From: Macrotrachela quadricornifera
Lineage: Eukaryota; Rotifera; Eurotatoria; Philodinida; Philodinidae
DNA length: 64,000 nt
Reading direction: 5' to 3'
Assembly: GCA_022393335.1 (NCBI GenBank)
Contig: JAJEKB010020545.1
Coordinates: 226,839-290,838, forward strand
The position numbers and the translations under genes were made by a program. The notes beneath the pieces are model-generated. The model ran no database searches and was not told where the DNA came from. It worked only from the letters and a program-made list of their open reading frames with translations. Positions 1 through 64,000 of this stretch are shown one piece after another. Position 1 is the stretch's first letter; each line of letters opens with the position of its first letter.

Positions 1-1667
1 TTTAGTTAAAAAGATAGGTTCATGCCACTGGATAGTGTATCTTGAGGCATGGAAGTGATGAGCTTCAGAAAAATATTCGAAGCAAAGCATTTCGTGACAA
101 TGACTGCATCGAATAAAAGGCGATAAACGACAATTTGGAAGCTGAGAAACAGTAGCATAGATGTTGAAGCAGATTTCATTGACTAACTTGAAATCACCTG
201 AATCATCATTAAGGTAACCAGATTCAAACCATGCGCATTTAATCATAGGGACAAATAGAGATGAGGACAACTGATTACGAATAAGAGAATTTAAGTGGTT
301 TAGGTTGTTTCTCGCAGACAAGTTAATAGCGACATCATCAAGCTGTACATAATTGAAAATTCGTCGAGCGATTACTTTCCATTGTCTATTGAAATAGGCA
401 TCCAGCAGCTGAATATGAGACGTTGAGTGAGCGGATATTTCCAGTCGCTTACATCCTTTGACAGCACAGTAGATATCCGGATCTCGTTGACCGGACCAAT
501 AGCCCGAGAGTAGAAGTAATCTGCTTGGCACACGCGGACAAAGAACGTGATCTCGGCAATACTCAATCAATGACGTGGTCAGTTTCCCAAAAGAGCAACA
601 TGTCACCACGACGTTCGAGGGAGAGCACAGTTTACTTTTTATGTCTAAAAATGAACTCATGCTACACAATAGAAAGTAAAAGGTAATCAATTAACTTACT
701 ATCGCTCATCTTCCTCTTCGGTTTTTTTAAGCAGAGGAAGACGGGACCGACAAGTTGTCCTGGGAGAGATATCATCGGTTGAATAGTATAAGAATGTGTT
801 GTAGAGTTTTTTTTATCTGACGCGAGCCAAAGTAACGTTTTCACCGTGATGTGAGAGTGTTCGAATCGGGTGCATTTCAAGTTCCAGGCCAACTTGAGCA
901 GTATTCAGGACTTCTTTATGTGCATACTGATTCATCTAGTGCTTCAAATTTGCCAAAAACGAATCAGCAGAGACAGAGATAGTGGCAGAATCTTCCATCT
1001 GATGGCGAGTGACTAAATTTGTAATTTTTCTCGAACAAATACGTTGGCGATGTTTAAAGGCCCTCAACTAGTGTTTGGACGCCTGAAGGTTAAGAACTGA
1101 TTCTTCAGTAGCCTTTTGAAGTCTGCACCGCCTCAAATCGTGATTGCGGATAGAAAGAACACGTTCTCGAGCTTCTTCAAACTTATCGTAAACAAAGCCG
1201 TTGATAGTTTGCAGTTTCTCTCGTGTTGTGCCATGCTGTTCAATGTAATGCCGAAAACGAGTAATATATTGTTTATGAGAAACAGTTCGGATGCGATATT
1301 TTGTTGACTTCCAAGTATGCTTTTTTCTTCCAGTCGAATCGCGAGCATTGTAAAATGTGACTACTTTTTTCATGAAGTCTAGATTGAAGCTCTCTTTAAT
1401 CGGTAACTTGTCCTCTTTTTCAGTCTCTTCAAAATTGGGATCGAGACTTTCATCACCCGAATCAGTAACTTCATTATCGTCGTGATCGAGGGTCGTTTCG
1501 AATTCAACTTCGAAGAAAGCACAGCTGGAAACCTCGTCAATTATCTTCAGTAGGTAATCGGTGGCTTTTTCATCTCGATGATTGGTTCTCAATCGTCGAC
1601 GGTCTGGATCTTGTCTTTCAATCACTCTATCGACCAATATATTCACGATTCCTGCAGGATCAAGCAT
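1..1667 (-). pseudogene. Decayed DDE transposase, pogo/CENP-B-like, left end outside window
   Basis: One transposase-like reading frame runs leftward from an ATG at 1667. Residues 1-199 form an acidic, then basic N-terminal part. The frame stops at TAG 1068-1070 but stays protein-like (a helix-turn-helix-type stretch with RKITNLVT) until TAG 936-938. It reopens to a TAA at 813-815, where an A8 run shifts the frame. The next part (about 893-700) contains THSYTIQPMISLPGQ. A 55-bp GTAAGT..TTTTAG intron (645-699) then joins KMSD to NIKSKL, and the frame is open from 644 to base 1. Later text includes KLTTSLIEY and FNRQWKVIARR, a DDE-domain-like arrangement. The expected first catalytic Asp site reads NTAQVG, so it appears lost. 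With two stops, a frameshift and a missing catalytic residue it is very likely dead. The family call rests on motif style only. Confidence 0.62.
645..699 (-). other. Probable 55-bp spliceosomal intron in the transposase remnant
   Basis: On the minus strand the segment begins GTAAGT and ends TTTTTAG after a T-rich tract. Removing it joins the two reading frames in phase across KMSD and NIKSKL. Its size matches other introns in the window (46-59 bp). Confidence 0.6.
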
Positions 1668-2445
1668 CGCTTTTACTTTAAAAAGTTAAGAACGAACTGC
1701 TAGGCAATAATATTTCATTCTGACAGTGTATATCACACCACGCTGTTATTTACCAAAGGAGCAAAAAAACAGTCGGTATCGAGATGTTTAAGAGAACGTG
1801 ATAGAATGTGTGTGATAAGCGTTTTTCTCTCTCGCACCAAACTGATGTCTATATGTGCTTACGTATGTGATAAAAGTTACTGTGAATACGAAAGATGTGA
1901 CTTTTCTTGTTGAAATGACTGCTAGCATACAACTATTTGCATTTATCATTTTCTCTTTTGTTCGATAGTTGTAGTATGGGCATGAACCCTTTTAGGTTTG
2001 TTTTAGTCTATTGGTACCTTCCATGTCCCCAAAGTATGAGCTCTAAAATCGTTAATCACCTCGGACGGTTCCCTCGTCAGAAACGTATAATAAAGCTCAC
2101 GTGTATATCAAAAATAAATCATCAGCCCTGTTTAAGCTGTTGAAAAGTGTTCCTCATGTTGGAGGTTGTACAGCTTAGCCTCGCAGATGCTGATATGAAC
2201 CTGAAATAACATTCTTTACTCATGTTCAGGGGGAGTATACATGGCTATTCATGAACTTTAATATGCTAGATACTATAATTAGACATTACACTAAGTTTTT
2301 ACATTGTTTCATAACACTCTATCCAAGACAGTATTTATTTTGAGAATCATATTTACTGGTCTTATGAAAGTCAAGAACGATCGCTATTGATAACTTTTCT
2401 AGGACATTTGAGGTTTTCAAAGTAAGTTTATAAGAGCTAGTTCTA
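1668..2445. other. No gene seen
   Basis: AT-rich sequence upstream of the transposase remnant. Short open frames at 1937-2143 and 2319-2445 have no recognisable motif. I could not find a clear terminal inverted repeat that would close the transposon on this side. Confidence 0.5.
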
Positions 2446-2730
2446 CACTGTAAAAAAAAGAGTAGACGAATAAACCCTTCAAAAGGGTTTATTAGCCTCA
2501 TAAACCCTTCGGAGATGAGTTTTTTATTCCACAGTTTTTCTAAAGGGTACATTAATAAACCCTTCTCCAAAGGGTTTATGAAAGTGCAACGTATAGCAAA
2601 CCCTTTCCAGGGTTTATGGACTAAAAGGGTATACGAAAGGGTTTACCAGCCAAAAAGAGTTTATGAAAGGTTTTATGAGGCTAATAAACCCTTTTGAAGG
2701 GTTTATTCTTCTACCTTTTTTTTTACAGTG
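2446..2730. mobile_element. 285-bp MITE with about 65-bp TIRs, TA target duplication
   Basis: The left end reads CACTGTAAAAAAAAGAG and the right end is its reverse complement (TTTTTTTTTACAGTG). The arms continue as inverted copies through AAACCCTTCAAAAGGGTTT and TTAGCCTCATAAA. TA dinucleotides flank it at 2444-2445 and 2731-2732, the signature of Tc1/mariner-type insertion. The centre is packed with AAACCCTT / AAGGGTTT blocks in both directions. Open frames crossing it (2319-2570, 2515-2697) are by-products of these repeats. It has no coding capacity of its own. Confidence 0.85.
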
Positions 2731-3257
2731 TATGAGCCACTGTACGAAAGTCACAACGAAACCTGTTCAATTAGTTTTCTCTGATTCAATGAAAACTATT
2801 CCATCTTGTAGAGCAGGTCTTTTGAGATATGCAGTTAAATTTTTAGACCTAAAGATCGAAATTGATTTGAGATATGATGATCCGAATAACAGCCCTGAAA
2901 ATGACTTTTTCCAAATTGTAAATGTTGTGCTCACCAAAATTCAATCCAAACTTGAATCTAAGACTATACTCAGATTTCTACTGAAAATACATATCGAATC
3001 ATACTAAACTCAACTGCTATTTTGACGAAAATCGACTCTAGCTTGTGTCCTTATTCCTGTTCAATCATTAAATACTGAAGTCGTTTTTTGTGTTCTCTAT
3101 CGAAGGCTGGACCAATCGTCGCGGAAACGGTCGGATTTAGTATGGTCCAATGTACCTTTTCAGAAGGTATCTGAATATGCTCTTGAATTAAGATTTTGAC
3201 TCTATTTTAGTGAGCAAAACCATCGTTGTTTTGCTATTTATAATATTTGAAGTCTAT
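2731..3257. other. No convincing gene
   Basis: An open frame from 2731 to 3007 (plus) continues out of the MITE and has no recognisable domain. Nothing else is supported here. Confidence 0.4.
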
Positions 3258-3281
3258 CCAAGGGGGAAAAGACTATTCGGG

Positions 3282-3506
3282 CATTCCCATCCATTCGTAT
3301 CCATTCTCATCCATTCGCATCCATTCCCATCCATTCGCATCCATTCCCATCCATTCGTATCCATTCTCATCCATTCGCATCCATTCCCATCCATTCGCAT
3401 CCATTCCCATCCATTCCCATCGATTCCCATCCATTCGCATCCATTCGCATGCATTCTCAGCCATTCCCATCCATTCTTATTAATTCTCAACCATTCGCAT
3501 CCATTT
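3282..3506. repeat. 10-bp minisatellite (CATTCGCATC)n, array 1
   Basis: About 22 tandem copies of CATTCSCATC with G/C and T variants at one or two positions. Because the unit is 10 bp, every third repeat restores the frame, so several frames on both strands stay open for 60-140 codons (HSHPF or NGCEWM repeats). These are not credible genes. Confidence 0.95.
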
Positions 3507-3539
3507 GGGCCCTCATCTACCTATTTTTGGGCGGGTAGT

Positions 3540-4480
3540 CAGATCCTCAAGTCTATACATTTGGGAGCGTCTTGGGTTATTATGAGCTACTATTTAAAGG
3601 TACCTTTAGGTCCTCATGAATTACTGTTTTGAGATACTTATAGAATCTCATGGGCTCTGATACAGACATAAAATTGGGTTCTTTTCGGCTAGTATATAAA
3701 TGCACTAATTCAAATCCTTAGAATTGCTTAAAATTGATTGAAATTAAAATTGAAATTAGTTTAGATGAGTTGGAATTGATCAGAATGGCTCGATTTACCT
3801 AAACTTGCTATGAAATCTTAAGAATTGGTATAGAATTAGTCTGAAACTGACTGGAATTGCGCCGAATTGACTAGAATTTGCATGGAATTGCTCTGAAACT
3901 CACTATAATCGTATCGAATTAATTACAAATACCAAGATTTCATATCAACTGTAGCTAGCTCAAACTCATTCGAGACAGTTTTAGACCGATTCCATTCCAA
4001 TTCCTTGGATTCTATAGCATTTTTAGGTAATTCGAACCAATTCAACTCAATTCCAGATTAATTGTTATCACTTCCAATTCCGATTCCTACCAATTCCGAT
4101 GGTTCCAAGACAAGAATTGGAATTAGGATCAGTTGGAACGGAAACTGATGCATTTGTAGACTAATGGTTAGAGGTACCCTTAGGTACCCATTAGGATGCA
4201 CCAATTCCAGTAGACTGAGTCCTCATGACTTACTATTTAAAGATACCCAGAGATTCTCGTGTGCTATTATTTGGAGGTAACCCAGGGTTTCTTATATACT
4301 ATTTTTCAGATATTCCCTTGTATCGTCACAGCCTATTATTTAGAGGTATTCTCAAGTCCTGATGTGCTACTATTTGAAGGTATTCTAAAGTCCTCATGTC
4401 CTATTACTTAGAAACATCCTTGGCTCATCATGTACTATTATCTGGAAATGCCCTTAGGATCTGGTGTTGTATTAATCCTC
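3540..4480. repeat. Degenerate satellite, about 34-bp unit, with an AATTG-rich insert
   Basis: Repeated, diverged units of the form TACTATTTAAAGGTACC then TTAGGTCCTCATG. Between about 3690 and 4150 they are interrupted by short GAATTG-type repeats that switch strand near 3950 (GGAATTGA before, CCAATTCC after), making a loose inverted structure. No gene is seen; the 100-codon frame at 4430-4732 is not credible. Confidence 0.6.
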
Positions 4481-5339
4481 TTGTCATCCGTCGCTCTACG
4501 AGAAAATCAGGGTGAGGTTTTCTTCTATTATGAAAGTTATAAGTTTGCGCGTGTGCTCCTTTTACAATACTTGTTTTCCATGCTGTCATTAAGATTCAAT
4601 CAGCGCACAAATAAAAATCTCAGAACCCATATACAGTTCCGATACCGAAACGGATATATTTTATGTTCCTCGAGAGAAATAGTCACGGATCCGTTAACTA
4701 TAAAACAAGGATCTTGCATTTTGGAGAGATAGATAACTTAAACTGCTGACTATTATAATAGTTTATATCGTCGAATTCTACATTGGTATTGTTATCCAGG
4801 TACGATGAACTCGTGCATAATAAGTATCAATTATACTTCTGTTTCTTCAGAAAACTTTATTTTTTGGTGAAAGATTCATGTATAATGCCACAAAAATTAG
4901 TATAAATTTGCATCATTTGGTTTCTTACATGTACATAAGTTCCTCACAAGCAAAAGACTAAGAGACACGTTTTTGTTCCAAATGTTGAACCTTTTCAATA
5001 CCTCTAAGACAACTATGTTATATTAATATGAATTGATATATTTTTCCGTACTCAAAAGACAATAGTGTTTGTGATTTTTCTGTTGATAGAAAACGTATAA
5101 GGAGCAAACCAATTGAAAAATAAAGGTGATCTATAATTAAATATCAAGAAGCAATGAGTTGATTTACTAGTTTTTGAAAGCATCTGTTCTGCGGTCATTT
5201 TGGGTAGCTGGACTCCTAATGTGTTTAGAAACCGACAACCTTGGGACTGCGCTTCTGTTCCATGTAGGCTTCTGTTATGCAGTGGATTAATATTCTGTGA
5301 AGGGATATTGATAAGATATCAGAATCGCAGAATACAGTC
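4481..5339. other. Central part of composite element, no gene seen
   Basis: Unique AT-rich sequence with no recognisable coding sequence, RNA gene or repeat. Confidence 0.45.
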
Positions 5340-5520
5340 ATACAATAGCATATGAGGGCCCAAGGATGCCTCTAAATACTAAAACTTGGTGACCTAAGGA
5401 TGCCTCCAAACAATAGCTAATGAGGATCTAAAGATACTTCTAAATAATAGCATATGAAGACATACAGATGTCCCCAAAGCGCAGTCAATGAGGACTCCAA
5501 AGTATCTCTAAATAATAGCA
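5340..5520. repeat. Inverted copies of the 34-bp satellite
   Basis: Units such as CTAAATAATAGCATATGAGG are the reverse complement of the 3540-4480 satellite. They support the inverted plan of the composite element. Confidence 0.6.
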
Positions 5521-5559
5521 TGTGCGGGTTCAGTCTCCCAGTTCTGAACTGCAACTAGT

Positions 5560-5780
5560 GCATTCCTATTCCCATTTATTCCCATCCATTCGCATCCATT
5601 CCCATCCATTCGCAGCCATTCCCATCCATTCGCATCCATTCGCATCCATTCGCAGGCATTCGCATCCATTCGCATCCATTCGCAGCCATTCCCATCCATT
5701 CGCATCCATTCGNNNNNNNNNNCCATTCGCATCCATTCGCAGCCATTCCCATCCATTCGCATCCATTCGTAGCCATTCCG
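5560..5780. repeat. 10-bp minisatellite, array 2, with a 10-N assembly gap
   Basis: Same CATTCGCATC unit as array 1, with more CGCAGC variants. Ten N characters at 5713-5722 mark an unresolved stretch, so the true copy number is unknown. Open frames across it are artefacts of the repeat. Confidence 0.95.
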
Positions 5781-5798
5781 ATTAGTCTTTTCCCCCTT

Positions 5799-6494
5799 GA
5801 GTCTATCTCTACTAAAACAAAGGTTTTTGACGATTTTTTAAAACTAAAATGCTTAGAATCAAAAGTTCTACGAAATTCCTAGGCTTATTAAACATTTCTG
5901 TGCAGCATGGTCGATCATATGAGGACATTCATCACAAAAATATCCGCAAAAATATGATGTTTCGTAATTCTTTGCTTCTCGTTTTGTCGAATCAAAAAGA
6001 TGAGAGCTCTAGTGTACGCCACATTGTAGAGCACTCAATTCTCTACAATACTTCATATGTGTCTATGTTTGGGAATTCCATTTTTCGTAATGTTTTCTTT
6101 ATGGTAGCAGTGTATACTACACTTCAACAAGTTTTCATAAAAATGAAAGTTACATACGGTCCAAGTATCGAGAAAAATATAAGCTGTTACAGCTAAAATG
6201 TAAATCTGATCACAAGCAATCGAATAGTAAATAATACGCACATCTAATTAATGTTTTTCGTCTTTCAATGAATAAGTTCATTTTTTCTGTGAAAAAACAG
6301 TTTGTTCGATCGCTGCCCTGTGTGTCTGTATTTAATGATGCAATTTGAGAAACTGTTCTAGCAAAAAGTGTTACATATATATGACCTTCAAACTTTGAAG
6401 TTTTCGTACGATTTGAAGGAAATCGGTATGACCGTGGTACAGATGGGACGATACAACCCAGCTGTCTTTCTTGAAATGGGCATTAGCGTGACCG
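5799..6494. other. No convincing gene
   Basis: A 115-codon open frame at 5849-6196 (plus) has no recognisable motif, no signal peptide and low-complexity AT-driven composition. Nothing else is seen. Confidence 0.4.
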
Positions 6495-6670
6495 TCACAT
6501 AGACTAACAAAACAGATCTGATCAATTTTTTATGCTATCACAATATTAGCTCAAATATGATCAAATAATATAGAAAAATCGAGACTTTTTTAGTCTATCA
6601 GTCTATTTACAAAGAAAACTCCTTAAAGTTATTTTGTAGAAAACCACTGCCAACGCTACTACTTTTGGAC
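6495..6670. mobile_element. Truncated right end of the CTTAGGG foldback family
   Basis: The segment resembles the right arms of the elements at 12836-13749 and 17474-18781: an ACAGATCTGATCAA-like stretch, a GATCAAATAATATAGAAAAAT stretch, then CTATCAGTCTATTTACAAAG and CTACTTTTGG. The left half is absent, so it is a relic. Confidence 0.55.
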
Positions 6671-6739
6671 TGTCGTACGTATTATTTTAGTTTTAATTTT
6701 TAAAATAAAGTTAAAATGTCGTCACGAATTCACTGACGA

Positions 6740-7034
6740 ATGTGGATGATCTCATCAATCAACGTTACATTCAATGCTGTAACGTTGTTCTTGACATTCA
6801 TTGCAGATTTAACTCCAACTAATTACCCCTATCGGTCATTATTATCTAATCTTCAACGCCTTCTACTCCCTTGGCTTAATAAGCAACACACAAGACTTTG
6901 TACAGTGATTATTCCATATCACTGACAGAACCGTGCAGATCTTTTATTTTGAAAATATTCCAAATGATGAAAAATATCTGTGCTAAAATATGCATTAATC
7001 CGGTCATTGTGATTTCTACTTATACAGTCAAATT
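6740..7034. repeat. Duplicated 3' flank of secreted gene copy A
   Basis: This stretch is clearly related to 15355-15633 downstream of copy B (shared GGCTTAATAAGCAACACACA and ATTCCAAATGATGAAAAA blocks). The gene was therefore duplicated with at least 280 bp of 3' flank. The open frames at 6740-6925 and 6898-7131 are not conserved as coding. Confidence 0.7.
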
Positions 7035-10000
7035 TTATTTGAAGACACGTTTAAAACCGGCTTCTTTAAGCACTTTAGACAAATCATCATCAAACAGTCT
7101 GAAAGCGAGCATAATTTTGTGTATAATTTGATTAATAGGTGCAACTGGGTTATTATAGTCGTAGAAGCCTGAGGTTTCCACTAAAGATTTTTTGCCAATG
7201 AAATGTGGATCTGCACCTGATACAAGTCGCCGAATAGACAATGATAGCGCATCGTTTAGCAATAATTGATCATTAAGGAAGTTAGACACACTATACAAGT
7301 GAAATCTTCCTCCTTGTGTCGATGTACCGACGGTCTTTAAAGCAGGAGCACTGGATTTATCTAATAAATAACATATTTCAAAAAAAAAGCTTTTGGAATA
7401 TACTCTACTTGATTCTAATTGACCATCTGTGTACAGGAAACTGTATGGACCCAGTTCGCCAAAGAGAAGACTTTCAAATGTGTAACCTGTGCGAGCTAGT
7501 TGAGAACGAAAGCCCGCAGACGTGGCTAAATTGCTTTGATTCACTCCACGGAACAAATAGTAGTTCTGATCTGTTTCAATAGGATCAATGAATAAATCAA
7601 TTCGATGTCGACGTGAATTACAGATGGTTAAATAGTTAAACCAAGCACCACTGAATCGAGTAAACTTCAGTACAGGATGTTCTATTAATAACAAAACTTA
7701 GAAGACGGACCTACTATTACGCACAAATAAAGGGCATTCAAAAACTTCGCGGAACCATGTTATTTGAGAGCAGTAAAAAGTGTTACAACATTTGAACTAT
7801 GCTTTGGGCTTGATTCCAAGAATCCTCTATCACAAACATGATATATTTCCAAGGGAATCGTTCCAAGTGATTCATCGTTTTTAAATCGAAACTGAGTGCA
7901 CCATGTAGATCCTAATGAACTATGAATACACTGAAAAAAGTTCGAGTCCATAGCTTATTACTGTGGAGATACTGCATTTTGAAGGATATTTTTTACCTTA
8001 GCCCAGTGGTCCTCCTCCGAAATATCAGAAAAATTGACTTTTGAGTTTCACTTTGAAACTTTGCACGGAGATAGGCCTTAAAGAAAATAATTTATTGTAA
8101 AGGTTTCAGCTTCTTCGATTACACCTATTCTAAAAAAGAACATCGGAATCTGCTGCTGTACAAGCGACATAAACAAGCTGTCGTTAGCATAACCATAACT
8201 TAGGATAAGAACAGCGGAAAGAACTCAAACCTTTATAATAAATTATTTTCTTTAAGGCCTATCTCCGTGCAAAGTTTCAAAGTGAAACTCAAAAGTCAAT
8301 TTTTCTGATATTTCGGAGGAGGACCACTGGGCTAAGGTAAAAAATATCCTTCAAAATGCAGTATCTCCACAGTAATAAGCTATGGACCCGAACGTTTTTC
8401 AGTGTATTCATAATTCATTAGGATCTATATGGTGCACTCAATTTCGACTTAAAAACGATGAATCAGTTGGAACGGCTCCCTCGTTAACCGCCTGAATCGT
8501 ATACATACATGCACTGATCAACCAAAAAATAGACATTATTCTGTTTTGCTTTTTTGTATAAGCTAATGAAATCTCAGTCTTCCTAATTCGTTTACTTCAT
8601 AACTCTTTTAACTTCATTTATTACCTTTAGTTCTTTTCTTTTGTTCCGCCGTTTGACTCTTCTAATTCCATCCACTTTTAGTCCCTTCCACACTTCTAAT
8701 TGCATTATTTACCTTAATTTTTAAGGTACTTTAAGCCTCTCTAATCCTTCCAGAGTTTGTAGCCCATTTATACTCTTAATCTCTTTAGCACTTTCAATTC
8801 CTTTAATCATTTTAGTATCTTAAAAAGATTAAATAGATCAAAGACACTAAAAGTACGGAAGTAATTAATGGCTTCACTATTATATATAAGAGTAAAATAG
8901 AAGAAGTTCTATTTCTGGTGGTCTTCTAAATACCAAACATCGTGCACATTTTCTTAGCACCGGTGCTAATGCATGCCTACGTTAGCTTAAGATTAAGATG
9001 TCATTCTAGTCTAACTGGCTTGCAGCATCTATCGTGGTAGTAGAAGATATGTGATTCTAGTTCCACGAAGGACATTCGTTTTCTTCGTTCCGTCATCTGA
9101 GATTAGTGGAACTGCTAGTCCATGGCTTTATATATATATATATACTATAGATAACGCATTTCAGATATACAATACACAACATTTTATACGATCAATTATA
9201 AATACACACTGAAATAAAATGTGTCGTATGTGACGCAATTTGCGACACAATGTACGACACATTCAAATACGAGACGAGAAGCTCGTTGCGACACATTTTC
9301 TCCAGCAACGACACAACACATTTTAGTACAACACATGCGGCATATTCTGAAAGGATGATTCGAATCAACCATACACAGCATATTTTTATTTTTTTTGAAG
9401 CACATAATTCGTATATTTTTTCTAATTTAATTGTTACTATTATCAAAATTCAAGGAGGTCAGATCTTAGGATCCGTCCATCCTTTAGGTGGTCCGATCTC
9501 CATCAGACTACTTCTGAGTACTCCTTTCTTGATCAATGATCGAGATTGACATTTTCTCGACAAATAAATAATCGAAAAATAATTGTAAAGACACAACTAA
9601 GACAAAAATATCTAAGTTTTATATGTTGGATCACATCGTTTATATAAGGCTGTATATCCAAAACAATACGGTGAATGAATAGTCAGCAGACAGAACGAAA
9701 GAATTATATATACGTCACATCCTATGCACGACGTATTCCCTGCATAGAGTTTGCGACACTAATACTCACGATACATTCATGTAACATATTTATTTTTAGT
9801 ATGTGCCAAATGCTGGTTGTAGCAAACAGCGGATTCTCAGACATAATGTTAGCAATGTATCTTTCATATCTGAGACTATCATTTTGCAGTTACTCGTTCA
9901 AATGACGAACCCATTCAAATATTTCAGTATATAAAGAAACAATACCGTTGTGAAGTGCTATCATATACTCACATATACTGAATAGAAGCTAACCTTTCAA

Positions 10001-10488
10001 ACCTTAAATTTTCCTTAATTTTTTTCTCATATGTGAAAAGGCTTCTCAGCGCAGTCCCTTTAGGACTAAAATGTGGAACTCACATATCTTTAAAAAACCG
10101 GACCTCAACTAAATAAACATAGGAACCAATTTCTGTATCATGCCTGTCTGTAATGGGTATGTCTGCAGGGGGGGGGGGGGGGGCACCACAAACTTCGACT
10201 TAAAACTTACACTCACATTTTTCATATGTGAGTTCCACAAAGTGACCTAAAATGTATTTCTATATTTTTTTGTGTTTAATGAGACAATGTTCATCATATC
10301 TATCGCGAAAAGTCTCTATGAATTACTTGTAGACAACAATAAAAATACAGCAGTACTTCTTATTGCGTCTAAGTAAAATCATCCAAAGAATTTTTAAACA
10401 TTTCCTTTATATACGTACCTGATTCGCCAGTGTTAAATGGAATTGATATACAGAAAACGAAGAAAAAAAACGCACTTCGAAACATCAT
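7035..10488 (-). CDS. Secreted protein of unknown function, copy A (three exons, intron 1 expanded)
   Basis: Exons on the minus strand: 10488-10419 (signal peptide, MMFRSAFFFFVF), 7681-7409 and 7360-7035, giving 222 residues. Exons 1 and 2 are 70 and 273 bp, the same as in copy B. The second intron (7361-7408) is 48 bp with GTAGAG..ATTAG; without removing it the frame still reads through. Intron 1 has a GTACGT donor and an AATAG acceptor in matching phase but is 2,737 bp, filled with repeats, where copy B has 56 bp. The mature protein has no family I recognise. Shared blocks with copy B include HRIDLFID, FRSQLARTG and ADPHFIG. An AATAAA overlaps the stop codon. If the large intron is not spliced, this copy is an orphan exon plus a headless body. 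Confidence 0.6.
7852..8483. repeat. Large palindrome, arms about 262 bp, spacer about 107 bp
   Basis: The left arm (7852-8113) and right arm (8221-8483) are near-perfect inverted copies, for example CCTTAGCCCAGTGGTCCTCC on the left and its complement on the right. The outer part of each arm carries the same coding-like stretch beginning MDSNFFQCIHSS on the left copy. That points to an inverted duplication of a real exon or of an element terminus. No transposase is present. Confidence 0.85.
10168..10183 (+). repeat. G16 homopolymer
   Basis: Sixteen consecutive G residues in an AT-rich region. It could form a G-quadruplex, and its length is likely uncertain in the assembly. Confidence 0.9.
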
Positions 10489-10628
10489 TCACCTTGCTCA
10501 CCGTTCTGCGCGTCAAAATTATTTTTGTATTGATATTATACCTTCTGACGACAGTCAAGCTTATAATTTATTCTGAGCAAACAGAACACAATCTTTATTC
10601 CCCTCCCTTATCAAATATATTCTTATGA
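10489..10628 (-). promoter_or_regulatory. Conserved upstream region of copy A
   Basis: About 140 bp before the exon 1 ATG is almost identical to 16421-16560 before copy B, including CAGAATAAATTATAAGCTTG and GGTATAATATCAATAC on the minus strand. A TATAAT-like stretch lies about 60 bp before the ATG. I infer a shared promoter and 5' UTR. The plus-strand open frame 10437-10628 is only the complement of exon 1 plus this region. Confidence 0.55.
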
Positions 10629-12238
10629 GGGTTGTGAGAGTCATTTATATGTCGTTAATATATGAAACTCGAGTAGTAAGTGTATTGTGACTGCTTACAT
10701 CCAGACCAATAACAGTTCAAACTAACATGGATTAACATTGAGTTGCAGTTCCTTTTTAAGAAATGGTTCACGACCAGCAAACTATCATACAAAAAATTCT
10801 CATCTATCTTTTATATATTCACAAATAAAAGAGCATGTAAAATAATCCCTAAATCCTAAATTTGAGCTCCTAATTAGGGATGGCACTTTATCTTTATTAT
10901 ACTTTGAAAAAAGTAAAGTAAAGTAATATAACCGAGTTAATTTAATTATTGATTTACCAGCTCGTTATCATGCGATGATACGGTTACAACACACAAAAGT
11001 TTATATAAAACCTTTTTCAATAAATAACTGCAAGATAAAACAAAAATTGTAAGTATGTCATACTTTAAAAATTTTAAGTCTCATTTCTTTTGATATATAT
11101 ATATAATAATAAAATGGATACTATTTCAGTAGAATTAATTCATTCGATGAAAATAAATTATAAAGGCAGTTTATTCTATTTATATTTATTTCGTAATCGT
11201 TTGGGATAATACTGCATGCTATGATCGCAAACTATGTGATTTTCTCTTGTTTTTTGGAAATTATATCTGGAAAATTATATTACTACGTTGGTTAACACAT
11301 ATATATCACTGGTTTTGAATATACTTTATATATAGTTGAAACGTACTCCTAGTCTTTTGATGTAATATCTTAAGAGAGTGTCCCGATTATATGAAGAACA
11401 CAAGAATTAATTAGCGAGAAAGATGAAGAATATTAAACAAATCATTTTGTAATTAGTGTTATGGTGTCACAGATATTAATCATAATATGATAAGAATAGT
11501 TTTCAAACTTATATCTTGTATAACGTCAATTTCGCATAAGATTCTTTCAATTTTTATTATTTCATTAGAATAATATAAGCCGTAGTTCGTTTTAATAATT
11601 TGTCGCCTTACTTTTCCATTCTTTTTCCTATTCACAAATATGCTATATAATGGAAAAATTCACATCTGTTCGAACAAGTAATATGACTAAAGCTCTGCCG
11701 GACAGACTTTCTAATTGTCCCATTCCGAACTTTTGTCGAGTTGTCTCGAATCTTTTCGAATTGTGCCGTAAAATCCCGTTTGCCCTGTTGACTGATAGGG
11801 ATATAGAAATATTGTTTTATGACAGACAAGTACGCTTTTTCTATACTATCAATAAATAACACGGATTTATATAGATAATTATTAGATGAACTACCTAGCT
11901 TTTTAATTATACAGTTGGCAGCACAATATTAATCAAGGAATGCCTGTGAGTCTAGATCAAATTATTAATCCGCTGCTTACCAAATGAAATATTGAAACAT
12001 TAATGAACATTTAGTTGCTTGCAACCGAAGTGTAAGAAAAAAAGTTACTATTTTTTGAGATATAACTGCGTTTTAAAGGCTCATCTTCATGCACACATTA
12101 ATTGACGCGTCGAATATCTAGATTAAAGGAGACGATTTGTTTAAGTCATAGTAGCAGTGAAAGGTTTAATAAGAATAAATAAAAATGATCAACTTTGAAA
12201 GCGTCTGGCAATAGTTTTTTCTCCGTTTTTCTATTATA
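10629..12238. other. No gene seen
   Basis: AT-rich, with a stretch near 10871-10935 (GGGATGGCAC then AAGTAAAGTAAAG) resembling the flank of the foldback element at 62961-63462. The open frame at 11650-11859 has no recognisable domain. Confidence 0.45.
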
Positions 12239-12797
12239 CAGGATGGTCCATACATAGTTCTACAATAAAAAATTGAATATCTTCACTCTATTTTAGCCAA
12301 ATAGTCTGACTTATTAATTGATGATAGAGGATCATTCAAAATTTTTTTTATGAGAGAACATAAGTTGACCCAATACTATAGTTTCAACAAGAAAATGTGG
12401 TGTTTTATAGGCTTTCAGGAGGAGTTCAGTACATTGGGCGTTCCAAATCTGATGTGGGAACGGAAATCATTATAATTTCATTCTGTTCTACCTAATTGGT
12501 GTAAATTCTTCCCCAAGTGCAAAGGAATGTACATCATTGAATTCATTTAGGTGTGATAACGTAGGCTACTATCCAAAATTCTGAGACAAAAAAATGATTT
12601 CTTTGTTAGACCTCGTACAAGGCTACATTTTCTAGTTGAAACTATAGTATTGGCTCAACTTGGATTTTTCTCTAAGATTTTCGGATGAAAAAAATTTTGA
12701 ATGAATCTCTATTATCGATAAAAAAATCAGACTGTTTGACTGAACTAGAGTGAAGACCTTCAGTTTTTTATTGTAAAGCTACTTATGGACCACCATG
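12239..12797. mobile_element. 559-bp foldback element, TA target duplication
   Basis: The left end reads CAGGATGGTCCATACATAG and the right end, reversed, CATGGTGGTCCATAAGTAG. The arms continue as inverted copies (CTATAGTTTCAACAAGAAAA against TTTTCTAGTTGAAACTATAG). TA flanks it at 12237-12238 and 12798-12799. No coding capacity. It abuts the next element within 40 bp. Confidence 0.8.
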
Positions 12798-12835
12798 TAT
12801 TATTTATTTAAATATTCAAATATTTGTTAGAAATA

Positions 12836-13749
12836 CTTAGGGCATACCAAAAGTAGTGAGGGAGGACCTTTTTTTCCTTAAGCAGGGGTTTAAAAAAATT
12901 TCTTTTTTTACCAATAGATAGAGCGTGTTTCACTCTATTTTTCTATGCTATTTGATCACTATTAAACTGTTATCATAATAATAAAATTTTGGTAAAATCT
13001 GTTTTTGTCGCATATATGCTGGTAGCATGAACATGAATGCTTGTGAGTATTTTTGGAATCACTTTTGACAGAAACAAGATAGAGAACTGCGGTTTTCATC
13101 GTTGGAAAGACGAGATGAAGACGCATCGAACTATATATTATTGATTTTTCTAACCTGCTTTTTGTAAGGTTTTAGCTCACCTTTTAAAGAATAAATCTAT
13201 TCCATGAGTTGTTCACAGTGAATTTTCAATAATCGTGTTCACATTCAAACCGCTAATCGAAGATCTACAGACTGCGAAAGACTCGGCTGTTAAAATTTAA
13301 TTATTTATGAATAATACCTATTCTAAACGAACCTCTACTACGATATTCTATCATTTTTTTTCCGTTTTCTTTTTTTCATAAAACAAGCGTTTTTCCAACA
13401 GTTAGAAAATTGAATTTAAAAGCCGTCAGAAATCATGTTAGAAAAATCAGTAATATACGGTTCGATGCGTCTTCATCTCGTCTTTTCAACGGCGAAAACC
13501 GCAGTTCTCTATCTTATTTCTATCAAAAGTTATTCCAAAAATACACATGAGCATTCATACTACCAGCACATATGCGACAGAAACAGATCTTATCAAAATT
13601 TTATTATTATGATAACAGTTTGATTGTGATCAAATAGCATAGAAAAATAGAGTGAAACACGCTCTATCTATTGGTAAAAAAAGAAATTTTTTTATACCCC
13701 TGCTTAAGGAAAAAAAGGGCCTCCCTCACTACTTTTGGTATGCCCTAAG
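12836..13749. mobile_element. 914-bp foldback element, CTTAGGG family, TA target duplication
   Basis: Terminal inverted repeats of about 290 bp start CTTAGGGCATACCAAAAGT. They include GAGCGTGTTTCACTC and GACGAGATGAAGACGCATCG, inverted on the right. TA flanks at 12834-12835 and 13750-13751. The 62-codon frame at 13435-13623 lies wholly in the right arm and is not a gene. Confidence 0.85.
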
Positions 13750-14225
13750 TATTTTATTAAATTGAAGCAAACACAATATTTTTCTTTGAATAATTCGGAA
13801 GAAGGGAGAATCAACTATCAATTATGACAGTTTTATACTTTTAACCATGCCTTTTTTGTATGAGGGTATGGATGAGGATGACAAATCACATGTCACTCAT
13901 GTTCCAATAACATCTTCATAAAGCCGGTTTTTAACAAACATCTTTTCGCAAGTTTGACATTCCACATTTCAAACTTTAATATTTATCTTTCAATGTTTCT
14001 GCCACATTCGTATTTTTCCTTTCGACTCTTTCATTTTTCATTATTTTCTCATTAATGGGTTCCAACGGTCGGAAATTCCAGGATCCTATCACCAAAATCC
14101 TGGACTTTCCGATGTCGGAATGCATTGGAAATTGAAGGATATAATGTGAAATCCGATAATAGAAAGCCTGTCGGATGTTGTCGGATTATTCAGGGATCCG
14201 ATGGGTGAATTTTAACCTGAGTATA
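13750..14225. other. No gene seen
   Basis: Non-coding. Between about 14050 and 14220 there is a TCGGA/TCCGA-rich stretch (for example GTCGGATGTTGTCGGAT), possibly an old tandem repeat. Confidence 0.4.
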
Positions 14226-14475
14226 TATGATAATCTTAAATTGGCCCGAACAACCGCATGTTTCACCTGTACAATAGTGGCAATATTGATGGCCTAATGC
14301 GCCATTATTCTAGACCCTTCCCATTTCCCTGTTTCTTCATTATTATATTGGTACAAGACCAGGGTGTTCGAGGCGCATTATAGCATATCTATGACAATCT
14401 TAAATCGGCCCGAACAACCCTATGTTTCACGTGGACAATAGTGGCAATATTGACAGTCCAATGAGCCACTATCTA
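14226..14475. repeat. Two direct copies of an about 85-bp repeat
   Basis: Copy 1 (about 14228-14310) and copy 2 (about 14390-14475) share CTTAAAT, GGCCCGAACAACC, ATGTTTCAC, and GACAATAGTGGCAATATTGA or close variants. A related piece (AAATTGGCCCAAATAACTC) lies in the arm of the 62961-63462 element. Confidence 0.65.
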
Positions 14476-14689
14476 AATCATTCGTATATTGTAGTCCTTG
14501 AAGTCTAGTGGATGCATACGTATAAATAGATGGATGAACAGGGCGTTCTTTGGTCTCCAGCGTTCTTTTGATCTCAGTTTTTTTTTGCCGTCGATGTTTT
14601 TTCGACCCAATGTTCTTTTGACCCCGACAAGCAAACGCTTTCTAGCTTCTTTTCGTATGACCCTCCTTTCGATCGAGGGAACAAGTTTT

Positions 14690-14870
14690 TAAAAATTTTT
14701 TGAAATTTTCGAAGTCATTTTTTGAATTCTTCGTCTTAAAAATGGCTTAGAATTCCTTTTGTACGTACAGTTTTGTAGAGCTCGGCGATCTCTATTGAAC
14801 CATGCGAAAATATCCAAGAAAAAATTGCTAGTTTGAGTTGCAGAGGGGCCTACTGATTTTGTAATATCCT
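14690..14870. repeat. Dispersed repeat shared with the 23136-23928 element
   Basis: The ACAGTTTTGTAGAGCTCG block and the following ATTGAACCATG stretch recur at about 23645-23685 inside the foldback element there. Probably a relic of that family. Confidence 0.5.
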
Positions 14871-15354
14871 GTACATAGTAATATGTTGGCATTTAGTGTA
14901 AGATTAAGCAGTTATATACAACAACATTATATGTTAGTTAAATCAATAAGTAAAAAATACTACATTAGTAATTCAAGATAGTCAAATAAAAAAAAATATT
15001 GAACGCTTAGAACAAAGACAAATAAAGAACAGTGCTCGTAAAAAGATTTGGAATTGCAGTCTTAAATGCAGAGAGAAATAAAACATCAATTTGTTTGAGG
15101 AGCGATAATCCTTATAATACGATTATCATCCGTTAGATATTGCGCACTTCACGTTATTTTGTACCAATGGAGAGGAAGACATATGGTTTTCAAATCTTTA
15201 GTCCCTAAGGGTCTGCGCTGATAAGCTTTTCCATTAGCAATTTTGGTCACACGTTCCGCTTATCATTTATTCAACACTCGCTCATAATAGATCGAGATCG
15301 GCTATTAAATTTCTTACTTCTTTGTGGGATAGATTGCTTGCTTTGGTAAGAAAT
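14871..15354. other. No gene seen
   Basis: AT-rich sequence with no recognisable gene or repeat. Confidence 0.4.
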
Positions 15355-15633
15355 GTGTGATGGTCTCATCAGTCAACGTTACTTTCATAACTGCATAGTC
15401 GTCCTCAACACCGATTGCAGATTTAACTGCAGCTAACTGTCTGTCAACGATTACTAGTGCCTAATCTTCAGTATTTTCTAGTTACTCGGCTTAATAAGCA
15501 ACACACAAGATTTTGTAAAGTGATCACTGCGATCACTGACAGAATGGTGCACATCTTTTATTTTTTAAATATTCCAAATGATGAAAAACATTAGAACTAA
15601 AATATGTATCAATCCGGTAATTGTGCTTTCTGT
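15355..15633. repeat. Duplicated 3' flank of secreted gene copy B
   Basis: Counterpart of 6740-7034; see shared blocks there. No coding sequence is conserved in this part. Confidence 0.65.
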
Positions 15634-16420
15634 TTATACAGTCGCGTTTCGGTCGGAGACGCGTTGAAAACCAGCGTCGTTTAATGCCTTTGACAGATCG
15701 TAATCGAACCGCTGAAAATTCGATAGCATTTTCGTTATAATTTGATTAATGGGTGCAGCTGGGCTATCGTAGTCGTAGAAACCTGAGGATTCCACAAAAG
15801 GTTTTCTGCCAATGAAATGTGGATCTGCATCTGATGCAAGTCGTCGAATTGATATGGCTAATGTATTTGCGGTCAGTAATTGTCCATTTAAGGAGTTAGA
15901 GATGCTGAAGTAGTAAAAGCTACCTCCTTGTGTTGCTGTGCCGGTTGTTGGTGAAGCACGTGCACTAAATTTGTCTGAAATATAGCATAGACCAAATTAA
16001 AGCGTTTGAAGAATAATGTACCTGATCCTAATCGGTCGTCTTCATATAAAAATCGGAGTGGAACCAATCCACCGATAAGAAATGCTTCTAGTGTGGACCC
16101 TGTGCGAGCTAGTTGAGAGCGAAAGTCTGCAGACAAGGCCAGATTGCTTTGATTCCCTTCACGGAACAAATAGTAGTTCTTGTCTGTTTGAATGAAATCA
16201 ATGAATAAATCAATGCGGTGACTGCGTGAGTTACACACGATGTAATAGTCAAATAAAAGACCATGGAAACGACTCAAGTTCAACACAGGATGTTCTGATA
16301 ATAAGGAAAAGTAAGAAAACGAATCTATCATTTTGTATGCTTATACGTACGCGACCCATTGGCGTTGAGTGAAATCAACATGTAGGAAACGAAGAGAAAA
16401 AACGCACTTCGAAACATCAT
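15634..16420 (-). CDS. Secreted protein of unknown function, copy B (three exons)
   Basis: Exons on the minus strand: 16420-16351, 16294-16022 and 15974-15634 (227 residues). Introns are 56 bp (GTACGT..ATCAG) and 47 bp (GTACAT..TTCAG), both in phase. Exon 1 encodes a signal peptide (MMFRSAFFLFVSYMLISLNA). The rest is a soluble domain of about 200 residues with few cysteines, ending NATV. It matches copy A throughout, with the same exon lengths for exons 1 and 2. The second Met may equally be the start. No known family is recognised. I infer a lineage-restricted secreted protein. Structure, phase and paralogue agreement make the gene model firm even though the function is unknown. Confidence 0.72.
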
Positions 16421-16560
16421 TCGCCTTGCTTACCGCTCTGCGCGTCAAAATGATTTTTGTATTGATATTATACCTTTCGACGACAGTCAAGCTTATAATT
16501 TATTCTGAGCAAACAGAACACAATCTTTATTCCCCTCCCTTATCAAATATATTCTTATGA
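16421..16560 (-). promoter_or_regulatory. Conserved upstream region of copy B
   Basis: Near-identical to 10489-10628. Identity ends sharply at CATAAGAATATATTTG (about 16558), which marks the edge of the duplicated block. Confidence 0.55.
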
Positions 16561-17473
16561 GGCTTATGAGAGCGATTTAGGGTGAAGGTGGGGTGAGGGG
16601 TGTGAGGGTGAGAATAAGGAGGTGGAAAGGCATCCAAATGTCCATGTCACTGTGAGCTTTTTTCTTACTTTGGTACTCAGCCGTATAGATCTTATTGGAT
16701 TAAATAAGAAGCAACGAATCATTTATCTCAAACAGAATATATACATGCTTTGCTATTAGATTTACATACCTTTTGATAGAGTGCTGAATTGTGAACAAAA
16801 ATTGTATACACACTGTAACGCAACATAAAAAAGATGGTATTGAATTCATTACGACAAATAGATAGACATATAAGCCTGTGTCTTACGACATGACGTTTAT
16901 TTGGCTATGCTCTACATCCAAATGTAACAATCGGATACATAATGTGAACTTATATACGAGAGAGATAGAAGAGTAGCGATACAATAACAAACGAAGAGAA
17001 AAGATATAGCAGAAGATTAACAGTTATTGTGATAAGGACGTCGATTGCATGATAAATTTATTCTTAAACGTTGCTTTAATTGGATAACCAATATTTGGCA
17101 CAATTAGCCTTCTAGTAATTGTGCAACATACTTGAGTTGGGTTAACTTGGACAAGGATGCCCTCTCATTCGAAGGTGATACACCTGTTGGCACACATACC
17201 CAGTGTTGACAACTGTAATAGTCAGAAATGTGGGATTTTGCGGTCAAAATACGAAAATTTTCTGAAAAGAGTTTTGGCAGTTGATTTTTATTACTCACAA
17301 CAAGTTTCGCTGTATTATTTTCATAAAGATGTCATTTATTACTACTTTCACCCTCAAACATGTTTCTATTTCAATATAACAAAAGAACCAATTTCAAATT
17401 TGAAAGTAAAATAAACTAGACGTATGAACTAGATAAATTATAATTTTTACTCAGGGGAAAAGCTGAGTTTTTA
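16561..17473. other. No gene seen
   Basis: Begins with a G-rich stretch (GGGTGAAGGTGGGGTGAGGGG at about 16580). Two overlapping open frames near 17104-17414 have no recognisable motif. Confidence 0.4.
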
Positions 17474-18781
17474 CTTAGGGTGTACCAAAAGTTCGTGTCC
17501 TAATACCTTCATATCTTATAATAAGCTTTAAGAAACTTTCTTTCTATATAGTCTGATAGAGAGAAAAAAGCTCTATCTTTGTATGTTATTTGATTGTACT
17601 TCAACTAATATAATAGTATTAAATTATCTATAAAACCTATTTAGGCGGGTTATGCGCTGGTCGTATAAGGTATGTAAAAATGTTTCTCCAGGGGAGGGGA
17701 GTAATACTGTGATTTTAAATAAAGTCAGTAGCAAATTTTATACCAAATGAAAGCGCGTCAAAAATGGGGTTCATCAGTATTAAATTATAAGAGTTCTAGA
17801 AAATTTCTTACATCAAACATAACAAATCTTTAGAAATAGGGAACATAACAATGGTTTTTTACAGGGGTTATGCTAATAAAATTTCTAGAAATTTGTTATG
17901 TTTGATATAAAAAGATTGACAGAACCGTTACTATTTAATACTGATAAATCCCGTTTTTGATGCCCTTTCATTTGATATAAAATTTTGTTATTGACCTTAT
18001 TTAAAATTACAGCATAATCCCTGTAGAAAACCATTTTTCTGTACCCTGTTTCTAAAGATTTGTTATGTTTGATGTAAGAATTGAATAATCAAAGGTCTTG
18101 TTAATTAATTTATTAAATAAAGAAGAATTTTGATAGTAATTTTGCTAGTTTTATAACAAATAAAATACGAATGAACTAGAGCTTTCGGCATATCGAACGC
18201 CATCATCGGTAGAGAGAAAAGAGAGAAAAGGAAGTGTTTTTGCTTGTTTTTATTGAATTGAATTGTATATTGTATATGATAACAAATAATCAATTCAAAT
18301 CCTGATGTTATTTGATTGTATTGCCTATGTAACTATCAGTTGATTAATAATAAAAATGAGTAAACATAGGTCTTGTTATTAATTTGTTTGTTATAAAACT
18401 AGCAAAATTACTATCAAAATTCTTCTTTATTTAATAAATTGATGTAAGAAGTTTTCTAGAACTCTTATAATTTAATACTGATGAACCCCATTTTTGACGC
18501 GCTTTCATTTGGTATAAAATTTACTACTGACTTTATTTAAAATCATAGTATTACTCCCCTCCCCTGGAAAAACATTTTTACATACCTTATACGACCAGCG
18601 CATAACCCGCCTAAATAGGTTTTATAGATAATTTAATACTATTATATTAGTTGAAGTACAATCAAATAACATACAAAGATAGAGCTTTTTTTTCTCTATC
18701 AGACTATATAGAAAGAAAGTTTCTTAAAGCTTATTATAAGATATGAAGGTATCAGGACATGAACTTTTGGTATGCTCTAAG
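17474..18781. mobile_element. 1.3-kb nested foldback element, CTTAGGG family
   Basis: The left end CTTAGGGTGTACCAAAAGTTC and the right end (reversed CTTAGAGCATACCAAAAGTTC) are flanked by TA at 17472-17473 and 18782-18783. Terminal arms extend about 345 bp, to CTTACATCAAACATAAC. Within the arms is a unit related to the 23136-23928 element (TATACC, GCGTCAAAAA, TTCTAGAA blocks), and the centre holds further inverted pieces (ATTTTGATAGTAATTTTGCT and its complement). It looks like foldback elements inserted into one another. No coding capacity. Confidence 0.8.
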
Positions 18782-18949
18782 TACAGATAAAGAAACTTTC
18801 TTGTGAGACAGAAGACAGTAAAACATCTATATTTTGTTGTATTGAAACATATCATGATGCTTATATTTGTGAAATAGGAGGTTACAGCAACGGTGCTCCC
18901 TCACACAAACTATGAGAGATAAATGATTCGCTTGCGTTCCATTATATAG

Positions 18950-19210
18950 AGGACGCTCTGGTCTATCTATTGGCATGAAAAAGTCGATAGGTCCATATGT
19001 AAAGTTTTGGAGCTATCAGTTAATTTTTCAGAGATTCCCTAAAAACTGGGTGTGAGAAAGTTCGGCGAATGTTTTGTCCAATAGGAAAAAGATGCGCTGT
19101 CATCGAGGCTATCTACTGGTGAAAAGCGAAGGTCTCTATCTCATTTCATTCTCGAGATATTCAAAAAATACCCACACGCACGGACTTTTTGGACACACTA
19201 TATTTGGGAA
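18950..19210. mobile_element. Relic of the CTTAGGG foldback family interior
   Basis: TCTATCTATTGGCATGAAAA and GGTCTCTATCTCATTTCATT correspond to interior parts of the 12836-13749 element (GTTCTCTATCTTATTTCTAT). The ends are missing. Confidence 0.45.
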
Positions 19211-20234
19211 AACATTCAGTAATGCAATATTGGATGGGATACATTTTTCATTTGATTTTGCCGTACGACCATCAATACTTGATGGTTTAATTTTATTACA
19301 TAGGTGTTATATAGCATCTATTAATGGTTTCTTTCAGATAGCTATTGAAATATATTAATCCAGCGTATGATTTCATTTTCGAGATACAATATTTAATGTT
19401 ATAAATATGATTTTGAACTCATCAACACAGTATCATGTTGAATAACAAATGAGCGAGGCTTTTTTTCCGTGATTGTATAAGAAGTAGTTTATCAAATGGT
19501 TATGATTATATTGATATGGATTCAGCATTAATCTCAGTTTCTTCATAACCAGAACAATCTTTTTGCTTAATGATAAATTCATGTGTACTATTAATAGAAG
19601 AAGGTAGTGTCAATTTAGTGGCATTTAAATTTATATGCATGCTATTTTCAATTGTTTTTATAAAGACATTCAACCAATGAAAGATCAATTTAGATTTTTT
19701 AGCTATTTTAATTATTTCTAGTAAACAATTCACGATATTTACTGACAATATTTTCCAAGAAATTTAATTTTTCATCCTCATCCGATCTCACCTGAACGTT
19801 GGTGATCGGTAATTTTTGCCATCCTTCATCAACAATCACAAAAAATTTTGGTCCATAAAAAGCATTCGTTTGACTTTACTATTTACAATCAACTCAATGC
19901 CATAGATAATCTTTGATTGAGAAAATAACAATAGGAAACGAAAAGAAGGTGAGTCTCTTAACTATACTTCTCTTTGCAGCGTGAGTATCCGCAAAAGCGT
20001 GCCAATATTTGTTGAATGGGAAGAATGTAGTAAACAATTATGTAATCATTTCTTTTCGTTGCATTCGTGCGACATCTAAACCTATATGCCGAAGAATATT
20101 TTTCTTTTCTACTTATTTGACTTTCTTATTGGACGTTCTTTTCATTAATACATACTTTGATAATCATGTCACTGCACTATTGTGCAATAGTCATCTATAT
20201 AAAAAATTTCCCAACATAATATATCAGCACATAC
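19211..20234. other. Mostly non-coding; possible coding relic 19506-19870 (minus)
   Basis: On the minus strand near 19850-19680 a frame contains FYGPKFFVIVDEGWQKLPI and crosses a plausible intron start (GTGAGA). Downstream (19748-19506) another frame is open for 80 codons. I cannot join them without a stop and do not recognise the family. Confidence 0.3.
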
Positions 20235-22370
20235 ATGTCGAACAATGCTCTTACATCCCTTCAAACATTACCAATTGAACTACTGTATCATATTTTTGAC
20301 AATTTCGATATTCAAACAATTGTAGTTTCGTTACGACAAGTATGTCGATTATTTCGATCCATCATTCAAACTTACAATAGATATATATTCGATTTTCAAT
20401 GAGTTTCAAAATTCAATTTTAATCTTATTTGTCGAATAATTCCTCCTCAAAATGTCATCTCAATTATATGCAACAATGACAAAACACCCAGTCAAGTTGA
20501 TTTCTTTCTTTCACTTGTTCGAATTTGTCAATTCACTCGACTTCGCTCGCTAACTCTTGTAGAAATTGATGAATCACATATAAACATAATTTTAAAACAT
20601 ATCAACAACGTTCAACTCAGATCATTGACAATAAAAATGAAAAAATATAACAAAAGACGAATGAAAACCACAGTGAAAATATTGTTATCTGTTATTAATC
20701 AGTCTAATCTTTGGAAGCTCGACTTGGACATAGAACCTTCTAGGTTATGTTCTATACAATGGCCCAAGAATTGTGCGATTCAACATTTAATAATCAGTGG
20801 AAATATGACTTTCAATAATTTCTACGCTATTATTCAACTTTCTCCATATTTGAAAACACTTACATTACGACATGCACTACCAATCATTAATGGTACTACT
20901 ATTTCAACACCTTTTATTCAGTTGATTTTACTTACTATTGATGAGATACATACAACAATTGATCGACTCGAATCTTTGCTTTCACTCACCCCGTCACTTA
21001 TTTATCTCAAAATAATTGCACAAATAAATGTTATTGATGGAAACCGATGGGAACAATTCATTCAAATACATCTGCCTATGCTGAATAAATTCGAAATTTT
21101 CCTCTCTGAATACAAAACCTATCATCAAACTTTGCCTGATATTGAACTAATCATTGCACCATTTCGATCCTTGTTTTGGCTTGAACACAAAAAGTGGTTT
21201 TTCACGTGTGAATATGATATTAACTATTCTAAAACGATCTACCTTTACACAATACCAGTTTGTATAGCAACAATGAGATACACGCCATACTCACAGAGAA
21301 TATCGCTTTCTACTACTTCCAATCTATCAATCATGGACAATGTGAAGAGTGTTACAGTATCGATGACAAAAGCTTTGGCTGATGAAATTGCAGAAAAAGT
21401 ATGTGATGAAATGATTTTTTATTTTATGAGACAGACAATGAGATTTGTTCAGTTGCGTGCAGGTTTACTCTCAAAGATAATGAACTGTATGAGACTTCAA
21501 AACCTGATGCCAACGGGGTCGCAATTATAAAACTATAAGTTTTCAGAAGCGGAATCTTAATCGGAGGATTTTTAAAGGTTTGTCAAAACCTTTTTAGTCT
21601 TTGCTAAACCACGCAAAAAACACTTGAAGTATCTTCTTCAAGACATACGTCTGTGATATTTCTTCCTCAGGTGCGTATGGTAGAAGAGAAGATCAATGCT
21701 TATACGCGTTCACATCCTATTTACTTTCAGTTTTTTGCATGCTTAAAATATCGGTGCTTATTTGTTCATCAACTCGAAATTCTTCATGTTTTACTACTTT
21801 TAGGAAGCAATGATGGTGTATCCATCGTTTCGCAGAGTGACCAAAATCTGTCTTGATCTGACCGATGAGGGACCATTCATTCCTCTCAATTCACTTTCAA
21901 TTCTTATCGATCTTTCGCAATTGGTTGAAATAGAATTTAGGAACTGTTATTTTGAGACAGCAAATATAAATGCATTATCTGACATTGATAATTGGATCCA
22001 ACGAGCACATAATCTTTCGTCTGTATTAATTCATCAACATTTTGCCTATGGTTTCGGTTTGTGCATAGAGAATATTTGTTGTATTATTTCGCGTCATATA
22101 AAACATTTACAAGTACCAGTTAATGATGTAAATGATATAAAAATGCTTCTGGAACGATGTAGAGATTTGTCAAGTATCCAATTCGATATTCGTCAATCGA
22201 AATTCTCAAAAGAGATCGTGCGATGGTTAGCCGATAATACAATTGATTCAACACATCGAACAAATTACAATTTTGTTAGAGTGTGGCTAGGGAAGAATAA
22301 GGTTCAATCAGGCGAATTCAATGTCGAACTTAAACGAATTAAGTTAACTGAACATTCTGACTTTGTTTAA
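20235..22370 (+). pseudogene. F-box/leucine-rich protein, one in-frame TGA (copy A)
   Basis: Exon 1 is 20235-21398 and exon 2 is 21804-22370; together they would encode 576 residues, close to the 579 of the intact paralogue at 60268-62056. Residues about 8-50 are an F-box (LPIELLYHIFDNF, RQVCRLF). Leucine-rich, LRR-like text follows (FTRLRSLTLVEID, TPSLIYLKII, NRWEQFIQIHLP). A TGA at 20400-20402 replaces a codon that is Leu in the paralogue; the frame stays open on both sides. The intron is 405 bp (GTATGT..TTTTAG) against 49 bp in the paralogue, at the same position and phase 0. Expected role: substrate adaptor of an SCF-type ubiquitin ligase. The single stop could be a recent mutation or a sequence error. 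Confidence 0.7.
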
Positions 22371-23135
22371 TTTCTAGATGTCAGAGAATAAAAATACATG
22401 ATTAATGCTAAGAAACTTCAAAGATGATAAAAGTTCTGTGAAGTATAATGAAGACATCAAACACGTTCATCTGTTGATTTAGGGTTGTTGACTTTCTTCT
22501 TCAATAAATAGCGGTCTTTGAGAAACGATCAGAAATTTCGAAAAATTGCAAACCGATTGAGTTTGTCACTTGTCTATGACTGGCCAAGCCTCTACATATT
22601 TTGGCTAGGTATGATTTTCTTGACCAAGTTTTGAAATCATCAAATTGGGAAAGTGAATGTCTTCTGTAAAAGTCATATATATTCAAGAAGATGCTCCAAC
22701 TTCTAAAAGAATGTCGAAAAAATTGTGAATGCCAATGAAGAGAAACTTTGCCGTACCCTATCGTTTTTCTAGTCTAAAGTTTTATACTCTGACTCTGTAC
22801 CAGAGCGGCGCGAAGAGGTCAAAGCAGAGGAGTATTTTAGTTCTAACTAAGACTAAGAAGTAGAAATCATCGATCTACGGACTCTAATAGATTCCAATAG
22901 GTCTTTATTATCGAATAAAGCCAAGTAGATTCATCTAGCTCCATGGCTTTGATTGATACTACGATGTTTTTCTCTCGATGTTTCTTATGGGCTTTTTTTA
23001 AATACCATTCTATACAAGCGGGTATTTTCATCGATGAAACAATTATTTAGTCGTAGAAGAAATCATATGATAGTTGAATCAGTTTCAGCTGAATTAAAAA
23101 TCTATCTCATCATGTGCTGAGTACGTTAGCATATA
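22371..23135. other. No gene seen
   Basis: Non-coding 3' flank of the F-box gene. A 61-codon minus frame at 22501-22686 has no recognisable motif. Confidence 0.4.
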
Positions 23136-23928
23136 CCGGGTGGTGCATAACCTTTTGCTAGGGATGTAGCACTATGATTTCAACTTGAATACCTAATGAA
23201 TGCTATACCAGATAAAAGAGCGTCAAAAACTGGATTTTTTGATACTAAATAGTAAGAGTTATCAAAATACTCTAATATCAAACTTACGAAATTTTTGGAA
23301 ATTTTATGCTCTTTTTATAACAAAAAATTCAGACACTATCAATTTTTTATATGGAAGAAAAACAATTAATATTTACAATAAAATTAGCTGTTTTCATTAT
23401 TTCTACTAACAAAAACGCTTTGAGATATACTTGTTAGACGTAGTTTGTTCCGTTGCATCGGATGAGTATATTTCGAAGCGTCTTTGTAAGTAACAATAAC
23501 GAAAGAACCTAATTTCATTTATAACACCGAGTTTTTTCTTTTATGTTGAAAAAAAACGAGTGTTTAGAGAATTTTTATAATTTTGTAATTAATTTTCGGA
23601 ACTTTTTACGTAAGAAAAATGGCTTAAAAAACTTTAAACATATACAGTTTTGTAGACCTCGACGAGCTCTATCGAACCATGTAAAAATAGCAAAAGAAAA
23701 TGTTTTTATTATATATATGAATGGCTGCTGCACTAATTTTCTATGCTTAGAAAAGCATAAAATTTCCAAAAATTTCGTAAGTTTGATATTAGAGTATTTT
23801 GATAACTCTTACTATTTAGTATCAAAAAATCCAGTTTTTGACGCTCTTTTATCTGGATTAGTATTCATTAGGTATTCAAGTTGAAATCATAGCGCTACAC
23901 CCCTAGCAAAAGGTTATGCACCACTTGG
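23136..23928. mobile_element. 793-bp foldback element, TIRs about 165 bp, TA target duplication
   Basis: The left end CCGGGTGGTGCATAACC and the right end (reversed CCAAGTGGTGCATAACC) continue as inverted arms to about CTTACGAAATTTTTGG. TA flanks at 23134-23135 and 23929-23930. The open frames within it (23200-23409, 23543-23884) cross the arms and are not genes. Confidence 0.85.
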
Positions 23929-23930
23929 TA

Positions 23931-24963
23931 TTATGCAATCAAAATTTATTGAGAGCTACATTTTTATGTTTAAATAGTTTTCTCTTGATCTTGTACAATA
24001 AAGAGTAGAAATTCTTATCAAATTTTCTCATTATTACATTCGGTCAAGATTTAACAGATAGTTTCGTATTAGAAACATACTTTCTTCTTTTCGAACGTTA
24101 AAAGGCGACATCTCCGTTAATGAATCAACATGGAGAATGTTGATAACACTACTTCTCCAGTTTCTTATTATTTATTGAAACAAAAACGAACACAGTTATA
24201 ATAATAAAATGATTCTACTCGTCACTGTTCGTTATATTGTACAATTAGAATATATTGAATCGACTATATCCATCATGTAGCAAGTGTTATGTGTAGGTTC
24301 AATTCATCTTGGATATTAATCTTAGTTATCTTTAAAAGATCATCATTTCGATTTACGAAGTAAAAAAACAACCTATCCCTTAAAAAGTAGACAAGTTCAA
24401 TTTTATATGTTTTATATAATGATTTAAAAGAAATTTCCAAATGCGAATCGGTTTTTAGAATCAAAATTAGTTCAGAATTCCAGTAATTTCGCTAATAAGG
24501 CTCTCATGAACTGTAAAGAAAGTTCGGGCGTGTATTGACGGAAGTTTGGTGCACTTTTGTCATTAGCGAATGTACGATTAGTGAAAGTTATATTGCTGAA
24601 ATTCGGATGACTTGTTAGTTTACTACTTCATTGCTAATGATTAAAAGATTAATGATTAACTTGTTCCTAAACATAAGAGACGTTTAGGGGATACATAAAC
24701 TTCTTGAGCCTTAACGATCATTGCATAATATTTCTCTCTCAATCTCTATGCCAACAATATAAATTTATCTTCTCTTTTATTTGACAAAATATTTATGCTC
24801 TTAATGAAGAAAAAACATTAACAATATGCTTCTACTTTATGAGAAAATACATCGAAAAGATTTGTCTAATTCTAACGGGTAAATTACCAGTAATATACTT
24901 TTGTTACTCATGGTAAAATATATAAATAAATGAAAAAAGTCAGCGGATGAAAATTAGATATAA
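23931..24963. other. No gene seen
   Basis: AT-rich. The short frame at 24273-24464 has no recognisable motif. Confidence 0.4.
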
Positions 24964-25209
24964 TTAAAAAGTATCGAAGGACAGTTTTCTTTGTTCGTTT
25001 CTTAATGCAAACGTGAAACAGTCATCGTCCAAATCGCTAGAATCCATCTTCTTCTTGTAAATATGAATTAGAAATGTACTATTCAAATGTGTATGTGTCA
25101 TTGCCAATTGGTGACATGTCTTCATGCGATTCATCACAGAAAATAATCTTCCCGCTGTAGCTGCGGTCACAGATACCGTTAGATACAGATCCAATAACCG
25201 ATGGAACAT
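24964..25209 (-). pseudogene. C-terminal fragment of a hAT-type transposase
   Basis: The 81-residue frame contains LYLTVSVTAATAGRLFSVMN followed by RMKTCHQLAMTHTHLNSTFL. This fits the C-terminal dimerisation region of hAT transposases and the related ZMYM1-like proteins (usual pattern LP.T.A.AER.FS..R.IK..LR..M...RL). The usual Glu after ATA is replaced by Gly. No N-terminal domain or zinc finger was found upstream, and no terminal repeats were seen. I read it as a dead remnant. Confidence 0.65.
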
Positions 25210-26008
25210 TGTTTTTCAATAGGCTGTTCATTCATCACATCGATAATTGTGGAAATTTTTGCGATTTTCACATTTCCCATCTGTTCGAAATTTGTTGAGA
25301 CTGAGCCTCATAGGTTTTGCCACCCTTGCTCACCAGGACTCTAACGGCTAAATGAGACAAATTGTGTAATTTCTCCGTTTAATACGTTAAAATGCGTCAA
25401 AAAAGGTCAAGTGCCTTGAAGATCATTGATTTCTTTCATTCTTCGATTGAACGCGTTACAAAGCATTGTTTCCTGCTATTTTTACCTTCAATGTGTCAAT
25501 ACTGCGTTTTGGGGTTTTTCTGTCACCATGGTACATTTTTTATAAGTTCGACATTGCTGGAAAATTAAATTCAGATTTAATTCTAATCTAGAAAAACATA
25601 ATTATTCGAAAACTGTCATATGTGGACATGCTACAATAATTTGACTAATTTTAGTTGCTGTTAATTGTCAGGATATAAGTAAAAAAATTGACACAGATCT
25701 AGTTAAAGATAATTGGTGAGATCTTAAAAATTTGGATGAAATTAAACAGTTTATTAAGAAAGATCGATGCTATTCATAATAATAAAAATTTGAAAAAATA
25801 TTTAAATCAACGACCACCGGATGTTTATTAGTTTAATGAACTCAAAAAAAATATCTATAGTGTCTCTATCGTCACTGTCTCAACTCAGTTATGCATTCTC
25901 CACAAAGAAAGGAATAAACACATTTCAAAGTAGAAAAATGAAGTGAGATAAATATTACAGATGATAAGAACATAAACAAGTATCATATCTCCATGCCTCA
26001 GAGTTAAA
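25210..26008. other. No gene seen; 5' flank of the glycosidase-like gene
   Basis: Non-coding, AT-rich. The part nearest 26009 should hold the promoter of the next gene, but no distinct element can be named. Confidence 0.4.
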
Positions 26009-28401
26009 TTGGTGAAGATGCATCTTCTTGTGTTGCTCGTTCTTATAGTTAGATGTTGGTGTGATATAAATATATCAGTAGATCAAAAAGGCGGGTATAA
26101 TATTAGTGTTGATGGTCGTATATGGCTTCGTTCAGCTCGAACAGCTATATATACAGATGACAAATGGTATTCATCAGCTGATGATTCTCTACCATTAGTT
26201 AATATAAATTATGCACAAGGTAATGATTCAAATTTAGGTTTTTGGAATGAAACTCAATTGATCTATGATCTTGTTCGAAGTGGAATACATACAAAAATAG
26301 TCGGTCATATACGTCAATGGAATTCAATTTCTGCAATTACATTTCATTTGGATACTGGTGATCAAGTGATGACTAATACAATTCCTCTTGATATGGAACA
26401 GGTTCGTACAGTTTTTCCATCATTTTATATCGAACAAATAGATGACAATGATCATAGAGGTTATTTCACGTTTTCAGGTAAGATCTTGTTTTTTTGGATT
26501 ATTTTTCTTTAGCAGAATATTTTCCATTTAGGAATGATGACAGGTGAAGTTAATAGACATGCAGGTAGTTGGGATCCAACAAGTATAGTCATTGATTCTG
26601 GAATGGAGTGCGGCCCGACAGTTATTTTTAATTTCACTCAACAAGGTGAAAATGATCTATTAATTCTTTCACCGTTTTCTCAATTTATGGCAACATCATT
26701 AAGTCAAACAAATAATATATTAGAATATGGTGTTATGGGTTCAATGTCATATGTGCCAGCAAATTATAATCATTCAATGATTATCTTCTATTCACCAAAT
26801 GGAATTAATCAAGGTATCAGAGAATGGGGTAAAACAATGCAAAAAGCATATAATCGAACAAATCAATATCGTCTTAATGATTTAACTATTAATTATCTTG
26901 GTTATTATACAGATAATGGTGCTTATTATTATTATAATACAGAAAAAGGAAAAAATTATGAAGAAACTTTGATTGATATTTATCATCAAATTCAACTTCC
27001 ATTTCATTATATTCAATTAGATTCATGGTGGTATTATAAAGGTCTTAAAGATGGTGTTTCTCAATGGACACCACGACCAGATATATTTCCTAATGGTCTT
27101 CAAATAGTTCATCGTCGATTAGGAAATCTTCCTTTAGCTGCACATAATCGATATTGGTCATATGATACTGTTTATAAACAAAATTATTCTTTTGTTCTTG
27201 ATAAACGAAGTGAAAAAGCATTGCCTGTAGGTAATGATTCATTTTGGATTGATTTATTCAATCAAGCATATGATTGGGGTCTTATTCTTTATGAACAAGA
27301 TTGGCTTAATCATCAAACAATGGATTTTTTACCAACACGTACTGATATTCATATTGGACGTAATTGGTTAATGTCAATGGGTAAAGCAGGTGAAAAATTA
27401 GGAATAAATATACAATATTGTATGAGTTTATCACGTCATATTTTACAAGCTTTAGAAATTCCACGTGTCACACAAACACGAGTATCAAATGATTATGCTC
27501 TTCATTTGATTGTTCCAATAATGTCTCAATGGAATATTGGAATATCAAGTATGTTTGCTGATGCAATTGGTTTAGCACCATTTAAAGATGTTTTTTGGTC
27601 TAGATCATTCGAACATGGTCATCCTTATCCACCACTTTCTATGGAAATATTACCTGAAAGAGAAATTTTAATTGCAACTCTTTCAACAGGACCTGTTGCT
27701 GCAGGTGATGCAATTAATTATACAAATATTGAACGTATAATGAAATGTTGTCGTAAAGATGGATTAATTTTAAAACCAGATCGACCATTAACTATGATTA
27801 ATAAATTAATATCTGATTGGGCTTTTTATTTAAGTGTTTCACAAGGAGAACTTTATTCAACAAGAACAACAATGTAAGTTTTTTTTAATAATTTTAATCT
27901 TCTAAATATAATTTTATATTTAGAAATAATCAAACATTTCATATTATTTTTGCATCAGCTATGAAACGAGATTATTTAATTTATCCTTCAATGATTGAAT
28001 CCCAATCTGGTGTTATTTGGTCATATACTAATGCAAATGTTCTATCAACTTTCAATAATACTAATCCTTTGAATGTTTCAGTTAATCAATGTAATGATTT
28101 ATCAATATGTCTTTGGTATGTATCACCTTTATGGGAATTTAATGATTCATTTAAAACAAAATATGCTTTTCTTGGTGAATGGAATAAATGGACAGCTGTT
28201 AGTCAACAGCGAATCGATTCTATTGTCATTAATTCAGAAAAAACTCAAACAACAATTACTTTTCAAGGTGAAAGTAAAGAAATAGTTCAATTAGCTGTCT
28301 ATCATCATTCTTTACCTTCCTCTATTATAAGTTGTCAAATTTCACCTAATAATGCTGTTGGACAGCTTGTTATTACTCCTTCAGATGTTTTCTGTCATTA
28401 A
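26009..28401 (+). CDS. Secreted glycoside-hydrolase-like protein, clan-D-type TIM barrel (putative)
   Basis: Exons 26009-26477, 26532-27873 and 27924-28401 give 762 residues. Introns are 54 bp (GTAAGA..TTTAG) and 50 bp (GTAAGT..TTTAG). MHLLVLLVLIVRCWC (start at 26009 or 26018) is a signal peptide. An N-terminal all-beta region of about 250 residues precedes a barrel-like part with QLDSWWYY (Asp320) and LYEQDWL (Asp413). These look like the beta-strand Asp sites of GH27/GH31/GH36-type alpha-galactosidases and relatives, with Asp413 my candidate nucleophile. A C-terminal beta domain ends FCH. AATAAA starts at the last base of the stop codon (28401-28406). Many N-glycosylation sequons fit secretion. 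The glycosidase call is an inference from motif style; substrate unknown. The gene is intact. Confidence 0.72.
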
Positions 28402-31400
28402 ATAAATGGAAAAAAAGGAGTCATTTTATTTTATTTTTAAAAACATAAATAAATACATTAATTTTCAATAATTATATAAGATGATCATTGATCATACTTA
28501 ACTGTAGTTTAGTCAAGAGAAAAAGCAATAAATTTCAATATTTCAAAAGATATCACGAAGCTGATGAAGATGTATTCAATTTTTCTATTATCGTTAATAA
28601 AATGTTCATAGTTAGGAACTCTATATTAGTTTTAAGAATCTCGAGTTCATATACGTCTAATCTAACACTACAGTTCTATCCATGATTTAAAGATCAAAAC
28701 TTTATATTGAGCTTGTTCTTAAAATAATTACATTCATCGTTCATCGAGGACATAGAAGTCAACTAATCTTTAGCCGAAACCTTATGAGTATTCAATAAAC
28801 TTCGTAGTTTGCTACTTATTATGCATCACATCGGTGTTTTAAAATTATACTGAAGAAAATGATACACACCTTATTAAGATATGTGAGATTCACATTTTAG
28901 CTTGAAGGAGCCACGCTAACAAGCTCATTTTATGAAAAGTAGTGAGACGAATTTTGTCTCAGCCCGAAATTCTGGCCTCCCATCATTCCATATATCATAT
29001 TAGTTTTAACTCAACCCGTAATTTTTCTCATTGAAATCTATTAAATACCACTCAAAAAGACTCAAAAATGATGTTTAGAGAATGATGTGTTTAGGATATT
29101 TCAGGTGGCCAGCGTTTTGGGAGTTTTGAAAGTACATGGTACTGTAGCTCTTGGAAAATGCTATTAACCAGTATATAAAGATTTACTTCATTAGAAACTC
29201 ATGGGCCTCTCTCATTCGACAAAAATCAATCAGCAGAACTAGATTTTCAGTCTACATCCCACTGGACGATAATGAAGTGATATATATTAAATACAGATAT
29301 TCTTTTAAATAGATTTATTTCTATAAGAAACGACGCAGACTTGAATGCTCTATCTAATGAGACTATTCTGAAATTAAACTGGCATCGTTATACAGAGTTA
29401 TGAGTAAAATACCTAATGACTCTAACGATGACTCTGATTATAAGCTCTTAAATTTAGTCGCTTAGGTTCTTATTACCGTAGACATTATCGAATCGATTTG
29501 AAATCGCTATTAAATGACTGAGCATGGAATAGACAAAGGAGCGGAGTAGTTTTGAAAAGAAAACGGTTCCCTCTTGGAATCCAACTTTTCCTTTGCAATT
29601 ATATTATTTTCAGTGCCAAAAGTCTATTTCTATCGAAATTAAACAATTTTACACGTTACACACGATTCGATTCAGTTATTCCCTTCTTTCTATGTCAGTT
29701 GCTTCATAAAGCGTTCAAGTTGATGATGATTTAGTGGGTATTGTTCCACTATTTATACATCAAACTGAAGATCATTCTATCAAATGAAATACAAACATAA
29801 GAGAAAACATAGTTTAATTATCTCCTTTTATATCAAACCTTCATTACCACTATACGTATATACATATGTTATGATGATGATAGTGAGCAGTTTGCTATTT
29901 GAAACATACAGATTCACTCTGAATTTTTTACTACACCCATTTCAAATTCAACAACATCCGATGCTCACCATTTACTGGCATTCAAAACTGAACAAAATTC
30001 GATGGTTAACAAACGATTTTTTTGTCAAATGCAACGACATCCGATAGTCAAAAATTTTTTTTTGTTGAAAATTGAACAAAATCTGATGATTAAAGAGTTC
30101 TTCTTTATTTAAATGCAGCAAGGGTCGACGGTCAAAAATTGCTCTCTTATTTCAAATGCAACTAAAATTAGTTTTGGAAATTTTTCTTCTCTTTGAAGTT
30201 CATGTAATCGTTTTTGTTTTAAATTGTAGCATATTTTTTGATACTTTAAGAAATAATAGAATAAAATTGTTGATGTTTTGTTATCGATCAACACGTAGCG
30301 TAATAAAATTCTAACTCGTTCTATGTTTGTCAATAGCTAAAAGCGTTGAATTGTGTCCTATTTAACGTAAAGAAAAACTTCTAGCTAAAAATCATTGTTA
30401 GTTTCAGGTTTTAGACGGATTGATTAAAAAAAAATCAGATTTTTTTACAAGTGTAAGGTGAAAGATTAATGAAAATAAAGTTGTTTTTCCAGCTCAGTAT
30501 GGATGAATATTGAGTAACTGTTTCGTATGTTTGATGTCGTGAATGTTGTTATTCATTAGAGTATGTTTCGTAAGTTAATTGATGAATAGTTTATCAATTA
30601 GATGAGTGACAGAGTGCTGTTTTTTTAACGAATATGCGACAATTAATCATTAGAGTCTTCATATAGAGAAAAGCTTACTGTTCCTTACAAAAGAATTATC
30701 CGCTGCTACGTAATCGTTTTCTCTGCGTCAAATTCATTGTTTTCCATATTTTTTCAGGCTTCTATGTCTTTTTTGAGTTGTTCGTATTCTTTGTTCTCAT
30801 TATTTTTGTATCCGCGTTTTTTTTACGTAGGAAAAGTTAGCAGCGGATTCGAGTAATTCTTGCTGACATTCGCTCCTGAAGTTGTGCTATTGTTTTAAAT
30901 GGTTGTGCTGGATGTAGAATTTAATTCTGCATCGAATGGTAGCATTTTCGAGGGGGGGTCATCAGCCAAGAAAAAGGGTTTGTAGTAGAATACTTAGCTT
31001 CCGACCAGATCTTGGGGATGTGTTTGTATATTGCGCTATAATCAGCGGTTTTAATCATGTTATTCGTGATTTTTTCACATAGACAGAGGCGGGCAAGTTT
31101 AGTCAAAATTTAAATAAATTTCTATGCAATTATCTCTTGTTGTAAAACGGTCAAAATATGAGCATATCATCTTTTTTACCAAAAACGGTCTTCTAGCAAA
31201 ACTTCATTGGAAATAAGAATAAATTGAAAAACAGAAAAAAAGTCATAGCTCATTAATTTACGTTCACTCAAGAAACCAAGTGTCTGGGATAAATTGATTT
31301 TACTTCTTAAAAACAGACAAATATACCACAAATAATAAATTTAGGATCATACGAAATGTTTATATATTATAAATGAACTGATTTAACTTCACAAAAATTA

Positions 31401-33336
31401 GAAACATATTATTAATTCATTCATTTGACATTGACTCAATATTTTGGTTAAATCTCAAATCAAGTGAAGTCAAGGCGTTTTTCAAAAATTTTAGGCGAGT
31501 CAGACGACTTGTGATTTGACTCCACTTGCCCATTTCTGTCGATAACCAAGCTGATTTTTCGGTTTTCAGTTTCGTTTTCAGCCGTTTTTTATTACCTGTA
31601 AAGTTTATTGGTAGATTTTCCCTTCATTATGACTTATTCTTATTTATTGTTAATCATGGTGTTGTTTTTCTTTATTAATTTTATGAATAATAAATAAGAT
31701 CATCAGTTAAATTTACATCGAAACGTTATTTTATTATATTCCCAATTCTCCTTCAAAGAACTATTATTTCGTCTCTGTTTTGAAACTAGAAGATAAAGAT
31801 TAAAAGATTTCTGGCCCATATGTTACAGCAATATATATTTTGCAAAGATTCTAGTCGTGAAACAACATCAATGTGTATTCACCATGCAGGATGTCCTGTC
31901 CTGCCCTACCCTTTTGTGCGGCACAGTGCAGAACATGCATCTTTTGTATACCATTTTTTTCTAACCGGGCAGGGCAAGGCATTTTAAAGTGCCCTGTGAA
32001 CATTTCTGATATATAATACTTCGAATTTATCACTACACTATAGTTCACAAATATTATTATGAAAGTACTGTCGCGATGCATCGATCATTTCTTACTTTCC
32101 AATTATCATCGTGTGGCAATCGTACAATAACGTATTTAAAAACATAAAATCATAGAAATTCAGCTGAAACAATCGTCAAATTACAGATGTAATGTCAACC
32201 GCATCGGTGATAGCTCAATATTTTAACTTGTTTATACAACATTCATTTACCATACACTCATTTAAATATCACAATTTGAAAAAAAAAGTTTTTTAATTAT
32301 ATTTTTAAATATTATAAAATGTTCATTTTTAATATTTAACTCATATCTATTAACTGTACTATGTATAATAACCTAAACGATATTGAATGTAGATTTGTTT
32401 GACAATTGTTCGGCGACGAAAAAGAAAAATGTAAAAACAAAAATCATTTGTTTTTTTTAATAGAATATTCTATCAATGAAATCGATCGTATAATTGTTGT
32501 TAAGCTGTCCTGTTTTATTTTTTTATTCACATTGTCAGCAGAGGCAAAAAATCAGATTCATCAAGAAGATTTTCTTTTATCAATTTGATCTCCCGTAACA
32601 TTCAACAATTCTGATTTAATTCAAAATTTTTGGATATTACTTAAAAAATAATTCAATAAACATTTGATTTGTTAATGTAAATTAAATTTTGATGAACTTT
32701 AATAAATTGATTGCTAGCAAAAATGATAAATGAAAATTTTTCTCAAAATTTATCTTTTATATCTTCAAAGAAAGAATACGTAACAAAATTCTAACAACTT
32801 TTTAAACTTTACTTTCGTATAGTATTGGCATTGATACTAGCACGAATACTAGTTTTACTACTGGTATTTTTATTGGTATTGTTGTAACAATACCAATACT
32901 GATAACCGTTTCAATACTTTCAGAATTCACGAAATGAGGTCTCTTCATGAGCAAGCAACATAGAAGAAAGGAACATGCGTGGATACACTTCAACGATATT
33001 TTATTCACAAAAATGAAAAAAGAGAAACTATTTACACAGTCCAACATGTTTATCCTCTGTTATAATAACTTGAATTTTATGACAGCTGTATTCCAGTTGT
33101 TTGTCGATACTTCTGTTTAGTTTTCGTCCGTGAACACAAGGCTTTAACTTTACTATGTAGCCAGTATCGGAACTGTTTTAGTGTATTTGAATCATAATGC
33201 CGAAGCACACTCGACGAGATTGGTTGACTTCATGTGATTTGACGATTAGGTGACGTTTCGATATACAACCTTTTGTATCACATAAATGTGAACCTACGAA
33301 TAATGGAAACCACATGTAAAACAGGTACACTTATTA
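28402..33336. other. 4.9-kb stretch without recognisable genes
   Basis: Both strands show only short frames (under 90 codons) without motifs. A C/G-rich patch at 31880-32000 (GTCCTGTCCTGCCC and GGGCAGGGCAAGGC in opposite senses) may be a small hAT-type relic. Near 32820-32910 TACTAG/TGGTATT motifs recur. No RNA gene was recognised. Confidence 0.4.
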
Positions 33337-33867
33337 TCAAAACAAACCTTGTTTCGTACCACTTCCTTTCGACAATAAAGGAAGAGATAATATCTTTATT
33401 CGTAGAGTTAGGCGATGGACACAAATAGTAATTACTTGCACAGCATTTGCTTCACAGAATTCTAATAACTTATCTGATATTGATGTTCTAAGCAAACGAC
33501 TTGCCAGAAGTTCCAAATTCGGATAATGAACTGAAGGATCCTTTATATGTTCTTCTCTAATTTCACATTCCATCCATTCTGCAGAAAAACACCCTAGAAT
33601 AGCAATAACATTAAAATCATGAAATAAATAAGAAATATTCTTACTATTGTAAGGTAAGATGCTTCTCAATGATTTATGCTGATCAGCGGTGAGTGGTGGC
33701 GAGAGATGGCGATGATTACTTAGCCGCGAATAAACATACTTTATAATAATTTCTTCCCTCCAAGCATCCGCTTCATCAGCAGATAAAAAATTTAAAAAAG
33801 CTTGAGAATATGGTTTCCGTTTTTCTTTAATCGCGGGAGCCAATCCTTTTGTCTTTGGTGGTGCCAT
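33337..33867 (-). CDS. Small protein of unknown function, two exons
   Basis: Exon 1 is 33867-33645 and exon 2 is 33593-33337, joined in phase across a 51-bp intron (GTAAGA..TTCTAG); 159 residues result. The start MAPPKTKGLAPAIKEKRKPY is basic and looks like a nuclear or cytosolic protein, with no signal peptide. The middle is helical and charged (FLSADEADAWREEIIIKY, CEIREEHIKD). The last 35 codons are less protein-like, and a further donor (GTAATT after EANAVQ) may mark another intron, so the 3' end is uncertain. No family is recognised. Confidence 0.5.
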   Translation of the reverse strand: MAPPKTKGLAPAIKEKRKPYSQAFLNFLSADEADAWREEIIIKYVYSRLSNHRHLSPPLTADQHKSLRSILPYNSKNISYLFHDFNVIAILGCFSAEWMECEIREEHIKDPSVHYPNLELLASRLLRTSISDKLLEFCEANAVQVITICVHRLTLRIKILSLPLLSKGSGTKQGLF

Positions 33868-34320
33868 ATCGTAAAAATATAAAATGCCGCGATCCCTTTA
33901 CATCATAATTAATAAACAGACTAGAAAGCGTTAATTAGGGATTATACCCCACGTGATAAATGTTATAGCAATAACACCCTCAGTCTTGACTCAAAATCTC
34001 CAACGAAATATCAAACATTATCTACAGTTATCGTAGAGAGAAAATACCAGTGAAAGACAAAATATTTTATCAAGCTCAACAACATTTCATGCCCAACAAT
34101 TTCTTTTATTTCAAATACAACTACATTCAATGATCAATAGTTTACTCTACTTCAAACAGAAAAAAATGATGTTCAAGAGTTTCAAATTGGATAACATTTA
34201 ATCATCTAAAATTGCTTTTATTTTAAATTGAGAGACACCCGATGGTGAATCACTAGTCGTTTTTGAAATTGAAGGATGTCTGATGGTTAACGACTTCTTT
34301 TATTTCAAATTGAATAAGAA

Positions 34321-34725
34321 AAATTGTGGTCCATACATACGCTAAAGATGCTCGTGGTGATAGATTTATTTCTGTAGAAAAGAAAGGAAATTCTGTATAT
34401 GATTTTTGTGTGATCGATATTACGGAAGAAGTATTTCATCTCTTGCGTGAGGAAGAAAACAGCTTTGATAAATTTTAAAATCCTAAGATTTGATATTCCG
34501 TCGCGCCCAGAAATTGCTTTGATTGCACGATTTTCTACTTGCTATGTAAAGCATTTCATCATCTTAATAAAATGAAGGAAAATATTACTGTGGTATTATA
34601 CTTCCGAGTATCAAAAAAATTCTGGGATAAACGTAGTGTGCTACCTGATTCTTCACATGATGCATTGTTTGAAGGGCAGTAGTATGATATAAAGTTATGA
34701 TGCGCTACGATTGTTGAAAGATAGC
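34321..34725 (+). pseudogene. Decayed coding remnant, family unknown
   Basis: A protein-like plus-strand stretch (HTYAKDARGDRFISVEKKGN, ending with a stop after NSFDKF near 34480) is followed, after a frame change, by NITVVLYFRVSKKFWDKRSV and then two further stops. The composition is clearly coding-like, but no domain is recognised and no intact frame remains. Confidence 0.35.
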
Positions 34726-35978
34726 GATATTGATATCAAATACTGAGAAGGAATCATTGTTTTTGTCTCAGAGAATACTTTAGTAGCATCTGGTGTAGCG
34801 TAGAAATTAAAACAGTTCAAGTCTGCGATGCTTTACGTTTTTAATGAAGCATCTGGAGTCGAAAGGTGAGAAATGCATTTTGAGTTTTCTTAAAATAAGA
34901 CGACTGCGACGACAATTGACATATAATTATTAGTAAGGCTGCTGATTGTTTTAGAAAGTTATATTCTACGTTTGAACAAAATAGTTGCTCTTCAGTGCAT
35001 CTGTCATTTTCACTAGCTAGAGTTGATAAAATTATTCTTTACAAGGAGATGGGGCAAAAGATAGCAGACAGACTGACCTTATAACTCATTTGAGATGCTG
35101 AAATGCTTTACAAAATTATCACGTTGTATTTTCTCATTCAAACTTAAAACATATTTAGTAACTTCCGTTTGGACAAGCATAACTTTGAGAGAGAATTTTA
35201 TATTGTTTGTTTCATAAAAATGATACATAGAAAGGTTATATGCTATTAAAGCGAGCACTAGAGTTTTATTATATAACTTTCTTTTATCTCTGACGTGATG
35301 TCAAATTAACTCTTGATATAATACATCAAATATAAAATTGCTAAGATGCAAATTATAATTGATCACTCAAAAGTTACAATTGATGACGTTTACAAATGTA
35401 TTGTTGATCCTTTTTTTGACAGTAAAATTTGTAATATAAGGCCTCCTTCCACTTCTGGACATCTTGTTTTTTTTTAATGTATAATTTAACTCGAATTTTT
35501 GTTTTTGATGATGGAGCACCATTAATAATTACATAGATACGAAGTTTTAGCCGGTGAAAGTGTCGAAAAAAATTTTTAAATTAATTGGATCTCACAATAA
35601 AGATGTTGCGCTACATAGATCTCTTTTCTCAGATTTGATAGAGAATCGCTAGCTTTACCATTTGATGCAACACTTGTTTTTTCAGTGTCCTTTCCTAAAC
35701 TGAGATATTGAAAAATACTGAAAATTCAATATCTAATTTTAGGAGTCGAAATTTGAAAGAATAATCGCATTAATCGACGCAGAGTTGATTCCTCTTTCAA
35801 ATGAGATCACTCTCGAAATTCTAGTTAGAAATTTGTGAAAGGTTATCTTAAAATACTGAAGAAAAAGCAGATAAAAATGACAGCCGAGAAAAATTCGACA
35901 CAACATAAAAAACTACATAGAAGACTTTTTCAGACGTTATTTTTATATATACTGAAAGAGAATTGTTAGGGCTGCAAG
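34726..35978. other. No gene seen
   Basis: AT-rich sequence with many stops in all frames; it may include further decayed parts of the 34321-34725 remnant. Confidence 0.35.
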
Positions 35979-36072
35979 ATGGCAACATCATTAAGTCAAA
36001 CAAATAATATATTAGAATATGGTGTTATGGATTCAGTGTCACATGTACCAGCAAATTATAATCATTCAATCT
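35979..36072 (+). pseudogene. About 94-bp copy of an exon piece of the 26009-28401 gene
   Basis: This stretch repeats 26686-26779 almost exactly: ATGGCAACATCATTAAGTCA, then AATATGGTGTTATGG and CCAGCAAATTATAATCATTC. Only a few substitutions separate the copies, and homology ends abruptly on both sides. A recent fragment duplication within one exon is the simplest reading. Confidence 0.85.
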
Positions 36073-36382
36073 TCCAACGACAAAATTAACCGTATACTTG
36101 GTTTTTGATCTAAAATATGGAGTTTATAGTTAGAAGAAATTTTCTTGGATATATATGAATAGTACAAATAAAAATCTAATACGAAGATACAAAGTGTTGA
36201 TATATTTTCTGAGTCTTTTTAATACATGTTTGAATAAGTTGTTCTTCAGTTAGTCCATACATTGTCAATGGAATCATCGAGTAATGAAATAGGGAGCAAA
36301 CACAAAATATACAAAAGTAAATATACAGTAACCGATCATTAACTAGATTTTTATTTGTATTATAAACATCTATACTTGTACC

Positions 36383-36586
36383 GTGACTCACTTAAAAATT
36401 GGTAGACAAGTATTCAGTGATAGAGATATACAAATATTATTAGAAGGCCTTCATGAAAATACTTCCATAATTTTTTTGAATTTGCATGAAATTAATATCA
36501 AACTCACCCATTTGCATCAAATTTTTCATGCGTTATATAATGATCGAACTTTACGCATACTCGATGTGAAAGCATTAGAATTATAA
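36383..36586 (+). pseudogene. Fragment of a leucine-rich-repeat protein
   Basis: The 67-residue frame reads VFSDRDIQILLEGLHENTSI then IFLNLHEINI and RTLRILDVKALEL, the spacing of ribonuclease-inhibitor-type leucine-rich repeats as in NLR-like proteins. There is no start domain and no continuation, so it is probably a gene fragment or a lone exon. Confidence 0.4.
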
Positions 36587-37000
36587 AATCTGTATTTGAA
36601 AATTGTTTACAAAACTGATTGATTTATAAACTTAAAAGCGATATGTGTCGGCGTGTGGAACCTTGTGTTTTTTTTCATATATTATTGGCTTTTTCTGTAA
36701 AAACTTTTATATTTTTCCTTTTTTCAACATTGTAAATATTCTCTTCTCTCCATGTCGTTTAATTCGTGTATCAATTTTTCTTGAACTGTAGTATTCTATG
36801 GTTGAAAACGAAAGACCAAGTGATCATTTTCTACTTCTAACGTGTCCTTCTTTCTATTTTTGCTCGTTTATCAATAATCTTGACTTTTTCAAAAGAATAC
36901 TTTTTGCCAATCTTTTTATTTTTTTACTCTTCTTGGACTCTATTATTGTATTGTAAATATTAGTTGTTATTAAAAGAACAATAAACTGTATAGAAATGAT

Positions 37001-37351
37001 CTATTTACTGGATTTGGGAGCTGTCCAAACTGTACCCAATGCTCTTGCTTTGTCATTAAAGTCTGTGCATTTGCCATCACCAGTACCTGCAAATCCACCG
37101 GAAGGAGCACAAATATAATTGCAATTTTCATCATAAAGAGGATTGAATTGATCACAACAGTCACTAGTTCCTAGATAGACCATTTTACCTTGATACAAAT
37201 AGTTGTCAACACGAATAAATTGATTCCATGTGGGTCTATCTCTAACGGGATAGAGCATTTCTTCAATGCATGTTGGAATCTTCACATTTCTTGACCATGA
37301 GGATGGAAGAGTAATGAAAATTAAAGCAAGAGAAATAACGACAATCTTCAT
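37001..37351 (-). CDS. Small cysteine-rich secreted protein, bacterial-like
   Basis: A 116-residue intronless frame. MKIVVISLALIFITLPSSWS is a signal peptide. The mature part starts NVKIPTCIEEM and contains YLGTSDCCDQFNPLYDENC, then CAPSGGFAGTGDGKC. The CCD..LYD...C..CAP.GG..G.GDGKC pattern resembles small secreted or lipoprotein-type proteins of unknown function known mainly from Bacteroidetes (possibly the DUF6970 group; named from memory, not checked). Lack of introns in a window of short-intron genes and the bacterial-looking pattern suggest horizontal acquisition. The six closely spaced cysteines probably form disulphides or bind metal. It is an intact gene. Confidence 0.65.
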   Translation of the reverse strand: MKIVVISLALIFITLPSSWSRNVKIPTCIEEMLYPVRDRPTWNQFIRVDNYLYQGKMVYLGTSDCCDQFNPLYDENCNYICAPSGGFAGTGDGKCTDFNDKARALGTVWTAPKSSK

Positions 37352-37601
37352 AATTTATTTATTGATTGATCTACAAGTGCAAAAGAAAATAAGAATGACA
37401 ATATATTTTGCTATATGTAATCGTTATCAAATACCTTGCCATTTATATGAATCGTCATCTGTATGTGTTTCCCATCATTAACAGAGAGCCTTGTTGTATT
37501 TGATTGGATCCAAGCATCAAATACACATTCTATGTGCTAGTATTTAAACAGACAGATAAAGAAATAAAGTTTTTATTAATTAATTACAATATAGAGAATA
37601 G

Positions 37602-37910
37602 TTAGTGTCGAACGATCGATAGGAGCTCTTCCTTCTTGCAGAAGACGTTTGTTCTGGTGTTCACTTCCACGAAACATTTATCTGTAAATTTTGAAGAGTT
37701 AATTGATAAGTAAAACGAACCGTCTTTATGCCATTGAGTGATTTCTTCTACTACTCTCGTTCCAGCTTGAGCTTTCAAATTTAGACACATTCCACGTTCT
37801 GATGTATTATAAATTTAATTCAATCCTACTTGACTATCAGCTGCACATTTGTTGATATATTCGATCGCTTGTTGATAGTCTTGCATACCACCATTCATTA
37901 ATTTTGCTAT
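37602..37910 (-). CDS. Possible small cysteine-containing protein, exons uncertain
   Basis: The frame 37790-37602 reads MCLNLKAQAGTRVVEEITQW to the end VRH. A GTTCGT..TTACAG segment of 39 bp inside it could be an intron that keeps the frame (HKD joined to DKCFVEV). Upstream, IEYINKCAADSQ on the same strand may be the preceding exon, with GTAGGATTG as donor, but the phase does not fit cleanly. No family is recognised. It may be a decaying gene. Confidence 0.35.
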
Positions 37911-38769
37911 TGGCCATCTCGAACAGACTGGCGAAAAAACAACTAACCAACAATCGTTTATCTTTGATGATAATAATATTTTTTCTGATACTGTTCAGAT
38001 GTTCTTGCAAGCGGCAGAATGAAATAAGAAAAAAACATTACCATCATTATTGCTTCATTTATTCTACAGAAAGAAACGCTTTTTTCCGAACAACGAAAGA
38101 ACTTTAGTTTCAAAAAAGGAAGAAAGAAAAAAATAACCATTCAATACAGAATTTCTTTTTAATTGTGTGGAAATGACACAAACTGATATTACTACACATT
38201 GAAACAATAGCCAACAGTAAACTATGATATATTGATATCTCCTAGCATGAAACACAGATCAAATCTATAAAAAAAAAAGTGATGAATCAATGAAAATTTA
38301 GTCAATCGAATAATTTTCTACTGAAAGTTAAACGTCACTCTGGCCGTTCCTTAATAAATACTATCCTAAATACAGCGTTTTAAACATATTCATGAAATAT
38401 TAATGTAAAATCAATAGATAGAATGTAGAGACTCGCTCAAAATTTACTTAACAGATTAATATAACTTTTTGTGGGAAGCTCTCAGATAAATGTCGAGTTT
38501 TGTTTTTAAAGCGCTACATCACACGCAAGATTTAGCTTCTGTTCTACTTTACGCGGTTATTATATTTCGCTGTATTGAAAAAGAAAGTAATTCAGCTACA
38601 AGAAATTTTTCAAAAAAATCTACATTTTTCGTCTTTTTCATTCTATCTGTACGAAATACATCATTTATTTCATTTGATGTGTCATAGTGACTAAAGAAGA
38701 AAAACAAGCAGTTCTTCTACAACATCCAATTTATTTCATGGTGATGAAACGATTTTATCTTCTAAAGAT
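37911..38769. other. No gene seen
   Basis: Short overlapping frames on both strands (for example 37904-38107 and 38490-38687) without motifs. Confidence 0.4.
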
Positions 38770-39080
38770 CAAGAGACGGTTTTTTTGTTGATGATTTTCG
38801 TCATTACTGTGATGAACAAGGACTATCCATCGCAGTGGTAGAAACAAAAGAAAAAAGTTATTTATTTGGCAATAGAACGTTACACATCCAATCGGATTCA
38901 AATAAGAAAACGAATTCATATTCGATATTTTCATCTGAGGTGGGAGAATATGATCCACAAGATGTAACGGTATCGAATTTATTTACAGGTACAACGAATT
39001 TTATGGTTAATGAAATTAAACATCTTTGCTTTTTATATACTCACTTATATATTTATTTCGTATATCTATCCAGTGGTTAG
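38770..39080 (+). pseudogene. Possible exon, weakly TLDc-like
   Basis: The frame contains GFFVDDFRHYCDEQGLSIAV then ETKEKSYLFGNRTL and NSYSIFSSEVGEY. The order of a CD..G motif, a hydrophobic strand and a FG motif is vaguely like TLDc domains. An in-frame stop lies just upstream and GTACAAC at 38989 could be a donor. This is a tentative call. Confidence 0.28.
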
Positions 39081-40199
39081 ATGATCCTTTCTTAGTTCTT
39101 TAAATATTTAATCTTCTTTAGAACGTTATATCTCATATACATGTTGTATGAACGTGTGCATCGAGTCAAATTACAATCTTAAGTAACATTTATTACAGAA
39201 TATCATTTCATTATTATCAAATAAAGTCGTTACTGCATGATGTTCATACTAATTGTTACCATCAGAATGCAAAGATTCAAATGATAAATTTTTTATTACC
39301 ATTAAAATTAGAGATTATAATAGAAACTTCGACACAGACGTTGCAATTTCATTACGAACCTAAACAGATAATAATTGAAAGTTTTCGATCGAAGTCCGAC
39401 TAATTTTAACGAACTTCATTCGTTATGTTCAAATACAAATTAACATTTGAATCGTGACTGTCAATATCTTATAGAAACAAAAAAATCAACTTACACTTCG
39501 AACAATCAACATCAGTATAATCCTTTCGACATAAATACTTGAATGAGTAGAGTAGAGTTAGATAGATGCTAATATTCTTGCACGGTTGACTTTCGCAACG
39601 CTGGATTTTTGAAAAGAACAATGTTTTAAAGAAAAATCATAATTATTCAACTAACAATTTTACATCGTTGATAAGCGCATTTGTATGGACTGATCTCAGT
39701 CTAATACTTTTATTTATAGGAAATAGGTAGGAGCGTACTTGAAAGTTCTGCATCTATCACTACAGCATATTCCGCCACGCATACATTCATACCCACGCTC
39801 ACTTCTGTGCACCATACCAAGATCCAGTGCGAAAAGATAGTAGTAGGTAGATACTCTAAAAATTGTAATCCCTATCTTCAGTCGCTTCAGTTCTATCTCG
39901 ACCTTCCACTGGATCTGAATGAGTACCACGGAAAGTTACAAGGACCGAATGCATGAGGAACTGACAAAAAAAAAACAAACAAACTTTCTTCTTTATGTAT
40001 ATAGATTAGTTATTTTTAGAGTACCATGATGTAAAAAAAAAATAATCAGTGGAAGAAATATTGTCATTTATAACATGATTCAGTGAAGAATGAGAAAAAG
40101 AATACTTTCGATGAGAAAATGACACAAAATCACTTTAGAAAAAATGAACGCCGAATTGGAAGGCGATTCTGTCTGTTGCTTTATAGTAGTTGTCACTTG
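39081..40199. other. No gene seen
   Basis: AT-rich; no frame with recognisable content. The part next to 40200 is the 3' flank of the following gene. Confidence 0.4.
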
Positions 40200-41593
40200 T
40201 TACATTGTATCAGGCATTAGTCTGCCACCTCCATTGAGTAATACTATTGTTCCATTGAGCCAATTGTTTGCAGTAGAATCTGAATCATAAAAAATGTTGT
40301 ATCCATTACTATATATATTTACCAAACTATTATTAGCTACTGTAATATTTTGAAGTACTGTATTTCCTGTAAGGTTCCAAATCGAAGTCGAATCAAGATA
40401 AATACTAATGTATGATTTACCATAGCCAGAATAGCCATTTCCATTCCATGTTGAATACTGCGTCATATTCCAATTGATACTGCTTCCATTATAGACAATG
40501 AGATTGCCATTGAGAGAACATCCAATAACATTGATTGTGACGATTGCTGGTGAAAGATTTGGATTGTCTGGATAACCTGCATAGTAATTAAAGTCTTGTG
40601 TCACTTGAGAGTAGTTGGCTGTAACAAGGATGTTTGAAGCTGTGATAATGGTTGTACTATAGAGATAAGCGGTAGCTATCACGTTTCCGAACCATAAGGC
40701 TGGCATTGTATTGCCAAGAGTAGTCAATTTTGAATTAGTGAAGTTAACCACGGCACCTGCTCGTCGAATCATTGAACTGAACACTACAATACCACCGAGT
40801 AATCCAGCTGTAAGATCACAATTAACGAATGTCGATATCTGTGAACCATCAGAGAAAAGTGCAGGTGAGTTCTCAGCATAGCCAATAATATTAGTAGCAG
40901 TTATCGTTCCAAGAGCATAGAAAATTGCACTTCCAATGCCACTTGTATGCGCAGTCGAGTCCAAAATTGTAACATAGCCTGCAGGTGCATCACCAGCAAA
41001 TGATGAACAACGATTGCCACCTGAATAATGAGCAATATTTTTTCCTACAACTGTTCCATATCCACCAGCGTAAAGTCCATGAGCTGCTGGTCCCGAACTG
41101 TAGAGAACAGAATTTCAATATAGATATAAGATCCATTTCCATATGAATATAAGTTGGCTGCTCCATTATGCGTAATTACATTTACATGATCGAAGAACAC
41201 ACGAGAACCATTTTGAACATTGATTGCGGCATTCACTCCAAAGAAACTGGCTTGTAGGAGATTCGATGAGTATCCATGCTTAATAATATTAACGAAAGAA
41301 AGATTCAATTGGGCTCTGTTAGCTACAACGATAACATTTGTGTCATTGTTATTGGTTGAAAATGTTTGATGATTAATGGATAGAGAAGTGTCACTTCCAT
41401 TGAATAGACGTGCAGCTTTAAGTTGTGAAAGTAAATACATTGTAGGCTGAACATTGTAATTAGCTTTGACGGCATTGTCTACTGAATCTTGTAAAGCATC
41501 GTAGATATCACCTGGATCACGAATAGTAATCGATGTGGAGCTAAGATGTGCTTGTATAAGGAAGAAGAGAAAAAAATAAACTGATGTTGACAT
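40200..41593 (-). pseudogene. Secreted repeat-rich (beta-solenoid-like) protein, single frameshift
   Basis: A frame from ATG 41593 encodes a signal peptide (MSTSVYFFLFFLIQAHLSST) and about 155 residues rich in N, S, T and V (NAAINVQNGSRVFF, HNGAANLYSYGNGSY). Near 41110-41120 the frame shifts by one base at GAAATTCTG, and the protein continues in the next frame (SSGPAAHGLYAGGYG) to the stop at 40200. In total about 464 residues are free of introns. Short repeated strands and Asn/Ser/Gly turns suggest a right-handed beta-helix or adhesin-like wall protein (fold inferred, family unknown). The lesion lies next to an AAA run, so a sequence error is as likely as decay. Lack of introns suggests transfer or retroposition. 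Confidence 0.55.
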
Positions 41594-42254
41594 GGTATGA
41601 ATTTGTTGGAGAAAGTTCAGAATCTATAATAAACAGATACTTTATGTTACGACGAGTGAATCACCTGATTTTTGAAAAATACGATTTTTATAAACTATTC
41701 AAACGCTACCGTTTCAAACTAATACATAGTTCTAACATTCAATCAAGATATAACAGATATAGTGCTCTACTTAAATACAAAACTTTTAATAATATAAATA
41801 AGTGAAAGAAAAATAACTATTCTATTATAGAATCTTGAAATACAAGTATGACTGAATTAGTAATTTAACAAATGTACTTTTATCGATGGTTCTCTCTAAC
41901 TCAGTCATAACTGCCTATTCATCTTTATTTTTTCAATTATACAACAAAGTCATAAAGAAATATAACCCACCAAGAAAAAGAATAAATTTTTGTATTTTAT
42001 ATGAATAGAATCCGATATTCAATGAATTCTACATACGTACCAAAATTGTGTACGTAAAATAGCCGTATGTCAGGAGTATATGATAAAGAAAAAAAAGAAT
42101 ATTATTCATATTTTTAAATCACACTCACAAATTATTGATTGCTTCAGTTTACAAAATAAAGCAATTAGAACCATTCTTTTCTTATACTCATAAAACATAA
42201 TCTATGAATGAAAAGCAAGAATAATTTTATACTTACGACATATCAAAAGTAGGA
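41594..42254. other. No gene seen
   Basis: Upstream flank of the 40200-41593 gene; AT-rich with short frames only. Confidence 0.4.
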
Positions 42255-42385
42255 AGAACGACTCTTTAACATCATACAGTAGAGTCGAAAAAAATTTCTT
42301 TCGATATAATCTGATGGAGAAATCAAAGCTCTATCTTTCTGTACTATTGGATCACATTTCCAGTAATACGATAAGACCTTTTTCG
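42255..42385. mobile_element. Relic of the CTTAGGG foldback family
   Basis: TTTCTTTCGATATAATCTGA then AAAGCTCTATCTTTCTGTA resemble the left arm of the 17474-18781 element (TTTCTTTCTATATAGTCTGA, AAGCTCTATCTTTGTATG). Both ends are missing. Confidence 0.5.
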
Positions 42386-42683
42386 TTTGTATTGCAGTTT
42401 TGAATTCCTAATTAGTTGCATTGACAACCAAAATATACCATTATATGCAATGTGAAAAGCTCTGCAATTTATACAAGACCATTTATTTTAAAGATACACT
42501 TTTTATTTCCCAAATCGACAAATTATGAGCAGTCAAATTTCGATCATGAGAAAAAAGATATGTTTTAGAGATATAACGAATCAGACGTCAAACCTGACTT
42601 ACTTTTTTTTACAATCAATTTCATAGCAATAATAAGATGTAATTTAGCATATATCTTTATAGAAAGTTCAACAAGTCAATATT

Positions 42684-43240
42684 CAGTATAACCTCTATAT
42701 GTGAATACCTCCCAATAATGAGCAACCCCTTATACTGAGCACTCTGTGAGTCGCTCGAGCGAATTTTGTTGGAAGTGAGTCTCTCGATTACAAGTACCTC
42801 CTCATTCTATTGGTGAGCGCATCTTATTGGTCCCATTAACAATAACAATCTCTATAATATGAGTAATATATGTTCGATAACTGGCATGTGGAATGAGAAA
42901 AATAATGATTTTGTTCTCGTCTGCTTTATTAAAAATAATCAAGGATACATATTGACCGGCATAGACTAATCGGATGTAATTAAAATTAAAACAGTAGCTT
43001 AATATAAATAACAGACATTTATCTTAACTCGACGACTTCTGTGTAAATCACATTTGATAATTAAATCTAAAAAGTCAGTTTTGTGTTGTAAATAGTTGTT
43101 ATCTTAGAGAAAATTATTATGTTATTGAATTGTTAAAAAGGAATATATTATTACTGTGCGCGCTCGAAAAGCATTTTTAGGTGAATACTTAAGCTCTTTA
43201 TGAGAGAACATAAAAACCTCACATTAGAGAGGTTTTACTG
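42684..43240. mobile_element. Possible pogo-type MITE
   Basis: The left end CAGTATAACCTCTATATG and the right end, reversed CAGTAAAACCTCTCTAATG, match the look of pogo/Tigger termini. The right side is followed by TA (43241-43242), but the left side is not preceded by TA, so the target duplication is unproven. No coding sequence inside. Confidence 0.4.
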
Positions 43241-44434
43241 TACGTGTTACAATACTGTGATCCTCATCTGTAATAGTATATTTAATTTAGAGTTTCAATT
43301 ATTCTCAGAATTAAAATCGGCATTTTCTTCGACTACTTGTGGAGCCAAGCATTTTCAAAAACAGTGCCGTAGAATTATCTGTTGTGCAGCACAATAGGTA
43401 GGAAAATGTATTTATTTATTTCATAGCTAATAATAAGAGCATAGATTAATATTTTAAAGAAAAATTATCAAGAAAAACACATAATACGTATACTCATCCG
43501 CGTCATATTATTACGTGTTTTTGCGACATGAATAGTAGTCGATCATGCAGTGACAATAATGTAGGATATATTACTTTCAACTGTTAGCTATAACTTTCCA
43601 TTCGACGATAAGCAAGCAAACGTGATTTATTTCATATGACCCTCCGTTCAGTCGAGGGAATAAAAAAAGATGGATGTATACAAATATATTTAAACTTATT
43701 TCAGTAAGAATTAAAAATAATACATACACATCAACCCTTTGAGACCCGAATTTTTTCTATCAAGCCAAATTTGCTAAAAGTTTCGGGATATATTGGGGCT
43801 GTGGTAGTGAGGCTACAATAAAATATTCAGCCCTATCCCACGACATTTCAGTGAAATATTTACCAAACACGGGTCAAAAATAGCTCACTTCGCTTTCAGT
43901 ATTTCTCGGTCCAAGTTCATGCTATACGTATTATTTTGTTTTTGCTAGAAAGAGCGTATCAGAATCCAGGACATTAGAGTGCCCTTTTTTCAAATCTAAC
44001 TTTTTTAGCGAAGAAAAGGAACTACAAGTTCATTGACTCAAAGCCTATGTCACAAATAGGTGTCTAGTTACAGAAGAGTCTGTATATAGAATAAAAATAA
44101 AGCTAAATTTACATAAGGAACTCTGTAATGTCCCGCATCTTGACATGCTCTTTCCACCTTGAGTGACATCGAATATGATACACAATCAATCAAATATATT
44201 ACTTTATGCTATATGAATTAAAATTGTCGTCATAAAACGATTTCTTTCGATTTCGCTCAAGATCATTTACCAATTACAATATGAGATGCACTTATAAAAC
44301 GGATATGCGTTGTTTTTTGACAGTTTAATCCTATCAAAAACTGCACTAGCTAGAATTTTTAGTTTCGAATATAGAAAATTGTGAACAAAAATATCTTTTT
44401 CATTGTTCAAAAATAAGTAGCATCGCAGAATAAA
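43241..44434. other. No gene seen
   Basis: Non-coding. A block at about 43635-43670 (CATATGACCCTCCGTTCAGT) recurs at 14656-14685, suggesting a dispersed repeat. This is the 3' side of the GH31 gene. Confidence 0.4.
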
Positions 44435-47400
44435 TTAAAGAAAAACGAATTTATGTATTTTGTCCATATTCAATGCTAGCATTTTCATATACAAGATACT
44501 CTTCGAAGCATCATATGTCCATTTGATTGTTGGTGTTAAATCTTGTCCATTCCATACGACTCTTGTTGGTTGTTTATCGATACCGAATATCTTAATTTCA
44601 TCTAATTTAACTTCATTGCCCATTTCTAGATATTTATATGTCCACGGTTCAATTGTTAAACGATTTGAATTATAGTTAAAAATAAAATAATTATAAATAA
44701 ATCTATTATATGTATCAATTGATTCACCATCATCCCAGAACAAATCTCCATGAGCATTTTGTTTCTTATCAAGTGCTATAATTAGATACATTGGTTTCTT
44801 ACGTGATGCTACAGTATTCATAGCTGATTGTTGATGAGGTATAATAGTACCACCACGTAGATATAATGGTATAAAATCTAATGGTGCTGAAACTGTTATT
44901 TGACCAAGTGTTGTTTGTTCTTCACCTGTATAATAATCAAACCATCGTTCTGTTGTAGGTAAATAAAGTGATTTATTAATATGATTTTCATAAATAACTG
45001 GTGCAATAAGTAATGATGAACCCCATAAAAATTGCTCATCAAGTGACCAACATTCAGAAATAGATGGAAATACATGAGCCATTGAACGAATAACAGTACC
45101 ACCAGAAATATGAACTCGATGAAATAATGTATATAAATATGGAATGAGAGTATATCGTAATTCAACAGCATGTCGATTTGATATGATAACAGATGCTGAA
45201 AATATTCCTGGATCCTGATCAATATAGCCAAAGCCATTGTGATTTCGAAAGAATGGATTAAATGCACCTAAAATAATTAAATAAAATACTCAAAAACTTT
45301 TATTTTGTTGTTATAAAAAAGAAGACAGTAAGAATTCTAACCTAATTGCATCCATCGTTGACACATTTGTTCTGTTACATTATGAAAATAACCACAAATA
45401 TCAGCACCTATATAAGGAATACCAAATAAATTAAATTCTAACATTCCAATAATATTATATTTCAAATGTGCCCAATCCGCAGCATTATCACCAAGCCAAT
45501 GACCACTAAATGCACCTGAACTTGGAAATGTCGATCGACTGATAATAACTGATCGTTTATTTTCGGTTGCACGTGCTGCTGGTAAAGTTGCTATTATTTC
45601 TGACCATCCATATAAACTATGTACATCGTAATGATTATAAATTTTTCCTTGACCATTTGTTTGTTCACTAATCATACATAAAGTTTTATCTGATATATAA
45701 TCACCACATATTGCTGTTTTATATGGTGGATTATCTAAAGGTTCATCAGTTACAGGACAATGTAGATTCCATAAATCTGGTCGATTTCCTGTTGAATTCC
45801 AGTTCCATGGTTTATCTTTATTCGTATCAAAATTAGCTGGTTCACTAAAATTGTCAAAGTTGATAAATGAATGATCAACAAAAAGACAAAGAAATGTTCT
45901 TACTTCATATCAATCCAAAGTCCATCGAATTTCAATTTCGAATGGTAATTAAGGATTTCTGATTTCCACCAATCGACTGTTGGAGGATAGAAATAATCGG
46001 GAAAGACGGTCTTACCTTAAAAAGAAAAGAATGAGTCTGTGAATAAGGAGAAAGAGTAATATTGCCGTTATGATTAGAAATTAACTAACCATCAGGCCAT
46101 ACATATCCGAGCAAATTCCTATTGCCAGTTTCATTGAATTGAAGATTTCGACGTTCAGGCCATTTAATCCATATATTAGCTTTTTGTCCTTCAGTAAAAG
46201 TCGAATAATTTTTCTCTTCAGAATCAATAGCTGGATCCAAAATTGTGATAAATTTCATTCCATTGTCATGTAACCAATTTACATATTCAGGTATACCAGC
46301 AAAGTCAATTGGATTCCATATGAAATCAAGTCTTTTATAAAAGTAATCTATATCTCCGTACCTAATAAACAATATCGATAATTATTAAAAGAAGAAGATT
46401 TTTCACTCACATAACATCCAGAGGAATACTTGCATTTAATGTTCTCATCATTGCTGCTCGCATATTATCAAGTGAATTATAACCATATCGAGAAAGTTGA
46501 AATCCAAGTGCCCAATAAGGTGGCATATAAGGTTTACCAATAATTAATTGATATTGTCGAATAACATCTTCTGGTGTTGGTCCGGCAAAAAAGATTATAT
46601 CTAAAATTCCACCAATTGTTCGATAAGTAAGCATAGCTTGATCAATATCAAATTCATCAAATTTATAATCTTGAGCATTTGAATTAAAAATAAATACACC
46701 GAAAGCTTGTCCATCAGATTCAATTACCATGTAGAATGGATGAACACCATAGAGATTTTCATTGATTCCTGTCGGCCATTGATCACGTGCGAATGCTCCG
46801 TAACGAGCAGAATTTTGAAGTACATGACGAAATGATGAATGAGTATTTTCACCAAAACCATAAATATTTCTTGATGGAATTGTTGTAATGATTTGAATAA
46901 ATTTATCATCATAAATGAAACCATTGGCAAAGAATGATGTGTCAAATAGAATTGACTGTGTAGTATTGCGTTGAACCCGAAATCCGACTTGTTCATTTGA
47001 AGTTTTTGTCATTTGAAATTTAATTTTAGGTGGAAATATTGTTGAAGCTGATGGAATCCATTGAATAGGAACAGGAACTTCATATCGTTGTGCGTTTGCA
47101 TCGCGTATAATCATACGTATCATATCAGTACCAGAAACACTGACTTGAACATCTAAATTATTAATATCATGATTGAACATGGAAAAATTATTTGATGGAT
47201 TCGTTGATAGACGAGTAAGTTTGTATTGTGTAGTAGCATTCGAAGGTTGATTTGGTCCTCCAGTTAAACTATAACCACCCTTTTCTATTGGAATATAACA
47301 AGTAGGAATACCTGATCCTCCATTCGAATCCCATATACATCCACGAGCTGTACATGATTGATTAGTTATATTTAAAGTTTGGTTTTTTGAAACATCAAGC

Positions 47401-47828
47401 ATGCAAAAAGATTTGTATTCATCAAGATCAGGAAAGCAATCAATTCGATACTTGGAATCATTTTTCACAATCTTAGGTACTTCGATGGTTATTATGTCTT
47501 GATTCTCTTGTGCCATCGCATCAGTATTATTCATTGTTAATGCTGATCTTTCAGTTTCACTCATTTGCATATGACCTTGAATCACAGAAAGCAAGTTTTT
47601 ATTATTCGAACTTAGTTCGATTGTGTAACATTGAATTTCATTTGGAAGTGCTTCATCATCATACAAACAATTACGTGCTAGACATGCTTGTTTCGAATAA
47701 TCGGCAAATGGTAATTTCTCACGTTCCGAATAACAATTGATTCGTTCCTCGTGTTGATACGGCTGGTCACCCGTATAAACGGTAATCGAAAATCCAACAA
47801 GAAGGAAAATCGTAATGAAACGATGCAT
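44435..47828 (-). CDS. GH31 alpha-glucosidase (maltase-like), secreted, with two trefoil domains
   Basis: Exons: 47828-46411, 46361-46090, 46015-45904, 45844-45342 and 45267-44435, all in phase, 1,045 residues. Introns are 49, 74, 59 and 74 bp with GT..AG ends. MHRFITIFLLVGFSITVYTG is a signal peptide; an in-frame ATG 34 codons earlier (47930) is less likely. Two trefoil (P-type) domains follow (ACLARNCLYDD, SCTARGCIWDS), then the GH31 N-terminal beta domain (NIYGFGE). The barrel carries the nucleophile Asp599 in WIDMNEP, completed across the third intron, and the acid/base Asp720 in HWLGDNAADW. The C-terminal part has PLYLRGGTIIP and GDLFWDDGES. It should cleave alpha-1,4-linked glucose from starch- or glycogen-type sugars, in the gut or secretory path, like animal maltase-glucoamylases. 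All key residues are present. Confidence 0.93.
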
Positions 47829-47930
47829 CCTATTGAATATACTACAGAATACACTATACTTGTCCAATGAAAAATAGAAGTAAATGAAAAGTAGGGAAAA
47901 TTTGTACTCAACTAACGTATTGGGTTTCAT

Positions 47931-49348
47931 ATAAGTTACGTCTGAATATTCGAGAAAATTTTGTAAACCGTGCGTACTCTTTATTATGCTCTGCTTCGTT
48001 GCATATGTGTGAAAGTGTGCGTTGAACTATGCAAGTTTGAGCAAGAGAAAAGTTCAAGAATTAAAAGGTTCACTAGCTTACAAAATAAGAGTGAATAGTG
48101 AAGTATGCCATTTATGAAGCAATGAAAAGTTTTTTCTCACAAAAATTAGTCCGTTCCATTTTCTGCTATAAAGCGTGAACTACATTCATTCAATACGAAT
48201 ACAAACCTGACTTACTTGTACAAGAACAATAGAAATGTCTCGAAATTGATGTTCTTTGAATGAATAAAAAGGTCAACTTATTAAATCACAGGCATACACA
48301 TCTATACATATCTTTTGATTTGTTGGTTTGAGAGTGATGGGGTTAGAAACGATATTTCATCAAATCATAGTTAATGTAATCTGGTTACAAACTATATTAA
48401 AGAAAAAATAATCATAAATCTTCTTTGACAATAAAGAATGCAATACAGTAAGTAGAGACAAAGTTACGATTATTATTCTTTATCCTGATCATTTTTTTAT
48501 TTGAAGTGTTCAGAATAAAGATGATAATAAATCTATCGAAAAACGAGACGCTTGTAATAAATATTAAACGTTATCGTTGGCAGAATAGTTTCTTTGAATA
48601 CAACACAGCAAATTCGAATAAGAAAATGTTTTGCTTCAAAGTAATCAAAAGTACTAATGTTAATAATTGGAAAGAGAAAAGTTTCTCAACCAGCATCATT
48701 GTTGTGAAATAGTATGAAGTTTTCAATCATATACATTTGATTTGAAGCAATGTTGCTATTATCTAAATTTTAAAAGGACATATTTGTTAAATTTATTATG
48801 GAAACCTAATGTCAAAAAAGTCTTGTTTCATTTTAGTAACTATTTTTAGTTTGTAGCTATTCACAAATGAGCTAATTGACTGAATGCAAAGTCATTCAAA
48901 TTCTATCTATTGGCCTTACATAAAGAATAGTGAAACCCAAAGGTAATAATGAAATAGTTTTCATAATCCAATACAAAAAAATTATGATCAACATCAAGTA
49001 AAATATTATCTGCAAAACTAGCTGTAACATTAATAGTTTTGCTCCATATATATACGATCTTTATAGCATTTATTTTCTTGAATTTGAATAGCTGAGATTG
49101 GTTATTTCCACAATTGGCTACCCACAAATTAATCTTAATGTCAATAGAGATCCCATTAAGTCATGTAAATCGTTCAAACCTCTAGATTTAAGTCTTATTA
49201 GGGTGAGGCTTTCTTTCGAGCTATTAAGTATCATTAGACAATGTGAAGAACAATTCTGGGACACTTTATCATTGAATTATTCGTTTATTCTCAAATAAAT
49301 AAACCTCAATAGATTTTAACATTAATAATAATATAGGATTTATATAAT
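47931..49348. other. No gene seen; 5' flank of GH31 gene
   Basis: AT-rich spacer between the GH31 gene and a small foldback. Open frames at 48506-48712 and 49098-49298 have no recognisable motif. Confidence 0.4.
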
Positions 49349-49580
49349 ATCAATATAAAATTAATTGAATAAGTAGATGAAAATATATTTATTCAAATAA
49401 ATTAAGATATATACGTAATGAAACTAGTTGTTATACAACATGAAAAATAATAATAAGTAAGTACTAGAGCTTTTAACTCATCTAGAGTCATCGTCAGTAG
49501 ATATTAAGATTGAAATGCCACCCAAATTTATTTGAATAAATATATTTTAATCTACTTATTCAATTAATTTTATATTGATC
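49349..49580. repeat. 232-bp inverted repeat (foldback)
   Basis: Arms of about 54 bp: ATCAATATAAAATTAATTGA and onward on the left, inverted on the right. The loop contains CTAGAGCTTTTAACTCATC, similar to the centre of the 17474-18781 element (CTAGAGCTTTCGGCATATC), which suggests a related small element. Confidence 0.75.
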
Positions 49581-49926
49581 TCAATAGATCTCAAAGATTT
49601 ATTGATATAATGGTCATTTAGGCTCTAAAAAGATGGCTGATCAACAGACAGCTACATAAAAAACCAAGTTATCACTTTAGTAATCAGTCTTCAAGAATTC
49701 TAGTATATTTATAACAGAAAACATAAGCACTTTAATTATACAGTAATTGTTATTTTGCCATATTCAAAATACTTAAACTGATAGTGGAATATTTAAAGAA
49801 ATTTGTGTTCTTCATGACAATCTAACTTGATTCATAGATATATATATTATCAACGTGAATGTAAATGTTCTTATCTCCACTACTCGTCAACCAACGTTAT
49901 AAAGATAACATAAACGGTGAAAATTA

Positions 49927-52041
49927 ATGTTGCGAAAGTGGTGGCACAAATATTGTTGCTCTCATCATCGAAATCAAGTAGACAGATCATCTGTTGCATC
50001 AACTAATATTGTTCTAACTTCTTATGAACAAGTTTGGCCACCGATACCAATCAATTGGAAATATGTTAGCGCATCTTATACTGAAAAATTCAGTGTATAT
50101 CATCGTCAAAATGAAAAGGATGATGGTCAAATATTTAAGGTTGTTTTGCTCTCAGAAAGGGAGAACTTAACTACATATCAAGTAAAACTTGATTATCTTC
50201 AGAATATCATTGATCATATCAATATATTTTCTGATGTTAATGAATGCACTGATTTTATAGTCAGAGCTACTAACTACAACATTCAATTGCTTATTTTTCC
50301 TCCTGTAAAACAAGAAGTGCTATTATTGATTCGAAATATGAACCAGGTGCAAAATATTTATATCTTTAGCGATGCAGATTTTAATAATCAAGATGATATT
50401 ATTCGTACCAAGATCAAATATGTGTCGTTCGAAAATATCGAGACTTTTGGAAAGCTACTTTTAGAAGAGAAAAAACGGCTTGATAACATGACATTTACTT
50501 CAACTAATATTAATCAACTTAATTCATCTTTCATGTATTCTGTATTGCTGAAAGAAATTCTTCTTGAATTAGAATATGATGATGAAACAGCAAAACAGGA
50601 CTTCATTGATTACTGTCGCTATGAATATGCTGATAATGTTGCTACATTACGGACGATTAATCGATTTGCAATCGACTATTGTCAAGAACGTGTTATTTAT
50701 TGGTATAGTCAACCATGTTTTTTCTTTGAATTACTCTATAGATCATTGCGAACTCAAGATATTGAAATTCTAATACGCATTTCGTTTATATTACGTCATC
50801 TTCACAAACAGATTGATCATCTCCATTCAATGCAATTCTCATCAATGTCTTCAGTATTCTTTCATGTTTACCGAGGACAAGGTATGAAACGTAAAGAATT
50901 TGATCAAAAAATCAAGAATAAAATAGGTGGTCTTCTTTCGTTCAATAGTTTTTTATCGACCAGTCGAGATGCTGACGTCGCTGATATATTTATTGTTCGT
51001 AATGATCTGGATAGTGTAGCCGTTCTTTTCGATATAGTTATTGATAGAAATATATCACGATGCCCATTTGCTGCTGTTTCGCAGGACTCTGCAATTACTG
51101 ATGAAAACGAAATCTTGTTTTCTATGCACAGCATATTTCGTATTCAGACAGTTGAAGAAGATGTTGCAAATGGTACTTGGCGTGTGAGTTTAAGTTTGAC
51201 GAATGAGAATGATCAGCAGTTACATACGCTCACAGCATATGTACGGAAAATAATTGATGCACCAACAGGATGGAATCGTTTGGAGAATCTAATGATGGAA
51301 ATGGGAAAATGGAATATGGTCAAACCTCTGATTGAAGCGTCGTTATCGTCCAGCTTAGAAGATAATAACAAACGAGCTTATATTCATCATCAGTTGGGCG
51401 TAGTCAATGCAATGATAGGAGATTATCGGATGGCACTCGAACATTACAAAAAATCGCTGAATTTAAAATCTCCAAAAAATTTATTAGGATTGGCATCTAC
51501 CCATAGTGGTATTGGCTCAGTGTTAGAAATACAGGGACAACTATCAGAAGCATTAAACGAATATAAATCTGCTCTATCATTTATTCGTAAACTGGAACAA
51601 CCTAATATTGAAGCTCTTACCAGTGTACAAAGTAATATCGCTGCTGTCCTGCAACGTCAAGGAAAATTGCTTGAAGCATTAGATATACATGAAGAATGTC
51701 TTCGTCTTGAGATTGAACATTTGCCAGCATTACATCCACACTTAGCGATATCATATTCCAATGTAGCTTCGATCTACGATGATTTGAATGAGTGGGAAAC
51801 TGCACTGAAATTCGAACTAATAGCATTAGATATTGAAGAACGTTCGCTTCCTTCTGATCATCCATCACTTGCTGTGACGCACTCAAACATAGCATTGACT
51901 CTTCATACTCTTAATCGTAGAGAAGAAGCACTAGCTCATCTTCACAAAACAATTGAAATAGAATCAAAATATTTACCATCTGATGATCCATCGCTTATAC
52001 GACATCACAAACTCTTAGAAAAATTTAGTAGAGAAATATGA
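49927..52041 (+). CDS. ADP-ribosyltransferase (R-S-E type) fused to TPR repeats
   Basis: A single-exon gene of 704 residues. An N-terminal part of about 300 residues of unknown role precedes an arginine-type mono-ADP-ribosyltransferase domain. It carries the Arg of HVYRGQG (Arg316), the Ser-Thr-Ser motif in FLSTSRD (344-346) and the catalytic E-x-E in DENEILF (Glu393, Glu395). TPR repeats, kinesin-light-chain style, run from about 470 to 700 (YIHHQLGVVNAMIGDYRMAL, HLAISYSNVASIYDDLNEWE, SLAVTHSNIALTLHTLNRRE). No signal peptide, so probably cytosolic. All three catalytic elements are present, so it should be able to transfer ADP-ribose, probably to arginine, with the TPRs choosing partners. This architecture is common in bdelloid rotifers. 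The gene lies between the GH31 gene and the Rep-like relic without shared regulation. Confidence 0.9.
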   Translation: MLRKWWHKYCCSHHRNQVDRSSVASTNIVLTSYEQVWPPIPINWKYVSASYTEKFSVYHRQNEKDDGQIFKVVLLSERENLTTYQVKLDYLQNIIDHINIFSDVNECTDFIVRATNYNIQLLIFPPVKQEVLLLIRNMNQVQNIYIFSDADFNNQDDIIRTKIKYVSFENIETFGKLLLEEKKRLDNMTFTSTNINQLNSSFMYSVLLKEILLELEYDDETAKQDFIDYCRYEYADNVATLRTINRFAIDYCQERVIYWYSQPCFFFELLYRSLRTQDIEILIRISFILRHLHKQIDHLHSMQFSSMSSVFFHVYRGQGMKRKEFDQKIKNKIGGLLSFNSFLSTSRDADVADIFIVRNDLDSVAVLFDIVIDRNISRCPFAAVSQDSAITDENEILFSMHSIFRIQTVEEDVANGTWRVSLSLTNENDQQLHTLTAYVRKIIDAPTGWNRLENLMMEMGKWNMVKPLIEASLSSSLEDNNKRAYIHHQLGVVNAMIGDYRMALEHYKKSLNLKSPKNLLGLASTHSGIGSVLEIQGQLSEALNEYKSALSFIRKLEQPNIEALTSVQSNIAAVLQRQGKLLEALDIHEECLRLEIEHLPALHPHLAISYSNVASIYDDLNEWETALKFELIALDIEERSLPSDHPSLAVTHSNIALTLHTLNRREEALAHLHKTIEIESKYLPSDDPSLIRHHKLLEKFSREI

Positions 52042-54439
52042 TTTTATTTGACAATATAACTATTTGACAAATCATCAAAGTTTTCAATGAATAGAAATTT
52101 CTTTCTTTTCCTTCAATTCAAATGTTTGAAAGAGATTTATTTTGAAGATCCTAAAGAAGATGTAATGTTGGGTAATCAATAATTACAACGTTTTTTTTCT
52201 TTCTTCGAAGAGATGAAAAAAGAAAAATATGTTTATTTAACCAATTGTTTCGTTGCAAAAAATAGTCTTTTACTTCTAATACTCTTAAAGTTTGTTTCTT
52301 TATTTCAACTAATTTCTACTCAACATGATGTTCAAATAAAATATCTTCTTCTTTCGCTATATCATCCAGATCGTAATGTTTCTTCGAATTATTGAGTGTC
52401 GACGACTTAAACTTCTGTATTTATCTTTATTTATAAACATCCTTATCGATCTGTTTCGCAATCGATTCTTTTTTAAAAGACTTGAAAATACGACTAGTTC
52501 TGCTTTATCAATTATGGAATGCTTGTAAAAATATCTGTTCTATATTAAAAATGAATAGTTAAGCTATAAATATTGCTAAATCGAACATCTACGACTAATT
52601 GAAAAACTATATATTTCGCACGTCTCACTTAATAGACTACGAATAGAAGAACATGCGATAGTCTAGTGTTTTGTGGGCCCTTAGGAAACTGAACAAGTGT
52701 TCACTACGAATCATGTCATTCCGACATTACTCACATAAAAGTGAGAGTAAAGGTTGGAATACATACAAGTCATCTCTCTTAATGAAAGTGATTACCAAAA
52801 GACAAAGATATACGAAGCACATACACAAGCATATCGATCTTTTTATTCATTCTGTTGGTTGTGACTATTGTATTTATAAAAGACTTCTGTAACTAATCAA
52901 GAAATTAATTTAGTTACTCAGAAACTAATAGAATGTATCAATTCATGTATGATTGTAACTCTCTTAATTGCCCTCTGTTTTTTGTGTACTCAAAAAATGA
53001 GTACACTAGAATCGGTCCGTGTTTCCGTCGAGCCGGTCGTTTACACGATAATTCTTGGCAACTACATCCGATTGTGCTGAAATTTTATACCGAGAATTGT
53101 TTCATCAATATCTCAGTCGAGTCCGGAGATGAGAATGATTCGTCAAGAAATGGTTGAGTTATTGCAAAAGATTGTTATTGTTGACCAGACCATCCCGGAA
53201 GGGGATACAGCGCTATTTTTCCAAAAAACAATTTTTTCTCCGAATTATTTAAAAAATATATATGTATCGACTCAGTTTTTAACGCTGATTCGGAATATGA
53301 TATTAATTTTGAACCAAATCGTAGTTTTTTAGCTAAAAGTTGTCTAAACAAGGTCTCAAAATGTACAAAAATGGTATTCCGAAACGAATGTGCCTAGATG
53401 TCTCAGGTGACTAGTAGTGTGGGGATTTCTAAATGCATGATTTTGTAGCTATTAAAATGGGTTATCACATGCAAAAAAATCCGAACTCGATTGCTAATAA
53501 TATTGGTGAATTATTATAAAAATACTGATGTCTCTGTTTATCATATATCTCCCATTGATCCATGATGTTATTTTTGACCGTAATTCCGCTAGATACAAGT
53601 ACAAATCCATCCTAAAATGATTCTTCCTAACCAGCTTTCCAAGCTGAACATGAGTCTGAACTCAGTTTCTGTGATTTCTAAAGAAATTGTATCACTCTGA
53701 GAGTAGAGTCAATGGTCACCAGATAGAGCTGCCTATAGTAGGATCCCTGCTAACTGAGCTTCCTAATTTTTTTATCCTTACAATTTAGTATCAAGATATG
53801 TGTCTTGACGAGATCTATGTCTGGTAGAAAAATAAGCAAAGACCTTGTACACCACGTGAAAAAAGTCCAAAATACTACCTCCCCGAAATGTAGTATTTCT
53901 TCAGATTTACGCCGTTTTTGACTTATAACACTTCTTTTATTACGTATCTTACTCATTTGAATAGAATGAATTTGTAGCTTAAACTGTGTTTTGTCAAATT
54001 CAGACAGCCCCTAGCTCAAATGACCAAGCCGTTCATGAAATAAGGTTAGAATGCTGTGCATAGACTTTCGATAGCCAGTTTTTAGGTAGTTCGATCAAAA
54101 TCAATTTCTCGTCAATTTTCTTTACTTTTCGGAGAACACAGAACACTGGGATTTAAATCTGAGGTTTTCACATTTATTCATATTATGAAAATGTTTCATA
54201 AGTAAAATAGTATATTAGTATTCATTCATCACATAGTATTTATTTCATAAATTTAATTTAAGATTAATATATTAATCTCATTGAGACGAACAAAGAGAGA
54301 GAAATGAAAAAAGATAAAAATAAAACATAAATGAAGGTTCACTCGGATCATAAAGCACATGGACATTAATTATTGACTCACTACACACACACGGGAAAAA
54401 ATGAAAACAAATAAAGAGAGAATTCATTCTATTTCTTAA
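52042..54439. other. 2.4-kb stretch without recognisable genes
   Basis: Short frames only (52213-52395, 52671-52892, 52933-53157, 53129-53332). A GC-richer patch at about 53010-53050 (CGGTCCGTGTTTCCGTCGAG) stands out but has no known match by eye. Confidence 0.4.
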
Positions 54440-56604
54440 CTAAAAACGTTTATCATCGGATTGATTGGGATTATTACTTTTAACAACCATGGATGATACT
54501 TGTTCCCCATTACCATCTGTTACTGCTGTTGCTGCTGCTGTTTGACGACGACGACGATCACGTACTTCAGCCCATCGACGTTGTTCATCAACAAATTCTT
54601 TAGGATGGCCTAATAGTTGACAAATTTGACTACTGGATGCAATATCCACTGTATTGGAATTTTCATGTTTATCAAAATATGGGTCCGGACCTTCAATTAT
54701 TTAAAGTGTAAATACATTATTTCTGTTTTTTTTCTTTTTAGTTTTTACCCGTTTTATAGACGAAAGAACGCTTATTCCAGTAGTCGACCTCCTATTGTTT
54801 CTTTTCGATGAGAAGTGATGCAGTTAAGGAACTATCATCACCAGAATTAAGAAGAACAATTGCTGGCATCGTAACATTAATGGTCACGGTTACTTGGTAT
54901 TTATCGGTAACCTATAATTATCATTAAAATTCATTAGTTTACCTTTTTTCTGGAGAAATTATGATCGTTAAATTTGTCACAAGAAATGTCGTCAAATATT
55001 ACATATTGAGCTTGATCATTCCAAGAATTCAAGCTCCATTGCTTCTTAAAATAACAATATTACCGGGCAATGATTTTGCAAAAGATGTTTTGCCTAAATT
55101 AGATTGTAAGTCCAAATATCTGTCTGATCGTATCTGTCGTTGCAGGACCAATTAAAATTAAACATTTTGATCGATTAGGGTTTTAAAAATTTTCGATTAT
55201 CCATTTTGTAACCGCAGCATCTATAAATACAAACAGCAATAAGAATTAAAATAAGTAGAACAAACATACGAACCTGTGATGTACAATCTGGAAACGACAA
55301 ATCTCAACAAAATTCTTTTTCTTGTAAATTTTGACGCCGTTCTTCAGCATGTTTATAAACGTAATTGAACGATTTTTGAAAGCTTAAAATCATCAAAAAT
55401 AGATATATGTGTAGTTTTTTTTTATAAATTATTAAAGAAATCAAATTTTCAACTAACTTATAACTACGTTGCATAAATTCGTATAGCAACCTGTCTCGGA
55501 CATAGATCATAGCCTTCGATGCGCTCTTTTCAGCAAGTGAAAAAGATGTATCAGCAATCTTGTCTTTGTTTTGATGATGTTCTTCAGCTTGGGTCCGGAC
55601 TGTTGTTCACTTTGCTGGTGGTAACTAAGGTGACGATACCGTCGTTACAAGATTGCTTACACCAACCATTGTGCTGATCAGTGTAGAAGGCTGACCTTGA
55701 TCCTGTTGAAAATCTTTCGCAGAAAATGAGTCACATTCAACGAAATCACCATCTAGGTACAAAAGTTTCAAATTATTCATTCTTTTTCTATTAAAATCAA
55801 ATCGTTTTACCTTTCTATATAAATGCATTCCAAGCACAGTTATTCTTATGATTTACCGGTGTATTTATCCAAAAAGAATTCATGTTTATTCGTCAAATCC
55901 TTAAAAATAATCTGTATGTGTAGACGTTGCTTGGACGTTGTTAGTGACTTTTCACTCGCAATACAAATGTATTGGACCTTATGTTGTTTAAACTTCTTTA
56001 AAATATCATCAAGTTTTTCCTCTATATAAAAATAAAAAATAACCATCGCATGCATAAAAATTCTTTTAAACGCAAGAGAGAGACAATCATCTCTTGATTC
56101 AAAACAACTCCTACTTGTCATATTTGTCCAACTAGTTATAGCAAATGATTGAGTAGACATACGACAATGATTTTTTTTACGACGACGTGCCGTTTCTGCA
56201 CCTTCCAAATCGAAATTACTTTCACCAGTAGTCATTGCTTTATCTAAATTATAATTTTATGTAGGAAGAATGAAAGAAAAGAACGTTATGCCAAACTCAA
56301 ATTACTTGTGTTTTATTTTATATAAAGACATACCTTGATGACCATATATAAGAAAAGCTCGATTATTGGAGTTAGACACACTGATACAGTTAATTTGTGA
56401 ACGTGAATAGGGCATATGATAATTATTATGAAGAGGAGCAGTTATTGCAGCAGCATAGTTTATGATCGATGATGGTAATTCTTAACGAAATAGAAAGGAA
56501 ATTTTACCTTATAGATCTTATGTTTTTAACACTAACGATCTGGAACCACTTCGATATCATTGTTAATATCGACTGATGACGTCGTTGAAGAAGTAGAATT
56601 CATT
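54440..56604 (-). pseudogene. Decayed, intron-rich gene related to CRESS-DNA virus Rep
   Basis: Readable exons on the minus strand: 56604-56537, 56480-56334, 56243-56115, 56021-55857, 55752-55663, 55599-55458, 55382-55304, 55220-55134, 55093-54943, 54911-54749 and 54690-54440. Most junctions are GT..AG and keep phase. The order of motifs is that of a circular ssDNA-virus replication protein: an FAITSW strand (HUH motif I position), RLHIQI (motif II), DGDFVE (usual after motif III), a P-loop split as GPATT and GKT, VIFDDI (Walker B) and AIVLLN (motif C). Breaks: stops at 55304-55306, 55183-55185 and 54792-54794, a one-base frameshift near 55060, and an AT instead of GT at one donor (55133). 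A clear motif III YxxK was not found. I infer an old endogenous copy that gained introns and then decayed. Family assigned from motifs only. Confidence 0.65.
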
Positions 56605-57513
56605 TCTAATAACGCTCCCTCTCATTTGCGATCATAAGAAAATATGATTTAATTTTCGAAATTGTTTTGAATTTTTCGTTTCGTTCTTTTGAATAAGCAG
56701 ATTGGTAAATTTTCGAATTAAGTTGGAATTTAAAAAATTGATTAAGATTTTGTTTTTTGTTAAAAAATATTAATTTAGTTATATCTGAAAGAGATTTTTT
56801 ATTAACGAACTGTAAGTTGTAGGTGTATCATTGTTTGTAATTGTATGTGGTTATACAATGGAGAGGAATCAAATTATTTTGATTATTTTACTTTAGTGAA
56901 CTGTTTTGATCCGATCCTAATGAAATGAGAAGATTTTTGTTTTTTCTTTTTTTTCCTTGTGGAAGTATAGAATTTGCGTAATTCGTGAATCATGAATGCT
57001 ATAATGAAACTTCAATACTAAAGAAGTACAAAAGCAAGATGTATTGGTGATAACTCGTGAATTAAATATGTTTTAGGAGAGTTAATTGAAATTGTTTTGT
57101 ATAAGATTTTATTATGGAGTAAGTGTTGATTCATAATGGCGCTGTTTGTAATGGATAATATGTATTTTTGTTTTTTAGTGAATTTATTTATATAGATTTT
57201 ATCTTTTGAAAGTATTGTTTATTAAATTTTGAAGTGTATTTTTTTAATTACTATCATTGTATTCATGTTAAGGAAATCAATTTATTAGCTAGTATCAGGG
57301 CTGCGAAGTGTATCTCATTTGGAATTTTGAGCTTTCCATACCATAAACTGATTTTTCATAGATATAAACTGTGTTGTACAATGATTCTCACAGGGTTACT
57401 GTAGTGACATTTATAATGAACAATATTGTTGAAAAATTGCTCATAACGATGATTAACATTTGTTTTATTCATTCAGTTTTATTTTATATAAAGGTATTCA
57501 ATTTTCAGATTAA
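56605..57513. other. No gene seen
   Basis: AT-rich spacer between the Rep-like relic and the piggyBac element. The part next to 56604 would be the old promoter of the relic. Confidence 0.4.
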
Positions 57514-58460
57514 CACATTCAACCCGATGGGTCCCACTATATTCTAACAAAAAACTTACTAGAAAAACATTTTCTTTTTCTTTTTGTACAGCAGAAGATT
57601 ACGCGTAACGTGTCATATGCTCTGTCCTTGCTGTTGTAGGAGTCGTTGATTTCATTGAATGGCGTTTCCCGTTAAGCAATCAAGACAAAAATCTTTATCA
57701 TAATCAGAACAGAAAGTTTTTATTGTTTTTCTTTACTGTCGCATGACTTGCTTCTCATGATTGTTGTTCCCTGGTTTTTCTCATAACGGCTAGCACCATA
57801 CTCTTGGACAATGCGCGCAGATCCTTTCTTTTGTTCGATCTTGTGGTCAGCAAGTTTACGCCTAGGATGATTTCGTGACTTTTGCCTAGGACCAGGATTC
57901 AACTTTTCGAGTGGCATACCAAATAATAAAGACTGTACAATACTTTTCACAAAACTGCAGAATTGTCACTTCGCTTATAGCGTAGTCTTCATTGCATATC
58001 AAATAGCTATTAACTATTGTGCTCCCAAAAAAACAATTCAAATGCCATCTTTCAGTATCATTTTGTTGACCACCTAAGATATGTATCGGATGCCAATAGC
58101 TGATTTGACAAATCACTACTTTTCTCTCTTCGTTGTAATCTGTAAATACTGTCCAAGGGAACGGTGCTAGCTGCTGTGAGAAAAATCAGGGAATAACAAT
58201 CGTGAGAAGCAAGTCATGCGCCAGTAAAGAGAAACAATAAAAACGTTCTGTCCTGATTATGATGATGATTTTTGTCTTGATTATTTTAGCGAGAAGCATC
58301 ATACTATGCAAGCAATGATTCCAACAACAGCAAAGGTAGAGTAGATGACGCATTGTGTGTAACTTCCTGCCTAAGAATGCAGACATAGAAAGTGTTTTTT
58401 AGTAAGTTTTTAGTTACAATATAGTGAGTCACACCTGTAGGTCTCATGGGGTTGAATGTG
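57514..58460. mobile_element. piggyBac-type element, internally deleted, TTAA target duplication
   Basis: The left end CACATTCAACCCGATGGGTC and the right end, reversed CACATTCAACCCCATGAGAC, are flanked by TTAA at 57510-57513 and 58461-58464, the hallmark of piggyBac insertion. A second matching block (CACTATATT) lies just inside each end. At 947 bp it is too short for a full transposase and keeps only a C-terminal remnant on the minus strand. Confidence 0.85.
57720..58140 (-). pseudogene. C-terminal remnant of a piggyBac-like transposase
   Basis: One minus frame (58116-57886) contains HLNCFFGSTIVNSYLICNED, the pattern of the piggyBac region where a helix with IVNAY/IVNSY precedes the C-terminus. 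A second frame (57950-57720) continues with SLLFGMPLEKLNPGPRQKSR and a basic, charged tail. The two overlap with a frame change, so the remnant is broken. The catalytic part is deleted. Confidence 0.5.
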
Positions 58461-58464
58461 TTAA

Positions 58465-60267
58465 GATAAATTTCGATGGGTCTTTTCGTTTTTCTTTATA
58501 TTTATATCTTCCTACCATATTTGATCGATATATATTAATTATGTTAGATTAAAGTATTACTGCATGGATGATGATAGGAATCTTCTCTTTGAATCAAATG
58601 AAGAAAATGGAATAGAAATATTTGAACAATCTAAACCTGAAACAAAAACTAGAAAATTTTTTCCTTTCACTGCAAAGCTAACCAAAAGGATCAAAGAAAA
58701 AAATAATTCATCATTAAAAGCTAAAAGTCTTTCTATCTTTACGAAACAACGGATTAAAGATACAAAATATGCAGGCTATCTTCAAGAATACAAGACAAAC
58801 CGCGTATATCCCGTATTGTACATTTTGTTAAATTCATAAATTAGTTTTTTTGCTTAGGAACGGAGGAACATATTTAATTCATCGATATATTGAGCAGCTA
58901 CTATAATCGCTTAGCTGAGTTCTTCTATTTATAATATGATTTAATTGTGACAGTGTTCTTTTGTGAAAAATACTCAATGAAAACAAGTTCTAATAGAAAA
59001 CAGAGAAACGTTGTTTTTCTTAAAGAGAGAAGGGTTTTCAGGTAGTTTTTCCAAACTAATCCTTTTCTCTTCAAAAAACTGTGTACCCCAATGTTGTACC
59101 ACATTTGGAAACCAGCACTTGACAGCCTTAAGGATATCTAAAACCATGTGACAGTTATTTCAATTTTATTAGTAAAAACCCATGTTTCAAGAAAATCTAT
59201 TAATAAATTTTTCGAACGATTTTTTTGTTGAAATTTAGAAAAAAATCATGATAAAATGGCAGTTTTAATACATCTCGCTAAACTTTTGCAAAGTGGATAA
59301 TAAATGGAGTAACTTGACACCATATATTTTGTTCAAGTATAAGTTTTCTCCCCTCTAAATCAAGTGATGCATATGTTCTTATGTCACTATATGCTTTGGA
59401 AATCAACGACTCACCTATCGAGGATAGATTAATTAAAAATATAAAATTATTATCTAAATCATTTAGAGATCGGTGTAAAAATGATTTATTCAACCCTTGT
59501 ACTATTCATAAAACAATCTTTTTTCAAAAGAAAATAAGTTTTAATAGATCATCAACAAATTTCGTGAAACTCAAGATAGTGGGGTGGACAATTTTTTCGA
59601 TAAGTTTACGAAAATTCGTTCGGTTTTTGAAAACCCATACATATTCTGAAAGCGGAGATTCCAGCGCATCTTTCTAGCAAAAAAACTTACATCGATTTTT
59701 TTTTCGAAAAATCAACTTTATTAAGGAGGGACCCCTTAATCTATAATTGATTGAATTAATCATAGGAGTTGACGCATATACCCCTGCCCCCATGAATTTT
59801 GTTTCCATGTTATAATTTTTTTGTTGTGGATGGTGCGATGATATTGAAAACAACGAAACATGACTAGGATTTAGAAGTTTAAAATACACTGATATCTTTG
59901 CACCAGTTACAACAAAAAAATTATAAAATGAAAACAAAATTCATAGAGTAGGGGAGTACAACATATGGAAAATGTGCTAAGTCCTTTGAGAATTCTGATT
60001 AGATTATTTGATTCAATGGAACAAAAAATAATAGCTTTAGTAAATCTCGTTCTATCTCATTGATTGGTGGTTAACAGTTATTTCAGTTAATTGCATTTCT
60101 TTTAATCTTAAATGATATCTCATTGTTGAATAGAAAGTATTATTATAAACAGCGATGTATTTTTTTTCTCTATGTATAAGAACGAGAGTTAATTGACATC
60201 GAAGATATGCACAAAAATGTTTGTTGCTTTTTTTGTAATAATCAGGATATAAAGAAATGAAAATGAA
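58465..60267. other. No firm gene; possible short frame 58564-58839 (plus)
   Basis: The 91-codon frame at 58564 starts MDDDRNLLFESNEENGIEIF and is lysine-rich and protein-like, but has no known motif and no clear continuation. The frame at 59381-59677 is similar in quality. Neither is supported well enough to call. Confidence 0.3.
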
Positions 60268-62056
60268 TTAAGAACTGTAACACATACGAAATAATTTCCA
60301 TCGTTTATTAATATGTCTAGTTTTATCTGGCTGAATATTTCTTTTTCCAAGCCATATATTGATTTCGCGTGAAGTATTGATACAAGTTGAATTAATGGTA
60401 TTATCTGCAAACCATTCTAGGACTCCTTCGGAAAGTTCTACATTCCTGAAGTTAAACTGTACTGTAGATAAATTTTGACATCGCTCAATAATTGTTTTTA
60501 TTTGTTTCAAATTATCGATTGGCATTTTCAAATGTTTTACATTTGGTGGAACAATCGAACATAGATTATTTATAGCCTGAGAAGATGCAGAATAATAGCA
60601 CACAAATAAGAATGAAAGATTATGTGTTTGTTCAAGAATTATGTTAAGATTGATTATCGATTGTTTTTCGTATTTTTTATAATTAATAAAATCCCAATTT
60701 AATTCAACTATTTGGGAAAAATTGATAAATACAGATAATACTTGCATTGAATGTAGATGCCATTCATATCTGCTTTCAAGGTTGATTTTCGTCACTTTGG
60801 GAAACAGAGAAACTTCTGTCGTTATTTTCTAATTAAAATAAAATATAAATATTTATATTTATCTATATAGAACATACTTTTTCTTGAAGATCATCAATTA
60901 ACCATGGGTTCAAGCTTAGTGTCAGCGAGTTGATATTATCATTGATTGTTGCATCGTCTTGTAGTATCGTATAACTAGAGGTTAATACAACTTTTTTATA
61001 TTGTTGTCTATATGTGAGATAAGATAGACATATTGGTATTGAATAAAGCAAGATATGTGAACCATCTAAGCTGTATTCACAAATTATAAACCATTTTTTG
61101 TGTTCCATCCAGAATGGAGTTCGAAATGAATCAATAATTAATTCGATCTCTGCTGTAGTTCTTTCCATGAGATTGCAGTGTTCGAAATAAAATTCAAATT
61201 TATTCAAATGTGGAAGATGAATTTGAATGAATTGTTCCCATCGATTGGCATTTAATATTTCTCTACATTCAATTATTTTTAGATAGATCAAGGATGGTGT
61301 TAATAAAAGAAATGGTTGTAAATCATCTGTTCTTACGCCAAGATGATCCATACTTAATGATTTCAATTGTGGAAAAGATTTTAGACTAGTATTATCGAAA
61401 TTTTTGTCAAAGGTTGGTTTCGCAGCAAGAGTATGTAGATGAGGACAGTATTGAAGAATTTTACAAAGGTTACCGATAAGTATATTGCTATTTATCGTTA
61501 AATATTGAATTGTAGAATTGATTGGCCATGATATTTTTGACACGTGAGTATTATTTAGAGTGACTTTAAGTTCTCGAAGACTCGAATTTTCGATAATTGA
61601 TGACATAATATTTGCAGTTGTTTCCATACATGAATTATCATATTCTTTAATAGTAAACGATAATGAAGTTAGACAACTATGATTAATATGTTTCAAAATG
61701 ATGTATAATTCACATTCATTGATGTAATCAAGAGTTAGAGATCGAAGTTGAGTGAATTTTGATAAACAAACCAATGAAATAAACAAATCTATTTGATTCG
61801 GAGTTACTTTATGGTTCGAAAGTGTTAAAGAAGTAATATTTTCTGGATGTATTAATCGACAAAGTATCACGAAACTTTGTTTTGCCATTAATGTAAAGTT
61901 TAAAATGTATCGATCATAAGTACTGACAACTGATTCAAATAATCTCGACACTGATCGAATTGAAAATACTATTGTTTCGGAATCAAGATTATCAAATATT
62001 TGATGAAGTATTTCCACTGGTAATGCATCAATTGATACGATTCTATTCGTTGACAT
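60268..62056 (-). CDS. F-box/leucine-rich protein (intact copy B)
   Basis: Exon 1 is 62056-60878 and exon 2 is 60828-60268, joined in phase 0 across a 49-bp intron (GTATGT..AATTAG); 579 residues. Residues about 9-50 are an F-box (IDALPVEILHQIFDNLDSET, SVSRLFESVV). The rest is leucine-rich (FTQLRSLTLDYINE, SSLRELKVTL, FPQLKSLSMDHL), LRR-like but irregular, with TPSLIYLKIIE and NRWEQFIQIHLPHLNKFEF shared with copy A at 20235-22370. Exon 2 ends with EWFADNTINS and a basic tail. By family analogy it would bind Skp1 through the F-box and present a substrate to a cullin ubiquitin ligase. All of the frame is open, so this copy is likely functional. Confidence 0.85.
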
Positions 62057-62960
62057 TGTGTGTTTGTGTATAATTATATTTCGAAAAGTAAGTCAATATT
62101 AAATAAATCAGTCTTACCTGTAATTTCATGTAAGCAGAAAGGTAAACAACACAGTATTCGTCATTATGAATAATATCGAATGAGCAAGTCTTTTGCTAAT
62201 CATTATTTATTTACTTAGATGTCGCATGATACAATATCTATAAAAGAATCCATATCCTTAAAATCAGTAAAAAATTGCCGACTAATTGCGATATATCTTG
62301 ACGGTAATTGTGTGATAAATCGTGGTTTTTTGGTCGGTTTTACTTTCTATTTACAAATATTCTCCTCAATATGGTGTGTATGTAAACTTTGTTTATTTTA
62401 TATACACGAATTATGTAATAAAAATAGAAATAAAAGTACAGTGTACAATTTGACATAATTAAACGAGCAAATATTCAAAAAAAAATGAGAAAATATAAGG
62501 AAACATTTCTATTTAATAATCGATATTTTAAATTGAATATTTCTTGACATTGATTTGACGTATATTTATTTTCATGAATAAATTGAACATCTATAAAAAC
62601 AAAGAAATAAATAAATATTCTTAACAATAAATGTAAGACTATAGAAAATAATGATGATCAAAGATATCGTTATATAGAACAAAGTCAAGCTTTTTTAGTT
62701 TATATATTTCGCAGAAACTTCGAATTATCTAAATAACAGTAGTTACATTCATGTCCAAATAAATTTTTTTTTCGGTCTCACATATTCACAAGTCTGTTCC
62801 CTAGACTGAAAGAATAAGGTCTAGAAAACGAAATTAATCTGTGTCTGTCTGTCCGTCTGTTGGTAACGCGGTCAAAATGACCATTCGAAACTATAGTTCG
62901 AATATAGTTCAAATAAACAAGGAGAAGACTATAACAATCATCTAATCACTATGATTTATA
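62057..62960. other. No gene seen; upstream of F-box gene
   Basis: AT-rich. A short frame at 62219-62458 has no motif. Around 62841-62862 a (GTCT)n-like run (GTGTCTGTCTGTCCGTCTG) is present. Confidence 0.4.
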
Positions 62961-63462
62961 CATTTACTTTACAAGTAGCTAAGTATCTACCGTAAAACGT
63001 TGGTCGCTGCGTGCATTTTCCTATTAGTCGAAAAATGGTTCAATCATATGACCGCAAATTTTAACACGCTTATTTCATGGATAACCTTCAGAGATTCCAT
63101 AAAGACATTTGTAGAACACTCTTGATAACTTCAAATTGGCCCAAATAACTCTGTGCTCCGTTCTTATCTTGATGAAGAAAAAACGCCTCTAAATTTGATT
63201 GGATGTTACAAAAGAATTTTAGCCAATCAAATTTAGAGGCGTGTTTTCTCCACCAAGATAAGGACGGAGCAGAGTTATTTGGGCCAATTTGAGGTTATCA
63301 AGAGTGCTCTACAAAAGTTCTTGTAGAATCTCTGAAGGTTATCCATGAAATAAGCGTGTTACAATTTGCGGTCCTATGATTGAACCATTTTTCGACTGAT
63401 AGGAAAATGCACGCAGCAACCAACGTTTTACGATAGGTACTTAGCTACTTGTAAAGTAAATG
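62961..63462. mobile_element. 502-bp foldback element, arms about 240 bp, TA target duplication
   Basis: The left end CATTTACTTTACAAGTAGC is inverted at the right end (GCTACTTGTAAAGTAAATG), flanked by TA at 62959-62960 and 63463-63464. Arms run to the centre, where AACGCCTCTAAATTTGATTG and its complement enclose a loop of about 25 bp. Few differences separate the arms, so it is probably young. No coding capacity. Confidence 0.9.
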
Positions 63463-63479
63463 TATGGTGCCATCCCTAA

Positions 63480-63819
63480 GTAGGGAATCTAACGGTATGC
63501 TCATAGTATAGCAGTTGAGAAACCAAGGGTACTCCTATCGTATGGCATTTAAGGACCTAAAGGTACCTTTGTAATATAGGACTTGAAGACTTATGGGCAG
63601 TCCCTTTCATAGCATTAAATTTTGATGTAAGAATATACTTAATTTGCAGATCTGAATGAGAAATATAAATTACATTTCTATATTTACTAGTGAATATATT
63701 TACTTTACAAAAGTAAATGTGCCACCTCTAGTTTGGATTTGTTTTGTAGCTTGCCTAAGCCGATTAGATGCGTTTGGAGAATATCCCCGGAAACTCGATT
63801 AAATGCTAAGAGATCAAAA
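63480..63819. other. Satellite-like and unique non-coding sequence
   Basis: At about 63540-63600, TAAGGACCTAAAGGTACC resembles the 34-bp satellite of 3540-4480. The rest holds no recognisable gene. Confidence 0.4.
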
Positions 63820-64000
63820 CGTAGCCGATATAGGAGATATAGGAGATATAGAGTTATACTTGTGTGAGGGACTGAAGGGGTGATAGGAGATGTATGGGTT
63901 CTAGGAGATGTATGGGTTATAGGAGATGTATGGGTTATAGGAGATATAGGGGTTATAGGAGATATAGGAGATATAGGAGATATAGGAGATATAGGAGATA
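63820..64000 (+). repeat. 9-bp minisatellite (GGAGATATA)n running off the right edge
   Basis: Tandem GGAGATATA units with GGAGATGTATGGGTTATA variants. The last 40 bases are pure repeat to the window edge, so the full array length is unknown. Confidence 0.9.

Follow-up and report, generated by a model that had tools for sequence, protein, structure and literature searches.

Open reading frames for Rep, the initiator of rolling-circle replication, have already been reported beside the reverse transcriptase (RT) in Terminons, the Athena Penelope-like retroelements of bdelloid rotifers (Arkhipova et al. 2017, as summarised in the relevant section of PMC6431247). Rep cargo of Terminon-type retroelements is a kind already in print. 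The same section places a hammerhead ribozyme at the 3' end of Terminons, ahead of a run of (ACACCC)n or (TCACCC)n. Two further systems invite comparison. Endogenous CRESS-DNA virus elements likewise are viral-type Reps that sit in a host genome and bear stops and frame changes, and geminivirus-type Reps (PF00799, Gemini_AL1; PF08283, Gemini_AL1_M; PDB 7vg8 and 1l2m) show the HUH motifs in the order considered below. A separate link between CRESS viruses and bdelloids is the crucivirus capsid, which resembles a protein of Didymodactylos carnosus according to the part of PMC11832652 that treats it. Here, a Rep-like pseudogene is described from a 64-kb stretch of the bdelloid rotifer Macrotrachela quadricornifera (JAJEKB010020545.1), referred to in full as the window. 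The gene is decayed and is probably a stranded member of a bdelloid Rep family of geminivirus type that spread at least partly as accessory cargo of Athena/Terminon-type retroelements.

The pseudogene occupies 54440..56603 on the minus strand and was delimited by three-frame translation, tblastn with family proteins and an intron model, which gives ten exon pieces and nine introns. Exons 1 (56603-56537) and 2 (56480-56334) were placed by the intron model. Three-frame translation and alignment to family proteins located HUH motif I (FAITSWTN) in exon 3 (56115..56243), and HUH motif II (LHIQI) with the motif III region in exon 4 (55811..56021), where the frame changes near 55862 and one in-frame stop occurs. 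Exon 5 (55458..55752), with DGDFVE, a linker and two in-frame stops, and exon 6 (55270..55382), with one, were placed by tblastn and the intron model. Translation and tblastn put the first half of the P-loop (ILIGPATT) and one in-frame stop in exon 7 (55134..55220); the second half (GKTSFAKSL) and Walker B (VIFDDI) fall in exon 8 (54943..55093), separated by one frame change. The 40-nt intron 7 (55094..55133) lies within the P-loop and has no GT donor. Exon 9 (54749..54911; tblastn and intron model) carries motif C (AIVLLN) and one in-frame stop. Translation, family comparison and the intron model assign to exon 10 (54441..54690) a C-terminal piece, GPDPYF, similar to the GPDEYF with which family members end. 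Split or shifted, the Walker A, Walker B and C motifs of a superfamily 3 (SF3) helicase are all present in this copy.

In the final model the introns measure 31-93 nt. Eight of the nine follow GT..AG, the exception being the P-loop intron, and on our reading they appear consistent in phase. Three-frame translation thus recovered HUH I, HUH II, DGDFVE, the split P-loop, VIFDDI and AIVLLN on one strand in the order named by an earlier note on this DNA. Its account of an intron-rich gene joined mostly by GT..AG in phase also held, and its figure of about eleven exons gave way to a count of ten pieces.

The earlier note had proposed searching the separate exon translations against Rep families. 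No Rep match was obtained in this way: single exon pieces had no Rep relative in Pfam, PHROGs, the PDB, the protein collection, phages, plasmids or IMG/VR, over a partial set of piece-by-library combinations, and returned chance-level matches at most, a phage exonuclease at E 6 being one example. The plasmid Reps of p4M and pCPa, taken as references, were of no help, and neither was a motif scan of IMG/VR; these reference loci, the two contigs from the scan (L004 and L005) and P0001-P0120 were left out of all later steps. Relatives came instead from the rotifer's own genome, in which the HUH exon had 36 matches at E up to 10, some of them in long open frames. One of these is a 421-aa frame (L013), whose residues 205-330 were used as query to collect a family of 93 proteins from 115 candidates, all at E < 1e-15.

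The 93 family proteins were then searched by tblastn against the whole window. All except one matched, yielding 225 HSPs that lie without exception at 54-57 kb, with none elsewhere in the 64 kb. The best linked match (P0187, residues 172-568) reached E 4.6e-42, and the HSPs were collinear in the four best proteins inspected. As a sequence comparison, this match is far beyond chance. It refutes the idea that the motifs arose by accident in AT-rich non-coding DNA, to which we assign virtually no credence despite the lack of a Rep match for individual pieces in Pfam or the PDB. The description of the locus as a decayed, Rep-like rotifer gene with HUH and helicase parts is borne out by the family match together with the profile searches below. 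In HUH sequence, the nearest relative of this copy other than its homologue shares only 50% identity with it, and a tree of the HUH exon piece (50 columns) did not resolve relationships.

Every family protein with an organism name is from a bdelloid (Rotaria, Adineta or Didymodactylos), and several are called Replication-associated protein in UniRef. The proteins reach 737 aa and have long N-terminal extensions. The geminivirus Rep catalytic domain, PF00799, matched 26 of 29 long members at E 0.01 or better, five of the six scores inspected falling under the Pfam curated cut-off. A profile of the 29 members matched nothing in the PDB at E 0.01 except geminivirus Rep catalytic domains, represented by two distinct sequences (7vg8, E 5e-6; 1l2m, E 4e-5). 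A structure was predicted for P0191, one of the three members without a PF00799 match; its mean pLDDT was 56.6 and its pTM 0.32, and most of the HUH block had pLDDT of about 67-88. This prediction matched the TYLCV Rep domain 7vg8 at a target TM of 0.78, in third place by E-value behind two entries for Vientovirus Rep, and gave low-TM matches to SF3 helicases of papillomavirus and parvovirus. In the viral library, the named entries among the 50 matches listed were all Reps, and crucivirus Reps were among the better fold matches. The support for the HUH fold comes from the profile and predicted structure of the family and not from the window copy.

Walker A and B are open in L013 and in L015, and Walker A, Walker B and motif C are found in L031 and L032. 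The catalytic tyrosine of motif III (Y287 in A1) is invariant in the alignment of the 29 members. The family is thus a predicted geminivirus-type Rep, combining an HUH nickase with an SF3-type helicase. It shares the HUH motifs and motif order of geminivirus Reps and differs from them in its N-terminal extensions, its introns and its location on the chromosomes of an animal. Two tandem Rep helicase copies (L032 and L033, contig C3971) lie about 1 kb apart and are 73% identical; one of the pair is nearly complete and open, with introns.

The window copy itself is dead, with six in-frame stops, frame changes and a phenylalanine where the catalytic tyrosine should stand. The same Rep gene is found in a homologous stretch of contig C4569, where it has nine in-frame stops; three stops fall at the same codons in both. 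GT..AG is kept at seven of the nine introns there. Over 521 codons the two copies differ by a pS of 0.066 and a pN of 0.067, a dN/dS of 1.00, in a comparison where the frame of one 10-codon piece (E8a) was shifted by a single base and the ends of several pieces lay a few bases from the final exon ends. The three common stops and this ratio indicate that decay began before the homologues split and that coding constraint has been absent since, as expected under neutral drift. Purifying selection on the window copy is not supported, the ratio covering only the time since that split. A domesticated gene still working at this locus was considered and dropped on account of the same ratio. A ciliate-type code (TAA/TAG = Gln), suggested by the first three stops encountered (TAG, TAA, TAG), was also dropped; two of the six stops are TGA.

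The introns were compared across the family. For introns 2-6 and 9 of the window copy (six of nine), HSP borders place a counterpart at the same position in L032. Intron 8 has an acceptor side common to both, with the window donor about nine residues earlier, and L032 lacks the P-loop intron 7. In L013, introns 2-4 are missing and a single open frame runs through the HUH half. Of the 39 rows scored for the P-loop intron, 25 have it, 11 lack it and three are undecided. Counted by locus, 22 have it, among them the window, its homologue and all 13 loci of a dispersed repeat described below (subfamily A), and eight copies are without it. In the literature searched, the primary Terminon paper excepted, no description of the intron structure of these Rep frames was found. 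Penelope-like elements keep introns.

These introns bear on the proposal drawn from the earlier note: integration of a CRESS-DNA virus gene at this locus, host use lasting until many introns had been acquired, and then decay. The homology to geminivirus-type catalytic domains, the nine introns of the copy and the lack of detected retroelement parts at the locus all agree with such a history. However, the introns are shared with copies that lie inside dispersed repeats and are therefore very likely older than the window locus. Since they are common across the family, no host use of this copy is needed to explain them. Richness in introns alone does not show that a viral-type gene in a bdelloid was adopted by the host. 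Furthermore, IMG/VR gave 135 pattern matches and not one confirmed relative, so that no close viral relative is confirmed in that collection, and the two homologous copies show no coding constraint between them. With introns found family-wide, kin in retroelement-like units and neutral change since the split, the proposal is not supported, and we regard a viral integration of this kind as very unlikely. Endogenous CRESS-DNA virus elements differ from the present case in the same respects: here the introns are common to many loci and part of the family is linked to retroelement-like units.

That linkage was seen in the genomic copies. The helicase piece of L013 had 76 genome matches, which collapsed to 49 loci. 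All-against-all comparison of 50 fetched rows defined subfamily A, a dispersed repeat of 13 loci (L042, L045-L050, L053-L055 and L057-L059). Their longest matches span 1.0-2.9 kb at 81-94% identity, and L043 is related to them more loosely. Four subfamily A copies fetched at 8 kb (L060-L063) share one repeat, which extends over 5.3 kb between L060 (the same locus as L047) and L061 (the same as L050); masking affects part of L063 and 3.4 kb of L062, where the match is also interrupted. In L060, L061 and L062, RT-like motifs occur in same-strand frames 5' of Rep, the RT of L060 being broken.

RT placement was assessed with one RT piece as query, 150 of 619 candidates scored and a range of 10 kb. 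A scored RT was found near nine of the 49 helicase loci, in every instance on the same strand and 3.3-7.8 kb 5' of Rep, where uniform placement expects 0.33 (P 4e-11). Eight of these loci belong to subfamily A, and the ninth is on contig C4464, which was outside the all-against-all comparison. Together with the broken RT of L060, nine of the 13 subfamily A loci have a same-strand RT 5' of Rep. For HUH loci, two of the 20 entered (from the 36 matches) had an RT within 20 kb. The RT was identified by a weak match to Pfam RVT_1 (E 0.09) and by motifs recognised by eye, and we read it as Athena/Penelope-like. Most matches in RT-linked Rep copies contain stops, some of them in introns, and no intact copy was found among those inspected. 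With five RT-region queries, tblastn at E 1e-3 gave no hit over the 64 kb of the window, nor in L008 or L009.

Two side observations concern the same units. The first 105 residues of P0134, a predicted protein of Rotaria sp. Silwood2, match the RT-like frame of L060 and a later part matches Rep; the gene model probably joins two parts of a Terminon-type unit. In L061 (2-2253, minus strand), the telomere-type repeats of the Rep-bearing unit are followed directly by more frames on the same strand, one of them an unknown ORF and another a divergent ORF that is again RT-like, a chain that by analogy resembles what is described for Terminons.

The 3' ends of the copies were examined within 1.5 kb. 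Tandem (A/T)CACCC units, read on the Rep strand, follow the gene on its 3' side in seven of the 13 subfamily A loci, and also in L018, L021 and L022; in L015, such a unit lies at the 5' end of the Rep frame. Hammerhead_1 matches stand directly before the C-rich repeats in L061 (20.9 bits), L048 (22.8) and L022 (25.1), and L061 has a second match upstream (24.1). All of these scores, 20.9-25.1 bits, are below the Rfam gathering score of 34, at which no hammerhead was found in L060-L063. Hammerhead-like folds are accordingly counted in two of the 13 subfamily A loci (L061 and L048). A sub-threshold search of a set of eight loci matched two, including one of the five that belong to subfamily A. 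The stretch in L061 reads CTGATGAG ... CGAAAC ... GTC before a long (TCACCC)n run, and we take these three elements to be parts of a hammerhead core. No tandem (A/T)CACCC repeats were present in the 64-kb window, L008 or L009, and no hammerhead was found at 52.5-58.5 kb of the window.

Subfamily A has a Terminon-like context, with an RT at nine, C-rich repeats at seven and sub-threshold hammerhead-like folds at two of its 13 loci. In the fetched copies Rep lies between the RT and the 3' end, whereas the Terminon section of PMC6431247 describes RT-bearing 3'-terminal fragments. The window copy differs from Terminons as a pseudogene with no RT, hammerhead or telomeric repeat detected nearby. On this basis it is filed as kin of Terminons, an orphan relative by sequence and not a demonstrated Terminon.

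A small chance is given to a reading in which the Rep copies without detected RT are a self-standing mobile replicon of rotifers, or a gene family adopted by the host, with exchange between it and Terminons; the gene described here would then be a relic of that family. Weighing against the preferred reading, a scored RT within 10 kb was absent at 40 of the 49 helicase loci, with 150 of the 619 candidates scored, and the P-loop intron is found in some copies near which no RT was detected. Copies of this kind also bear on an early domestication: Rep would have been adopted in bdelloids and have acquired its introns while serving the host, Terminons would have captured it later, and the window copy would be a dead paralogue of the host gene. 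Stop-free single-exon pieces of other copies gave dN/dS values of 0.23-0.75, with one listed pair at 0.93 and several rows representing one locus twice, so that copies without detected RT look constrained; Terminon arrays, moreover, often enclose host genes according to the same section of PMC6431247. Such constraint is also expected of the genes of mobile elements, and the copy number, the dispersal over contigs and the presence in several genera look element-like. We consider early domestication unlikely.

Under the preferred reading of the window gene as stranded Terminon-type cargo, an intron-containing Rep gene would have been copied within a unit comprising RT, Rep, a hammerhead ribozyme and telomere-complementary repeats. 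One Rep copy may then have ended up at the window locus, arriving on a Terminon, with the RT and the 3' end either lost or never copied. Coding capacity would have disappeared before the two homologous chromosomal copies separated, with neutral drift since. Rep presumably acts in the cycle of the element, for which circular intermediates are a published suggestion. A supposed one-off virus fossil becomes one of dozens of related loci, its introns tied to a family that is partly borne by retroelements. Comparison can now address the source from which Terminons obtained a geminivirus-type Rep, and whether Rep is under selection within them.

Some further observations concern the homologous contigs and the rest of the window. 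Between 54300 and 56800, the exons of the dead gene diverge more from the homologue L008 than do its introns (113 of 1639 versus 20 of 525 sites; Fisher p 0.009), with bounds that differ from the final model by up to about a dozen bases; the higher GC of exons may be behind this gap. At 48699-53543, about 4.8 kb that include a 706-aa open frame (49921-52041) correspond to only about 0.8 kb between flanking matches on C4569, a presence/absence difference between the homologous contigs. Long open frames at 25976-28401 and 44435-48026 may encode glycoside hydrolases. A foldback, MITE-like element lies at 57510-58464. Its end arms measure 28 and 39 nt, each end carries TTAA, and the inner arms (57678-57810 and 58150-58282) are 89% complementary.
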